From positions 1-45,769 of the IMG/VR virus record IMGVR_UViG_3300048026_001249: 45,769 nucleotides of DNA; one strand, given 5' to 3'. The first letter of the stretch is position 1; each line of letters opens with the position of its first letter. The notes beneath the pieces were generated by a model that saw only the letters and a program-made list of their open reading frames with translations, made no database searches and was not told the DNA's origin. Source of the stretch: a virus. The translations under genes and the position numbers were made by a program. Shown here piece by piece: positions 1 through 45,769 of the stretch.

Positions 1-843
1 GATTTTCAGAGTGGAGAATGGTACGGATCCAGAAAATTGGATGGTGTAAGATGTATCTGTAGAAAGGAAATGAATACTGTAACATTCTTTTCAAGGAACG
101 GTAAAGAATTTACAACCTTAGGTAATTTAGAAAATGAAATTTCTAAGATAGGTGGAGACTTTATTTTAGATGGAGAAATCTGTATGGTAGATAAAGATGG
201 TAATGAAGACTTCCAAGGAATTATGAAACAAATCAGAAAGAAGGATCATCAAATTGAAAATCCTAAATTCTTTATATTTGATTTTTTAACCTTAGACGAA
301 TTTGATGATAAGGTTGGAACTACACCACTTACTGAAAGACTTAAGAATGGATATGATCTCCTTCCAGAAAACATTAACTCTTCCATGTTAGAATTCTTAC
401 CACAAGAACAATTAACTACCGAGGAGCAATTTACTGAAATGGCAAAAGAAGCCGAAGAGGCTGGGTTTGAAGGAATCATGGTTAGAAAGAATATTGGTTA
501 TGAAGGTAAAAGAAGCCATAATCTTCTAAAGGTTAAAAAATTCCATGATGCTGAATATACAATCCTAGAATGTATGAACGGTACAATGCGATGGACAGAA
601 AATGGAAAGCAGATTGAAAAAGAAGGACTAAGTAATATTATTATTGAACATAAAGGTAACCGTGTAAGTGTAGGATCTGGATTCTCTAAAGAACAAAGAG
701 AACACTACCTCAACAATCATAATGAACTAATCGGTAAAACTGTAACTGTTCAATATTTTGAAGAAAGCCAAAATCAGAACGGTGGTTATTCCCTCCGCTT
801 TCCGGTTGTGAAACACATATATAAGAATGGGAGAGACTGTTAA
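1..843 (+). CDS. ATP-dependent DNA ligase, 3' part (5' end outside window)
   Basis: Seals nicks in duplex DNA through a lysine-AMP intermediate during phage replication and repair. The reading frame is open from base 1. The adenylation motif KLDGVR is read from base 34, so the catalytic lysine is the codon at 34-36 and the true start lies upstream. A start at 37 would lose that lysine. Further nucleotidyltransferase motifs follow in order: LDGEI (motif III), FIFDFL (IIIa), EGIMVRK (IV) and LLKVKKF (V). A C-terminal OB-fold-like stretch ends with FPVVKHIYKNGRDC. About 280 residues are visible, so this is a compact catalytic core plus OB ligase. The next gene, a HAD phosphatase, begins 59 bases downstream; end-healing followed by sealing would be a logical pairing, but that is inference. 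Family assignment is firm; whether it is orthologous to T4 gp30 is not established. Confidence 0.93.
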   Translation, partial: DFQSGEWYGSRKLDGVRCICRKEMNTVTFFSRNGKEFTTLGNLENEISKIGGDFILDGEICMVDKDGNEDFQGIMKQIRKKDHQIENPKFFIFDFLTLDEFDDKVGTTPLTERLKNGYDLLPENINSSMLEFLPQEQLTTEEQFTEMAKEAEEAGFEGIMVRKNIGYEGKRSHNLLKVKKFHDAEYTILECMNGTMRWTENGKQIEKEGLSNIIIEHKGNRVSVGSGFSKEQREHYLNNHNELIGKTVTVQYFEESQNQNGGYSLRFPVVKHIYKNGRDC

Positions 844-890
844 CCGGTCTATTCCATAGCTCACCTGTAGTAAGAGAAAAGTATTTTAAT

Positions 891-900
891 AATATATAAT
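891..900 (+). promoter_or_regulatory. AATATATAAT element before the HAD gene
   Basis: This A/T element matches the core seen before several other genes, but it lies only 2 bases before the ATG, much closer than the usual 25-28. If it is a promoter the transcript would be essentially leaderless. It may instead simply be an A/T-rich translation initiation region. Confidence 0.3.
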
Positions 901-902
901 GT

Positions 903-1490
903 ATGGAACTATTTGAAGTATATAGCAAAGGAAAAGACATAACCGTTTTTGACGTAGATGATACTTTAGTTGTTACCAAAAGTAAGATTAAGGTTTTCAA
1001 TCCAAAGACAGGTTATGAGATTGAGCTTACCCCACAAGAATTCAATACCTTTAAGACTAAAGCCTATGACAAATTTGATTTTTCTGATTTTAGAGATTTA
1101 GAAATTCTTAAAGGTGGTAAAATTATTGAATGGGTTTTTAACATCTTAAAAAGAACCATAGCAAAAGGTAAAGCTGTAGGAATTATTACAGCAAGAGATG
1201 ATGCAAAACTTATCTATGATTTTCTCTCACATAACGGAGTAAAGATAAACCCAGACTACATATTTGCTATTAATGACCCTTCTCTAGGATTTACTGGATC
1301 TACTGCTCAAAAGAAAAAGGAAGCTTTCATGAAATTTGTTCAAATGGGATTTAGAAACTTTCAATTCTTTGATGACGATAGAGAAAACATTAAAATTGCA
1401 AATACCCTAAACAAAGAATTGCCAGAAGTAAAAATGAAGGCTACTTTAATTAAACAAAAATGGATTCCAAACTTCGACGACTTCAGTTAA
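903..1490 (+). CDS. HAD-superfamily phosphatase
   Basis: A 195-residue haloacid-dehalogenase-fold hydrolase. The motif I signature FDVDDTL is at residues 16-22, with D17 as the expected nucleophile and D19 as general acid/base. Motif II is probably the threonine in GIITARDD, and motif IV is the acidic run FFDDDREN near residue 160. The insert between motifs I and II (about residues 30-80) would form a cap. The substrate cannot be read from sequence. HAD phosphatases in phages include the 3'-phosphatase half of T4 polynucleotide kinase and 5'-nucleotidases. The position directly after a DNA ligase favours nucleic-acid end repair or nucleotide metabolism, but this is inference. No kinase P-loop is present. 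Its last 31 bases overlap the deaminase gene, implying co-translation. Confidence 0.75.
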   Translation: MELFEVYSKGKDITVFDVDDTLVVTKSKIKVFNPKTGYEIELTPQEFNTFKTKAYDKFDFSDFRDLEILKGGKIIEWVFNILKRTIAKGKAVGIITARDDAKLIYDFLSHNGVKINPDYIFAINDPSLGFTGSTAQKKKEAFMKFVQMGFRNFQFFDDDRENIKIANTLNKELPEVKMKATLIKQKWIPNFDDFS

Positions 1491-1933
1491 AGGTAAACGC
1501 CTTTAAAAATATTTTACTTAGTATTAGAGATCTTTCTAATTCTTCTACAACTAAAGTTGGTTGTATGGCATTAAAGAAAGACTTTAGTAAAATAGCAAGC
1601 TTTGGTTATAATGGATCCTATAGTGGTGCTGAAACTAACAAAGAAACTGGAACAGAAGAAGATTCATTAACACCAGGTGAAAGTGGATTTATTCATGCTG
1701 AGGTAAATATGATTGCTAAGTTTCAGGAATATGATCCACAAAATTACATAATACTCTTAACATTATCACCGTGTAAAATGTGTACCAAGATATTGGTTAA
1801 CGCAGGATTTAAACATGTTTATTGGATTGAAGATTATAGAGATACTGCACATCTTGAAATTTTTAATGAATGTAATGTAACTCACGGTAAAATTTCTAAC
1901 CTAGTAAATGACTACCATACTATTAAGTATTGA
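1460..1933 (+). CDS. Deoxycytidylate/cytidine deaminase-family enzyme
   Basis: Probably deaminates dCMP to dUMP for dTTP synthesis. The zinc site is complete: HAE at residues 79-81 (H79 zinc ligand, E81 proton shuttle) and PCKMC at 104-108 (C105 and C108 zinc ligands). The substrate-loop motif GYNG is at residues 49-52, and KVGC at 32-35 is the usual family position. At 157 residues it is a little shorter than T4 dCMP deaminase (193). The stretch between GYNG and HAE is acidic and has no cysteines or histidines resembling T4's second zinc site. The ATG at 1460 lies inside the HAD gene; later starts would remove the KVGC helix, so the overlap is probably real. A different substrate (cytidine, tRNA or ssDNA cytosine) is possible but less likely for a phage gene beside DNA metabolism genes. 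Confidence 0.82.
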   Translation: MDSKLRRLQLKVNAFKNILLSIRDLSNSSTTKVGCMALKKDFSKIASFGYNGSYSGAETNKETGTEEDSLTPGESGFIHAEVNMIAKFQEYDPQNYIILLTLSPCKMCTKILVNAGFKHVYWIEDYRDTAHLEIFNECNVTHGKISNLVNDYHTIKY

Positions 1934-1950
1934 ATATATACAAAAAATAG
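1931..1950 (+). promoter_or_regulatory. Putative promoter, GAATATATAC type (copy 1)
   Basis: TGAATATATACAAAAAATAG is identical over 20 bases to 9500-9519. In both copies the first three bases are the TGA stop of the preceding gene, and the next start codon lies 28 bases after the G of GAATATATA. The fixed geometry suggests a -10-like promoter box with a very short leader. Confidence 0.5.
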
Positions 1951-1959
1951 TGTGTTCTC

Positions 1960-2541
1960 TTGGTTATTGAAGCATTGACATTTAAACTATCATTAGACTT
2001 TTTTATTTACTTAAAAAAGTATAAACTTGATGTGTCTAAAATCCGAATAGGATTTTATGACCAGGCAAGCCAGAAAACTGAATTTACCGATTTTGCTAAT
2101 TCTGCAGAAATGGAATTATTCTACCAAAATAATTATGTACCTTTTGATCCATGCTTTGTTGGAGATTTAGTTTCTATTGAATTATTTTTAGGTGGAAGTA
2201 CCTTATATGGATTTGAAACAGAATATAGAGCTGAGGATTTAACAGGTAAATTTAAACTTACACAAGGGTCTTCTTTCGATAAGCAAAGAAATAAACAAAG
2301 ATCTGTTTTAGTAAATAGACAAGTAGAATTTATTAAAAGATCAGTAAATGATTATAGAAAATTCTGGGATGAACTTTATAGAATATATACAACAGGTATC
2401 TATTCTCCGTGTTATGCTGTACCTGGATGGTCTGAAGGTACTTGGTATCTTAACCAATTAAGAGAGGTATTTACATCACGAAAAGATACTGATGAATTTC
2501 CGTATGATGATGCAAAGATTATTAACGAACCACCGGAATAA
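1960..2541 (+). CDS. Hypothetical protein upstream of the collagen-like fibre
   Basis: Not recognised. The 193-residue frame has no ATG near its beginning. An in-frame TAG lies at 1948-1950, and TTG at 1960 is the only common start codon before the conserved-looking sequence. The putative promoter at 1931-1950 places it as first gene of the fibre transcript. The protein is soluble, rich in aromatic residues (FWDELYRIY, YSPCYAVPGWSEGTWYL) and has no signal peptide or membrane segment. The segment FKLTQGSSFDKQRNKQRS is basic and polar, possibly a linker. Position immediately before the tail fibre (20-base gap) suggests a structural or fibre-associated role, but nothing in the sequence proves it. 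Confidence 0.65.
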   Translation: MVIEALTFKLSLDFFIYLKKYKLDVSKIRIGFYDQASQKTEFTDFANSAEMELFYQNNYVPFDPCFVGDLVSIELFLGGSTLYGFETEYRAEDLTGKFKLTQGSSFDKQRNKQRSVLVNRQVEFIKRSVNDYRKFWDELYRIYTTGIYSPCYAVPGWSEGTWYLNQLREVFTSRKDTDEFPYDDAKIINEPPE

Positions 2542-2550
2542 ATAAAAAAA
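2536..2550 (+). promoter_or_regulatory. Putative late promoter, GAATAAATAAAAAAA (copy 1)
   Basis: The 15-mer GAATAAATAAAAAAA occurs identically at 13370-13384 and 32149-32163, each 25-26 bases before an ATG. AATAAATA resembles the T4-type late promoter core TATAAATA and the NATAAATA form described for T4-like cyanophages. Here it overlaps the end of the preceding gene and would drive the collagen-like fibre gene. Confidence 0.5.
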
Positions 2551-2561
2551 GATAAGGTTAA

Positions 2562-5500
2562 ATGGCATTCAATCTGAAAGAATATATCATCTATAGAAAT
2601 GAAGTTAAAAGAGAACTTTTTAACGGGGAAGTAGATGAAAACTTTAAAGCTGTAGCTAATCCATGGGTAGATAATAGAACATATGACGAAGGTCATATAG
2701 TATATCATCCTGTTGAAATAGTTGATGTTACTGGTGGAACTAGTGTTTCATCAGAAGCTTTAGCATGGTGGAGAGCAAATAAACGAACTACACAAGGTGT
2801 CTTTGAAACTAGTGAATGGGATTTAGTAGGAGGTATAGGTACTGGTGATTTAACTGTTACTGGTTCAAATAGCTTTGGAAAAATATTAGTTAATTATACT
2901 GGAGCAACACCATTATTACAATCAAACCCCGATGTCACTCTATCTTCTACAATTCCTAATGATACCTTTAGATTAATTGCAGGAGATGGTGTACAAATAC
3001 AATATGACTCATCCGTAAATGCAATTAAATTAATTAACACTTCTGCTGGTGGTGAAATAAACCAAGGATTAAATGTAGGTATAGGCGGACAAAATGTTTT
3101 TGCCGGAATGAGTGGTACTACATTAGAATTTAAAGGTATAAATACTTCTAATTCAACATCCGTTGTAGGAGAAGCATTAACAGTAGGTACTAATGTAGCT
3201 AATAAAAATGTAGTTATTAATTTTAATTCTGCTAACATAGAATTACAAACTTTAGATAATGGTCAACCTTTACTTAATTCTTTATATGATATAAATGCGC
3301 CTAACCCAGTAGCTTCTGATTTTTTACAATGGAATGGTACTAAATGGGTAAATGTAAACGCTGCATCTGCTGGATTGATTGGTGCACAAGGTGCTATCGG
3401 TTCACAAGGGCCTTTTGGGGTTCAAGGTTCACAAGGTGCACAAGGTTTTACTGGAGCTGATTCAACAGTACAAGGTCCAATTGGCGTACAGGGGAATACG
3501 GGTGTTCAAGGTGAGGAAGGTGTTCAAGGTGAGGAAGGTACACAAGGTGCTGCTTCAACTATTACAGGTCCGGCTGGTGCACAAGGTGCGCAAGGGACAG
3601 AAGGTAATCCTGGACCACAAGGTGCTGATTCAACAGTACAAGGACCGCAAGGTGTACAAGGTTTAAGTGGAGCCGATGGTTCTTTTGGTGGTGCCACGTT
3701 TGATTATGAATTTAATACTACATTAGCGGTAGCAGATCCAGGCTTTAGTTATGTTTCATTAAATAATCAAGGAGGATCACAAGATACATCAACTATTATG
3801 TGTATTAATGAAAGTGGTATAACTGGTCAATCCATTACTACTTTTTTACAAACTATATTATCTTCTACCTCAATACCTAAAGGTCATGTTAGAATATCTG
3901 CAAAGTCAGACCCAAATGAATTTATATTATTTCAAATAACTACATTAAGTCATGAACCAACAGGAACTCCAACTTACTGGGAATTAGATGTTGTACCTGT
4001 AGCTTCTACAGAGACCGATCCTTTTACAATGGATGAAGATGTATTATTATCTTTTGTTGTAACAGGTGATCAAGGGCCACAGGGACCACAAGGTGCAACT
4101 GGGCTTGACTCGGTTGTACAAGGCCCACAGGGTGCTCAAGGTGATCAAGGACCACAGGGTGCTGATTCAACAGTCCAAGGTGCAACTGGTGGTGTAGGTT
4201 CACAAGGACCACAGGGAGCACAAGGTAATGACGGTGTTGGGTCTCAAGGTAATGACGGTGCACAAGGCGCACAAGGTAATGAAGGCCCAGGTTCTCAAGG
4301 TGCTGATGGAACACAAGGTGGTGATGGTCCACAGGGTACACAAGGTTCAACTGGTGTTGGGGCTCAAGGTGCCCAAGGTGCTGATGGAATTGGATCTCAA
4401 GGTGCCCAAGGTACTGATGGGACACAAGGTTCAACAGGTTCTGTTAGCGGTACAGTTGCATACGGATCAATGCAAGATAATTTAAATAGTGCTGCTGTTT
4501 ATAATTTAACATCTACGCCTACAGGTTTATTATTGCCTCAAGGTGAATTAAATCAAATGGGGTTTGCAAATAGTGGAGGTGCACCGCAAGGTAATCTATT
4601 AGTAATTAATGCAGGTGAGGCTGGTAATTATAAAGCAACATTTACTTTATCTGGTGATGTAACTATAAGTGAACAGGTAGGTGCAGAAATTTTTGTTAAT
4701 GGTGTACCATATAGTGGTAATCAGAATGCAGTGGCTATAACTAATTTTACTGCAGGTTCATATTCTACTATTTCTATAAGTGATATATTAGATCTTAATG
4801 GTGGTGACTCAGTAGAAATAAGAATGTACTGTACTGCAAATACGGCACTCACACCTGCTAATGTAGGATTTATTTTAACTAAGCTTGTAGGTAATGGTGT
4901 ACAAGGTGCGCAAGGTGCTGACGGTATTGGGACACAAGGACCTGAAGGTTCAGGTACCCAAGGTGAAGAAGGTTCTCAAGGACCTGCTGGTTCAGGTACC
5001 CAAGGTGCCGGTGGTACTCAAGGTAATGATGGTACACAAGGACCACAAGGTGCCAATGGTATAGGTTCTCAAGGATCACAAGGATCAACAGGTACAGGTG
5101 CTCAAGGAGCCCAGGGTGCACAAGGTATACAGGGTGAGGATGGTACACAAGGATCAACTGGTACAGGTTCGCAAGGTAATGATGGTGTCCAAGGACCACA
5201 AGGTGAAGTTGGTACTACTGGTACCCAGGGAGAAACTGGAGTTGGCTCACAAGGTAATGATGGTGCACAAGGTGCACAAGGTGAAGTTGGTACTACTGGT
5301 TCACAAGGACCAACAGGTATAACACCATTAAATACAGGTTGTGAAGTAATACCACAAGGTGAAGTATTTGTAACTAATTCAACAATTGCTGGAACCTTTA
5401 CTATAAATAATTCAAATGCCGCTAGTGTTACTCAAGTGTTTGTAAGCAGCACATCATCAAGTACATTAGGTGCCGCTAATCTTAGTGATAGAATTTCGCT

Positions 5501-6446
5501 ATCACAATCAGATGGTGAATCTGATACATATTTTGTTAATAATGTTATATCAAACCAAGTAATGGGCGTATCATATATTGGTGGTTCTGGGCAAACATTC
5601 GCTTCATCAACCGATACTGTTTATTGTATTCAACCACAAGGACCACAAGGTACTCAAGGTCCTAATGGACCACAAGGTGCAAATGGTGTTCAAGGATTTC
5701 AAGGACCTGGCGGTCCACAAGGACCTGAAGGTTCAGGTACACAAGGAGCTGAAGGTTCAGGTACACAAGGTACACAAGGTCCTGCAGGATCTTCTGTGGA
5801 AGGTACTAGGATTGTAGTAGCAGAAGGTTCAATGCACGTGAGAGGTGGTTTACCTAGATATGACGCAGATCCAAACAACTCTACTTGGTTAGTATCTAAT
5901 GTCGGAAACACCGCCGCGGCAGTATCTGCTGGACTTGGGTGGGCTTCATCAGAATGGTCAGGTAATGTAGCAGGAGCTGGAATTATAGCAGGAGCTAGTG
6001 GCACAGATGATTTATTCTGGTTAATGCCAGCCGGCATAGTACTCCAACATAGTTATGTGGAGGGCGATAAGTTTACTTACAGAGCTACATGGACTTCACA
6101 CAGTACAGTACCGTTTGTATCAACAGCAAGAATAGGGGTTGCATTATTTAGATGGCAATGTTCAGGTGAAGTTTTAAACGGAGAAGGTACATGGGAACAG
6201 GTTTCTAATCAGGGTACGTCAAGCCAAATGGCAATTAGTAATATTGGCGATTCATTCGGTAGAGCCTATACATGTATGAATACTATTCTTACTATTTCAG
6301 CTGCAGCCGGAACTGGAATAAACAGATTTACTGATCGCTTAATGATAGGATATGCTACAAATGATAATACTTCTGAAAATGTAACTACAGCCTCTGATAT
6401 GGGATGTACTTGGAAGCTTATTGAAGGTGAAGATCAATCATTCTAA
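2562..6446 (+). CDS. Collagen-like tail fibre protein (1294 residues)
   Basis: A large modular fibre, probably a receptor-binding appendage. Residues 1-30 carry a VDENF motif of the kind seen at fibre attachment ends. Residues about 32-90 (NPWVDNRTYDEG, VYHP, WWRANKRTTQG, SEWDLVG) resemble a CBM5/12-type carbohydrate-binding module. Four collagen-like Gly-X-Y blocks follow, strongly biased to glutamine in the Y position (GAQGVQGPQG-like): about residues 273-376, 502-626, 778-918 and 1024-1076. They alternate with globular domains. The one at about 630-770 (NAGEAGNYKATFTLSGD, TPANVGFILTKLVG) looks like a C1q/TNF-type jelly roll. The last 210 residues form a separate tip domain with MHVRGG and CTWKLIEGED. 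Triple-helical trimerisation is expected from the family. No chaperone gene adjoins it, although a WavE glycosyltransferase lies 561 bases downstream. Receptor specificity is unknown. Confidence 0.88.
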   Translation: MAFNLKEYIIYRNEVKRELFNGEVDENFKAVANPWVDNRTYDEGHIVYHPVEIVDVTGGTSVSSEALAWWRANKRTTQGVFETSEWDLVGGIGTGDLTVTGSNSFGKILVNYTGATPLLQSNPDVTLSSTIPNDTFRLIAGDGVQIQYDSSVNAIKLINTSAGGEINQGLNVGIGGQNVFAGMSGTTLEFKGINTSNSTSVVGEALTVGTNVANKNVVINFNSANIELQTLDNGQPLLNSLYDINAPNPVASDFLQWNGTKWVNVNAASAGLIGAQGAIGSQGPFGVQGSQGAQGFTGADSTVQGPIGVQGNTGVQGEEGVQGEEGTQGAASTITGPAGAQGAQGTEGNPGPQGADSTVQGPQGVQGLSGADGSFGGATFDYEFNTTLAVADPGFSYVSLNNQGGSQDTSTIMCINESGITGQSITTFLQTILSSTSIPKGHVRISAKSDPNEFILFQITTLSHEPTGTPTYWELDVVPVASTETDPFTMDEDVLLSFVVTGDQGPQGPQGATGLDSVVQGPQGAQGDQGPQGADSTVQGATGGVGSQGPQGAQGNDGVGSQGNDGAQGAQGNEGPGSQGADGTQGGDGPQGTQGSTGVGAQGAQGADGIGSQGAQGTDGTQGSTGSVSGTVAYGSMQDNLNSAAVYNLTSTPTGLLLPQGELNQMGFANSGGAPQGNLLVINAGEAGNYKATFTLSGDVTISEQVGAEIFVNGVPYSGNQNAVAITNFTAGSYSTISISDILDLNGGDSVEIRMYCTANTALTPANVGFILTKLVGNGVQGAQGADGIGTQGPEGSGTQGEEGSQGPAGSGTQGAGGTQGNDGTQGPQGANGIGSQGSQGSTGTGAQGAQGAQGIQGEDGTQGSTGTGSQGNDGVQGPQGEVGTTGTQGETGVGSQGNDGAQGAQGEVGTTGSQGPTGITPLNTGCEVIPQGEVFVTNSTIAGTFTINNSNAASVTQVFVSSTSSSTLGAANLSDRISLSQSDGESDTYFVNNVISNQVMGVSYIGGSGQTFASSTDTVYCIQPQGPQGTQGPNGPQGANGVQGFQGPGGPQGPEGSGTQGAEGSGTQGTQGPAGSSVEGTRIVVAEGSMHVRGGLPRYDADPNNSTWLVSNVGNTAAAVSAGLGWASSEWSGNVAGAGIIAGASGTDDLFWLMPAGIVLQHSYVEGDKFTYRATWTSHSTVPFVSTARIGVALFRWQCSGEVLNGEGTWEQVSNQGTSSQMAISNIGDSFGRAYTCMNTILTISAAAGTGINRFTDRLMIGYATNDNTSENVTTASDMGCTWKLIEGEDQSF
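3382..3690 (+). repeat. Collagen-like coding repeat block 1
   Basis: Tandem 9-base units of the type GGTGCACAA encode Gly-X-Gln triplets. The block holds roughly 34 triplets and is interrupted by short variants such as GADSTVQGP. Confidence 0.85.
4066..4440 (+). repeat. Collagen-like coding repeat block 2
   Basis: About 40 Gly-X-Y triplets with recurring GNDGAQG, GADGTQG and GADSTVQG units. The nucleotide repeats are near-identical to those in blocks 1 and 3, so recombination between blocks could change fibre length. Confidence 0.85.
4896..5316 (+). repeat. Collagen-like coding repeat block 3
   Basis: The longest block, about 47 triplets. It includes two copies of a GNDG(V/A)QGPQ/AQGEVGTTG unit at about 5178-5223 and 5253-5300, suggesting recent internal duplication. 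Confidence 0.85.
5634..5790 (+). repeat. Collagen-like coding repeat block 4
   Basis: The shortest block, about 17 triplets, ending with duplicated EGSGTQG units just before the C-terminal tip domain. Confidence 0.8.
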
Positions 6447-6495
6447 TTAAACAATTTTAATTTTCTAAGTATAATAACTATAAAGGGATAATAGT

Positions 6496-6996
6496 ATGGA
6501 AAATACAGAAAACGAAAGACTTCAGTGGATTAAAGGTGATAAGATAGGTGTAGTAGAAACTTTAAATGGAATTGATGGTGAATGGACTACCTTTGAAGGA
6601 GGGGGTAGAATAGCAACAAATTTAATAAGCGAGTTTTTACAACCTATTGATGGAGAGCCGTTAAATTTTGATAATGCCTCACCACCTACACTTGCCTTAA
6701 AAAAGGCAGCCGAGGTTTATAAGGAAAAGATACCTACACAGGAAGTCACCACATCTCCAATAAGAACTCTATTTGACAAGCAGAAAAAGAATGATAAAAT
6801 AAAACTTAATCTTACATTTCCGATAGAACTTCCTAAAAAAGCTATATATGAAATTATTAGTTCTTCATTTGATTTAGATGAAGTTAATGATGAATTAGAA
6901 TCATTTATAAAAGATCAAATAAATGATGACTTAATTTATGACAGTCTTTTTGATAGCATTAAAGAGTTAATATCTTCAAGATATAAAAACGATTAA
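6496..6996 (+). CDS. Hypothetical acidic protein
   Basis: Not assigned to a function. The 166-residue protein has an N-terminal beta-rich half (WIKGDKIGVVETLNG, EWTTFEGGGRIATNLI). A proline-containing linker around residues 85-95 ends in SPIRTLFDKQKK. A helical acidic C-terminus follows (FDLDEVNDELESFIKDQIND). A layout with an SPI-x-x-L-x-x-KQKK-N linker before a lysine/leucine beta strand reminds me of conserved unknown proteins in T4-like marine phages, but I cannot verify this. An AAGGG six bases upstream of the ATG region is one of the few Shine-Dalgarno-like stretches in the window. It lies between the tail fibre and a glycosyltransferase, 11 bases before the latter, so the two are probably co-transcribed. 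Confidence 0.7.
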   Translation: MENTENERLQWIKGDKIGVVETLNGIDGEWTTFEGGGRIATNLISEFLQPIDGEPLNFDNASPPTLALKKAAEVYKEKIPTQEVTTSPIRTLFDKQKKNDKIKLNLTFPIELPKKAIYEIISSSFDLDEVNDELESFIKDQINDDLIYDSLFDSIKELISSRYKND

Positions 6997-7007
6997 TAAG
7001 TAACAGT

Positions 7008-7829
7008 ATGATTAATGAAAAGTTGGATCTTGTAATACAAGGTAAATATGATTCTTATGTTAGTGGCTTAATTGATCATTACTCAAAATTACCTTTCATT
7101 AATAAGATTATAATTTCTGATTTTGAAAATGGTGAAATACCTAAACTTAATAAAGTTATTCATGTTACATGCCCTATACCAGAAGACCCTGGTACAGGTA
7201 ATAGAAATTTACAAATAGCAACTTCATATAATGGCCTAAAGGCGGTTACTACTAATTATGCAATAAAGATAAGGTCAGATCAAAAATATTCACTTATATG
7301 TATGGAAAATATGTATAAGTTTTTTATTGAAAATAAAGAAAGAGAATTAACCTTTTATGAAGATTCATCAAAGCCTAAAAACAGCATTATAACAGGTGGC
7401 TTGTTTTCACCTTTCCCATTTCATCCTAGAGATCATATATTCTTTGGGCATATAGAAGACTTATTAGATTTATTTAATATACCTTATGAAACCCCTAACT
7501 TTACAAAGGTTTATGGTATAGCTAAAGAATATGAGTCTTGGCATTATGATAAACATATAAGAACAGAATCATATATAGGAACACATTATTGTTCTAACTT
7601 TAATAAAAAACTAAAACACTTTTTAAAATATCCTAAAGTATATTTACATGACGGTTCAATTAAAAGAGATTGGGCCATGAAAATAAGTAATGAAATTTCT
7701 CATAAAATTTTTAAGCCTGTACCTTCTAAATTTTTAGACCTTGAATGGCCAAAGTATGGGTGGGAAGAATACCGAGTAGACTCACAAAGAGATATTTTCG
7801 GAGAACGGTGGGCAGAAGATTTTGTCTAA
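7008..7829 (+). CDS. WavE-type glycosyltransferase
   Basis: Probable sugar transferase of the WavE lipopolysaccharide-synthesis family, which has a GT-A-like fold using nucleotide-sugar donors. Evidence: the N-terminal LDLVIQGKYDSYV strand-loop that begins such proteins; NRNLQIATSYNGLKA at residues 65-79, matching the family N-R-Q-I-x-S-x-x-G-L-K-A signature; and KIRSDQ at 87-92, where the acidic residue corresponds to the metal/nucleotide site. WHYDKHIRTESYIGTHYC in the second half is typical of the family's acceptor region. The length of 273 residues is close to normal and there is no membrane segment. In bacteria these enzymes decorate surface polysaccharide. In a phage the acceptor could be host surface glycans (superinfection exclusion) or a virion protein such as the neighbouring fibre. 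Function beyond glycosyl transfer is inference. Confidence 0.75.
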   Translation: MINEKLDLVIQGKYDSYVSGLIDHYSKLPFINKIIISDFENGEIPKLNKVIHVTCPIPEDPGTGNRNLQIATSYNGLKAVTTNYAIKIRSDQKYSLICMENMYKFFIENKERELTFYEDSSKPKNSIITGGLFSPFPFHPRDHIFFGHIEDLLDLFNIPYETPNFTKVYGIAKEYESWHYDKHIRTESYIGTHYCSNFNKKLKHFLKYPKVYLHDGSIKRDWAMKISNEISHKIFKPVPSKFLDLEWPKYGWEEYRVDSQRDIFGERWAEDFV

Positions 7830-7849
7830 GCACCTAGATAAACTACTAT

Positions 7850-7860
7850 AATATATAATA
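7850..7860 (+). promoter_or_regulatory. Putative promoter, AATATATAATA type
   Basis: AATATATAATA lies 22 bases before the ATG at 7872, in a 42-base spacer. It probably drives the four-gene overlapping cluster that follows. Confidence 0.4.
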
Positions 7861-7871
7861 AAATTAATCAT

Positions 7872-8246
7872 ATGACACAGGCACCAAATAGAAGACAAAG
7901 AAGATTAGCAATGAAGTATCAAGGTATGCTTAAAGCTAAGAGTAAACTCCCATTCCAAAAATGGATGGAAGTAACCAGAGAAAATCTTGAGAGAGGTAAA
8001 GAATTACATGCAGCTAATACTGATGCAGTAGAAAAAAGAATTGCAGAGCAGTTAGAATCTATTGAAGAAAGAAAAATAGTAGCCTGGAAAGAAACTGGTT
8101 ATAATGATAAAGAAATTGAAATGTTAAGAGAAGCTAATGCTATCTTAGCTATTAGAGATAAGAAAACTTGGCATACTGATAAAAAGGTTGCTAGGAAGCT
8201 TATGAAAGAAGCTAGAGAATCTTTAAATAAAAGAATTAATGATTAA
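7872..8246 (+). CDS. Hypothetical basic helical protein
   Basis: Unrecognised 124-residue protein, almost wholly helical and highly charged. The N-terminus NRRQRRLAMKYQGMLKAKSK is strongly basic and could bind nucleic acid or an acidic protein surface. The middle (AVEKRIAEQLESIEERKIVAWKE) and C-terminus (VARKLMKEARESLNKRIND) have heptad-like spacing suggestive of coiled coil. There are no cysteines, signal peptide or membrane segment. It overlaps the next gene by 8 bases and starts a run of four overlapping small genes that ends at 9502. Confidence 0.7.
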   Translation: MTQAPNRRQRRLAMKYQGMLKAKSKLPFQKWMEVTRENLERGKELHAANTDAVEKRIAEQLESIEERKIVAWKETGYNDKEIEMLREANAILAIRDKKTWHTDKKVARKLMKEARESLNKRIND

Positions 8247-8568
8247 AATTGTTTTAGAGCCTGCAAGAAATGGTGTCATCAAAAGAGTAATTGATGACAA
8301 TCATGGAGGTGGGAAAGAACAATGGACTTCAACCGATGTATTTGAATCAAATGAAGATCATAGAAATAAATATGAATACATAATGAGATTCTTCTGGGAA
8401 CTCTGTGATGACTTAGGTTTAGAATGTGGAAACAAATTTGAAAAAGATGTTCTACGAATTAAGACAGAATGGGGTACTCATTATGAACCTAATACAAAGG
8501 AAATTGAAAGTAAAATAAAAGAACTCCAAGCCGAGATCGATTTATTAACTGAATGGAAACAAACATAG
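8239..8568 (+). CDS. Hypothetical protein
   Basis: Unrecognised 109-residue protein. The N-terminal half is beta-like (MIKIVLEPARNGVIKRVIDDN) with a glycine patch HGGGKEQW. The central part, YEYIMRFFWELCDDLGLECG, is an amphipathic helix containing two cysteines. The C-terminus, KEIESKIKELQAEIDLLTEW, is a predicted coiled coil. Start and end overlap the neighbouring genes by 8 and 16 bases, so it is translationally linked to both. Confidence 0.7.
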   Translation: MIKIVLEPARNGVIKRVIDDNHGGGKEQWTSTDVFESNEDHRNKYEYIMRFFWELCDDLGLECGNKFEKDVLRIKTEWGTHYEPNTKEIESKIKELQAEIDLLTEWKQT

Positions 8569-8942
8569 AATTTAATTTTATATACTCTAAAGATGCCGTA
8601 AAGGTAAAAACATTCTTAGGAAATGTACCTAGAAATATTGAATGTATCAATTACATGGATATTTTTAATAAGTTAACTAAAAATGATTTTTATCAATCAG
8701 AACCTTCAGATGCAGTTGTTTCTTCTTATCTTATGAAGCAATTACAAACTGTTTTGGATAGAAATACTACAACATCAATATTTTATGTTTTAGGAAATTT
8801 ATCAGAGCCTACTGTTAAAGGAATAAAATCATACGTGGAATCTTTAACTAATAAAGAAATTGAATATAACATTTATCATTCACCTGACATTAATGTAAAC
8901 GGTAGCGCTAAACTGTTTAAAAATGTCGTTGAGTTTGAATGA
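8553..8942 (+). CDS. Hypothetical protein
   Basis: Unrecognised 129-residue protein with alternating strands and helices (FNFIYSKDAVKVKTFL, TTTSIFYVLGNLSEPTVKGIKSYVESL, EYNIYHSPDINV). FYVLGNLSEPTVKGIKSYVE looks like a strand-turn-helix of an alpha/beta fold, but there is no P-loop or other catalytic signature. The ATG lies within the previous gene (16-base overlap), and the stop overlaps the next start in an ATGA arrangement. Confidence 0.68.
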   Translation: METNIEFNFIYSKDAVKVKTFLGNVPRNIECINYMDIFNKLTKNDFYQSEPSDAVVSSYLMKQLQTVLDRNTTTSIFYVLGNLSEPTVKGIKSYVESLTNKEIEYNIYHSPDINVNGSAKLFKNVVEFE

Positions 8943-9502
8943 AAGCACATAGAATATTTACTAAAGGGCAAACTGTTTATTGTTTGTTATCTTCATTTAG
9001 CAAACCTAATGTTCTGCTGCCTATAAAAGGTCTTATTGTAGATACACAATGGGATCCTATTAATCCTCTATATAAGATTCGTATTATTAAAATGTATGAT
9101 AATATGAAATATCTTAAGTCTCATTTTTTTGATATGAATTTTAAATATGAATTCAACAACAGGGCTAGAAAAATGCCACTAAAAAAGGAAGACTTTAAAA
9201 ATGTAAAAACTTTAGAGGAAAGATTTGATGAAAGTGATAGAGAAAGATTTTATGTAATAGTAGAATCTGTCATGTGTAAAAAAACAAAAAATGATTTACA
9301 AGATTTATTTGAAAAGGTTCAATTTTATATAATATCAAAAAACTTAAAAGAAATAAGAGATATCTCATCAAGACCATTTTTTAAAGGTTCTCTTTCAACC
9401 GACAGTACACAAGAGTTTAATGTAAGGTTTAAAAAAGGTTGGAATGATAAATTTCAGAAAGGAGATATCAGTATAGATAAGTATCTCAACAGCTTAAGCT
9501 GA
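8939..9502 (+). CDS. Hypothetical protein
   Basis: Unrecognised 187-residue basic protein. The N-terminal 60 residues are beta-rich (HRIFTKGQTVYCLL, LPIKGLIVDTQWDPINPLYKIRIIKMYD) and resemble a small barrel such as SH3 or Tudor, which is only a shape impression. A charged linker rich in K/E follows, then a helical C-terminus with a KGWNDKFQKGDISIDKYLNSL tail. It is the last gene of the four-gene overlapping run. Its TGA stop forms the beginning of the putative promoter at 9500-9519. Confidence 0.68.
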   Translation: MKAHRIFTKGQTVYCLLSSFSKPNVLLPIKGLIVDTQWDPINPLYKIRIIKMYDNMKYLKSHFFDMNFKYEFNNRARKMPLKKEDFKNVKTLEERFDESDRERFYVIVESVMCKKTKNDLQDLFEKVQFYIISKNLKEIRDISSRPFFKGSLSTDSTQEFNVRFKKGWNDKFQKGDISIDKYLNSLS

Positions 9503-9519
9503 ATATATACAAAAAATAG
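9500..9519 (+). promoter_or_regulatory. Putative promoter, GAATATATAC type (copy 2)
   Basis: Identical over 20 bases to 1931-1950, again starting with the upstream gene's TGA. It lies 28 bases (from the G) before the ATG at 9529 and would drive the baseplate hub block. Confidence 0.5.
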
Positions 9520-9528
9520 ACTCAATAT

Positions 9529-11313
9529 ATGTCATTCTCTGATAAGATAGGAAAGCTTAACGATGCACTATTTCCAACTAACCCTAGTAAAGAAACAGAC
9601 CAAAGACTTGGTGTATTTGGTGGAGAATCATTTGGGTTTGCTCATGGAGTAGAAACTTTATTTGCTAAAAGCTTTTATGCTAACGGTGCAGCACCTGATG
9701 AATTTGCAGTTGCGGTAGGAATGAATCAGATTGTTCCTAGATCTATTTTTAATCGTTATGCTCTGTTTAATTTTAGAGGTATGTATGGTGGATTAACTGG
9801 AGGAGAAGTATTTAATGGATTTTTTGATCAACCTAATAATCCAATTATGGGAGGTGAGGCTGCAAGAAATTTATCCATAGCTAAATTAATGGAATACTTT
9901 AATGAAAACTACCCTAGGATATCTTATACAGCACAAGACTTTTTATATTGCAAATATTATAAAAAAATTCCGGTTAATCACTTAATCACATTAAGAAGAT
10001 TTCCAACACCTGTAAATGATAATATTTTTGATTTAAAGTTGGATGTTGCAGGAAAAGATCCTAAAACACCTAGGGCTGCTAGTAATGTAGATGCTACTCA
10101 AACTGCAGGTGTTACTGCTGTTACATATATGGGTGAACAGGCAGGTAATAAATTAGATGATATTTTAACAATGTCATATGGGTTAAACTATAAGGAAGTT
10201 AAATCTGAAATGGAAGATATCAGTAGCGGTGACGGTGGATATACATCTCAACCGTTTTACTCTAAGATGGGTGGTGTTGGTAGAGCAACTGCTGATGCAT
10301 TTAAAGGTATCAGTTCAAGACAAAAGTTTGCAGCACAAAACATGTCTACTGGTGATAAGCTAGGTACTACTTATGCTAACTTTGTAATAGGACCTGTTAA
10401 TGTTATTGATTCTACACAGATTAGAGATCGTGGTATGAAATTTTCAAATGACTTAAAACTTAATTTTGAATATGAACTTAAATCTCTCAATTATGTTAAT
10501 CCTAAAATTGCAATGATTGACATTATTAGTAATATGTTAACTATGACTTATAATAATGGACAGTTCTTCGGAGGTGGTCAAAGATATTATGGTAGTGCTG
10601 GAGCAGTGGCTAGTCAATTTGGAGATATTAATAAATTAAAACAAGGTGACTTTAGTGGATATATTGGAAGTGTTGTTACAGATGTTGAAACAGGATTTAA
10701 GAATGTATTCGGTGGAGGTACTGGTGAATTTAATTTAGAAAATGGTATAGAAGGATTACTTAAAGTTGGTAAAACAATGTTAGGTAATATGCTAGGAGGA
10801 TTTTTAAGTGATAATGTTGGTGCTGTTTCAGGTACACAAGCATCTAAAGCTTTAATAAGTGCTGAACCTACTGGTGACTGGCATGTAACCGTAGGTAATC
10901 CACTTAACCCAATTGTTACAATGGGTAATATGTATTGTGATAATTCAACAATGACATTAGGGCATGGTTTAGGGTATGATGATTTTCCTATGGAAGTTAA
11001 ATTTGAAATAGATCTTAAACACGGTAAGCCTAGAGATAAAGGTGACATAGAAAATATGTTTAATGCAGGTCGTGGTAGAATTTATGCTTCTGCTGCCGGT
11101 GAGGAAGATATTTTAAATTTAGCAGGTGTTGATGTTGCAACCTATGGGTCAGTTAAGGCAGGAAAAACAAACACACAATCTACACAAAGCGCCCCTGCAG
11201 GTTCTGTTAAAAGTAATAAGATAAGTAACATTAAAAATAATCCAAATAAACAAGCTACTGGCGATTCGGCCGAATATATTTCTAACACTGTTAGTATGTT
11301 TATTGATTCTTAA
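9529..11313 (+). CDS. Baseplate tail-tube cap/initiator-like protein (gp48/gp54 type)
   Basis: A 594-residue virion protein, probably sitting where the tube meets the baseplate. Two regions resemble the tube-like domain of T4 gp48. NFEYELKSLNYVNPKIAMID at about residues 310-330 recalls gp48's F-x-W-x-L-x-P-x-S plus helix. A C-terminal block at about 445-520 contains GDWHVTVGNPLNP, MGNMYCDN, LGYDDFPMEVKFEIDLKHG and PRDKGDIENMF, where the final beta strands and conserved R-D mimic the tube fold's FTLEITMREI region. A long glycine-rich segment (SNMLTMTYNNGQFFGGGQRY, FKNVFGGGTGEFN) lies between. It is first in the block that continues with the gp53-, gp27- and gp5-like genes. The assignment comes from remembered motif order, not alignment, so the family is likely but the exact T4 counterpart is uncertain. 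Confidence 0.6.
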   Translation: MSFSDKIGKLNDALFPTNPSKETDQRLGVFGGESFGFAHGVETLFAKSFYANGAAPDEFAVAVGMNQIVPRSIFNRYALFNFRGMYGGLTGGEVFNGFFDQPNNPIMGGEAARNLSIAKLMEYFNENYPRISYTAQDFLYCKYYKKIPVNHLITLRRFPTPVNDNIFDLKLDVAGKDPKTPRAASNVDATQTAGVTAVTYMGEQAGNKLDDILTMSYGLNYKEVKSEMEDISSGDGGYTSQPFYSKMGGVGRATADAFKGISSRQKFAAQNMSTGDKLGTTYANFVIGPVNVIDSTQIRDRGMKFSNDLKLNFEYELKSLNYVNPKIAMIDIISNMLTMTYNNGQFFGGGQRYYGSAGAVASQFGDINKLKQGDFSGYIGSVVTDVETGFKNVFGGGTGEFNLENGIEGLLKVGKTMLGNMLGGFLSDNVGAVSGTQASKALISAEPTGDWHVTVGNPLNPIVTMGNMYCDNSTMTLGHGLGYDDFPMEVKFEIDLKHGKPRDKGDIENMFNAGRGRIYASAAGEEDILNLAGVDVATYGSVKAGKTNTQSTQSAPAGSVKSNKISNIKNNPNKQATGDSAEYISNTVSMFIDS

Positions 11314-11327
11314 TATAATAATAAAAC

Positions 11328-11867
11328 ATGGATGTAAAATCATTAACATTAAAAAATAAATTAATAATAGATGAAACAGGTGAGGGGTATTGGGATCTTA
11401 CTGCACCGTCATTTATTTATGATTCTGATTTAGGTGTAAAGGCATTGCATTATGTAATGCAAGATGAAGTAGGTAGAATAGATAAAATTTCAAATACCTA
11501 TTTTGGTAGTGCTGAATTCATAGATGCCATTTGTGTAGTCAATAATATTTTTAATCCTTTTAGTGTTAATGAAGGTGATGTTTTAGTTATACCTAATTTA
11601 AGTAGAAAAGATTTAGTTTATAAGAGACCTAATCCTGCGACAAGACCTAATGATGTACAAGAAGCGTATGTGGATACGGGTAGACAGAGTGAAAAGGATC
11701 AGGCAAGAATACAGAGATTAATTGAAAAGGCAAAGAAAAGCGAAGCTGGGGTAAAACAACCAATGCCTCCTAATATGCTACAACCTGGACAAGAATCCAA
11801 AACGTTCAGTGGAGGTAAGATTCAATTAGGAACTAACTTACCAAGTAGAAACACTAAAGCTAATTAA
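11328..11867 (+). CDS. LysM-containing baseplate wedge protein (gp53-like)
   Basis: A 179-residue protein with a LysM-like module at about residues 38-90. HYVMQDEVGRIDKISNTYFG supplies the strand-helix, FIDAICVVNNIFNPFSVNEG the N-N-I-x-P helix, and DVLVIPN the closing strand. T4 gp53 is built on a LysM-like fold, is of similar size (196) and sits beside gp5, so a wedge/hub role is plausible. The C-terminal 80 residues are polar and basic (RQSEKDQARIQRLIEKAKKSE), then proline- and glycine-rich, probably a disordered connector. It begins 14 bases after the preceding gene and ends 4 bases before the next. An alternative is a generic LysM tail-assembly protein as in other myophages. Confidence 0.6.
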   Translation: MDVKSLTLKNKLIIDETGEGYWDLTAPSFIYDSDLGVKALHYVMQDEVGRIDKISNTYFGSAEFIDAICVVNNIFNPFSVNEGDVLVIPNLSRKDLVYKRPNPATRPNDVQEAYVDTGRQSEKDQARIQRLIEKAKKSEAGVKQPMPPNMLQPGQESKTFSGGKIQLGTNLPSRNTKAN

Positions 11868-11871
11868 TAAT

Positions 11872-13368
11872 ATGTCAGCAGTAGAAAGAAATATACTTAC
11901 GGTTATTGAACCGACGATAGAGCTTGATGAATTAGAAATCACTGATGTAGAAAGCGGAACAGAAAATTCAGATAATAATACCATAAAAGAAAAACCTAGT
12001 AAGTTTTCTACAATGATACCTCTTATTAGAATTAATTCATATGAAGTACAGGGCGATAGATTAGAAATGTTTGAATTAGATTGTACTGGGTTTTATCCTA
12101 CTTGTAGATTTAGTTTCTTTGATAGGGATGGGATGTTTACTGCTAGATTTTTTCCAAAAGATGGTGATATTATTCAAACTTATATTAGGTCACAAGGTAA
12201 TGAAACTACATTTAAACCAATAAGAATAGATTTTACAGTAGAAAAAATTGAACCGTTAGGTGGAGGTGGAGCCACGGATACATCGTCACAATTAATGGTT
12301 GAAGGCAGAATGCATGTACCAAACCTATTTACCGAAAAGGTACAATTCCAAGATAATACAAGTTGGAATTCATTACAATCAATTGCAGAGGAATTAAAAT
12401 TAGGATATGCATCTAATGTTGAAGATACTACAGATCAACAAATATGGACAAACCCATATGACACAGCTCAAAAATTTATAGAAGATATAACATCAAATTC
12501 ATATTTAAATGATGATTCCTTTTTTACTGCATATATTGATCCTTACTATTATTTAACATTTGTTGATGCTAATAAATTCTTCGGACAAGAAGATGATTTA
12601 GAAACTAGCCAAATGTTTCAACAAAATGCAATGGACACTATGGGAAGTGGTGATGAAGCGGATAGTGAAACTACGTTTCCTAATATGCTAAGTAACCAAT
12701 TAGATTTACAAGGTACTGCAAGATACATATCTAAATACCAACAAGTTAACAACAGTGGAAAAATCAGTAAGAATAACGGCTATAAAAGGTATACTCAATA
12801 TTGGGATCTTAATGCAAAAGAATTCGTAAGTGAATTTGTTGATCCTTTAACTAATGATACTCCAGGTATGATACCTGTTACAAAAGGTAGAACTATTAAT
12901 GGAGAAGTAGAAGGTCCTAGAACAGATCAAGTTAAATTTAAATTTTTAGGTACACAAGGTGATAATGTACATGAAAATTATTATTATGCTTCCATACAGA
13001 ATTTCCAAAACCTTGCAGAGATTAATAAATTAGGAATGACGGTTGAATTAGATACAGTCAATCCTGCTATAATGAGGTATAGTAGAATTTATTGTCATAT
13101 GATGGAAACTGCACAAATGGTAAAAGGTACTTTAACTGCTCCAGAAAATGATGAAGAGGCACCTAGTGATTCTCAGAGAAGAACGGATACACCTGACAAT
13201 TTAGGTAGTGATGTTGATAATGAATATGGAGTTGTTAATGAATACCTATCTGGATTTTATGTTATAACTGGGATTGAATATTTTATGACAAAAGGACCAC
13301 AGCCTGGCGGACAAGGATTAAGGCAGAGATTACATTTACGTAGAAGAGAAGTGACTCCGTCTACATAA
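11872..13368 (+). CDS. Baseplate hub protein (gp27/gpD-like)
   Basis: A 498-residue probable central hub subunit that would form the ring from which the gp5-like needle hangs. After a 45-residue acidic N-terminal extension, the sequence IRINSYEVQGDRLEMFELDC and FSFFDRDGMFTARFFPKDGDIIQTYIRS fits the first barrel of hub proteins. SWNSLQSIAEELKLGYASN, DTAQKFIEDIT and FFTAYIDPYYYLTFVDANKFF match the second domain, where a short helix is followed by strands ending in L-T-F-V-D. PNLFTEKVQF lies between them. It ends with YLSGFYVITGIEYFMTKGP and a basic LRQRLHLRRRE tail, common at the end of this family. The next-but-one gene encodes the needle, as expected for a hub-spike pair. T4 gp27 is 391 residues; the extra length is the N-terminal extension and an internal acidic loop. 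Confidence 0.65.
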   Translation: MSAVERNILTVIEPTIELDELEITDVESGTENSDNNTIKEKPSKFSTMIPLIRINSYEVQGDRLEMFELDCTGFYPTCRFSFFDRDGMFTARFFPKDGDIIQTYIRSQGNETTFKPIRIDFTVEKIEPLGGGGATDTSSQLMVEGRMHVPNLFTEKVQFQDNTSWNSLQSIAEELKLGYASNVEDTTDQQIWTNPYDTAQKFIEDITSNSYLNDDSFFTAYIDPYYYLTFVDANKFFGQEDDLETSQMFQQNAMDTMGSGDEADSETTFPNMLSNQLDLQGTARYISKYQQVNNSGKISKNNGYKRYTQYWDLNAKEFVSEFVDPLTNDTPGMIPVTKGRTINGEVEGPRTDQVKFKFLGTQGDNVHENYYYASIQNFQNLAEINKLGMTVELDTVNPAIMRYSRIYCHMMETAQMVKGTLTAPENDEEAPSDSQRRTDTPDNLGSDVDNEYGVVNEYLSGFYVITGIEYFMTKGPQPGGQGLRQRLHLRRREVTPST

Positions 13369-13369
13369 T

Positions 13370-13384
13370 GAATAAATAAAAAAA
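13370..13384 (+). promoter_or_regulatory. Putative late promoter, GAATAAATAAAAAAA (copy 2)
   Basis: Identical 15-mer to 2536-2550 and 32149-32163; the G lies 25 bases before the ATG at 13395. It fills the 26-base spacer after the gp27-like gene. Confidence 0.5.
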
Positions 13385-13394
13385 CAAAGTATAG

Positions 13395-14813
13395 ATGCCA
13401 ATAACAGATTTAGCAAATCAAAAAGTACCTGAAGGATTAAATGATCTAGCAGCTAACTTTAATAAATCATTTCCTAACAGTTATGATTTTGCAAAGACCT
13501 TTGTGCAGACGCCTTCATCTGCAGCAGGTGGTGGAAACGGTGTTACTAGTTTAGATGACCCTACTTATTTAGGTTTTAATATTAGATTTGATATACATAG
13601 TCCACTTTTTAACGGTGCTACTACAGGTAATCCTGCAATACCAGCAGGACAGGATCCTACTTCATTTGAAGGGGGTGATGCTGGTGAACAAGGTTCTCAT
13701 CCTGGTGGAGAATCAGCTGTAGGTTATTTAAATAAGTTAGGTGAGGTTACTAGAGCAACATACTTAAAGGCATTTATACAAGGGCTAAGAGAAATACAAA
13801 CAACAAGACCTTACTATTTTCAAACTATAGAAGGTTTACAAGAAGCATTTAATAAAACAGTTACAATGACTCCTTATGGTGGTTCTGCTGAAGGTGAAGG
13901 TATTACTGTTGGTTTATTAGAGGCAATTGATTTAAAAATGTCTGCATTATTTAATTTGTATAAATCTGCATGTTATGATGTAAAATATAGAAGAACACTT
14001 TTACCTATTAACCTTATGTATTTTACGTGTTATGTTGATGTTGTAGAAATTAGGAAATTTAAATCTGTTAGAAATTTTATAAATGCATTAAATCCTTTAT
14101 CACCTGATCCAGAGCTTAGTAAATTTGTAAATGACAATGCATCAAAGATAACATTAAGATTTGATGAATGTTTATGGGATGTTACTGCAAGTGGTCAGGT
14201 ATTTGCAAATGTTACAAACATACAAGGTGAACCTGGTAATTTTGCTACCTCATCCATGAAATGGAGTTATGGTGCAGTTGAAATACAATCACAGTTTGCA
14301 GGTTACGATTCGGCTTTAATAGATTCAGCGCCTAAACAACCAAAAACATTTGGTGATTTAGCAAAAGCAGCCGGTAAAAAATTATTAGATAAACAAGTAG
14401 CAGGTCTTGAAAATTTTGTACAGAGAAAGGCACTAAGTTTTGTACAAGGATTAAAGCTAGGTAATGTTTATGGTTTTATAAATAATGCTTTAAATGTAAT
14501 TAATAATCCACAAGGTTTATTAGGTACCTTACAGGGAGCTGCTGCACAAGAAGCTACAACCCCAGGATTCCAAGATAATATTGATTCTAATGTTTATGAA
14601 GGTGAATTGCCACCAGGCGGAAGTACCCAGACACTGGAATCTACTAACATTATGCCAGAAGGTGGTGATAGACCACCAATAACCCAAACTAATATATTTG
14701 GTACTGCCCCATCTGGACCAGCACCATTAGAACCTAGTAATATATTTGAAGGAGATATTCCACCAGGAGGTAGTACACAAAGTATAGAAAGTAGTAATAT
14801 ATTAGAAGATTAA
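13395..14813 (+). CDS. Baseplate/tail-tube-associated structural protein
   Basis: A 472-residue virion protein inside the hub operon. Its central part (residues about 60-300) has features of a tube-initiator fold: YLGFNIRFDIHSPLF, ALFNLYKSACYDVKYRRTLLP, a strand pair LMYFTCYVDVVEIRKF, then ITLRFDECLWDVTASGQV and MKWSYGAVEIQSQF. It resembles tube or baseplate initiator proteins in overall order, but I cannot assign it to gp48, gp54 or another specific member. Residues 310-390 are helical and amphipathic (GLENFVQRKALSFVQGLKLG). The C-terminus carries two near-identical repeats, EG(E/D)(L/I)PPGGSTQ(T/S)(L/I)ES(T/S)NI, with a degenerate copy between. The next gene starts 3 bases after the stop. 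Confidence 0.55.
   Translation: MPITDLANQKVPEGLNDLAANFNKSFPNSYDFAKTFVQTPSSAAGGGNGVTSLDDPTYLGFNIRFDIHSPLFNGATTGNPAIPAGQDPTSFEGGDAGEQGSHPGGESAVGYLNKLGEVTRATYLKAFIQGLREIQTTRPYYFQTIEGLQEAFNKTVTMTPYGGSAEGEGITVGLLEAIDLKMSALFNLYKSACYDVKYRRTLLPINLMYFTCYVDVVEIRKFKSVRNFINALNPLSPDPELSKFVNDNASKITLRFDECLWDVTASGQVFANVTNIQGEPGNFATSSMKWSYGAVEIQSQFAGYDSALIDSAPKQPKTFGDLAKAAGKKLLDKQVAGLENFVQRKALSFVQGLKLGNVYGFINNALNVINNPQGLLGTLQGAAAQEATTPGFQDNIDSNVYEGELPPGGSTQTLESTNIMPEGGDRPPITQTNIFGTAPSGPAPLEPSNIFEGDIPPGGSTQSIESSNILED
14598..14801 (+). repeat. C-terminal PPGGSTQ repeat pair
   Basis: Two 54-base units at 14598-14651 and 14748-14801 encode EGELPPGGSTQTLESTNI and EGDIPPGGSTQSIESSNI. The proteins match at 13 of 18 positions while the DNA has drifted, which suggests selection on the peptide. 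A partial third copy (ITQTNIFG) lies between them. Confidence 0.75.
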
Positions 14814-14816
14814 TAA

Positions 14817-15734
14817 ATGGGAAAGTTAACGACAAAAGACTTAAAGGATGATAATCTAAAAGGTACTCAATGGATAGGTATTGTTGAAGATACTGAAGAT
14901 GATATTTTTGAAGGGAGATGTAGAATTAGAGTTTTTGGAAAAATGGATCAAAGAGAAGATCCTGAAGATCCACAAAGCGCATACTTAATGCCAACTGAAT
15001 CTTTACCTTGGGCAAGACCGTCGGTTGCTTCTTCAGGTGGAAGTAACACTGGGAGTGGTACATTTTCAGTACCTAAACTCGGCACTGTATTAAGAGTAAC
15101 TTTTGATAACGGTAATTATTATTCTCCCGTGTACCATGAGTCCCTATACCCTTCTGATGAGACGAAGGCGGAGATAGAGGCTGCTTATCCTAACTCACAT
15201 GTATTAATATATGATACAGCTTTTGGTTTAACAGGTGACTTACAATCAGGTAACCCTGAAGTAACAAATGAAAGAGAAGGCGAACACATTAAAGTTTTCT
15301 TTACAGAGGAAAAGGGATTAATGATGGATTATACTACAACTGAAGGTCCAACAACTATTAATGTAAAGCCTGATAATTCGGTTCATATTATTAATGCCAA
15401 TGGAGATTCTATGGTAATGCTTAATGATGGTAATATAACATTTACTCATTCTGCTCAGTTTACAATTAATAGTGGAGCTGATACTGTAATTAATGCAGAT
15501 ACTAATTGTCTTATTAATTGTGTTGATGCTGTTATAAGTGCTACTGGTAAAACTCATGTAAATTCTCCTAAGATTATTTTAGGAGAGACTGGTACTGATG
15601 CTGTACTTAAAGGTACTCAGTTTATCAATGATCTTTATAATAACCATACTCATATTGGAAATCATGGAGCACCAACTAGTCCGCCAATGGCACCAGGAAA
15701 TCCTGCATTAAGTACGAAGAATACTACTGACTAA
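14817..15734 (+). CDS. Baseplate central spike (gp5/gpV-like, no lysozyme domain)
   Basis: The membrane-piercing needle at the tail tip. The N-terminal OB-fold spans about residues 15-120: QWIGIVEDTEDDIFEGRCRIRVFG, then LPWARPS, SVPKLGTVLRVTFDNGNYYSPVY. A beta-helix-type repeat follows at about residues 165-265, with short valine/isoleucine/asparagine strands (TINVKPDNSVHIINANGD, NGDSMVMLNDGNITFTHS, FTINSGADTVINADTN). T4 gp5 has a lysozyme domain between these parts; here there are only about 45 residues, so no muramidase is present. Near the C-terminus H277-T-H279 in YNNHTHIGNHGAPTSPP resembles the HxH iron-binding apex described for P2 gpV-type spikes. The gene follows a tube-like protein and precedes a small unknown gene, a usual place for tip proteins. 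Confidence 0.85.
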   Translation: MGKLTTKDLKDDNLKGTQWIGIVEDTEDDIFEGRCRIRVFGKMDQREDPEDPQSAYLMPTESLPWARPSVASSGGSNTGSGTFSVPKLGTVLRVTFDNGNYYSPVYHESLYPSDETKAEIEAAYPNSHVLIYDTAFGLTGDLQSGNPEVTNEREGEHIKVFFTEEKGLMMDYTTTEGPTTINVKPDNSVHIINANGDSMVMLNDGNITFTHSAQFTINSGADTVINADTNCLINCVDAVISATGKTHVNSPKIILGETGTDAVLKGTQFINDLYNNHTHIGNHGAPTSPPMAPGNPALSTKNTTD

Positions 15735-15743
15735 TATATAAAC
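15733..15743 (+). promoter_or_regulatory. Putative promoter, AATATATAAAC type
   Basis: AATATATAAAC overlaps the stop codon of the spike gene and lies 32 bases before the ATG at 15765. It matches the core at 17336 and 43306 but with slightly longer spacing. Confidence 0.35.
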
Positions 15744-15764
15744 TATAAATTAAATAATTAAATT

Positions 15765-16058
15765 ATGCCATTAGTACCATCAATAATATTAGCAGCTATG
15801 GACTCAGCATTTGTTGCAGGAATCACTGCAATGGAGGCAGCTGCTCAGACTAACATAGACAATTCAAAGGAAATAGTTACTGAAACTGAAATTAAAGCAG
15901 CAGGAGGAGCGGCCTTTGCTGCTATAGCAGGGCCTGCTATCGATGCATACATAAGATCACAAACTTTAATTGTACCACCAGGACAACTTGTAGTGGCACC
16001 ACCACCGGCAGGTGCTGGAGCAACCACATCACCATCTCCACCAATTATTCCTGTATAA
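15765..16058 (+). CDS. Small alanine/proline-rich protein next to the spike
   Basis: Unassigned 97-residue protein. Residues 1-35 are hydrophobic and alanine-rich (SIILAAMDSAFVAGITAMEAAAQ), then comes a helix FAAIAGPAIDAYIRSQ. The C-terminus VPPGQLVVAPPPAGAGATTSPSPP is proline- and glycine-rich. Small genes immediately after gp5-type spikes often encode tip (PAAR-like) or spike-associated proteins. The Pro-Gly-rich C-terminus might recall PAAR, but the zinc-binding histidines and cysteine of PAAR proteins are absent, so that is not claimed. It might also be a small membrane-active protein; the hydrophobic N-terminus is too rich in charged breaks for a clear transmembrane helix. Confidence 0.6.
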   Translation: MPLVPSIILAAMDSAFVAGITAMEAAAQTNIDNSKEIVTETEIKAAGGAAFAAIAGPAIDAYIRSQTLIVPPGQLVVAPPPAGAGATTSPSPPIIPV

Positions 16059-16108
16059 CTTAAACAATATGGACTGTAAGATGTATAACTATTATATGTC
16101 AACAAGGT

Positions 16109-16118
16109 AATATATAAT
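16109..16118 (+). promoter_or_regulatory. Putative promoter, AATATATAAT type
   Basis: AATATATAAT sits in the 87-base spacer before the S1-like gene, 37 bases upstream of the ATG at 16146. The rest of the spacer (16059-16145) shows no other structure I can support. Confidence 0.35.
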
Positions 16119-16145
16119 CTATAATCACGCTTTAATAAAAAATAA

Positions 16146-17318
16146 ATGACTGAACAAGAAATAACCGTACAACTAAGTGACGATCCATTTGACACAAAGA
16201 CAATAAAGGTACAAGTACCGAAGGGAACTAAATTATTATGTACTGAAATGTATGCTGCTGATGTAATGAAAATGTATGATTTAGCAGATGAAGAAATTAA
16301 AAGATTAACTTTATCTGAAGAAGCTAATAATTATATTACACAAGGAGAAATTACATATATTAAAACCAGGAAAGATATAATTGATGGCGAAGAAGTTGAA
16401 GTTAAAGTAGAAGCCTTGGTTGATATTTCAAAAAAGAATACTGCTGTTTGTATTTTAAACAAAGAATCTAAAGAAATCGTTGATCAATTAGAAGTTGGTA
16501 TGATGGTGGATATTAAAGTAAAGAATTCTAAACAAGGAACTTTATATGCTTCCATCAGTGATGCAATGGATGAAGTAAAACGACAAGAAATTTATAATGC
16601 TATAGGAGATAAGACTATAGGATTTACTGGTAAAGTAAAGGAACTTATACATGGTGGTTACTGGGTAGACGTTGGTGGAGTTCAATGTTTTATGCCAGGT
16701 TCACTAGGAGGTTTAAATAAATTAACTAACTTTGAAAAACTTGTAGGTAAAGAATTAATTGTAATGCCTATAACATATTCTAATGAAAAACAAACAATTG
16801 TAGTATCTCATAGAGAATACTTAAGAACGATGATTCCTTCTGCGGTTGAAAATCTTAGAGAAAATATTAAAGAACATATTACTGGTATTGTAACAGGGGC
16901 TACAAAATTTGGTGTCTTTGCTGAATTTAATGAATGCTTAACAGGTCTTATTCCAAAAAATGAATTGGGTGAAGAAACATTAGAACTATTTGATAAAAGA
17001 GATATTAAACCAGGTGATAAGATAAGTTTTTGGGCTAAAGAAATAATTTCAGAAAGAAAAATTATTTTATCTCAAGCAGGTCCTAAAATAGATTTATGGG
17101 ATGGTGCCGACGAAAAGTATAAACCTATGATGGTTACTGAAGGTAAAGTTACTAAAGTTACTAAGTACGGTGCATTTGTTGAATTAGAAAAAGGCATTAG
17201 TGGCCTAGTACATAAAACTAAATTAAAGAATATTGAACTTAGTAAAGGTGATACTATTAATGTTAAGATTGGAAGTGTTAATGTTAGTGACCGAAAGATT
17301 ACCATGAACTTAGTATAA
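16146..17318 (+). CDS. Ribosomal protein S1-like RNA-binding protein (tandem S1 domains)
   Basis: A 390-residue protein built of S1/OB-fold RNA-binding domains. A 65-residue N-terminal region is followed by a degenerate repeat at about 66-138. Clearer S1 domains lie at 158-226 (GFTGKVKELIHGGYWVDVGG, CFMPGS), 244-312 (HITGIVTGATKFGVFAEF, LTGLIPKNEL, PGDKISFWAKEI) and 328-390 (MVTEGKVTKVTKYGAFVEL, ISGLVHKTKL, KGDTINVKIGSV). Bacterial S1 has four to six such domains and recruits mRNA to the 30S subunit. A phage copy could steer ribosomes to phage messages that lack Shine-Dalgarno sequences, compete for host S1 functions, or act in RNA stability. It is embedded among baseplate genes, so it would be made with late proteins. 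The fold assignment is firm; the role is inference. Other S1-domain proteins (PNPase, RNase E) are excluded by the lack of catalytic domains. Confidence 0.85.
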   Translation: MTEQEITVQLSDDPFDTKTIKVQVPKGTKLLCTEMYAADVMKMYDLADEEIKRLTLSEEANNYITQGEITYIKTRKDIIDGEEVEVKVEALVDISKKNTAVCILNKESKEIVDQLEVGMMVDIKVKNSKQGTLYASISDAMDEVKRQEIYNAIGDKTIGFTGKVKELIHGGYWVDVGGVQCFMPGSLGGLNKLTNFEKLVGKELIVMPITYSNEKQTIVVSHREYLRTMIPSAVENLRENIKEHITGIVTGATKFGVFAEFNECLTGLIPKNELGEETLELFDKRDIKPGDKISFWAKEIISERKIILSQAGPKIDLWDGADEKYKPMMVTEGKVTKVTKYGAFVELEKGISGLVHKTKLKNIELSKGDTINVKIGSVNVSDRKITMNLV

Positions 17319-17322
17319 CCTA

Positions 17323-17357
17323 TATCCTGGTTTGGAATATATAAACAAATCAGGATA
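17323..17357 (+). promoter_or_regulatory. Promoter-like element inside an inverted repeat
   Basis: TATCCTG (17323-17329) and CAGGATA (17351-17357) form a perfect 7-base inverted repeat around AATATATAAACAAAT (17336-17350). The same 15-mer occurs at 43306-43320, and in both cases the ATG follows 10 bases after it. The flanking arms are not present at 43306, so here they could be an operator or an RNA hairpin before the amidoligase-like gene. Confidence 0.5.
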
Positions 17358-17360
17358 AAT

Positions 17361-18659
17361 ATGTATTCTAACGAACAACTTAATGCTATACATTCTTCAA
17401 AGATAGGTTTTGAATTTGAGTTCTTTTCAAATGAAAATCTTGACCTCACTAAGGATGGTTTAAGCAGGGCTTTAAACAAGAAAATCAGAATAGAGGAAAA
17501 GGCACATAGTGACTTTGCTCCAACAGAAGATACTTTTAAATTAGAACCAGATAATTCCGGTGGAACTGGAATGATAGAATTGGTAACTGGACCTTTACCA
17601 TTCGTTGAAGCTAAATTAGTTATGGCTAAAACATTAAAATGGATTAGGGAAAACGGAAAGACTAATGAAAGATGTTCTATTCATATTAACATTGCATTTG
17701 ATGGAAAGAAACTAGGTCCTATTGTTAATATGTCAAAATTAGATGTAGGTAAATTTGTACTTAATTTTGATGAAAGCAAAGTATATGAAGCTTTCCCAAA
17801 TAGAAAAGATTCTGTTTATGCAAAATCAATAAAATTTATTGTACCTTTGAGTGGAATGACTCAACCATCACCAGAAAAAAATCTTTGGAAAAACTATATG
17901 TTTGTTAAAGAGAAGTATTATGGTATTAATTTTGAGAAGCTACAAAAAGGCTATATTGAATTTAGATATCTTGGTGGTGCTGATTATGAAAAGAAGTATT
18001 CTACAATACTTTCAATGACCGAGCATTTTATTACTTCATTATATGAAACGTTAGTTAACCCACAATATAACGAAACAGATTTAAAAGTTTTAGATAAGAT
18101 TTTAGAAAAACATAAAACTGTTATTGAATCTTACCGAACATATTCTTCGTTTAAAGAAAAGTTTCCGAACATTCATTTAATGATTGACCTCCAAACATAT
18201 GATCAAATTGTTGAAATGTATTATCCTAAAATTAGAGAAAAGATTTTTGATTTAATTACAAAGGCTGATATGAATGAAGGTTTAATTAATTATGATGCTG
18301 ATACTGGTAGAATGCAAATAAAGGATGCCAAATTAATGAGGTGTTTTGAAATAAGCGGAGTTGATATTGTAGATTCTGTTATTCAAGGTAACATAGTTAA
18401 CTGTGATATCTTTGGTTGTGATTTAAAGAATGCATCTGTATTTGAATCAAATCTTTTTGGTGCCACTGTAGCTGAAGATTGTAAAATAGAAGAATCTTAT
18501 GTAAGTAGAAATGTTGTATGCCAGGACAGTTATGTATTTGGTAAGAGAGGAGTTTTTAGCGGAGAAATGATTGGTGGCATTTTTAGACATGGGCGAGCAA
18601 CAAAACTTGCAAGGTTTGGTGATAAAACCGAAGTAATAGAAATAGAAAAAATTAAGTAA
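17361..18659 (+). CDS. Amidoligase-like enzyme with C-terminal pentapeptide-like region
   Basis: A 432-residue protein. The N-terminal 300 residues carry the hallmarks of the glutamine-synthetase-fold amidoligase family (COOH-NH2 ligases): GFEFEF at residues 16-21 (metal/ATP-binding glutamates), ELVTGPLPF at 73-81, CSIHINIAF at 105-113, and YIEFRYLGG at about 198-206. Members join a carboxylate to an amine using ATP, for example in peptide modification or cell-wall and virion cross-links. Residues about 322-397 (ISGVDIVDSVIQGNIVNCDI, GCDLKNASVFESNLFGATV, CKIEESYVSRNVVCQDSYV) have five-residue periodicity typical of a right-handed beta-helix or pentapeptide-repeat solenoid. It lies between the S1-like gene and a structural gene (4-base gap). 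The substrate is unknown. The catalytic assignment rests on motif order and would need structure-based comparison. Confidence 0.65.
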   Translation: MYSNEQLNAIHSSKIGFEFEFFSNENLDLTKDGLSRALNKKIRIEEKAHSDFAPTEDTFKLEPDNSGGTGMIELVTGPLPFVEAKLVMAKTLKWIRENGKTNERCSIHINIAFDGKKLGPIVNMSKLDVGKFVLNFDESKVYEAFPNRKDSVYAKSIKFIVPLSGMTQPSPEKNLWKNYMFVKEKYYGINFEKLQKGYIEFRYLGGADYEKKYSTILSMTEHFITSLYETLVNPQYNETDLKVLDKILEKHKTVIESYRTYSSFKEKFPNIHLMIDLQTYDQIVEMYYPKIREKIFDLITKADMNEGLINYDADTGRMQIKDAKLMRCFEISGVDIVDSVIQGNIVNCDIFGCDLKNASVFESNLFGATVAEDCKIEESYVSRNVVCQDSYVFGKRGVFSGEMIGGIFRHGRATKLARFGDKTEVIEIEKIK

Positions 18660-18663
18660 AGAT

Positions 18664-19530
18664 ATGGCTAGGAACAAAACTTGGTGTAACCCAGATTCAC
18701 AAGAATGTTTGGACGCATTGATTAAAGAAATTAACGATGACTTAACAGTAGGTTGTCAGATACCTTTTACAGTACCTAAAAAAGAATTGGCTCATATTAT
18801 AAATAGGGCTAAAGATTATTTTTATAAAATATATGAAGACAGTGTAGAAGAAATGTTTATTGCTTTACCTAGATCTGCATGGCAAGAAAAAGATTTTAGA
18901 CAAGGTATTAGTCATAATGATACTAGTGGCGCTGATCATAATAAGTTATCAGAAAAGGATGTAAATAATCCTAGAGGTGTTGTAAAAATGCCTCCAACTG
19001 TTTGGGCAGTAAATAATGTATTTCAAATAGGTGGATTTTCTGGTGAAGACGGTGGTTTTGGTAGTAATTCATTTTCAGCTGGTGATGTTGACTTTTCATT
19101 AGATAAATTTATATACTCTGATGTATATGGTGCAGGGATAGGTTCTGAAGAATTAATGTACTATGTAATAAATTCAAAATATATTGATAACGCAAGACAG
19201 GCTTTACAGGCTCAGATATCATACAGTTATAATAGACTAACTAAAAAATTCAGATTTCAGGGAGAGTTACCTAAATATGGTGCATGCATATTTCAGGTTT
19301 ATAATACTATTCCTGATTGTGATCTTTTTCAAGATGAGGCATTTATAAGATACTGTATTGGTATGGCTAAAATCCAATTAGCTAGAATAGTTGGAACCTT
19401 TACATTTAATTTACCTGGTAATATTACAATTAACTATGACTTAATTTCAGGCGAGGGCCGTGAAGAAGTTGATGCTGTAGTAGAAGAGATAAAAGGTGAT
19501 GAAGGTGTTGATTACTTTTTCACAGGATAA
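18664..19530 (+). CDS. Virion structural protein, unassigned
   Basis: A 288-residue protein of unknown exact function. N-terminal helices (QECLDALIKEINDDLTVG, KELAHIINRAKDYFYKIYED) are followed by a loop region containing MPPTVWAVNNVFQIGGFSG. The C-terminal domain reads ALQAQISYSYNRLTKKFRFQ, ACIFQVYNTIPDCDLFQDEAF, ARIVGTFTFNLPGNITINYD. The last element, a strand-rich L-P-G-N-I-T-I-N-Y-D followed by an acidic helix, looks like a compact alpha/beta virion domain. The gene stands directly before gp25- and gp6-like genes, supporting a baseplate or neck role, but I do not recognise a T4 counterpart. It ends 57 bases before gp25 with no overlap. Confidence 0.55.
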   Translation: MARNKTWCNPDSQECLDALIKEINDDLTVGCQIPFTVPKKELAHIINRAKDYFYKIYEDSVEEMFIALPRSAWQEKDFRQGISHNDTSGADHNKLSEKDVNNPRGVVKMPPTVWAVNNVFQIGGFSGEDGGFGSNSFSAGDVDFSLDKFIYSDVYGAGIGSEELMYYVINSKYIDNARQALQAQISYSYNRLTKKFRFQGELPKYGACIFQVYNTIPDCDLFQDEAFIRYCIGMAKIQLARIVGTFTFNLPGNITINYDLISGEGREEVDAVVEEIKGDEGVDYFFTG

Positions 19531-19559
19531 AATATAATCTAAGACCCTCAAAAAATGTA

Positions 19560-19586
19560 GAGAATATATAATAAAAGAATATTCTC
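19560..19586 (+). promoter_or_regulatory. Promoter-like element forming an inverted repeat before gp25
   Basis: GAGAATAT (19560-19567) and ATATTCTC (19579-19586) are a perfect 8-base inverted repeat with an 11-base loop. GAATATATA starts at 19562, 26 bases before the ATG, matching the spacing of the other promoter-like elements. The left arm of the repeat overlaps the promoter-like core itself, so binding of a regulator or RNA folding could block it. Confidence 0.5.
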
Positions 19587-19587
19587 A

Positions 19588-19953
19588 ATGATTAAAGAAA
19601 TATACAGTAGAGATGTGGATGCCCCAAAATACAATGATGATGTAATTGAGGTAACAGATGAGCTACAACAACTTATTCTGAAGATAGAAAACTGTTTATT
19701 TACAAGACAAGGTGATGTTCTAGGTGCTCCTAATTTAGGATGTAATTTAGATGATCTTGTCTTTTCTTTGGTTTTAAATGAATCTGTAATTGCTCAAAAG
19801 ATTAATAGTCAGATTCAATCATATTGCTTAAACAGTAGCAGTTCTCAATTTGGTGTTGATACGAGAGTAAGTTTTTACAGCACAATTGAAAGGAACGGTT
19901 GTTTGGTTGATATTTATGTAAACGAACAAAGAGTCATTGGGGCTTTATTTTAA
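19588..19953 (+). CDS. Baseplate wedge protein gp25-like
   Basis: A 121-residue homologue of the gp25/GpW family, a small wedge protein whose fold is shared with type VI secretion TssE and which helps link the wedge to the sheath. ENCLFTRQGDVLGAPNLGCNLDDLVF (residues about 34-59) matches the family core, in which T4 has TTRKGSRPFDPEFGCDLSD. The usual E-P-R/D-P-E motif is replaced by GAPNLG, so the conserved acidic residue there is lost, although the G-C-N-L-D-D helix start is kept. The C-terminal strands VSFYSTIERNGCLVDIYVN fit the family. It is placed directly before the gp6-like gene, as in many myophages. T4 gp25 is 132 residues. Confidence 0.88.
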   Translation: MIKEIYSRDVDAPKYNDDVIEVTDELQQLILKIENCLFTRQGDVLGAPNLGCNLDDLVFSLVLNESVIAQKINSQIQSYCLNSSSSQFGVDTRVSFYSTIERNGCLVDIYVNEQRVIGALF

Positions 19954-19967
19954 AAATAGAATAGTTG

Positions 19968-21824
19968 ATGTCATTTTTTAGTAAAACACGAATTAAAGCA
20001 ACAGAGTTATTCTTTGATGCATTCCAATATTTACAGCGCCAATACGAACAAGCTGGTGAAGTATTTACCCCTGCATCACCGTTCGGTCAAATACTTACCG
20101 TTGTTGCTAACTTAGGCGAGCTTATTATGTTTTACATAGAAGCTGTTGCAACGGAGCTTAATATTAGTAGAGCCAGAAATATAGAATCCATCTACGGTCT
20201 TTCAAGATTAACAGGGCACGATCCTACTAGAGGAATATCAGCACAAGGTATCATAGGACTTAGACTTAATACATCTGCATCTACTTTAGTTGAAGGTGAT
20301 TATGTACAAATACTTAATTATGCTGAATGTGAGATAGGGCAAAACAGTTTGTCATATTTTATAAAATTTGATAGTGATTATATTAGATTAGAAAAATCTA
20401 CAAGGCAGTTTGTAAATGTAGAGTTAATACAAGGTGAAATTGAAGACCAAACATTTACAGGTACTGGTGAGGATTTACAGAGTTATAATCTAACCACAAA
20501 AGATCCTACTGATCAATATATGGTAGATGTTCATGTTGATGGTAAATTATGGAAAAATGTAAATTCATTATATGACATGAATAATGGCGAGGAAACTGTA
20601 ATGGTTAAAACTAGTGTAAATGGAGGTTTAACAATTTTCTTTGGTAACAAACAATTTGGTCAACCGCCTGCCCTAGGATCTATTATTAAAGTTACTTATG
20701 TAAAGACTAGAGGATCAGCTGGTAATATTGGAGGTAAAAATTTAGATATTAAGTTTAAAGATCCTGCAACAGATCCTACTGGTCAGGATGTTGATCTTAA
20801 TGAAGTACTATCATTAAACATTGTAAGAAACCCTATGTTTGGATCTGATAGTGAAGATCCAGCTTTTACTAGGCTGATTGCACCTTACCAAAGTAATTCA
20901 TTTGTATTGGCAAACCCAAATAACTACATTTATTATTTAAGTAAATATGATTTCTTTTCTTTTGTAGATGCCTATAATACAAAGGATGATGAATATTTAG
21001 ATGATGATAATATTGTATACTTATTTTTAATACCTAACATTGCTAAGAAGATAACTAGTGATAAGGATTATTTTAATGTACCGGTAGAAGAATTCTCTAT
21101 GACACCTGATGAAAAGGAAATGGTATATGAAATATTAAACCAGAGCGGTAGACAGATCGTTACTGCTGAGGTTAGAATTAATGACCCAATAATTAAAAGG
21201 TATGCGCTGAACATTGTAATAAGATATGTAGAAGGTTTTGATAAAGATGAAATACATGCAGCTATAAGAGAACAATTGAGTACTTATTTTATATACATTA
21301 ATAGAAGAGATAGAATTCCTAGATCGGATATTATTTCAATTATTGAAAATGTAGATGGTGTAGATTCAGTAAATGTATTCTTTATCTCAGAAGAAAATGA
21401 AAAAGCAATCAGAGATGGGTTTTATGAAGTACCAACATACGGCACAGATCCGGTAACAGACCAAAAAGTATTAATAGAAAGTAAAAAGGTTGAGATCAAA
21501 GAAGGAGAAGATCCTCAACTAGGATTAGATGAATTTGGTGATGTCGTTATCGGCCCTGAAGATTTAGCAATAGTAAGAGGCGGTTGGGAAGATCGTAACG
21601 GTACATTCTATGAAGCAACACCAAACAAAAATGGTATAAGTTCTCTTAATATATTCTTTAAAGGTACTATTCCAAATAACCTTTATAATAAAACTCAACA
21701 ATCTAAGTTTCAAGATTTAAAGAGAAATAGAGGTACTACTATTGCAACATCAGGAAATTCAAGAAGTACAAATACTGGAAGGTTAAAAGATAACCCAACA
21801 CTAAAAGCAATACAAGGAAAGTAA
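19968..21824 (+). CDS. Baseplate wedge protein gp6-like (baseplate J family)
   Basis: A 618-residue homologue of T4 gp6 (660), which forms the ring of dimers around the hub. The N-terminal helix pair (TRIKATELFFDAFQYLQRQYE, ILTVVANLGELIMFYIEAVA) is followed by NISRARNIESIYGLSRLTGHDPTR. This is the region that begins baseplate J-type proteins (helix, then a G-x-x-P-x-R/x-A turn). The middle contains VDVHVDGKLWKNVNSLYDM and LTIFFGNKQFGQPPALGSIIKVTYVKTRGSAGNIG, the classic F-G-x-x-x-F-G-x-x-P-x-x-G-x-x-I-x-V-x-Y core. The C-terminal domain holds EIHAAIREQLSTYFIYINR and IPRSDIISIIENVDGVDSVNVFF, which matches the family's ring-contact helices. The ATG at 19968 was chosen over a TTG three bases earlier. 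The gap to gp25 is 14 bases. Confidence 0.88.
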   Translation: MSFFSKTRIKATELFFDAFQYLQRQYEQAGEVFTPASPFGQILTVVANLGELIMFYIEAVATELNISRARNIESIYGLSRLTGHDPTRGISAQGIIGLRLNTSASTLVEGDYVQILNYAECEIGQNSLSYFIKFDSDYIRLEKSTRQFVNVELIQGEIEDQTFTGTGEDLQSYNLTTKDPTDQYMVDVHVDGKLWKNVNSLYDMNNGEETVMVKTSVNGGLTIFFGNKQFGQPPALGSIIKVTYVKTRGSAGNIGGKNLDIKFKDPATDPTGQDVDLNEVLSLNIVRNPMFGSDSEDPAFTRLIAPYQSNSFVLANPNNYIYYLSKYDFFSFVDAYNTKDDEYLDDDNIVYLFLIPNIAKKITSDKDYFNVPVEEFSMTPDEKEMVYEILNQSGRQIVTAEVRINDPIIKRYALNIVIRYVEGFDKDEIHAAIREQLSTYFIYINRRDRIPRSDIISIIENVDGVDSVNVFFISEENEKAIRDGFYEVPTYGTDPVTDQKVLIESKKVEIKEGEDPQLGLDEFGDVVIGPEDLAIVRGGWEDRNGTFYEATPNKNGISSLNIFFKGTIPNNLYNKTQQSKFQDLKRNRGTTIATSGNSRSTNTGRLKDNPTLKAIQGK

Positions 21825-21825
21825 T

Positions 21826-22095
21826 ATGAATAAGTTTACAGAAAAAAGGACAGGTATGCCAAGCGTTTATAAAGCAACTTATGAGGAAGGTTGGATTCTT
21901 AAAAACCAAGGTAATGACTATAATGAAAATTTAATGAGAAATTCGTTTTCTAATTATATGTTTAGAAATGAAAGACTTGGTACCTTTATAGATTCTTATT
22001 TAAAACCTATCATGACATTTTGGATTAATAAAGTTAAGTACCTTAGAATATATTATAATTTTGGAGTACCTAAAGATTATCAAAAAATAAACTAA
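21826..22095 (+). CDS. Small hypothetical protein between gp6-like and large wedge gene
   Basis: Unrecognised 89-residue basic protein with many aromatic residues (YKATYEEGWILKNQG, SFSNYMFRNERLGTFI, YLRIYYNFGVPKDYQK). No membrane segment or motif is seen. It begins one base after the gp6-like stop and ends one base before the next gene, so it is certainly translated in the same operon. Co-location with wedge genes suggests a small baseplate or assembly component, without direct evidence. Confidence 0.62.
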   Translation: MNKFTEKRTGMPSVYKATYEEGWILKNQGNDYNENLMRNSFSNYMFRNERLGTFIDSYLKPIMTFWINKVKYLRIYYNFGVPKDYQKIN

Positions 22096-22096
22096 G

Positions 22097-25000
22097 ATGG
22101 CTAACAACTGGCAATATTTGAATTTCTTTGATAAGAATGGAAAGAATTATAATTTTGAATATGATTCTTCTTCCGATAGGTGGTATGGGTCTATTTATTT
22201 ACCTGAGGTATCTATTGGTTTATTTGAAGTAGGTCAAATATTTATTCTCCAGGAATTTATAAATAAAAATACCAACACCAAGCAGTTTGGGTTTCCACAT
22301 GGGTTAGAGGTAGTAACAGGAACTACTGGCTCTACAAATGGAATATGCAATTGGTTAGTAGACTGGGAAACTTCTAACCCTACAGAAATTTTATTATTTC
22401 AATTTAATACAGATTTTAATACAGGTACACAAAGTGCATTGGTACAAGAACAGGATGGGCCACCTTTGCAAATTTTATCAGAATTACAAATATCGTTAGA
22501 CGGTGATCCTAGTTATGCGGTTAGCCCAGAAGGATATATCATTACAGATAAAATTAGATCTGAGGCATTACAGATTAACTTGGCAATAAGATCTGAAACT
22601 GAAAATACTTTTAAAAGAACATTATTAATCAAAGATGAATGCACAGATACAATTATTGCTGAAGTTTTGGTTTGGGGTGAAACTATCGGTGAGGATGAAA
22701 GATTATCGGTAATGACTCAGAATATGGGTTATAATATTTTGGAATCAGATAGTGACATATTTAGAAATACTAATATAAAGGAATTATTACCTGATTTTGA
22801 GGAAGTAAATTTAAAGAGAAAAGAAATAATGTTAGAAGGCTCTAATGTTTATCCTTTCATAGGTTCTTACAAGGGACTTATTAATGCTATTAAATTTTTC
22901 GGATATGATACCTTACAAGTAAAAGAGTTTTGGAAAAATGTTGATGCCAATTCACCACAGTTTGGTAAATACATACAAAGTAATAATATTGCTTTATTTG
23001 ATCCTGTAGTTAATTATAATGATAGGTCAATAACATTACCTAATAAAAAATTTAGAAAAACTAGTTTATTTAGTTTAGTTTATAGAATTAATGAAATTAT
23101 TCCTGATAGATACGATGAAGAAGATCTACCTTTAACTGAAGAAAATTATGATTTTACTATTGAGGAAATTCTGTTAAAGTTATTTGGTCTTAAGAAAAAA
23201 TTAGAAAATGAATTTTTACCTTTAAACGCTAGAATTAAAGATATTACAGGTGAGGCTGACTTCTTTGGTTTATTAGAGGTTGTAAATACTTTAAGCAGAA
23301 ATGATAAAAAAGAGATAACTGCAGGTATTGATGCAAGTTTTAAATTATCAACAGATGATTGTATTTACATGGAAGATCTTAGATCATTTAGTTCTTTTTG
23401 TCTAGCATCTGAAGCAATTGTAGATGAAGCAATTATTAATTATTGTAATGCATATATTGCACCTCTTAATTCTGCAAATAATATAGGAAGAAATATTGTA
23501 ATAGGTCCAATTAATACAGGTACTGATTATCCACCATCACCAATAGGGCCTGATTTTAATGGCCCTCTAGGAGAACCGTTTGATGGGAGTAATGTTACTG
23601 TGCAAGGTTTAGCTGATGCATTTCTAGCTTACTTTACAAGATATGCACCTAAACTTAATAGAGTAGGTGCGTGGCCAGATGGGGAATCATCATATTATTT
23701 ACCGGATAAGCCTGGTATTCCTGTTGGTGCCATGACAGTATTAGAAAATACTTCATTTAATAATATTACATGGGATAATGTGGATTCAACATGGAATCAA
23801 TTAAATGATGCTAATAAATTTTTTACTTTTGATATTGATCCACAAGGAGTAACCGCTGGGGATGTTTTTACTATTAATGATCCTATTACAAATACAGGTG
23901 CTACTTATACAGCTTTACCTGGTGATACTGAAACTGATGTTAGAAATGAACTCTATAATCAGTTAATAGCATTAAAGACTACATTCATTGACCCATGGGT
24001 GTTTTGGGATATATCAAAAGAGACTGGAGTAACTGGAGATGTGATTAGATTATTTGGTCAAAACGTAGACAGATTAACTCTAACTTGTGAATCTGCCTAT
24101 GGTTCTGAATTATTGTTTAATCAATTACCTGGTGAAACATTATTTACATGGGATGGGATTGAGCGAGGTAACTTTGAGGAAATAGAATGGACTATACATA
24201 AGGAAGCTACTGATGTTTCACCGGAATACTTCAGGGTATTTAGAGGCCCATTATCCCAGTATAATAAACTCCCATTAATATTACCGTATGTTGGAATTTA
24301 TAGTGTAGAAATGAAACTCTATGACCTATATAATAACATTTCATCGCACGTTAAGAATGATTTTATTTGTGTTGAAAGTAGAGAAGTAGAATATTCAGGA
24401 TGGTATCAATCCAGAAAGGAAAACTATACTTGGAATAGCGAAGCAAAATATATTTGGAATAATTATGGATCTTTATGGAATTTACCTATAGAACCTAAAA
24501 TAACATGGGAAGAAGAAACTCCTAGTTTATATGCATCTCTTGATAGAGTTAATGCTATTTTAAATAATTTTGGTTTAGGTTCTTCTCCTGATTTTCAATT
24601 ATTAAATTACCAAGATGATGGTAAGGCTAGTTTTTCTGGTCCATATAGATGGGATAATTTAAATGTAGGTGGATGGAATGATACATATCATCTGTGGTGG
24701 GATATGACAAGTACGACAGGTGATACTCCTGCTTTCTTTCAATTTAAAGAAGTTGTGCCTGAAACATATTTAAAAATTACAGATGTTAATGGTGAAACCG
24801 CAGAGCATTATTTTGATATAAATACTACTACATTAGCACAAGCAGCAGCAGGCTTAAATACTAGTACAAATAGAATTATTAATAAGTATGTTTATAATGT
24901 AGTCTACGATGCTTCTAGTAACCAAAAATTTATACAAGCGGTCTGTAGATATTTCGGTGTACATGGTGATTGGTTATATATTGATATTATACACGCAAAC

Positions 25001-25387
25001 GGAAGTAGAGTATGCCCTTCAACTGGAGTAACTGGAGTACCATTCCCTACAGGTACCTTAGACTGCCCTAGTTTAATTTATAGAAAAGGGTTACATAAAG
25101 CAAGTAACCCTACATGGAATACTGCTAAATTTATTAATGATGGAAAAGTATTACCTAAAATGAGTTGGTTGATGTTTGTTTATGATAAATGTAAAATTCC
25201 AGGAAAGGCCAATCCTAGATGGATTATTAAGAATACAACTAACTCAAACATGGCCGATATATATTTTGAGAGTAAATACTTAACTTATCTGTTTAAGCAA
25301 CCAGGGAAATATGAAATCACCCTTGAACTTACAGATACGAATGGGAATAAATATAAAAAGGGTAGAAATATCCTAGTAATTAAATAA
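22097..25387 (+). CDS. Large baseplate wedge protein (gp7-sized)
   Basis: A 1096-residue structural protein following the gp6-like gene, the position and size expected for T4 gp7 (1032). That equivalence is positional, since I see no recognisable gp7 motif. The N-terminal 230 residues are beta-rich (YGSIYLPEVSIGLFEVGQIF, LQISLDGDPSYAVSPEGYII). Residues about 240-300 carry a helix-rich segment (LKRKEIMLEGSNVYPFIGSY, GLINAIKFFGYDTLQVKEFW). PKD/Ig-like strands occur at about 735-760 (GIYSVEMKLYDLYNNISS) and at the C-terminus (GKYEITLELTDTNGNKYKKG). Internal repeats of tryptophan-rich WNSEAKYIWNNYGSLWNLP and WDNLNVGGWNDTYHLWWDM suggest carbohydrate- or protein-binding surfaces. Wedge versus tail-fibre network placement is uncertain. 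Confidence 0.6.
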   Translation: MANNWQYLNFFDKNGKNYNFEYDSSSDRWYGSIYLPEVSIGLFEVGQIFILQEFINKNTNTKQFGFPHGLEVVTGTTGSTNGICNWLVDWETSNPTEILLFQFNTDFNTGTQSALVQEQDGPPLQILSELQISLDGDPSYAVSPEGYIITDKIRSEALQINLAIRSETENTFKRTLLIKDECTDTIIAEVLVWGETIGEDERLSVMTQNMGYNILESDSDIFRNTNIKELLPDFEEVNLKRKEIMLEGSNVYPFIGSYKGLINAIKFFGYDTLQVKEFWKNVDANSPQFGKYIQSNNIALFDPVVNYNDRSITLPNKKFRKTSLFSLVYRINEIIPDRYDEEDLPLTEENYDFTIEEILLKLFGLKKKLENEFLPLNARIKDITGEADFFGLLEVVNTLSRNDKKEITAGIDASFKLSTDDCIYMEDLRSFSSFCLASEAIVDEAIINYCNAYIAPLNSANNIGRNIVIGPINTGTDYPPSPIGPDFNGPLGEPFDGSNVTVQGLADAFLAYFTRYAPKLNRVGAWPDGESSYYLPDKPGIPVGAMTVLENTSFNNITWDNVDSTWNQLNDANKFFTFDIDPQGVTAGDVFTINDPITNTGATYTALPGDTETDVRNELYNQLIALKTTFIDPWVFWDISKETGVTGDVIRLFGQNVDRLTLTCESAYGSELLFNQLPGETLFTWDGIERGNFEEIEWTIHKEATDVSPEYFRVFRGPLSQYNKLPLILPYVGIYSVEMKLYDLYNNISSHVKNDFICVESREVEYSGWYQSRKENYTWNSEAKYIWNNYGSLWNLPIEPKITWEEETPSLYASLDRVNAILNNFGLGSSPDFQLLNYQDDGKASFSGPYRWDNLNVGGWNDTYHLWWDMTSTTGDTPAFFQFKEVVPETYLKITDVNGETAEHYFDINTTTLAQAAAGLNTSTNRIINKYVYNVVYDASSNQKFIQAVCRYFGVHGDWLYIDIIHANGSRVCPSTGVTGVPFPTGTLDCPSLIYRKGLHKASNPTWNTAKFINDGKVLPKMSWLMFVYDKCKIPGKANPRWIIKNTTNSNMADIYFESKYLTYLFKQPGKYEITLELTDTNGNKYKKGRNILVIK

Positions 25388-25396
25388 ACAAAAGAA

Positions 25397-26041
25397 ATGG
25401 CAATTAGCGTAACAGAAATTCTTGGAACAGATTCATTATCTGGGTCTAGACTAGTATTGAATGATAACTTCAATATTTTGACCAGTGAAATTAATGCAAT
25501 GGAGGTTTACTTTAATCCTACTGCTGGTACTATTACTAATCTTAATGATGTTAAGACAGAATCATTAAGAGTAGGTTTAAGTACCATCTTATTAGATATT
25601 AATGCTTCAACCTTCGATGTTTTAACCAATGTTAATATGACAGGAAACCTAAACCTAAATGGTGGAGGTTTAGTCAGAAATGATGTTGATCCACAAACAT
25701 TAAATGATGGATTTGCAACAGGTTCACCTGGTGTAATTACAGTTGGTACAAGTACAGCTGTTCCACCATATACTGTTGAAAGGGTTGGTAATAGTACAGG
25801 TACAACTGTAACTATTCAGCTTAATGATGGTACAATTGGTCAAGAAATATTCTTTGTCTATTCTGAAGCACAGACTGGTGTTATTAATATTACCGGTGCA
25901 GTAACTCCATTAGTATTACCAGGTGGTACTAGTATTGAGTTAAATGAACAAGGTAAAACTGTTCACTTACTATGTGTTGATGATGGATTTGGAAATGGAG
26001 TTTGGTACTTAGTAGGTGGAACCGGATATACAATAGTTTAA
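25397..26041 (+). CDS. Tail fibre/whisker-like structural protein
   Basis: A 214-residue protein with an N-terminal attachment-like segment (MAISVTEILGTDSLSGSRLV, NDNFNIL, residues 1-30) that resembles the N-terminus of the collagen-like protein at 36814. After a short helix (LTSEINAMEVYF) come beta-helix-like repeats (LRVGLSTILLDINAST, MTGNLNLNGGGLVRNDVD). A C-terminal beta-sandwich carries GTTVTIQLNDGTIGQEIFFVYS and LLCVDDGFGNGVWYLVGG. The fold suggests a small trimeric appendage. No T4 counterpart is recognised; it stands in the position where T4 has gp9-gp11 short-fibre/connector genes, but that is only a location argument. Confidence 0.55.
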   Translation: MAISVTEILGTDSLSGSRLVLNDNFNILTSEINAMEVYFNPTAGTITNLNDVKTESLRVGLSTILLDINASTFDVLTNVNMTGNLNLNGGGLVRNDVDPQTLNDGFATGSPGVITVGTSTAVPPYTVERVGNSTGTTVTIQLNDGTIGQEIFFVYSEAQTGVINITGAVTPLVLPGGTSIELNEQGKTVHLLCVDDGFGNGVWYLVGGTGYTIV

Positions 26042-26059
26042 TAAAAAGAAAAGGAATAC

Positions 26060-28174
26060 ATGGCAACGACGCCTTTAATTAAAACACCGCAGGCGGATGG
26101 AGGTACTTTTTATACCTTCTCCTCATCTGCACGAGATCTTTCAAAGACCCTTAATAATGATAATCTTAAGTTGGTCTTTTCTAAGTTTGTGCTTTTGAAT
26201 ATACCTGATTTTGATAAATTAGATCCTAATACATTTAGTAATTATGAAAACTATATGCAATTTGATACTATTGATGGTATGATTGCTAGTGGTGGTCTTA
26301 AAGGTGATCCTAATGTTAACTTTACCGAAAGTCTTCAAAATTATGCGCTGAATTTAGAAGAATTAATTATTAGTGATGCTAATTACGATAACACCGTACA
26401 AAGGTCAGTAGCAGAACGAGTATTTTTCAAATGGATGAAAGAGACTGGGGCAATGAGGTTCAGGGCCGCTACTAATCTTGAAAAAAATCCAGGAGTAACA
26501 AGACCTTTATTTGTTGAAGAAGATGAACAACCAACAGGAAGTAGACAATACAGAAGAGTTGTAAAATACATAGGTGATATTGATATTGTTAATAATGTAG
26601 ATAAAGCAGGTGAAGCTTATACAGAACTTTACATTAATGTACCAACAGAGGTTGGTGGTACCCCAACAATTTTATTTGATACAATTTCTGATTCAAATTA
26701 TCAACCTAGTTTAAAAATACAAGGTAAGGATGAATTTATTTTAGGTCGTAATGCAAGTACAGTACAACCGCAAGGTTTAAGTATTAATGCTTTTTATGAT
26801 TATGATCAACCTCTTTTAGGATTAGGTCCTGCTGGTTATACCGATCCAAATGCAAATTGGATGGATGAGCCTACGCCGCCGACTACAACAGATTCTTATT
26901 TTACCGAACCTGTAACTTTTACTAATCCTGTTAGTGTAGATATAAGAAAATACCCAGCTGATTATGGTAGCCCTGCAGGTTTTACTGGATCTGCTTATGT
27001 GAGGTCCGAGTTAGATGGTATTAGTGTTGATTTTACTGCTAATGATTATGAACAGATTATAACCGATCCTACTATTTCTACAATACCTCAATTCAATGGT
27101 ACTGATTTAGCAAGTACATTTGAATTTAATTCCGTATTAGTTTATTATGACTTAGTAGATACAAGTAACACTGCAAATACTGTTACCAACTTATATGGTA
27201 TTTTATTGGTAGATAATATTACACCTACTACAGATGGAGGATATATTCAAAGATATCCTAAATATAAACCTAATAAAGTTACAGGACAAAATGGAAATAG
27301 TTATGGATTTAAAATCAATTTACGATTTGATGCTTCGCCAGGAACGGCCGGCATCGACACAATTGTTAATGACTATAATACATTTTCAATGCAGCTCTTC
27401 AGTGAAGCGACTGCACAGTTACAAGAATCAGCAAAAATATTCCAAACCCAGCAATTAGAAATTTCTGAGTTAGACCAAAAGGTCCAAACCTTAGAAAATC
27501 AAATAACTAATGTTGCTGATGTAACTTCATTACAAGCGCAGATCACAAGTGTACAAGATCAATTAGATAATGCTAATTTAGCTTTTGCAAATGATACAGT
27601 TTTATTAGACCTTATTGCTAAAAACTCTGATGAGATTCAGTCTTTAGCTAATGGTAATGTACCTATTAGTTTACAATATAACACTGATGTAGTTAGACAA
27701 GGGACTGGTATAACTGTTGATACCAATGTACCTAATCTCATTACAATATCATTAGCAACACAAGAATATACTTTCATGGTACCGTTTGATAATAGTGAAG
27801 TTCAAATCACTACAGTTAATCCATTGAATCTAAACCAAGCAATACCACAGGTATTTACAGAATTAAGATCTTACACTAATATGTTAAGGCTTGATACTGT
27901 TAATGAGGCAGGTGGTGATTTAAATATTTATGTAAATGATACAGGAATACAATGGAAAACAGGGCAAACATTAAGATTAACATTTAACAATTCTTTAGAT
28001 ATAGGATCAAGAAATATAAGAGTTTGGACTGATGCACCAAGTAGACTTAATACAGGTTCTTATGGAGTATCTATGGGAGTTATACAAAATGCAGAAATAT
28101 CATCTAAACCTATTATAGAATTTATATGCACAGAACAAGGAGTTCTGAGTTTCGTTCATGATGTGATTAAATAA
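26060..28174 (+). CDS. Baseplate/appendage structural protein with coiled coil
   Basis: A 704-residue virion protein. The N-terminal 150 residues are helical (DLSKTLNNDNLKLVFSKFVL, LNLEELIISDANYDNTVQRS). Residues about 180-440 are mixed beta (GEAYTELYINVPTEVGGTP, KIQGKDEFILGRNAS). A predicted coiled coil spans about residues 450-512 (LQESAKIFQTQQLEISELDQ, KVQTLENQITNV, LQAQITSVQDQL). A C-terminal beta domain of about 190 residues follows (QEYTFMVPFDNSEVQITTV, GQTLRLTFNNSLDIGSRNIR). The architecture is typical of trimeric appendages, with a helical stalk between two globular parts. One of the clearest Shine-Dalgarno-like sequences in the window (AAGGA) precedes the start. I do not recognise a homologue. 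Confidence 0.5.
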   Translation: MATTPLIKTPQADGGTFYTFSSSARDLSKTLNNDNLKLVFSKFVLLNIPDFDKLDPNTFSNYENYMQFDTIDGMIASGGLKGDPNVNFTESLQNYALNLEELIISDANYDNTVQRSVAERVFFKWMKETGAMRFRAATNLEKNPGVTRPLFVEEDEQPTGSRQYRRVVKYIGDIDIVNNVDKAGEAYTELYINVPTEVGGTPTILFDTISDSNYQPSLKIQGKDEFILGRNASTVQPQGLSINAFYDYDQPLLGLGPAGYTDPNANWMDEPTPPTTTDSYFTEPVTFTNPVSVDIRKYPADYGSPAGFTGSAYVRSELDGISVDFTANDYEQIITDPTISTIPQFNGTDLASTFEFNSVLVYYDLVDTSNTANTVTNLYGILLVDNITPTTDGGYIQRYPKYKPNKVTGQNGNSYGFKINLRFDASPGTAGIDTIVNDYNTFSMQLFSEATAQLQESAKIFQTQQLEISELDQKVQTLENQITNVADVTSLQAQITSVQDQLDNANLAFANDTVLLDLIAKNSDEIQSLANGNVPISLQYNTDVVRQGTGITVDTNVPNLITISLATQEYTFMVPFDNSEVQITTVNPLNLNQAIPQVFTELRSYTNMLRLDTVNEAGGDLNIYVNDTGIQWKTGQTLRLTFNNSLDIGSRNIRVWTDAPSRLNTGSYGVSMGVIQNAEISSKPIIEFICTEQGVLSFVHDVIK

Positions 28175-28204
28175 ATAATATAATAAAAGAAAGAAGAAAA
28201 ATAA

Positions 28205-31200
28205 ATGGCTGAAAATAATTCAATATCAACAATGCTCCCAGAGCTTCTTAGACTTTTTAATAATTCATTAGAAAGTTTTGAGAAAGTTAATCAGGCCATA
28301 ACCTCAAGCAATGAGTCGGTTACTATTAATATACAAAATAATAATGGAACTAATTCTAGAGTAACTATTCCAAGTTTTGGGTTTTTAAAGAATTCGGTAG
28401 ATAGATTACAGACCAATATTGATACACTTACTAATCTTAATGGATCAAATAGTTCAATAAGATTATCTGATGGTACATTTAGAAAATTGGTTTTGGCTAA
28501 ACTTCCAACAGAAGCACAGGATTTAACTTCAATTAATACCATTGAAAATTTTAATATAAAACCTAATTGGTTTTTTGAAGAACTAATTAATCCGCTTCTT
28601 TATATTTCATTTGATTTAACTGGACAAGTTCCTATTGATACTGAACGAGCAATTATTCAGCGTTACATTTTAAATACGAATACTCAAACTAAAGTTAACT
28701 TTTTTAATAATTCTTATTTAGGTAGAAGTGATATTGATTATAATCAGTTTTTACAAGAAATAGTAGAAAAAAATATATCATATGTATTAGATGAGGCTGT
28801 TGTAGATTTACCACCGAGAGTTAAAAGATATACTGGAAACTTTAGTGTACTAAGAATATCAGATGCAACAGTTACAGAGGAAATAAACGGTGTTAGCGTC
28901 ACTTCACAAAGGAAACAATATAAACTAAATAAGATATTTTATACTGATGCTGAGGCTGATTTTGATGACACAGTACAGCTATCAGTCGGTGATAGTTTGG
29001 AAGTTATAAGTGATCCTATTACTACAAGGTATAAAGTTACTAAAGTTGATTCTAGTACTAATACAGTTATTGTAGAATTAGTAGAAGGTTATGAAGCTAT
29101 AAGAATTGGTGCAGATGTATTAAAGATTGCATCCTCACTAGAAGATAATGTTCAAGTAGATGTTACTGTTGGGTTTAATGAAAGATGTGTAACTTTTGTA
29201 AAACCTATTGACCCAGATTCAAAAATACCTTCTGTGAATTGGTCGCCAGGTAGTGCGTTCTACACTAACACATTGACTACTGTTAATGAAGGTGGCGTTG
29301 AGCAAACCTTAGCCGAATATTATCAACAAAGCGCTATTGATTTTGGTGCTATGTTACTTTCCTTTGCAGATGATAGAATGCCTACTACGAGGGAAGGTGT
29401 TAAGCCTAATGCACCAGTCTTAAATGATGGGGATTTTGCGGTTAAGTTAATTAATGGCCAAGTAAGTGATGCTCCGGCTATTGTGGAATTAACAGATTTA
29501 AATAATCAAAAAAATACTATAGAAGCTACACTTAAAGAATTAGATGGTGCAATTTCTCAAAGCAGGACAAAAATACAAACTACTAATTATTCAACTGAAG
29601 TTGAAAGAGATGCTGATGTAAATGCTTTACAAGGTCTTATTACAGAAAGGTCTTCACAAGGACAATTATATTCATCGGTTGTAAAAGAAATTGATGCTAA
29701 AGCAAAAGATAATTCAGTATCATCTATTTCACCTAAATATAGGGCAAGAGGATTTTGGTCAATGCCAGAAGAAAAGTCTACACCAGCAACTGGAGTTCAA
29801 TCTATTGTAAAGTTTAAGACTAGGTATCGTTATTTATCTAGTGATGGTGCAGCTAACCCTGTAGATCAATTTAATTTTATTGATGGGTCAGGTGTTAGTC
29901 AAGGTGCATTTTCAAATTATAACATTATAGACAGTACATTAAGACCTAGGATTAAAAATTCTATCACAGGGGTTTATGAATGGGTTGAAATAGATGCGGA
30001 TAACGCCGATGCCGTAAACATTAATCAATTAGATATACCTATTAGAAAAGGTGAACAGGTAGAAGTCCAAGTAAAATCAGTATCTGAGGCAGGTTGGCCA
30101 ACCAATCCACTAGAGAGTGATTGGTCAAGATCTGTTGTTATACCTTTCCCAGCTGATCTGAGTTCTGATAATGCAGTAGAGGCAATAATTAATCAAAATC
30201 AACAAGACTTAGCTAAAGTTTCATTAGAAGAAGATTTAAATGAATTAGGTATACAACAACATTTAAGCAGTTCTTTTACAGCGAATGAAACTTATTATGC
30301 GCATTCATCACCAGTAATTGCATCAGGCTTTTTATCAGAAAACCAAACGCCAATTGATTTGTTTACTAAATTACAAGAAATGCAAAATCAATTAGATTTA
30401 TTTGCTGAAATACTTTCTAATGCGCAAGGAGAATTGGTTTGTCAGTTAATTGATGATCAAGGTAATGTTACAAGAATTAAGAGAAATGCTGTAACTAAAG
30501 TATTTGCTGGATTTTATTCACAGGAGGTGTCTAACTTAGATGATCCAAGAGGTGCTGTAATATCTAAAACATTCTTTATTAATTTATCAAACCGAGAACA
30601 GACTGGTTTAAGATTAGTTTCTAGGATAGCAGGAAATAGACAAAGAATGGTTAAACAATCAGAGGATCCTAACTACAGTGTAGCTCAAGTAACTGGAGGT
30701 AGTACTATTTTACCTGCAACATATTCATGGTTAGATAATAGCCAAGCTAATCAGAGTAATGGTAGGGCTACATATATATCATCAGATGTAGATTATAATA
30801 CAGTCCGAAAATATGATTTAACTCCAATTCTTTTAACCAATCCTACTGTTAATGCTGATTGGAAATATGGTCAAACTACTTCATTAGCACCATTTCAATC
30901 TACGCAAAATAAAAACCAATTTATTAATAGTAGATTTAATGATGTATCATCTGAGGAAACTTTCTATAGTTACATTAACCCAGATGGTGACTATACATTT
31001 AATTTGGATACTGCTGAAAACTTTTATGGTAGAAGTACTAATACTAATATTGTTTCAGAAACTGAATTTATATGGGGTGGTGGTTTTGATGTAACTACAG
31101 GAGAGCCGACTACAGCGGGGACTTATCCTTTAGGTGATGATAATACTTTAGAGGTACATACTAGTCATCCTATAGTACAAAGTATGGATGCATTTAGACA

Positions 31201-32122
31201 AGCATACATAAGAGCTACTGGAGATACTTTCACTCTAGGTAATATAGGAGATCCTATAACTTCTACACAAGCTGACTGTACAACAGGTGGTAATGGTACT
31301 GCTAATGTTATGTTTAGACAATCTAAATTTATGAATCTGCAATCTGATCAACCGTATGGGAAGCAACAGTCAATATACTTAAATGAAAATTCAATAAAGC
31401 TACAAGAAATGGCCTCAACATCAACATTAGCAGGTCAAACATGGACTTCTGGGCAAACATTAATAGCTAGCCCTTCTATCGTAGCAATAGATGCTCTATC
31501 TGATGCAGTAGATCCTAATATAGTAAACAGTGGAAATGGATATGAAAGAAATACTAAAAATTCATTTGAAACATTTGATCAATATACACTAGGTAAACAA
31601 TCAGTAGGTTCTTATTTATTTATGTCTGCTGATGCACACCAAAGTATACAAATGAATGGTGATTCAATACAATCAGAGGCTATCATTCAATTTGGGCAAC
31701 AGAATTCAATTAACATTCCACTAGTGTTTCAATATAGGATGACCGATTATTTTGGTACTGGTGATGGTTCTGCTGGAGGTCTAGGAAATATCGGAGGTGA
31801 TAGTACAGGTGCAACTGTAAACCTTACCTATGCAAAGAAAGTCGGTTTTGATATATTCCCTAATAACCAGGATGTTTATCAATACGACATAGAGGTATTT
31901 GCTAAATATAGATCTGATAATTTAAATATTGATGTATTCCCAACTAAAACAGTTACTAAAGGTTTAAACGATTTGGAAAAAGTATTAACTAAGTTAAGCC
32001 CAACCGTTACGGCAACTAGAGTAAATCAAGTTGTTAGAGGTGGTGGTGGATCTGCTAGAGGTGGTGGTGTGAATCGAGGGTTTGCCCAAGAAACTGATGT
32101 AGACGGTGGAGGCTTCCTGTAA
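28205..32122 (+). CDS. Large structural protein with fibronectin-like region and Gly-rich tail
   Basis: A 1305-residue virion protein, unassigned. The N-terminal 130 residues are helical (MLPELLRLFNNSLESFEKVN). Residues about 432-505 (NNQKNTIEATLKELDGAISQ, LQGLITERSSQGQLY) look like a coiled coil. A fibronectin III-like strand set spans about 536-648 (VKFKTRYRYLSSDGAAN, RKGEQVEVQVKSVSEAGWPT). Another short helical region (LFTKLQEMQNQLDLFAEILS) occurs near residue 720, followed by a long beta-rich half. The C-terminus is glycine-rich (RGGGGSARGGGVNRGF), unusual in the window. A peripheral baseplate or long-fibre role fits the position between other giant structural genes. The 30-base upstream spacer contains AATATAATAAAAGAAAG but no clear element of the two promoter-like families. 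Confidence 0.5.
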   Translation: MAENNSISTMLPELLRLFNNSLESFEKVNQAITSSNESVTINIQNNNGTNSRVTIPSFGFLKNSVDRLQTNIDTLTNLNGSNSSIRLSDGTFRKLVLAKLPTEAQDLTSINTIENFNIKPNWFFEELINPLLYISFDLTGQVPIDTERAIIQRYILNTNTQTKVNFFNNSYLGRSDIDYNQFLQEIVEKNISYVLDEAVVDLPPRVKRYTGNFSVLRISDATVTEEINGVSVTSQRKQYKLNKIFYTDAEADFDDTVQLSVGDSLEVISDPITTRYKVTKVDSSTNTVIVELVEGYEAIRIGADVLKIASSLEDNVQVDVTVGFNERCVTFVKPIDPDSKIPSVNWSPGSAFYTNTLTTVNEGGVEQTLAEYYQQSAIDFGAMLLSFADDRMPTTREGVKPNAPVLNDGDFAVKLINGQVSDAPAIVELTDLNNQKNTIEATLKELDGAISQSRTKIQTTNYSTEVERDADVNALQGLITERSSQGQLYSSVVKEIDAKAKDNSVSSISPKYRARGFWSMPEEKSTPATGVQSIVKFKTRYRYLSSDGAANPVDQFNFIDGSGVSQGAFSNYNIIDSTLRPRIKNSITGVYEWVEIDADNADAVNINQLDIPIRKGEQVEVQVKSVSEAGWPTNPLESDWSRSVVIPFPADLSSDNAVEAIINQNQQDLAKVSLEEDLNELGIQQHLSSSFTANETYYAHSSPVIASGFLSENQTPIDLFTKLQEMQNQLDLFAEILSNAQGELVCQLIDDQGNVTRIKRNAVTKVFAGFYSQEVSNLDDPRGAVISKTFFINLSNREQTGLRLVSRIAGNRQRMVKQSEDPNYSVAQVTGGSTILPATYSWLDNSQANQSNGRATYISSDVDYNTVRKYDLTPILLTNPTVNADWKYGQTTSLAPFQSTQNKNQFINSRFNDVSSEETFYSYINPDGDYTFNLDTAENFYGRSTNTNIVSETEFIWGGGFDVTTGEPTTAGTYPLGDDNTLEVHTSHPIVQSMDAFRQAYIRATGDTFTLGNIGDPITSTQADCTTGGNGTANVMFRQSKFMNLQSDQPYGKQQSIYLNENSIKLQEMASTSTLAGQTWTSGQTLIASPSIVAIDALSDAVDPNIVNSGNGYERNTKNSFETFDQYTLGKQSVGSYLFMSADAHQSIQMNGDSIQSEAIIQFGQQNSINIPLVFQYRMTDYFGTGDGSAGGLGNIGGDSTGATVNLTYAKKVGFDIFPNNQDVYQYDIEVFAKYRSDNLNIDVFPTKTVTKGLNDLEKVLTKLSPTVTATRVNQVVRGGGGSARGGGVNRGFAQETDVDGGGFL

Positions 32123-32148
32123 CATTTAGTTTTCACTACCTTCATGGT

Positions 32149-32163
32149 GAATAAATAAAAAAA
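32149..32163 (+). promoter_or_regulatory. Putative late promoter, GAATAAATAAAAAAA (copy 3)
   Basis: Third identical copy of the 15-mer, its G 26 bases before the ATG at 32175. A weak 5-base hairpin (TTCAC 32132-32136 / GTGAA 32147-32151) abuts it; I do not call that a terminator. Confidence 0.5.
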
Positions 32164-32174
32164 GTGAGAATTAA

Positions 32175-35100
32175 ATGGCCGAAAAACTCTTTGATAAAGC
32201 ATCCTATGGTATAGTCAGAACTAATCCTAAGTTAACAGGTAATGTTAAATTGGTGAGTAACGGTGAAGACTTATATTTAGAATCTTTTAATGCCAACACA
32301 GAATTATCAGCTGCATCATTTAAAGCATTTAAGATTAGCGGTAAAGATACTTATGACCGCGATGTCTGGAAATTTTTCCAAGGAGGTAAATTCCCTGCAC
32401 AGTTGGCATATGAAGTATTTCAAGAATATCAAGATGTAGCGGTACTTTCACAATACCAAAACCAGTATGAAATGTTTTATTCTGCTGGGGCTAGATCTGT
32501 TGCATCTGCTTCTTATACTGAAGATTTAGGTATGTTAGCTCCAATATGGCTAAACGAACAAATACCTAACAATTTTGTTATTTTTAGAATAGATAATCCT
32601 GCTGCTGTAAATAATATAAATGAATCTTTACAAAATGCTAATTATCTTAATGCACAAACATCTGCAGAGTTTAATAAAAATGTTTTAGAAAATTGTACAG
32701 CAATTAAAACATTTGATTTAACAAGCAATAGTTTATTAGGGTCGTATATTAGAAATTATAGAAATCAAGAATCATTTCCTAAATCTCCTCTTAATATTTC
32801 ATGGAGAAAAGATGAGCCTATACAATGGTCAGGTATAAATTACAGTAAAGGTGGATTTACACAAGCTGGTAGTTTTTCATATGATGGTTTAGTTACACAG
32901 GATACTACTATTATTAATAATGAATTCTTTTTTACTGAAGGGTTTGAAAGAAATAATGTCTTATTGGCTAATTTGATTAACATGGAATTCTTATTCTCTG
33001 ACATTAATGCAGAAGAGTATTCAATTAATAGATATTTTGGATTATATGTTAATGAAGTAGAAGAAGGTTTATTTGATATATCAGGTGAAGGCTTTTACAA
33101 AAATACAGAAAAAACACAGTTGCCTAAAATAAAATCGGTTACTGAGGTATCTCAATTTTTAAATACACCATTTGAAATAACTAACTCTAATGGGGTACTT
33201 ATTTATTTAGACCCTGCTAAAACTACTACAACCACTGGCTTACCAACTCCTCCTAGAGTAAATGAAGTTGAATCTATTTTCTATGTAAAGGATAAGGATA
33301 ATCAATTTCATACAATTAAAAAGGGCTCAACTTGGGGGGAAAATCAAATAAGACTATTTGATACTAAGATTGATATATCTAAGATTGCTGGATTTAAACA
33401 GCCTGATACTTTTGCAAATGCTAGTATATTAGAACAAAAAGGTAAAGCCACATCATCATTTAAAATCTTAAATGAATTAACTAACGGTTTTAAAATTACT
33501 TTTTATGATGGTTTAGATTTAGTTGGGGAAGTTGCAGCAAGTACAGCCGAAGCACCTAATCCAGGTAAAAATAAAAATCAATTTTTTAATCCTAGCGGAA
33601 CAACAGAAGAAATTGCACAATCTATTACTTCAGCAATAAATGAAGGTATTTCACCAGAGAAAAGATTTTTTGTGGCTTCATATAATAAAGATACAGTATA
33701 TGTTCAATCTAGATTTGGTGGGTCAAGGTTTAATAGGCTTAATTTTGAATTAGACTATGCATCATATCCTCTAACTGTTAATGATATTTCTACATACCCG
33801 TTAACTGATTTAATAAAACCTAAAGCTAATTTTGTAGGAGGTAATGATGTTAACCGTGCTTTACTTAAAGTTGCAAACGGTGACCAAGAAAGATTTGAAA
33901 AAGGTAATTTTGTTCAATCTAAAAACGGGTTTGCTGAAATAGGTGATTGGGTACCTTATTTAAATGAACCTATTACAAATGAAAGAGGTAAACAAATAGG
34001 TTATAATGGAATTGATGAATATGTTATCATAACATTAAATGATAATCAAATTAATGTTACCCGATCTAATCAAGTCGCACTGTACTCTGATTATATGCCA
34101 TCTTTTGGTAGATTTTCAGTTTTCCCAGTAAGAGATTTTGATTATGACTTTTACAGTAATCTTTATAGTAGAGAAGGTGAATTAAATTATGAAAGGATTC
34201 ATTATAATACAGTTGATCCAGCCACAAACACATATACAGGAATAAGTACAAACCCAGAGATTAGAGAATTTTATGATAATGGTGGTTTTTCTACATTGAT
34301 AGGGTTATTAAGAGATTCAGATCCTGATACTACTGTTGATTCTATTATAAAATCAGAATACGATAGATTAGAAGAAAATTTTATAAAGCAACAAGCAGTT
34401 GCATCAAGAGTTATTCCATACATTAATAAATGGTCATGGATAGATGATGGTAAGAATGTCAGAAATTTACCATATAGCTTAAATGTAAACGAGGCATTTG
34501 GTCAAAATAATTTTGCACCTTCAAAATATAGTGTAGGCCAAGATCCACTCGGGTTCTCGCATGAATGGTATTATCTATGTGAATTTCCTTATTACTTTAA
34601 TGATGATGCTATTAAAAGTTCTTGGAGTTATATTGACACTGCACCAACTGATACAATAGAGGCAAATCCTATAACGGGAGCTGCGTATACACCTGGTACT
34701 TTTCAGAAGGTAGATAAAGATTATTTTAATGATTACTTTATAGTTGATAAGTTTACAACAGGTGGTAATATTAATCTCATAGATAGGCAGCTTAGGTATG
34801 GTAGATTCTCTGGAGGGGATGAAAAGAATTTTGCTGAAACTTTTTTGAGAGGGGTTAGAATTATTGCAAAACCAAAAGCAAACCCTGAAAATAGACCTAA
34901 TTTTAATGCAAGGTCTTTAAAATATGTTAACGATGGAAGATTTAATGATTATAGATTTTCTGTAATGTTAATACCCAATGCACCTGATAAACCGGAAACG
35001 CAAATTAAGTTCGTTAAAAATGATAAATGGAAAACTGTTGTAATGATGGTATTTTTAACTCTTGATAACTATTGTATAAATGAAGGAGAACAGGAAATTG

Positions 35101-36803
35101 ATAGAACTTCATTATACTCTTTAGAAAATGATTATAGAGTAAACACTTCAGGACCTACAGAATGTGAATCGATATTCAACCCATTAACAGGGCGCCCTTT
35201 TTATGAAAAGGGAATTGTACAAGGAGCTCTTAGTTTAGCAGCAACATCATATAATATAACAGCAGGTGCCTATTTAATACAAGGAGTACCTGATGCAAAC
35301 GGTAACCCTCCTAGATTTTTAAGGGATATAACTATAGGTGCGGATGGTCAATTTAATATACTTCAATTTGTAATAGGTACGGATATTTATCAATGTAGAG
35401 GTATAATAAGAGTAGTTTCTGATAGTCAATTCTTTGCTACTGAAATAACAAAAAATGGTGTAGCTTTTGTACCAGGTGGATTAACACCAACCTCAACAGA
35501 TTTATCTACCGCAGAATATTTTACATTAAATGGTGGATTTAACGCGTATGTTACCAGACTAAGAGACGTTGGTTTTGCTACACTATTTAAAAATGTTAAT
35601 CAAGGATCTTCTGATGTCCTATATGAAACTATAGATAAAGATGGTAATAGAGTAGTTGATAAAAACGGAAATATCTTACAGACATTTATGATTGAATTAA
35701 GAGCTCAAGCTGATATTTTAAAATCTGTTTATGTTGGTGTTTTACCAGATCCTGCAAAACCAACCGTATTTAACCTTACAGATATTATAGGATATGATTT
35801 ATCTTTACAAACAAAACCTAGAATAACACCAATAGGAAGACATGCAGGTTATTACCAACCAACATCATTAAATTTATTTTCATTTAGAGACCCTTATTTA
35901 AATATAGATTTTGATAATCCAACAGGATATACTGGTGGTGTTATTGATGATGAGATTTATAAACTTAAAGTATTAGAATTATGTAGATATTGCAATACCC
36001 AGTTTAATAGTAATGATGTTGAAAATTTTGGACAAATAAAGAATTTATTTTATCATAAAGTTAATGAGGAAGATCCTTCAACAGTATTAGAACTTTCTAA
36101 AGAAGGCGCATATCTTAGTCTTTATCCACTTATTAATGAAGTAGGTATAGCAAAAAGAGATTTTTATCTATTTTCATCTAACTGGGAACCTTCTTATTTT
36201 AGAAAAAGTATTGACAAGTCACAAATAGAATCTATTATAGGAACAAAGGCAATGACTGAAAGAAAGTCATTTTATGGTTCTAAGTATTTAAAAGTACCAC
36301 AAGAAATAAAATTAGAAACTTTTTTACATTCACCATTTGATAAAGGTGCTATTAGGCAGCCTTCATTAATAGATGGAACATTTATGACTCAGGAAAATGA
36401 TACTTCTGTTGTTTTTTATAACTTTATACAAAAAAGGTTAATTGAATATTTGTTTACACCTATTAGAGATCAATTTAAAAAGTACATTAAACCTGAATTT
36501 AGTTATAATGATATAGATTCTATAGATGATGATGTTGAAAGATATATTACACAAAACATTTTACAGTTGTATAAGATCTCATCGGTAGAGTTTTATGTAA
36601 AAAGCACCAGGCAAAAATTACCGTTGGATTATTCTACTGCTCAACTAACAAATGCAGAAAAGGTTAATGCAGGATTAAGTGTAAACACTTCTATTGGTTC
36701 TAAATTACTAAATACTAATCCATTTGATTTAAAGCTAATATATAACAAAAGGAAAGGGTTTACTGAGTCGTTTGGATTCAGTGTTACCTTAATTAAAAAA
36801 TAA
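32175..36803 (+). CDS. Giant structural protein, unassigned (1542 residues)
   Basis: The longest gene in the window. The N-terminus (MAEKLFDKASYGIVRTNPKL, SFKAFKISGKDTYDRDVWKFF) is followed by helices and then alternating beta-rich modules to the end, with no repeats, membrane segments or enzymatic motifs that I recognise. A threonine/proline linker (KTTTTTGLPTPPRVNE) at about residue 350 separates an N-terminal module. The region around residues 700-790 is rich in Tyr, Asp and Asn (FDYDFYSNLYSREGELNYER). Length and position suggest a long tail-fibre or baseplate-periphery component. The GAATAAATA element directly upstream suggests late expression, perhaps together with the next gene, which starts only 10 bases after its stop. 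Confidence 0.5.
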   Translation: MAEKLFDKASYGIVRTNPKLTGNVKLVSNGEDLYLESFNANTELSAASFKAFKISGKDTYDRDVWKFFQGGKFPAQLAYEVFQEYQDVAVLSQYQNQYEMFYSAGARSVASASYTEDLGMLAPIWLNEQIPNNFVIFRIDNPAAVNNINESLQNANYLNAQTSAEFNKNVLENCTAIKTFDLTSNSLLGSYIRNYRNQESFPKSPLNISWRKDEPIQWSGINYSKGGFTQAGSFSYDGLVTQDTTIINNEFFFTEGFERNNVLLANLINMEFLFSDINAEEYSINRYFGLYVNEVEEGLFDISGEGFYKNTEKTQLPKIKSVTEVSQFLNTPFEITNSNGVLIYLDPAKTTTTTGLPTPPRVNEVESIFYVKDKDNQFHTIKKGSTWGENQIRLFDTKIDISKIAGFKQPDTFANASILEQKGKATSSFKILNELTNGFKITFYDGLDLVGEVAASTAEAPNPGKNKNQFFNPSGTTEEIAQSITSAINEGISPEKRFFVASYNKDTVYVQSRFGGSRFNRLNFELDYASYPLTVNDISTYPLTDLIKPKANFVGGNDVNRALLKVANGDQERFEKGNFVQSKNGFAEIGDWVPYLNEPITNERGKQIGYNGIDEYVIITLNDNQINVTRSNQVALYSDYMPSFGRFSVFPVRDFDYDFYSNLYSREGELNYERIHYNTVDPATNTYTGISTNPEIREFYDNGGFSTLIGLLRDSDPDTTVDSIIKSEYDRLEENFIKQQAVASRVIPYINKWSWIDDGKNVRNLPYSLNVNEAFGQNNFAPSKYSVGQDPLGFSHEWYYLCEFPYYFNDDAIKSSWSYIDTAPTDTIEANPITGAAYTPGTFQKVDKDYFNDYFIVDKFTTGGNINLIDRQLRYGRFSGGDEKNFAETFLRGVRIIAKPKANPENRPNFNARSLKYVNDGRFNDYRFSVMLIPNAPDKPETQIKFVKNDKWKTVVMMVFLTLDNYCINEGEQEIDRTSLYSLENDYRVNTSGPTECESIFNPLTGRPFYEKGIVQGALSLAATSYNITAGAYLIQGVPDANGNPPRFLRDITIGADGQFNILQFVIGTDIYQCRGIIRVVSDSQFFATEITKNGVAFVPGGLTPTSTDLSTAEYFTLNGGFNAYVTRLRDVGFATLFKNVNQGSSDVLYETIDKDGNRVVDKNGNILQTFMIELRAQADILKSVYVGVLPDPAKPTVFNLTDIIGYDLSLQTKPRITPIGRHAGYYQPTSLNLFSFRDPYLNIDFDNPTGYTGGVIDDEIYKLKVLELCRYCNTQFNSNDVENFGQIKNLFYHKVNEEDPSTVLELSKEGAYLSLYPLINEVGIAKRDFYLFSSNWEPSYFRKSIDKSQIESIIGTKAMTERKSFYGSKYLKVPQEIKLETFLHSPFDKGAIRQPSLIDGTFMTQENDTSVVFYNFIQKRLIEYLFTPIRDQFKKYIKPEFSYNDIDSIDDDVERYITQNILQLYKISSVEFYVKSTRQKLPLDYSTAQLTNAEKVNAGLSVNTSIGSKLLNTNPFDLKLIYNKRKGFTESFGFSVTLIKK

Positions 36804-36813
36804 AGATTTAAAG

Positions 36814-39351
36814 ATGGCAATCACCATACAAGAATTAATTGCTTCTGATACTATCTCACAAGCAGTTGATAAAATTAATTTTAATTTTGATCAGTTACTG
36901 TTAAATGGTGGTGGTCCGGTAGGCCCAGCAGGTCCATTAGGCCCATCAGGCCCAATTGGCGGTAGAGGTGAAAGAGGGACAGAATGGTATGAAGGTACCG
37001 ATGATCCTAATGTTACCCCTCCTACTGTTACTCCTTTAGCAGCTGACTATTATTTACAGAGTAACGGGGATGTTTGGGAATACACCGGATTAGTTTGGAG
37101 CAATACGGGTATTAATTTAAAAGGGCCGCAAGGGGCGACCGGTGCATCAATAGGATGGTCTCAGTGGGGTAATTCCCCAAACCCAGGTAATTCAGGTGCT
37201 GATAATTATGATGCTACTGCAAAAAATGTTTCTTACCCTGCTCTTATGCAGCCTGGTAGTAATACAATAAGCATAAATAACGAAGGGGTTCCTTCGGTTG
37301 CGTTTGGTGTAGCTGGTCCTAATGATAATGATTATCCAGGTATACCTTTAACATCTGCTTATCAGCTTACAACTGGTATGGCAGGTCAATTAGACTCTTC
37401 TAAATTAACTGCACTCTTTCACCAAAAGGATTCAGGTTCAAAAGCAATTTCATTTATGGGAGGTGGAGGAATAGCTGGTGATTTATTTGAACAAAATGAT
37501 TTAGATGTATTATCAACTATATTTTTATCTAAAGATGATAGGCTAAATATAGCAACACCTAAGTTACCTAGTGTAGGTGCTACGGTTGATGATAGAATAG
37601 GGTTTAGTATAGATAGTGGTTACAGAGGGCAGTCATATAGAACAGGTAACGGTTTTAGCATTACAACTGGTACTAAAGGTACACAAAACTTTGCAGCTGA
37701 TGAATCAGATGTAACAATTAATGTTAATTCATTGACAGGTGCAAGTGAACCTGGTAAGCTTATAGTTAAGACCGTAGGTACATCTGCTTCTAATGAGTTT
37801 ATAATAGGAAAGTTTCCTTCAAGTGGAATTACGCCGTCACCATCTTATACAGGTGGGGTTACAGTTTTAACTGATAGGTTTAGTGTTGCTAGTAATTCTG
37901 ATTCAAAAATAGAATCTGCTTCAGGTGTTATTTTATCAGGTGGTACTGGAGCAAATACAATAACTGCTTCACCCACGGGGGTATATCTTAATGCAACAGG
38001 ATCAAGCGTAATTAGTGGTACTACAAATAACGGTAATATTGTATTTGATGCTAATAATGGAGATGCAGGATTATATAGTGATAATTTTGCAGAGATTAAA
38101 TCAGGATTAAATCAAATAACAACACAGGCGGTTAATGGAATTACTATTAGAACCGAAGGTGTGAATTCCGATTTAAAGTTAGATTCCTTTGGTGCAGGTG
38201 GTGTAACCTTTGCTAGGAGTAACCAAAGCATTTATTTAATGGGCTTTGATTCATCTAAACCTTATATAAGATTAGCAATGTCAGAACCTATACCTTATAC
38301 TCAGTTTAGGGGTAAGCAGGCATGGACTGCAAACAATTCTGATACTACAAATTCTAATTTAAGTGATCAATTTATTTTATTTGATACTGATACTTCTGTG
38401 GTACCTGAAAGTTCAACTATACAAAGGTTCGGTGGACCTGGATCATTTGATGTAAATGATGGTGTTATGTTCCAAAAATTTCAAGATGGGACAGGCTCAA
38501 TTGTTATAGGAAAGCCTAAGTATCCTGCAGGATCGCCATTATCAGATCGCCAAGGTATATTTGTAAACCGTATTGATGGTGCATTCCAGCAAGGGTCAGC
38601 AACTGCCTCGGGTGGTGCCACAAGTGCTGATTTTCCAGAGTCTGAGCAGTTTACGGTTTCAAGAGATAGAACTAAAATTAGTAATACCCTAATATGGGGT
38701 GGTCATAATGGATATAATAAAAACTATTTTGATCCTTATGCTAGCATTTCACCTGCTAGTAATCTTTATATAAATTCGCCATACTATAGATTAGTAATTG
38801 CAAGAACATCACCAGTAGACTCTACAAATATTTCAAGTTTAAATGATAATCAAAACTTTAATTATGATTTTGATTTAGTATTTTCATCAGATCTTTCACA
38901 AACAGGTCAGCGTGTGTTTGTTGAGGTGGTCAATGTACCTAGTAAATTTACTATGACTACTAGTGGTGGTGGAAAGTCACAGAGTTATGCGCGAGCGGCA
39001 TTTGGGACAATAAATTTAAGATATGACCCATGGGATATAAATGGCGTTAATGGTATTTATTCTACAGCAGGATCAGTAATTTCTACTGCAGTTACCGCTA
39101 ACCCTGGCGGTGGATGGCAATCAACTATTGCATCTAGGGTATTTGAATTTATATTTGTAGGTTCAGAACAGACATATTATAATTCAAACGCAGGATCATC
39201 ACTATCACAAGGAATACCTGTTACTGCTGGTTGGAGATATTTAGGTTCTACTTTTGGAGTCTTTGGTGGTGCAACCGGTACAGTTCCTAGTAGAGTATTA
39301 GTATTTGATTCTACTGCTGAATCCAGTGGTGGTGGAAAAGAAGGAGCATAA
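36814..39351 (+). CDS. Tail fibre protein with short collagen-like segment
   Basis: An 845-residue probable fibre. Residues 1-30 (MAITIQELIASDTISQAVDK, INFNFDQLL) match the start of the 25397 protein in pattern, indicating a shared attachment element. A short collagen-like stretch (GPVGPAGPLGPSGPIGGRGE) at residues about 34-55 uses proline rather than glutamine, unlike the large fibre at 2562. Next is a Y-Y-L-x-x-x-G-x-x-W-x-Y-x-G-x-x-W module (DYYLQSNGDVWEYTGLVW) and a second Gly-Pro-Gln bit. The long beta-helix-like middle contains repeated NG/DG turns (GNIVFDANNGDAGLYSDN, FAEIKSGLNQI). The C-terminal domain has RVFVEVVNVPSKFTMTTSG and ends in SSGGGKEGA. It is probably a receptor-binding or side fibre; the receptor is unknown. 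Confidence 0.65.
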   Translation: MAITIQELIASDTISQAVDKINFNFDQLLLNGGGPVGPAGPLGPSGPIGGRGERGTEWYEGTDDPNVTPPTVTPLAADYYLQSNGDVWEYTGLVWSNTGINLKGPQGATGASIGWSQWGNSPNPGNSGADNYDATAKNVSYPALMQPGSNTISINNEGVPSVAFGVAGPNDNDYPGIPLTSAYQLTTGMAGQLDSSKLTALFHQKDSGSKAISFMGGGGIAGDLFEQNDLDVLSTIFLSKDDRLNIATPKLPSVGATVDDRIGFSIDSGYRGQSYRTGNGFSITTGTKGTQNFAADESDVTINVNSLTGASEPGKLIVKTVGTSASNEFIIGKFPSSGITPSPSYTGGVTVLTDRFSVASNSDSKIESASGVILSGGTGANTITASPTGVYLNATGSSVISGTTNNGNIVFDANNGDAGLYSDNFAEIKSGLNQITTQAVNGITIRTEGVNSDLKLDSFGAGGVTFARSNQSIYLMGFDSSKPYIRLAMSEPIPYTQFRGKQAWTANNSDTTNSNLSDQFILFDTDTSVVPESSTIQRFGGPGSFDVNDGVMFQKFQDGTGSIVIGKPKYPAGSPLSDRQGIFVNRIDGAFQQGSATASGGATSADFPESEQFTVSRDRTKISNTLIWGGHNGYNKNYFDPYASISPASNLYINSPYYRLVIARTSPVDSTNISSLNDNQNFNYDFDLVFSSDLSQTGQRVFVEVVNVPSKFTMTTSGGGKSQSYARAAFGTINLRYDPWDINGVNGIYSTAGSVISTAVTANPGGGWQSTIASRVFEFIFVGSEQTYYNSNAGSSLSQGIPVTAGWRYLGSTFGVFGGATGTVPSRVLVFDSTAESSGGGKEGA

Positions 39352-39377
39352 TAATTAAAATTCTTAAAAATAAATAA

Positions 39378-39620
39378 ATGAATAAAAAAGAAAAAAAGGA
39401 ATTGGCTAAGTTTATAGATAGGTATAAAGAAATTGAAACCTCTATAGATCTTATGCAAAAAAGTATTCAGAGTTTAGCTGAAAAGAGAGATAATCTTTTT
39501 GAAGAGCTTGATATAATGAAAGGTAATGAAAGAAAATTTATGGATAAGTTAATAGAAAAATATGGAGAGAGTGAAGTTACTCCATATAAGCTAATGAAAG
39601 TCTACGAAGAAGGAATATGA
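39378..39620 (+). CDS. Small coiled-coil protein
   Basis: An 80-residue, highly charged helical protein (KKELAKFIDRYKEIETSIDL, MQKSIQSLAEKRDNLFEELD) with heptad spacing, ending in TPYKLMKVYEEG. Its stop overlaps the start of the next gene in an ATGA (bases 39617-39620), so translation is coupled to the membrane-anchored protein. That pairing suggests it may act with it, for example as an assembly or lysis partner, without direct evidence. No homologue is recognised. Confidence 0.65.
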   Translation: MNKKEKKELAKFIDRYKEIETSIDLMQKSIQSLAEKRDNLFEELDIMKGNERKFMDKLIEKYGESEVTPYKLMKVYEEGI

Positions 39621-40387
39621 TAATATTAAAAAATATATTAGGCATAATTACGGATCCTAAAAATACTAGAATGTTTTTATTAGGTGGTATTGTAGTGCTA
39701 TGTATTTTATTATTAAGACAATGTCAAGCTACAGATGAAGCAAAAGGTGAAGCAAGTAGAATTGAAAATAATTGGAAGGCTTCATTAGATACTATTCAAA
39801 ATTATATTGATGCAAATGGTAATGCAGCTGCTGAAATAAGAGCTCTTAATTTAACATTAGAAGAAGTTGAAGATGAATTAGATTTTGAAAAAGGAAAACC
39901 ACCGTTAACTGTAATAAAAACAGAAACCGTTATTAAGGAGGTTATTGTTGAAGTTCCTGTTACTGTTGTTGATACTATAGTAGGAAATTTTAATTCTGCA
40001 CTAACATTTTCAGATACAGCTACATGGGGTAAAAGCTTTAGGGATGTTGGTGTTTTTGTACCGTATGAAGTTGATGGAACTATTGTTGATTTTGGTAATG
40101 CTACTATTGACTTAAAACAAAATATATTTTTATCTGCTTCATTAACCAGAGATAATAAAACAAAAGAATTATTTGTAAATCTTTCAACCGATTACCCAGG
40201 CACTACATTTAATAGTGCAGAAGGGATTTTAATTGATCAAAGAAGTAAAGCGTTTAAGGATTTACAATTTCAAAACAGAAAAACATTAGGCCTAGGATTA
40301 CAGTTAGGTGTTGGTTTAAGCGGTAATGGAGTAACACCTTATGTAGGAGTTGGTTTAAATTATACACCAAAGTTTTTACAATGGTAA
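39617..40387 (+). CDS. Membrane-anchored protein with periplasmic coiled coil (spanin-like candidate)
   Basis: A 256-residue protein with a single N-terminal transmembrane helix (MFLLGGIVVLCILLLRQC, about residues 19-36). A charged helical segment follows (KGEASRIENNWKASLDTIQN, LNLTLEEVEDELDFEKG). Next is a proline/valine strand repeat (VIKTETVIKEVIVEVPVTVV) and a beta-rich C-terminus closing with GLGLQLGVGLSGNGVTPYVG, resembling an outer-membrane beta-barrel end. A TM anchor, coiled coil and outer-membrane-like end are what one would expect of a one-gene spanin linking the two membranes in lysis, or of an envelope-spanning factor. It is not a signal-peptide lipoprotein: the cysteine at the end of the TM lies in RQCQA, not a lipobox. 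Function is inference. Confidence 0.55.
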   Translation: MIILKNILGIITDPKNTRMFLLGGIVVLCILLLRQCQATDEAKGEASRIENNWKASLDTIQNYIDANGNAAAEIRALNLTLEEVEDELDFEKGKPPLTVIKTETVIKEVIVEVPVTVVDTIVGNFNSALTFSDTATWGKSFRDVGVFVPYEVDGTIVDFGNATIDLKQNIFLSASLTRDNKTKELFVNLSTDYPGTTFNSAEGILIDQRSKAFKDLQFQNRKTLGLGLQLGVGLSGNGVTPYVGVGLNYTPKFLQW

Positions 40388-40400
40388 ATAAATAAAAAGA

Positions 40401-41783
40401 ATGGAGTCATCTAAATTCATACAAATAGCAGACGGTATTTTATTGGAGTATATTTATACTAGCCAATCAAACCCTACCGAGCTTAACACAGGAACCTACC
40501 CGATAGAAATTATGAGGGACGGTCATACTGGTGGTAGTTACTTATTTAATACTGATGGGGTGTCGGCAGAGATGGGTAATTATCGTGATATATCTGCTGT
40601 TGCTATTAACAAGAATAAAACCCAATATGCTTATTTAGACACAAGCGTAGGGGTACCCTATAATGATTTTGACCTAGAGTTAACAAACAGTGTAGATTTA
40701 TTACAGGTATTTAGCCCACAGCAAAATATTGCATATGATAAAATAAAAGTACATTTTATTGCAGGCTTTACTTTCACTGGTTATGATGGAATTATATTTG
40801 AAACTTTAGTACCTCGTAGAGATGGTGTAATGCTTAACCTATCATCTATTAATTTTTTAAAAACAGATACACCTGTATTTAACCCAGACCCTGTATTAAT
40901 TAATGACAAGCTTTATGCATCTTATATAGAATGGAGAGTACCGTCATTATTCTTTATGAATAATAGTTTTAGTCAATCAGTACCTAATGGCTTAGGATAT
41001 AGATTAACTGAAGGGCAAGGATTTTTAAGTACTCCTACAATTACATTCAAGGCTACAGGTATTTATGAAACTATCGTAGATAACGGTTATAACTATTATA
41101 ATGTTGAAGAAATAAATGCAATAACCTTTGCGAGCAGAGATATTTATGATAATCTTTATGCTGAAGTAAAGGAATCAGATGGAGGTGATTATTTTGAATT
41201 GAGTGGCCAGGTAACTGGATCTACTTTTGCAAATTTTATAGCACAATTGAATTCTAGTTCAGGGGGTGCCAATAACATTGTATTTCATGAAATTAATGTA
41301 AGTGAGCAAATTGGTACAAACTTTACAAAAACTAGTACACAAGTATTTACCCAGACTACAAATTTTGATAATCCTATTTTATTTAGACCAATTATTTTAA
41401 ACAGTGCTATTGCTGCATCTTTTTCAATTAATTATATGTTAAGAATTTATAACCGAGCAGATAATACACAGATCGTAAAGGTTGCTAAATTAACTTCGTT
41501 TGATGTTAATAAATACGGAAGAAGAATTATGAAAATAAATTTAGGTGTTGTACCAACAGTTGCTAATGTATATAATCAAATATCAGCCGATGATGGTGAA
41601 AATTTAATTGTAACAAATGGTAACATTGATAAGCCCGGAGAAACATCTGATCAAGTAGTTGAGCAATTAGTAGTAAAAACTAAATATGTTACTTCATTTA
41701 GAGATAGAATAAATGTAAAGGCTGCAATTTCCCCAGCTAAAATACAAACAATAACAGAAGAAGATGGCAGTACAACAGAATAA
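40401..41783 (+). CDS. Structural protein, unassigned
   Basis: A 460-residue, mostly beta-strand protein with no recognised family. The N-terminal module (FIQIADGILLEYIYTSQSNP, GGSYLFNTDGVSAEMGNYRD) and the middle one (KVHFIAGFTFTGYDGIIFET, SPQQNIAYDK) are rich in Tyr, Asn and Gly. A second half with NNIVFHEINVSEQIGTNFTK and SINYMLRIYNRADNTQIV resembles a jelly-roll domain. The gene lies between the membrane-anchored protein and a coiled-coil structural gene, overlapping the latter by 20 bases. A peripheral baseplate or neck role is likely by context. A TAAATAAATAAAAAGA stretch (40385 onward) precedes the ATG and could be a further weak promoter-like element. Confidence 0.5.
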   Translation: MESSKFIQIADGILLEYIYTSQSNPTELNTGTYPIEIMRDGHTGGSYLFNTDGVSAEMGNYRDISAVAINKNKTQYAYLDTSVGVPYNDFDLELTNSVDLLQVFSPQQNIAYDKIKVHFIAGFTFTGYDGIIFETLVPRRDGVMLNLSSINFLKTDTPVFNPDPVLINDKLYASYIEWRVPSLFFMNNSFSQSVPNGLGYRLTEGQGFLSTPTITFKATGIYETIVDNGYNYYNVEEINAITFASRDIYDNLYAEVKESDGGDYFELSGQVTGSTFANFIAQLNSSSGGANNIVFHEINVSEQIGTNFTKTSTQVFTQTTNFDNPILFRPIILNSAIAASFSINYMLRIYNRADNTQIVKVAKLTSFDVNKYGRRIMKINLGVVPTVANVYNQISADDGENLIVTNGNIDKPGETSDQVVEQLVVKTKYVTSFRDRINVKAAISPAKIQTITEEDGSTTE

Positions 41784-42756
41784 ATCAAAAACTATATCAA
41801 AGGCTAATCTTACTAAACCGGCTATCACAACTAAACCGGTTGGTATACAGACTAATATATCAGTAACTAAAAAAGAAAGAGAATATTATAAAAAGTTTAC
41901 ATCTCTTAATCCAACTAGTGAACCATTACCACAGGGTGAAGGAGTAATTAGAATATCACCATTTGATGATTATGTTATCTTTACATTATTTGATGAAACT
42001 GGTAAAGATGGTGAAATGGAGGATACACCAATTGACTTAAGTAATGTCGGTATTCTTACATTAGTTTTTACTGGTGCTAATGATGAAATAAGAATTCCTA
42101 ATTGGACTCAAGTAAAGGATGTTGATTTATCACAAGGTCAAGTTTTATTTAGAATTAATAAAGAAGATTCAAAAAAGATTTTAGCATTAGATAATCAGAA
42201 CTTTTATATTTCTACCAGAATGGAGGATGAGAGTGGTGTGAGTGACGAAAGTGTTTTATATACAGGTACATTTTTAACTGTACAGGACGAAGCCAAACAG
42301 GCCATGTCTGTCAAGTTTAAAGAGCAGGCTTTATTATATGCTAGAGAATTAGAAGGTTTACAAAAAATTATTAAAAACTACGAAATTGAGTTAGCTAAAA
42401 TGATATCCTTAGATGAAGAACAAATAACTACTATTAATGCATTAAGGGCATCTAATGAAGAATTAACAAATCAAGTATCTACATTAACTGAGCAGTTAGG
42501 TACAGCTGAATCTGAAATTGCATTAAAAGATGCTCAGCTTGTACAAAAGAGAGCTGAAGAACTTAAGAAGAAAAGGCAACAAATTGAATCAATTAAAAAG
42601 GCAGTAGTTAAAGAAAGTACTAAAGCAAAGAAAGTACGCTATTATAAGCAAGCTGCTACTAATTTACAAGAATATAATACTAAAGCAAACCCAGTCTATA
42701 CTTCTATAAATGATATTAAGAGTTCAATGTTTAATATTAAAGATGAGCTACGATGA
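41764..42756 (+). CDS. Structural protein with long coiled coil
   Basis: A 330-residue protein. A basic disordered start (QNKSKTISKANLTKPAITTK) precedes a beta domain at about residues 55-175 (GVIRISPFDDYVIFTLFDE, LSNVGILTLVFTGANDEIRI). A long coiled coil follows at about residues 180-285 (ARELEGLQKIIKNYEIELAK, LRASNEELTNQVSTLTEQLG). A lysine-rich C-terminal part ends in INDIKSSMFNIKDELR. The beta domain may dock on a partner, with the coiled coil extending from it, as in neck or baseplate connectors. It overlaps the previous gene by 20 bases and the next by 4 (ATGA), so three consecutive genes are translationally coupled. No homologue is recognised. Confidence 0.55.
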   Translation: MAVQQNKSKTISKANLTKPAITTKPVGIQTNISVTKKEREYYKKFTSLNPTSEPLPQGEGVIRISPFDDYVIFTLFDETGKDGEMEDTPIDLSNVGILTLVFTGANDEIRIPNWTQVKDVDLSQGQVLFRINKEDSKKILALDNQNFYISTRMEDESGVSDESVLYTGTFLTVQDEAKQAMSVKFKEQALLYARELEGLQKIIKNYEIELAKMISLDEEQITTINALRASNEELTNQVSTLTEQLGTAESEIALKDAQLVQKRAEELKKKRQQIESIKKAVVKESTKAKKVRYYKQAATNLQEYNTKANPVYTSINDIKSSMFNIKDELR

Positions 42757-43307
42757 TATTAAGTGCAAGAAATAATCAATTTAAATTTGAATTTCCTAGA
42801 AATTTTATACCGAAGGAAATTGCAGATAAGTATAAGCCATATTTAAATAGGATGCCAGGTTCTATGATTAAAGAACCTATTGACTATTTTAATTATGGAA
42901 TACAATCCATGAATCTACCGGGGCCTAGTTTTGATCCTGTTACACAAAATGACTTCCCAGGTAATACAAGAAGGTTTAGAACAAGTTTGCCTAAACAAGA
43001 ATTATTTGATAAGGAATTAACTGTTACTATGCAAGCCTTTGATGGCTGGGTAAATTATTGGATGGCTATTGAAGTATTTGAATATTATTACAATAGAAGT
43101 GGTAAAGAACCGTTTGTACCTGAAGGTATAGGTTTACAAATGATTGATGGTGAAGGTAATATTTTTGTAACATGCCAGTTAAAGGATATGATAATGACTG
43201 GCGTAAGCGCATTAGATTTAAACTTTTCTAGTAATACAATAGAATTCCAAACTTTTGATATTACATTTAGTTATAACATCTTAGAAACTAATGTTAATTT
43301 AACTTAA
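42753..43307 (+). CDS. Tail tube-fold protein (gp19/gp54-like)
   Basis: A 184-residue probable member of the tail-tube family. Segments fit the fold in order: FKFEFPRNF (first strand), SMNLPGPSFDP (the A-x-x-L-P-G loop region), ELFDKELTVTMQAFDGWVNYW (the E-x-T-V-T-x-x-x-D strand and helix), LQMIDGEGNIFVTCQLKDMI, and SNTIEFQTFDITFSYNI (the final E-I-Q-T-F-D-V-T-F strand). T4 gp19 (163 residues) and the C-terminal part of gp54 share this order. The length fits a free tube subunit, but a tube initiator or terminator paralogue is also possible since other tube-fold proteins exist upstream. Its position far from any sheath gene argues for a special tube-like role. Translation is coupled by the ATGA overlap with the previous gene. 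Confidence 0.7.
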   Translation: MILSARNNQFKFEFPRNFIPKEIADKYKPYLNRMPGSMIKEPIDYFNYGIQSMNLPGPSFDPVTQNDFPGNTRRFRTSLPKQELFDKELTVTMQAFDGWVNYWMAIEVFEYYYNRSGKEPFVPEGIGLQMIDGEGNIFVTCQLKDMIMTGVSALDLNFSSNTIEFQTFDITFSYNILETNVNLT

Positions 43308-43320
43308 TATATAAACAAAT
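43306..43320 (+). promoter_or_regulatory. Putative promoter, AATATATAAACAAAT type
   Basis: The 15-mer is identical to 17336-17350, with the same 10-base gap to the ATG (43331). It overlaps the stop codon of the tube-like gene. Confidence 0.5.
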
Positions 43321-43330
43321 AGAAAAAGCA

Positions 43331-43687
43331 ATGAAAACATTTAAAGACTATCTTACTGAATCTAAAGATGATACTTTAGATATACAAAAGTTACTCACAG
43401 AGTCACATGAATTAACAGAAGAACATGAAGCTGCGATTGATGCTGTTGTAGATAGATTAATAGAAGATCATAACAACGGTAAAGACTTAGAAAAAGCAAT
43501 GGAAGAAATTGTTAATGAAGGTATATTAGGTTCTATTTTTGGTGGTCTTACTGGTTTTGCTTTAGGAAAGGCAGTAGGAAAGGCTATTGCAAAAGTATTA
43601 GGTATTACTAAAGGTGCCTTATATGATTTACTAACCAGTCGATTAGTTGGTGCTGCACTAGGAGCAGTATTAGGTAAAAGACTTTAA
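43331..43687 (+). CDS. Probable internal head protein with capsid-targeting start
   Basis: A 118-residue protein whose N-terminus MKTFKDYLTES closely matches the capsid-targeting sequence of T4 internal proteins (MKTYQEFIAEA). In T4 this tag directs proteins into the prohead and is then cut by the gp21 protease after an (L/I)-x-E site. Here L-T-E occurs at residues 8-10, 22-24 and 28-30, so processing could occur at any of them. The rest has an acidic helix (AAIDAVVDRLIEDHNNGKDL) and then a glycine-rich hydrophobic segment (GLTGFALGKAVGKAIAKVLG, RLVGAALGAVLGKRL) with glycine-zipper spacing, suggesting membrane insertion. An injected protein acting on the host membrane or host defences is a fair hypothesis. 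Alternatives are a holin-like or scaffold-core protein. Resolvase and chaperonin genes follow. Confidence 0.6.
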   Translation: MKTFKDYLTESKDDTLDIQKLLTESHELTEEHEAAIDAVVDRLIEDHNNGKDLEKAMEEIVNEGILGSIFGGLTGFALGKAVGKAIAKVLGITKGALYDLLTSRLVGAALGAVLGKRL

Positions 43688-43697
43688 TCCAATATAA

Positions 43698-44357
43698 TTG
43701 ATTTACACAGGTATAGATTTTTCTCTTAATAGTCCAGGTACATGTACACAGGACCATAAAGGCAATTATACATTTATTACATTCTTTAACTATGGTAATA
43801 GAATATGGGATGAAGAAGGTCGCAAAATACCTAAAGCATTTCAGACTCATAAAGAATTAATAGACAATAAAACTATATTAGGGTTTCCTTATTATAGGCA
43901 TGTACAAAACAAAGACTTTTTACTTAGAGAACGGGAGAAACTCACAGACGGTCAATCTATAGCAGAATTAATTAGCAACATTTTAATTACTCTTTATGGT
44001 ACAGGTTCTCATAAAGTAGCATTAGAAGGATTCTCTTATGGATCTAAAGGAAATTCATTTATAGATATAGTTCAATATAATACATTTTTAAGAAATGAAA
44101 TTGTTAATTCTTGGGGTGTAGAAAATATCTCTATTTATCAGCCATCACATGTAAAGAAATTAGCAGGTAAAGGTAATGCAAACAAGCATTATATGATTAA
44201 GGCTTTCCAGGACGATGTTTTAAACGATAAAGATTTAAGAAAAACTAAATTGTGGAAATGGACTCAAGGTAAGGACTTTTCAGAAAAGATCCCTAAGCCT
44301 ATTGATGATTTAGTAGATGCATATTTTATTTTAAATGCAAATAAAGAAAGGAAGTGA
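43698..44357 (+). CDS. RuvC-like Holliday junction resolvase
   Basis: A 219-residue RNase H-fold endonuclease of the RuvC superfamily, expected to cut four-way junctions or branched replication intermediates. Acidic active-site candidates: D7 in YTGIDFSLNSPG, E110 in VALEGFSYGSKGN, and D203/D204/D207 in IDDLVDAYF. QPSHVKKLAGKGNANKHYM (about 148-166) is the usual K-x-x-G-K-G-N-A-x-K region. The start is TTG at 43698: an in-frame TAA lies at 43695-43697 and no ATG fits, because the first catalytic aspartate is only seven codons in. It lies 10 bases after the internal protein and 119 bases before the chaperonin gene. T4 uses endonuclease VII (a different fold) for this step, so this is a functional replacement. 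Confidence 0.85.
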   Translation: MIYTGIDFSLNSPGTCTQDHKGNYTFITFFNYGNRIWDEEGRKIPKAFQTHKELIDNKTILGFPYYRHVQNKDFLLREREKLTDGQSIAELISNILITLYGTGSHKVALEGFSYGSKGNSFIDIVQYNTFLRNEIVNSWGVENISIYQPSHVKKLAGKGNANKHYMIKAFQDDVLNDKDLRKTKLWKWTQGKDFSEKIPKPIDDLVDAYFILNANKERK

Positions 44358-44476
44358 TCATGGAATACTTTATACTTAAAAACCACTAAATACTTTAATG
44401 CTAATAACTAGATACTTCTCTTCCTTCAATTTAGTATATTTTATATATAGAGTTTAGAACTTAGTTTCAGAAAATT
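44358..44476 (+). other. 119-base intergenic region before the GroES-like gene
   Basis: No gene is seen. The hexamer ATACTT occurs four times (44365, 44372, 44390, 44412). An A/T stretch with TTATATATAG (44441-44450) lies 36 bases before the ATG and could be a weak promoter. No stable hairpin was found by eye. Confidence 0.3.
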
Positions 44477-44743
44477 ATGATAAAGGCAATAAAAAATAGA
44501 ATATTTCTTAAAAAAGATGAACAACCGGAAAAAATCGGCAGCATATACGTACCAAAAACCGAAGGACAGTATGCACCACCTTATTCTGGTACTATCATAT
44601 CTGTAGGTGAAGATGTGGAAGATGCTGACTTTAAAGTTGGTGTTAAGGTATTGTTTCATGATTTAGCAGGAACAGAATTTGATTATGATGGTGAAAAGAT
44701 ATTCAGTATCAGGGAAAATGATATAACTGCTATTTTACAATAA
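44477..44743 (+). CDS. GroES/gp31-like co-chaperonin
   Basis: An 88-residue homologue of GroES. IKAIKNRIFLKKDEQPEKIG matches the first strand (GroES: I-R-P-L-H-D-R-V-I-V-K). SIYVPKTEGQYAPPYSGTII corresponds to the mobile loop and roof region, and SVGEDVEDADFKVGVKVLFH to the G-D-x-V-x-F strand. EKIFSIRENDITAIL is the closing strand (GroES E-S-D-I-L-A-I). In T4, gp31 replaces GroES and enlarges the GroEL cavity so the capsid protein can fold; a similar role is the natural guess. This protein is shorter than T4 gp31 (111) and close to GroES (97). The mobile loop (P-K-T-E-G-Q-Y) lacks GroES's GGIVL hydrophobic tripeptide in plain form, so GroEL binding may use IYVP. Confidence 0.82.
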   Translation: MIKAIKNRIFLKKDEQPEKIGSIYVPKTEGQYAPPYSGTIISVGEDVEDADFKVGVKVLFHDLAGTEFDYDGEKIFSIRENDITAILQ

Positions 44744-44780
44744 AAAAGTTCTGTTTAGTCTGAAACTAAATAGAGATATG

Positions 44781-44800
44781 AATATATAAATAACAAAGGA
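44781..44800 (+). promoter_or_regulatory. Putative promoter of the gp32-like gene, AATATATAAATAACAAAGG
   Basis: An AATATATAAATAACAAAGG element matches the core of the GAATATATA family (a G precedes it at 44780). It lies about 155 bases before the ATG, so transcription from here would give an unusually long leader. A small hairpin TTTAGT (44754-44759) / ACTAAA (44765-44770) lies just upstream. Confidence 0.4.
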
Positions 44801-44826
44801 ACTGATTATTCAGGGACTTTTAAACT

Positions 44827-44894
44827 GGCATATAACAAGGCAAAGTATATTGGCAATTCCCGGGCAAGTTAAATAGGCAATGCTTTGTTATGGC
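44827..44894 (+). promoter_or_regulatory. Leader hairpin with GGCAA repeats (candidate translational operator)
   Basis: ATAACAAGGCA (44832-44842) pairs with TGCTTTGTTAT (44881-44891) in an 11-base stem with one G-U pair and a 38-base loop. GGCAA occurs at 44840, 44852, 44863, 44877 and, near the start, 44927. The loop contains the palindrome CCCGGG-like run (44859-44864). T4 gene 32 represses its own translation through a structured leader; this leader, 45 bases before the ATG, is a plausible analogue. Confidence 0.5.
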
Positions 44895-44935
44895 TTAAAT
44901 TAAATAAATAACAAACAAATAAAAAGGCAATTAAA

Positions 44936-45769
44936 ATGGCAAATGAATTCGACATTTTCAGTGTAAGCGTCAAGGACCTTGACACTGGAGACAGACCTAC
45001 ACCAAGTAGTGATCTGTACACACCAAAACCCGATCAGGGACAAGACGGTACTTACCGTTCATTAATTAGGTTTCTTCCTAATGTAAAAAATCCACGTAAA
45101 CCTTTCGTTCGTAAATATGTCTATTGGTTAGAAGATAGAGATGGCAACGGTTTTTATGTAGACTCACCTTCAACGGTTGGAGATAAATGTGCTGTACAAG
45201 ACATGTTCTTCAAACTTAGAAATTCTGAATCTGCAGTAGACAAAAAGATGTCAGAGGGACTTAAGCGTAGAGAAGTATTTTATGCATTGGTACAAATTGT
45301 AAAAGATCCACAAAACAGAGATCTTGAAGGACAAGTTAAAATCATGAAGTTTGGTTATAAAATCAAAACTAAAATTGATGAAGAACTGAATCCACAATTT
45401 GATGAACCTACTCAAGTATTCGATCCTTTTGAAGGAAAGAATTTTGAATTAGTAATTTCAAAGAAAGGTGGTTATCCTAATTACGATTCTTCTAAATTTC
45501 AAGGGAGTAGATCTGCTATGACAATCAATGGTGAATCAGTTACTGCTGATGATGCTGGTAGAACTGCAATTTTGGATTACATCAAAGACGCACCTGAATT
45601 GGCAAATTTTGATTATAGACCATGGAATGATGAGCAGAGAACTAAAGTAATGGGAGTTCTTTCGCAATTTAGTAACCCAGGTGCTTCAATCGAAACAGTA
45701 ACTCAATCGGCGTCAACACCAGAACCTAAGAAAGCAGAAGCTGCTGCAACCAAGGTAACTGAAACTGCT
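44936..45769 (+). CDS. gp32-like single-stranded DNA-binding protein, 5' part
   Basis: The ATG at 44936 opens a frame that runs to the window end (278 codons, no stop). It aligns in order with T4 gp32: YRSLIRFLPNVKNP (gp32 AVIRFLPSKND), YVYWLEDRDGNGFYVDSPST, FYALVQIVKDPQNRDLEGQV (gp32 NILVVKDPAAPENEGKV), FGYKIKTKI, FEGKNFELVISKKGGYPNYDS (gp32 [21 protein letters not shown]), SKFQGSRSAM. It coats single-stranded DNA during replication and recombination. The zinc ligands of T4 gp32 (H64, C77, C87, C90) are not conserved: only one cysteine (GDKCAV) remains, so zinc is probably not bound. A K/A/E-rich linker (EPKKAEAAATKVTETA) begins at the edge, presumably leading to the acidic tail. The start ATG is supported by homology. 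Confidence 0.9.
   Translation, partial: MANEFDIFSVSVKDLDTGDRPTPSSDLYTPKPDQGQDGTYRSLIRFLPNVKNPRKPFVRKYVYWLEDRDGNGFYVDSPSTVGDKCAVQDMFFKLRNSESAVDKKMSEGLKRREVFYALVQIVKDPQNRDLEGQVKIMKFGYKIKTKIDEELNPQFDEPTQVFDPFEGKNFELVISKKGGYPNYDSSKFQGSRSAMTINGESVTADDAGRTAILDYIKDAPELANFDYRPWNDEQRTKVMGVLSQFSNPGASIETVTQSASTPEPKKAEAAATKVTETA

Follow-up and report, generated by a model that had tools for sequence, protein, structure and literature searches.

A gene lying among the baseplate and tail genes of a T4-like phage (16146..17318, + strand, an open frame with an ATG start) encodes a 390-aa homologue, with domains OB1-OB4, of bS1, the ribosomal protein that brings mRNA to the ribosome, and its product is probably a bS1 substitute which, late in infection, attaches to the 30S subunits of the host. 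The observations behind this proposal are homology to bS1, the order of the domains, the docking and RNA-pocket residues, the position of the gene, a promoter-like box, a companion bS21 gene and purifying selection, from which we infer that the protein binds the 30S subunit, displaces host bS1, is made late and prefers phage mRNAs. In the mechanism that we envisage, a phage lineage of bS1 cut down to OB1-OB4 would be expressed late, driven by a late-type promoter of its own within the module of tail genes. OB1 would dock on uS2 of the 30S subunit of a Bacteroidota host, replacing or competing with host bS1, and OB2-OB4 would then recruit and unfold the A-rich phage mRNAs which lack Shine-Dalgarno (SD) sequences. 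The phage bS1 would probably work together with a phage bS21, its neighbour at the mRNA exit channel.

The window, by which we mean the whole stretch of DNA analysed (45,769 bases), is the complete IMG/VR record IMGVR_UViG_3300048026_001249, classed as linear and most likely a fragment of a virus genome; its relatives are fragments as well, the longest relative contig fetched being 83.6 kb. The virus is T4-like. For its baseplate and tail genes the nearest isolate relatives are phages of Prevotella, Tenacibaculum, Chryseobacterium and Flavobacterium, together with Sphingomonas phage PAU. Because of the kinship with phages of the first four genera, and of the aromatic residue at the Tyr54 position of bS21 described below, we consider that this marine phage probably has a Bacteroidota host.

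Pfam recognised two S1 domains above its cut-off, OB3 (16869..17078, +), which is also seen in the AlphaFold2 model, and OB4 (17127..17315, +), which gave the strongest match. The 390-aa protein matched E. coli bS1 directly (phmmer, 1.7e-27), and a profile alignment to the same protein (5.8e-39) paired residues 62-387 with residues 18-341. In an alignment to solved structures, everything after roughly residue 58 of the phage protein runs in parallel with residues 17-344 of E. coli bS1, which span OB1 to OB4; the identity to bacterial bS1 is about 25%. The AlphaFold2 model, built on an alignment of 29 relatives, consists of four OB barrels linked by helices (mean pLDDT 73; pTM 0.36, a value to be expected if the linkers are flexible), and its top PDB match was 9gut_B, bS1 in a 30S mRNA delivery complex (E 1.6e-22, 369 columns). 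Both the OB1-OB2-OB3 collinearity and the GG(F/Y)...FxPGS signature of bS1 OB2 are present in the phage protein. The ribosome-docking domain OB1 (16326..16556, +) is degenerate and was delimited from the collinear alignment and the model, and OB2 (16617..16811, +) carries the motif GGY...CFMPGS, in which Y172 and F182 align with E. coli F120 and F130. These domains are preceded by an N-terminal leader (aa 1-60; 16146..16325, +) with a predicted beta hairpin at residues 2-24 and helices at 37-45 and 48-59, residues 48-61 having a pLDDT <50, and OB5-OB6 are missing from the protein.

The first-pass annotation had read three clear and one degenerate S1 domain in this gene and proposed structure prediction and comparison with S1 as checks; both bear it out, giving four S1/OB domains with OB1 as the degenerate one, bS1 as the closest structure and no RNase or other enzyme domain. 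RNase R, PNPase and other S1-domain enzymes were ruled out, as Pfam, AlphaFold2, PDB and NCBIfam comparisons revealed OB folds and a short N-terminal leader only, with no catalytic domain. Among the NCBIfam models those of bS1 ranked first, yet their scores lie far under the equivalog cut-offs (123.8 bits vs 577 and 136.5 vs 624, for TIGR00717 and related models), which counts against our proposal, and we therefore name the protein a bS1 homologue and not an rpsA equivalog.

In E. coli, bS1 is anchored to the ribosome by an N-terminal helix (F5, F9), by K43 in the zinc pocket of uS2 and by F79, while OB2 residues K117, F120 and F130 line the mRNA (PMC10123108). The E. coli sequence used for residue mapping is consistent with the residue numbers published in PMC10123108. 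The equivalent of K43 in the phage protein is K97 (codon 16434..16436, +), and this position is a lysine in 82/82 IMG/VR relatives, in 51/51 bacterial bS1 sequences and in six of the seven members of the giant-phage panel (window included), Lak being either an exception or misaligned. Among the 82 phage relatives the F130 position is always Phe and the F120 position always Tyr, and the F5 position is Tyr in 81. Two positions count against our proposal: that of F9, which is Met, Leu or Ile in 81/82 relatives, and that of K117, which is His in 80/82. A candidate uS2-docking helix (aa 36-45; 16251..16280, +), predicted as helix over residues 37-45 and with Y36 aligned to E. coli F5, was not recognised by sequence in the window protein, as the score of a helix HMM made from bacterial S1 was not above shuffles and is not significant in the window subfamily, which likewise counts against our proposal; for the giant-phage relatives LR745206, LR756501 and LR756504 the same HMM scored higher than any of 300 shuffles. 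Read from these alignments, OB1-OB2 and the key lysine are kept and the docking helix appears to have diverged. The earlier view, in which the protein lacks its N-terminal ribosome-binding part, is thus mostly wrong: OB1 and OB2 are present, as are the lysine of the uS2 pocket and the aromatic residues of OB2, and only the uS2-docking helix is unrecognisable by sequence in the subfamily. With these docking features of OB1-OB2 conserved, the corollary that the protein merely competes with host S1 loses weight.

Phage proteins which block host machinery are common, and the least improbable rival to our proposal, although an unlikely one, is that this protein is a decoy or inhibitor, binding mRNA or blocking uS2 without supporting initiation and so shutting down host translation, as the absence of OB5-6 and the apparent divergence of the docking helix might suggest. 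Against this, OB1-OB3 are the minimal functional core of E. coli S1, OB4 stimulates this core and OB5-6 are dispensable (PMC3858243), so that OB1-OB4 should suffice for function. Moreover, the RNA-pocket residues are conserved in a gene under strong purifying selection (dN/dS 0.06-0.14 against close relatives), and a location among late structural genes fits the promotion of translation, not its blocking.

If the phage protein is a bS1 substitute, as we favour, it would have a partner in phage bS21. The latter is absent from the 45.8-kb window itself; the contig of locus L005, which overlaps the window at 99.97% across the 13,170 bases compared and was taken as the same virus, encodes a 66-aa bS21 on the same strand, 21.6 kb upstream of S1, beside a tRNA-Gln and a PNKP-phosphatase-like gene, a neighbourhood which suggests a tRNA and RNA repair cluster. 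In L225, likewise of this virus, the bS21 gene next to tRNA-Gln and the PNKP-phosphatase-like gene lies at 6242-6531, which puts the suggested cluster about 5.4 kb to the left of the window. The Pfam score of the L005 protein is at the cut-off (27.4 vs 27), and those of bS21 from relatives are higher. All ten close-clade contigs with 22 kb or more of sequence ahead of S1, this virus included, have bS21 19.8-22.3 kb upstream, and a sister-clade contig has it 25.8 kb upstream of S1; it was not found in two divergent contigs, L084 and L086. These bS21 proteins carry an aromatic residue at the Tyr54 position (KAVYIQ), which in Bacteroidia stacks on the anti-SD sequence (PMC9976891, PMC9723584). 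Giant-phage relatives encode bS21 in four of six cases and IF3 in three of six. As bS21 is located in the tRNA/RNA-repair region and not beside S1, the two proteins may not be co-expressed, which counts against our proposal. In freshwater Bacteroidetes phages, bS21 is transcribed alongside structural genes (PMC9723584).

An S1 protein may also act away from the ribosome, and it is similarly unlikely, ranking just behind the decoy, that this one is an RNA chaperone or mRNA stabiliser which coats A-rich late transcripts: OB3 and OB4 are typical RNA-binding S1 domains, and free S1 shields RNA from RNase E (PMC10123108), but such a role leaves unexplained the invariant uS2-pocket lysine in OB1, the OB2 aromatics and the companion bS21. 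A bolder form of the substitution model, which we advance only tentatively, is that bS1 on uS2 and bS21 over the anti-SD pocket form a matched phage pair which could rebuild the mRNA-exit platform of the Bacteroidota ribosome; the resulting ribosomes, specialised for the phage, would give preference to its A-rich late mRNAs in a host hardly using SD pairing.

Relatives of the S1 protein are encoded at no fewer than 181 viral loci, which is far beyond chance expectation, and the gene neighbourhood is markedly constant. The first-pass annotation had placed the gene in a baseplate context, and this was confirmed, with a gp5-like baseplate hub/spike gene upstream (14817..15734, +, by homology) and gp25- and gp6-like wedge genes downstream; the function of the immediate 3' neighbour is unassigned. 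This neighbour, a conserved 432-aa protein (17361..18659, +), has a homologue directly following S1 in 83/83 contigs fetched and is also present in LR756500, a 462-kb phage with the same gene order around S1. It had no match in Pfam. Some of its motifs recall, we presume, those of amidoligases, and homologues occur in six giant-phage records, mostly away from S1. The recognised gene upstream of S1 was either the gp5-like spike or a small ORF (15765-16058 in the window), save in two contigs which end there. A scan of genome contigs with the phage S1 alignment found no relative, and so gave no sign of a copy in a prophage or host.

Such a constant place among baseplate genes at 83/83 loci, together with the OB folds known in phage baseplates (Phage_base_V), could point to a virion or baseplate structural protein made of OB folds. 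We consider this very unlikely, given that sequence and fold are specifically those of bS1, that in four other giant phages S1 adjoins other genes of the window virus group, away from these baseplate genes, and that S1 is missing from isolates which share these baseplate genes. Least probable of all is a role as cofactor of a phage endoribonuclease, a use that T4 RegB makes of host bS1 (PMC9409239) and that a T4-like virus might share, as no RegB family match was found in 11 relatives, albeit in a search without a positive control, which makes this weak evidence.

Within the tail-gene module the bS1 gene appears to have its own promoter. A box reading ATATATA(A/C) or ATAAATAAAA occurs 21-36 nt before 11 of the 37 window genes, against a mean of 1.33 in dinucleotide shuffles, none of which (0/500) reached 11, and at only 3/1131 other ATGs. 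The starts which it precedes are 1960, 2562, 7872, 9529, 13395, 15765, 16146, 17361, 19588, 32175 and 43331. To our reading the box resembles a T4-type late promoter, and it probably serves as such in this group of phages. The copy belonging to S1 is ATATATAA (16110..16117, +), 36 nt before the ATG, and since the whole family keeps this promoter-like box ahead of S1, late expression of S1 is likely. Directly before the start codon lies an A-rich leader without SD (16133..16145, +), conserved in relatives.

The earlier observation that start codons in the window mostly lack SD sequences holds, as a core SD was found at 3/37 starts vs 2.45 in shuffles. What does not hold is the argument built on it, that S1 is present because the starts lack SD. 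The anti-SD sequence is hidden in Bacteroidia ribosomes (PMC9976891), and four Bacteroidota T4-like isolates which have the same baseplate genes, and in which both S1 and bS21 are absent, showed a 5-mer SD at 0/121 starts, with leaders equally rich in A. A distantly related T4-like Rhizobium phage, whose host uses SD, had SD at 44% of starts vs 16% when shuffled, and 14 S1-bearing contigs had a weak 4-mer SD excess (7.2% vs 2.7%) and no 5-mer excess. As S1-negative Bacteroidota phages are equally SD-less and the Rhizobium phage does use SD, the absence of SD tracks the host; as those phages manage with the same starts, mRNAs of this kind can do without S1, a further point against our proposal. 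We therefore drew no conclusion about the function of S1 from the lack of SD. Nevertheless, the broader idea of a phage-supplied S1 which favours late mRNAs survives without it, drawing on the bS1 identity with its docking residues, the late-type box, the place in the structural module and the companion bS21. In vitro, the bS1 of F. johnsoniae raises initiation twofold on one mRNA without SD (PMC9976891).

The phage S1 is, by phylogeny, an old phage lineage. Twelve phage S1 proteins, which range from those of Lak and >634-kb phages to those of the marine family, group in a single clade (support 100) outside 51 bacterial S1 proteins, and the support is still 100 without Lak; the window S1 falls in this clade with those of LR756500-504, LR745206 and Lak phages. 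Such a deep clade, outside all sampled bacterial S1 sequences, rules out a recent capture from the host. AU tests on the bacterial source of the clade gave p 0.52 with Bacteroidota and 0.47 with Proteobacteria. Three public 'phage' records, CAKLQH020000011.1, MT835643.1 and MT839544.1 (loci L092-L094), carry rpsA of the usual bacterial kind and seem to stem from bacterial contamination.

Phage bS1 was reported in 2020, when Al-Shayeb et al. described possible rpS1 proteins in huge phages (PMC7162821), and what we add is the docking residue, the pairing with bS21 and a reason to drop the SD argument. Those proteins belong to the same clade as the window S1, their genomes likewise have few SD sequences, and Bacteroidetes hosts were predicted for Lak and for the S1 phages with genomes >634 kb (PMC7162821). 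That study tied S1 to missing SD, whereas in the window group missing SD follows the host, and the published correlation is confounded by host in the same way. For the window family the uS2-pocket lysine and the bS21 pairing are documented. The window is a 45.8-kb fragment. With bacterial bS1 (E. coli rpsA; 9gut, 6bu8) the phage form shares collinear OB1-OB4, the K43 equivalent and the OB2 aromatics, and differs from it in having no OB5-OB6, an apparently diverged docking helix, an identity of about a quarter and scores far below the equivalog cut-offs. The bS21 of freshwater Bacteroidetes phages is also a 30S-platform ribosomal protein with a position in the structural module, for which late substitution into host ribosomes was proposed, but those phages were reported without other ribosomal protein genes (PMC9723584), whereas the window virus has bS1 and bS21 together. 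The nearest annotated relative, of Virus NIOZ-UU157 (A0A7S9STL2), is 68% identical, in the same length class and annotated only as an S1-motif protein. Microcystis phage PhiMa05 also encodes a bS1, which from its description is set apart from the window S1, being grouped with host-like Vampirovibrionia S1 and accompanied by five other ribosomal proteins (PMC13157829).

That viruses may re-equip host ribosomes with proteins of their own has so far been argued mostly from bS21. The S1 family brings in a second platform protein, with a docking residue that looks intact, in phages whose hosts ignore SD, and translation in vitro is already possible with a system from Flavobacterium. Set beside the S1-negative relatives, the published argument also loses force, as the host explains the missing SD in S1-bearing huge phages.

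Elsewhere in the window, 2562-6446 encodes a 1294-aa tail-fibre-like protein with collagen-like repeats, and 7008-7829 a WavE-like lipopolysaccharide synthesis domain (Pfam, 1.8e-10) inside the phage tail region. The product of 13395-14813 has 56% identity in the contig of locus L042, vs 83-93% for most flanking proteins, and is perhaps a tail or baseplate protein in contact with the host.
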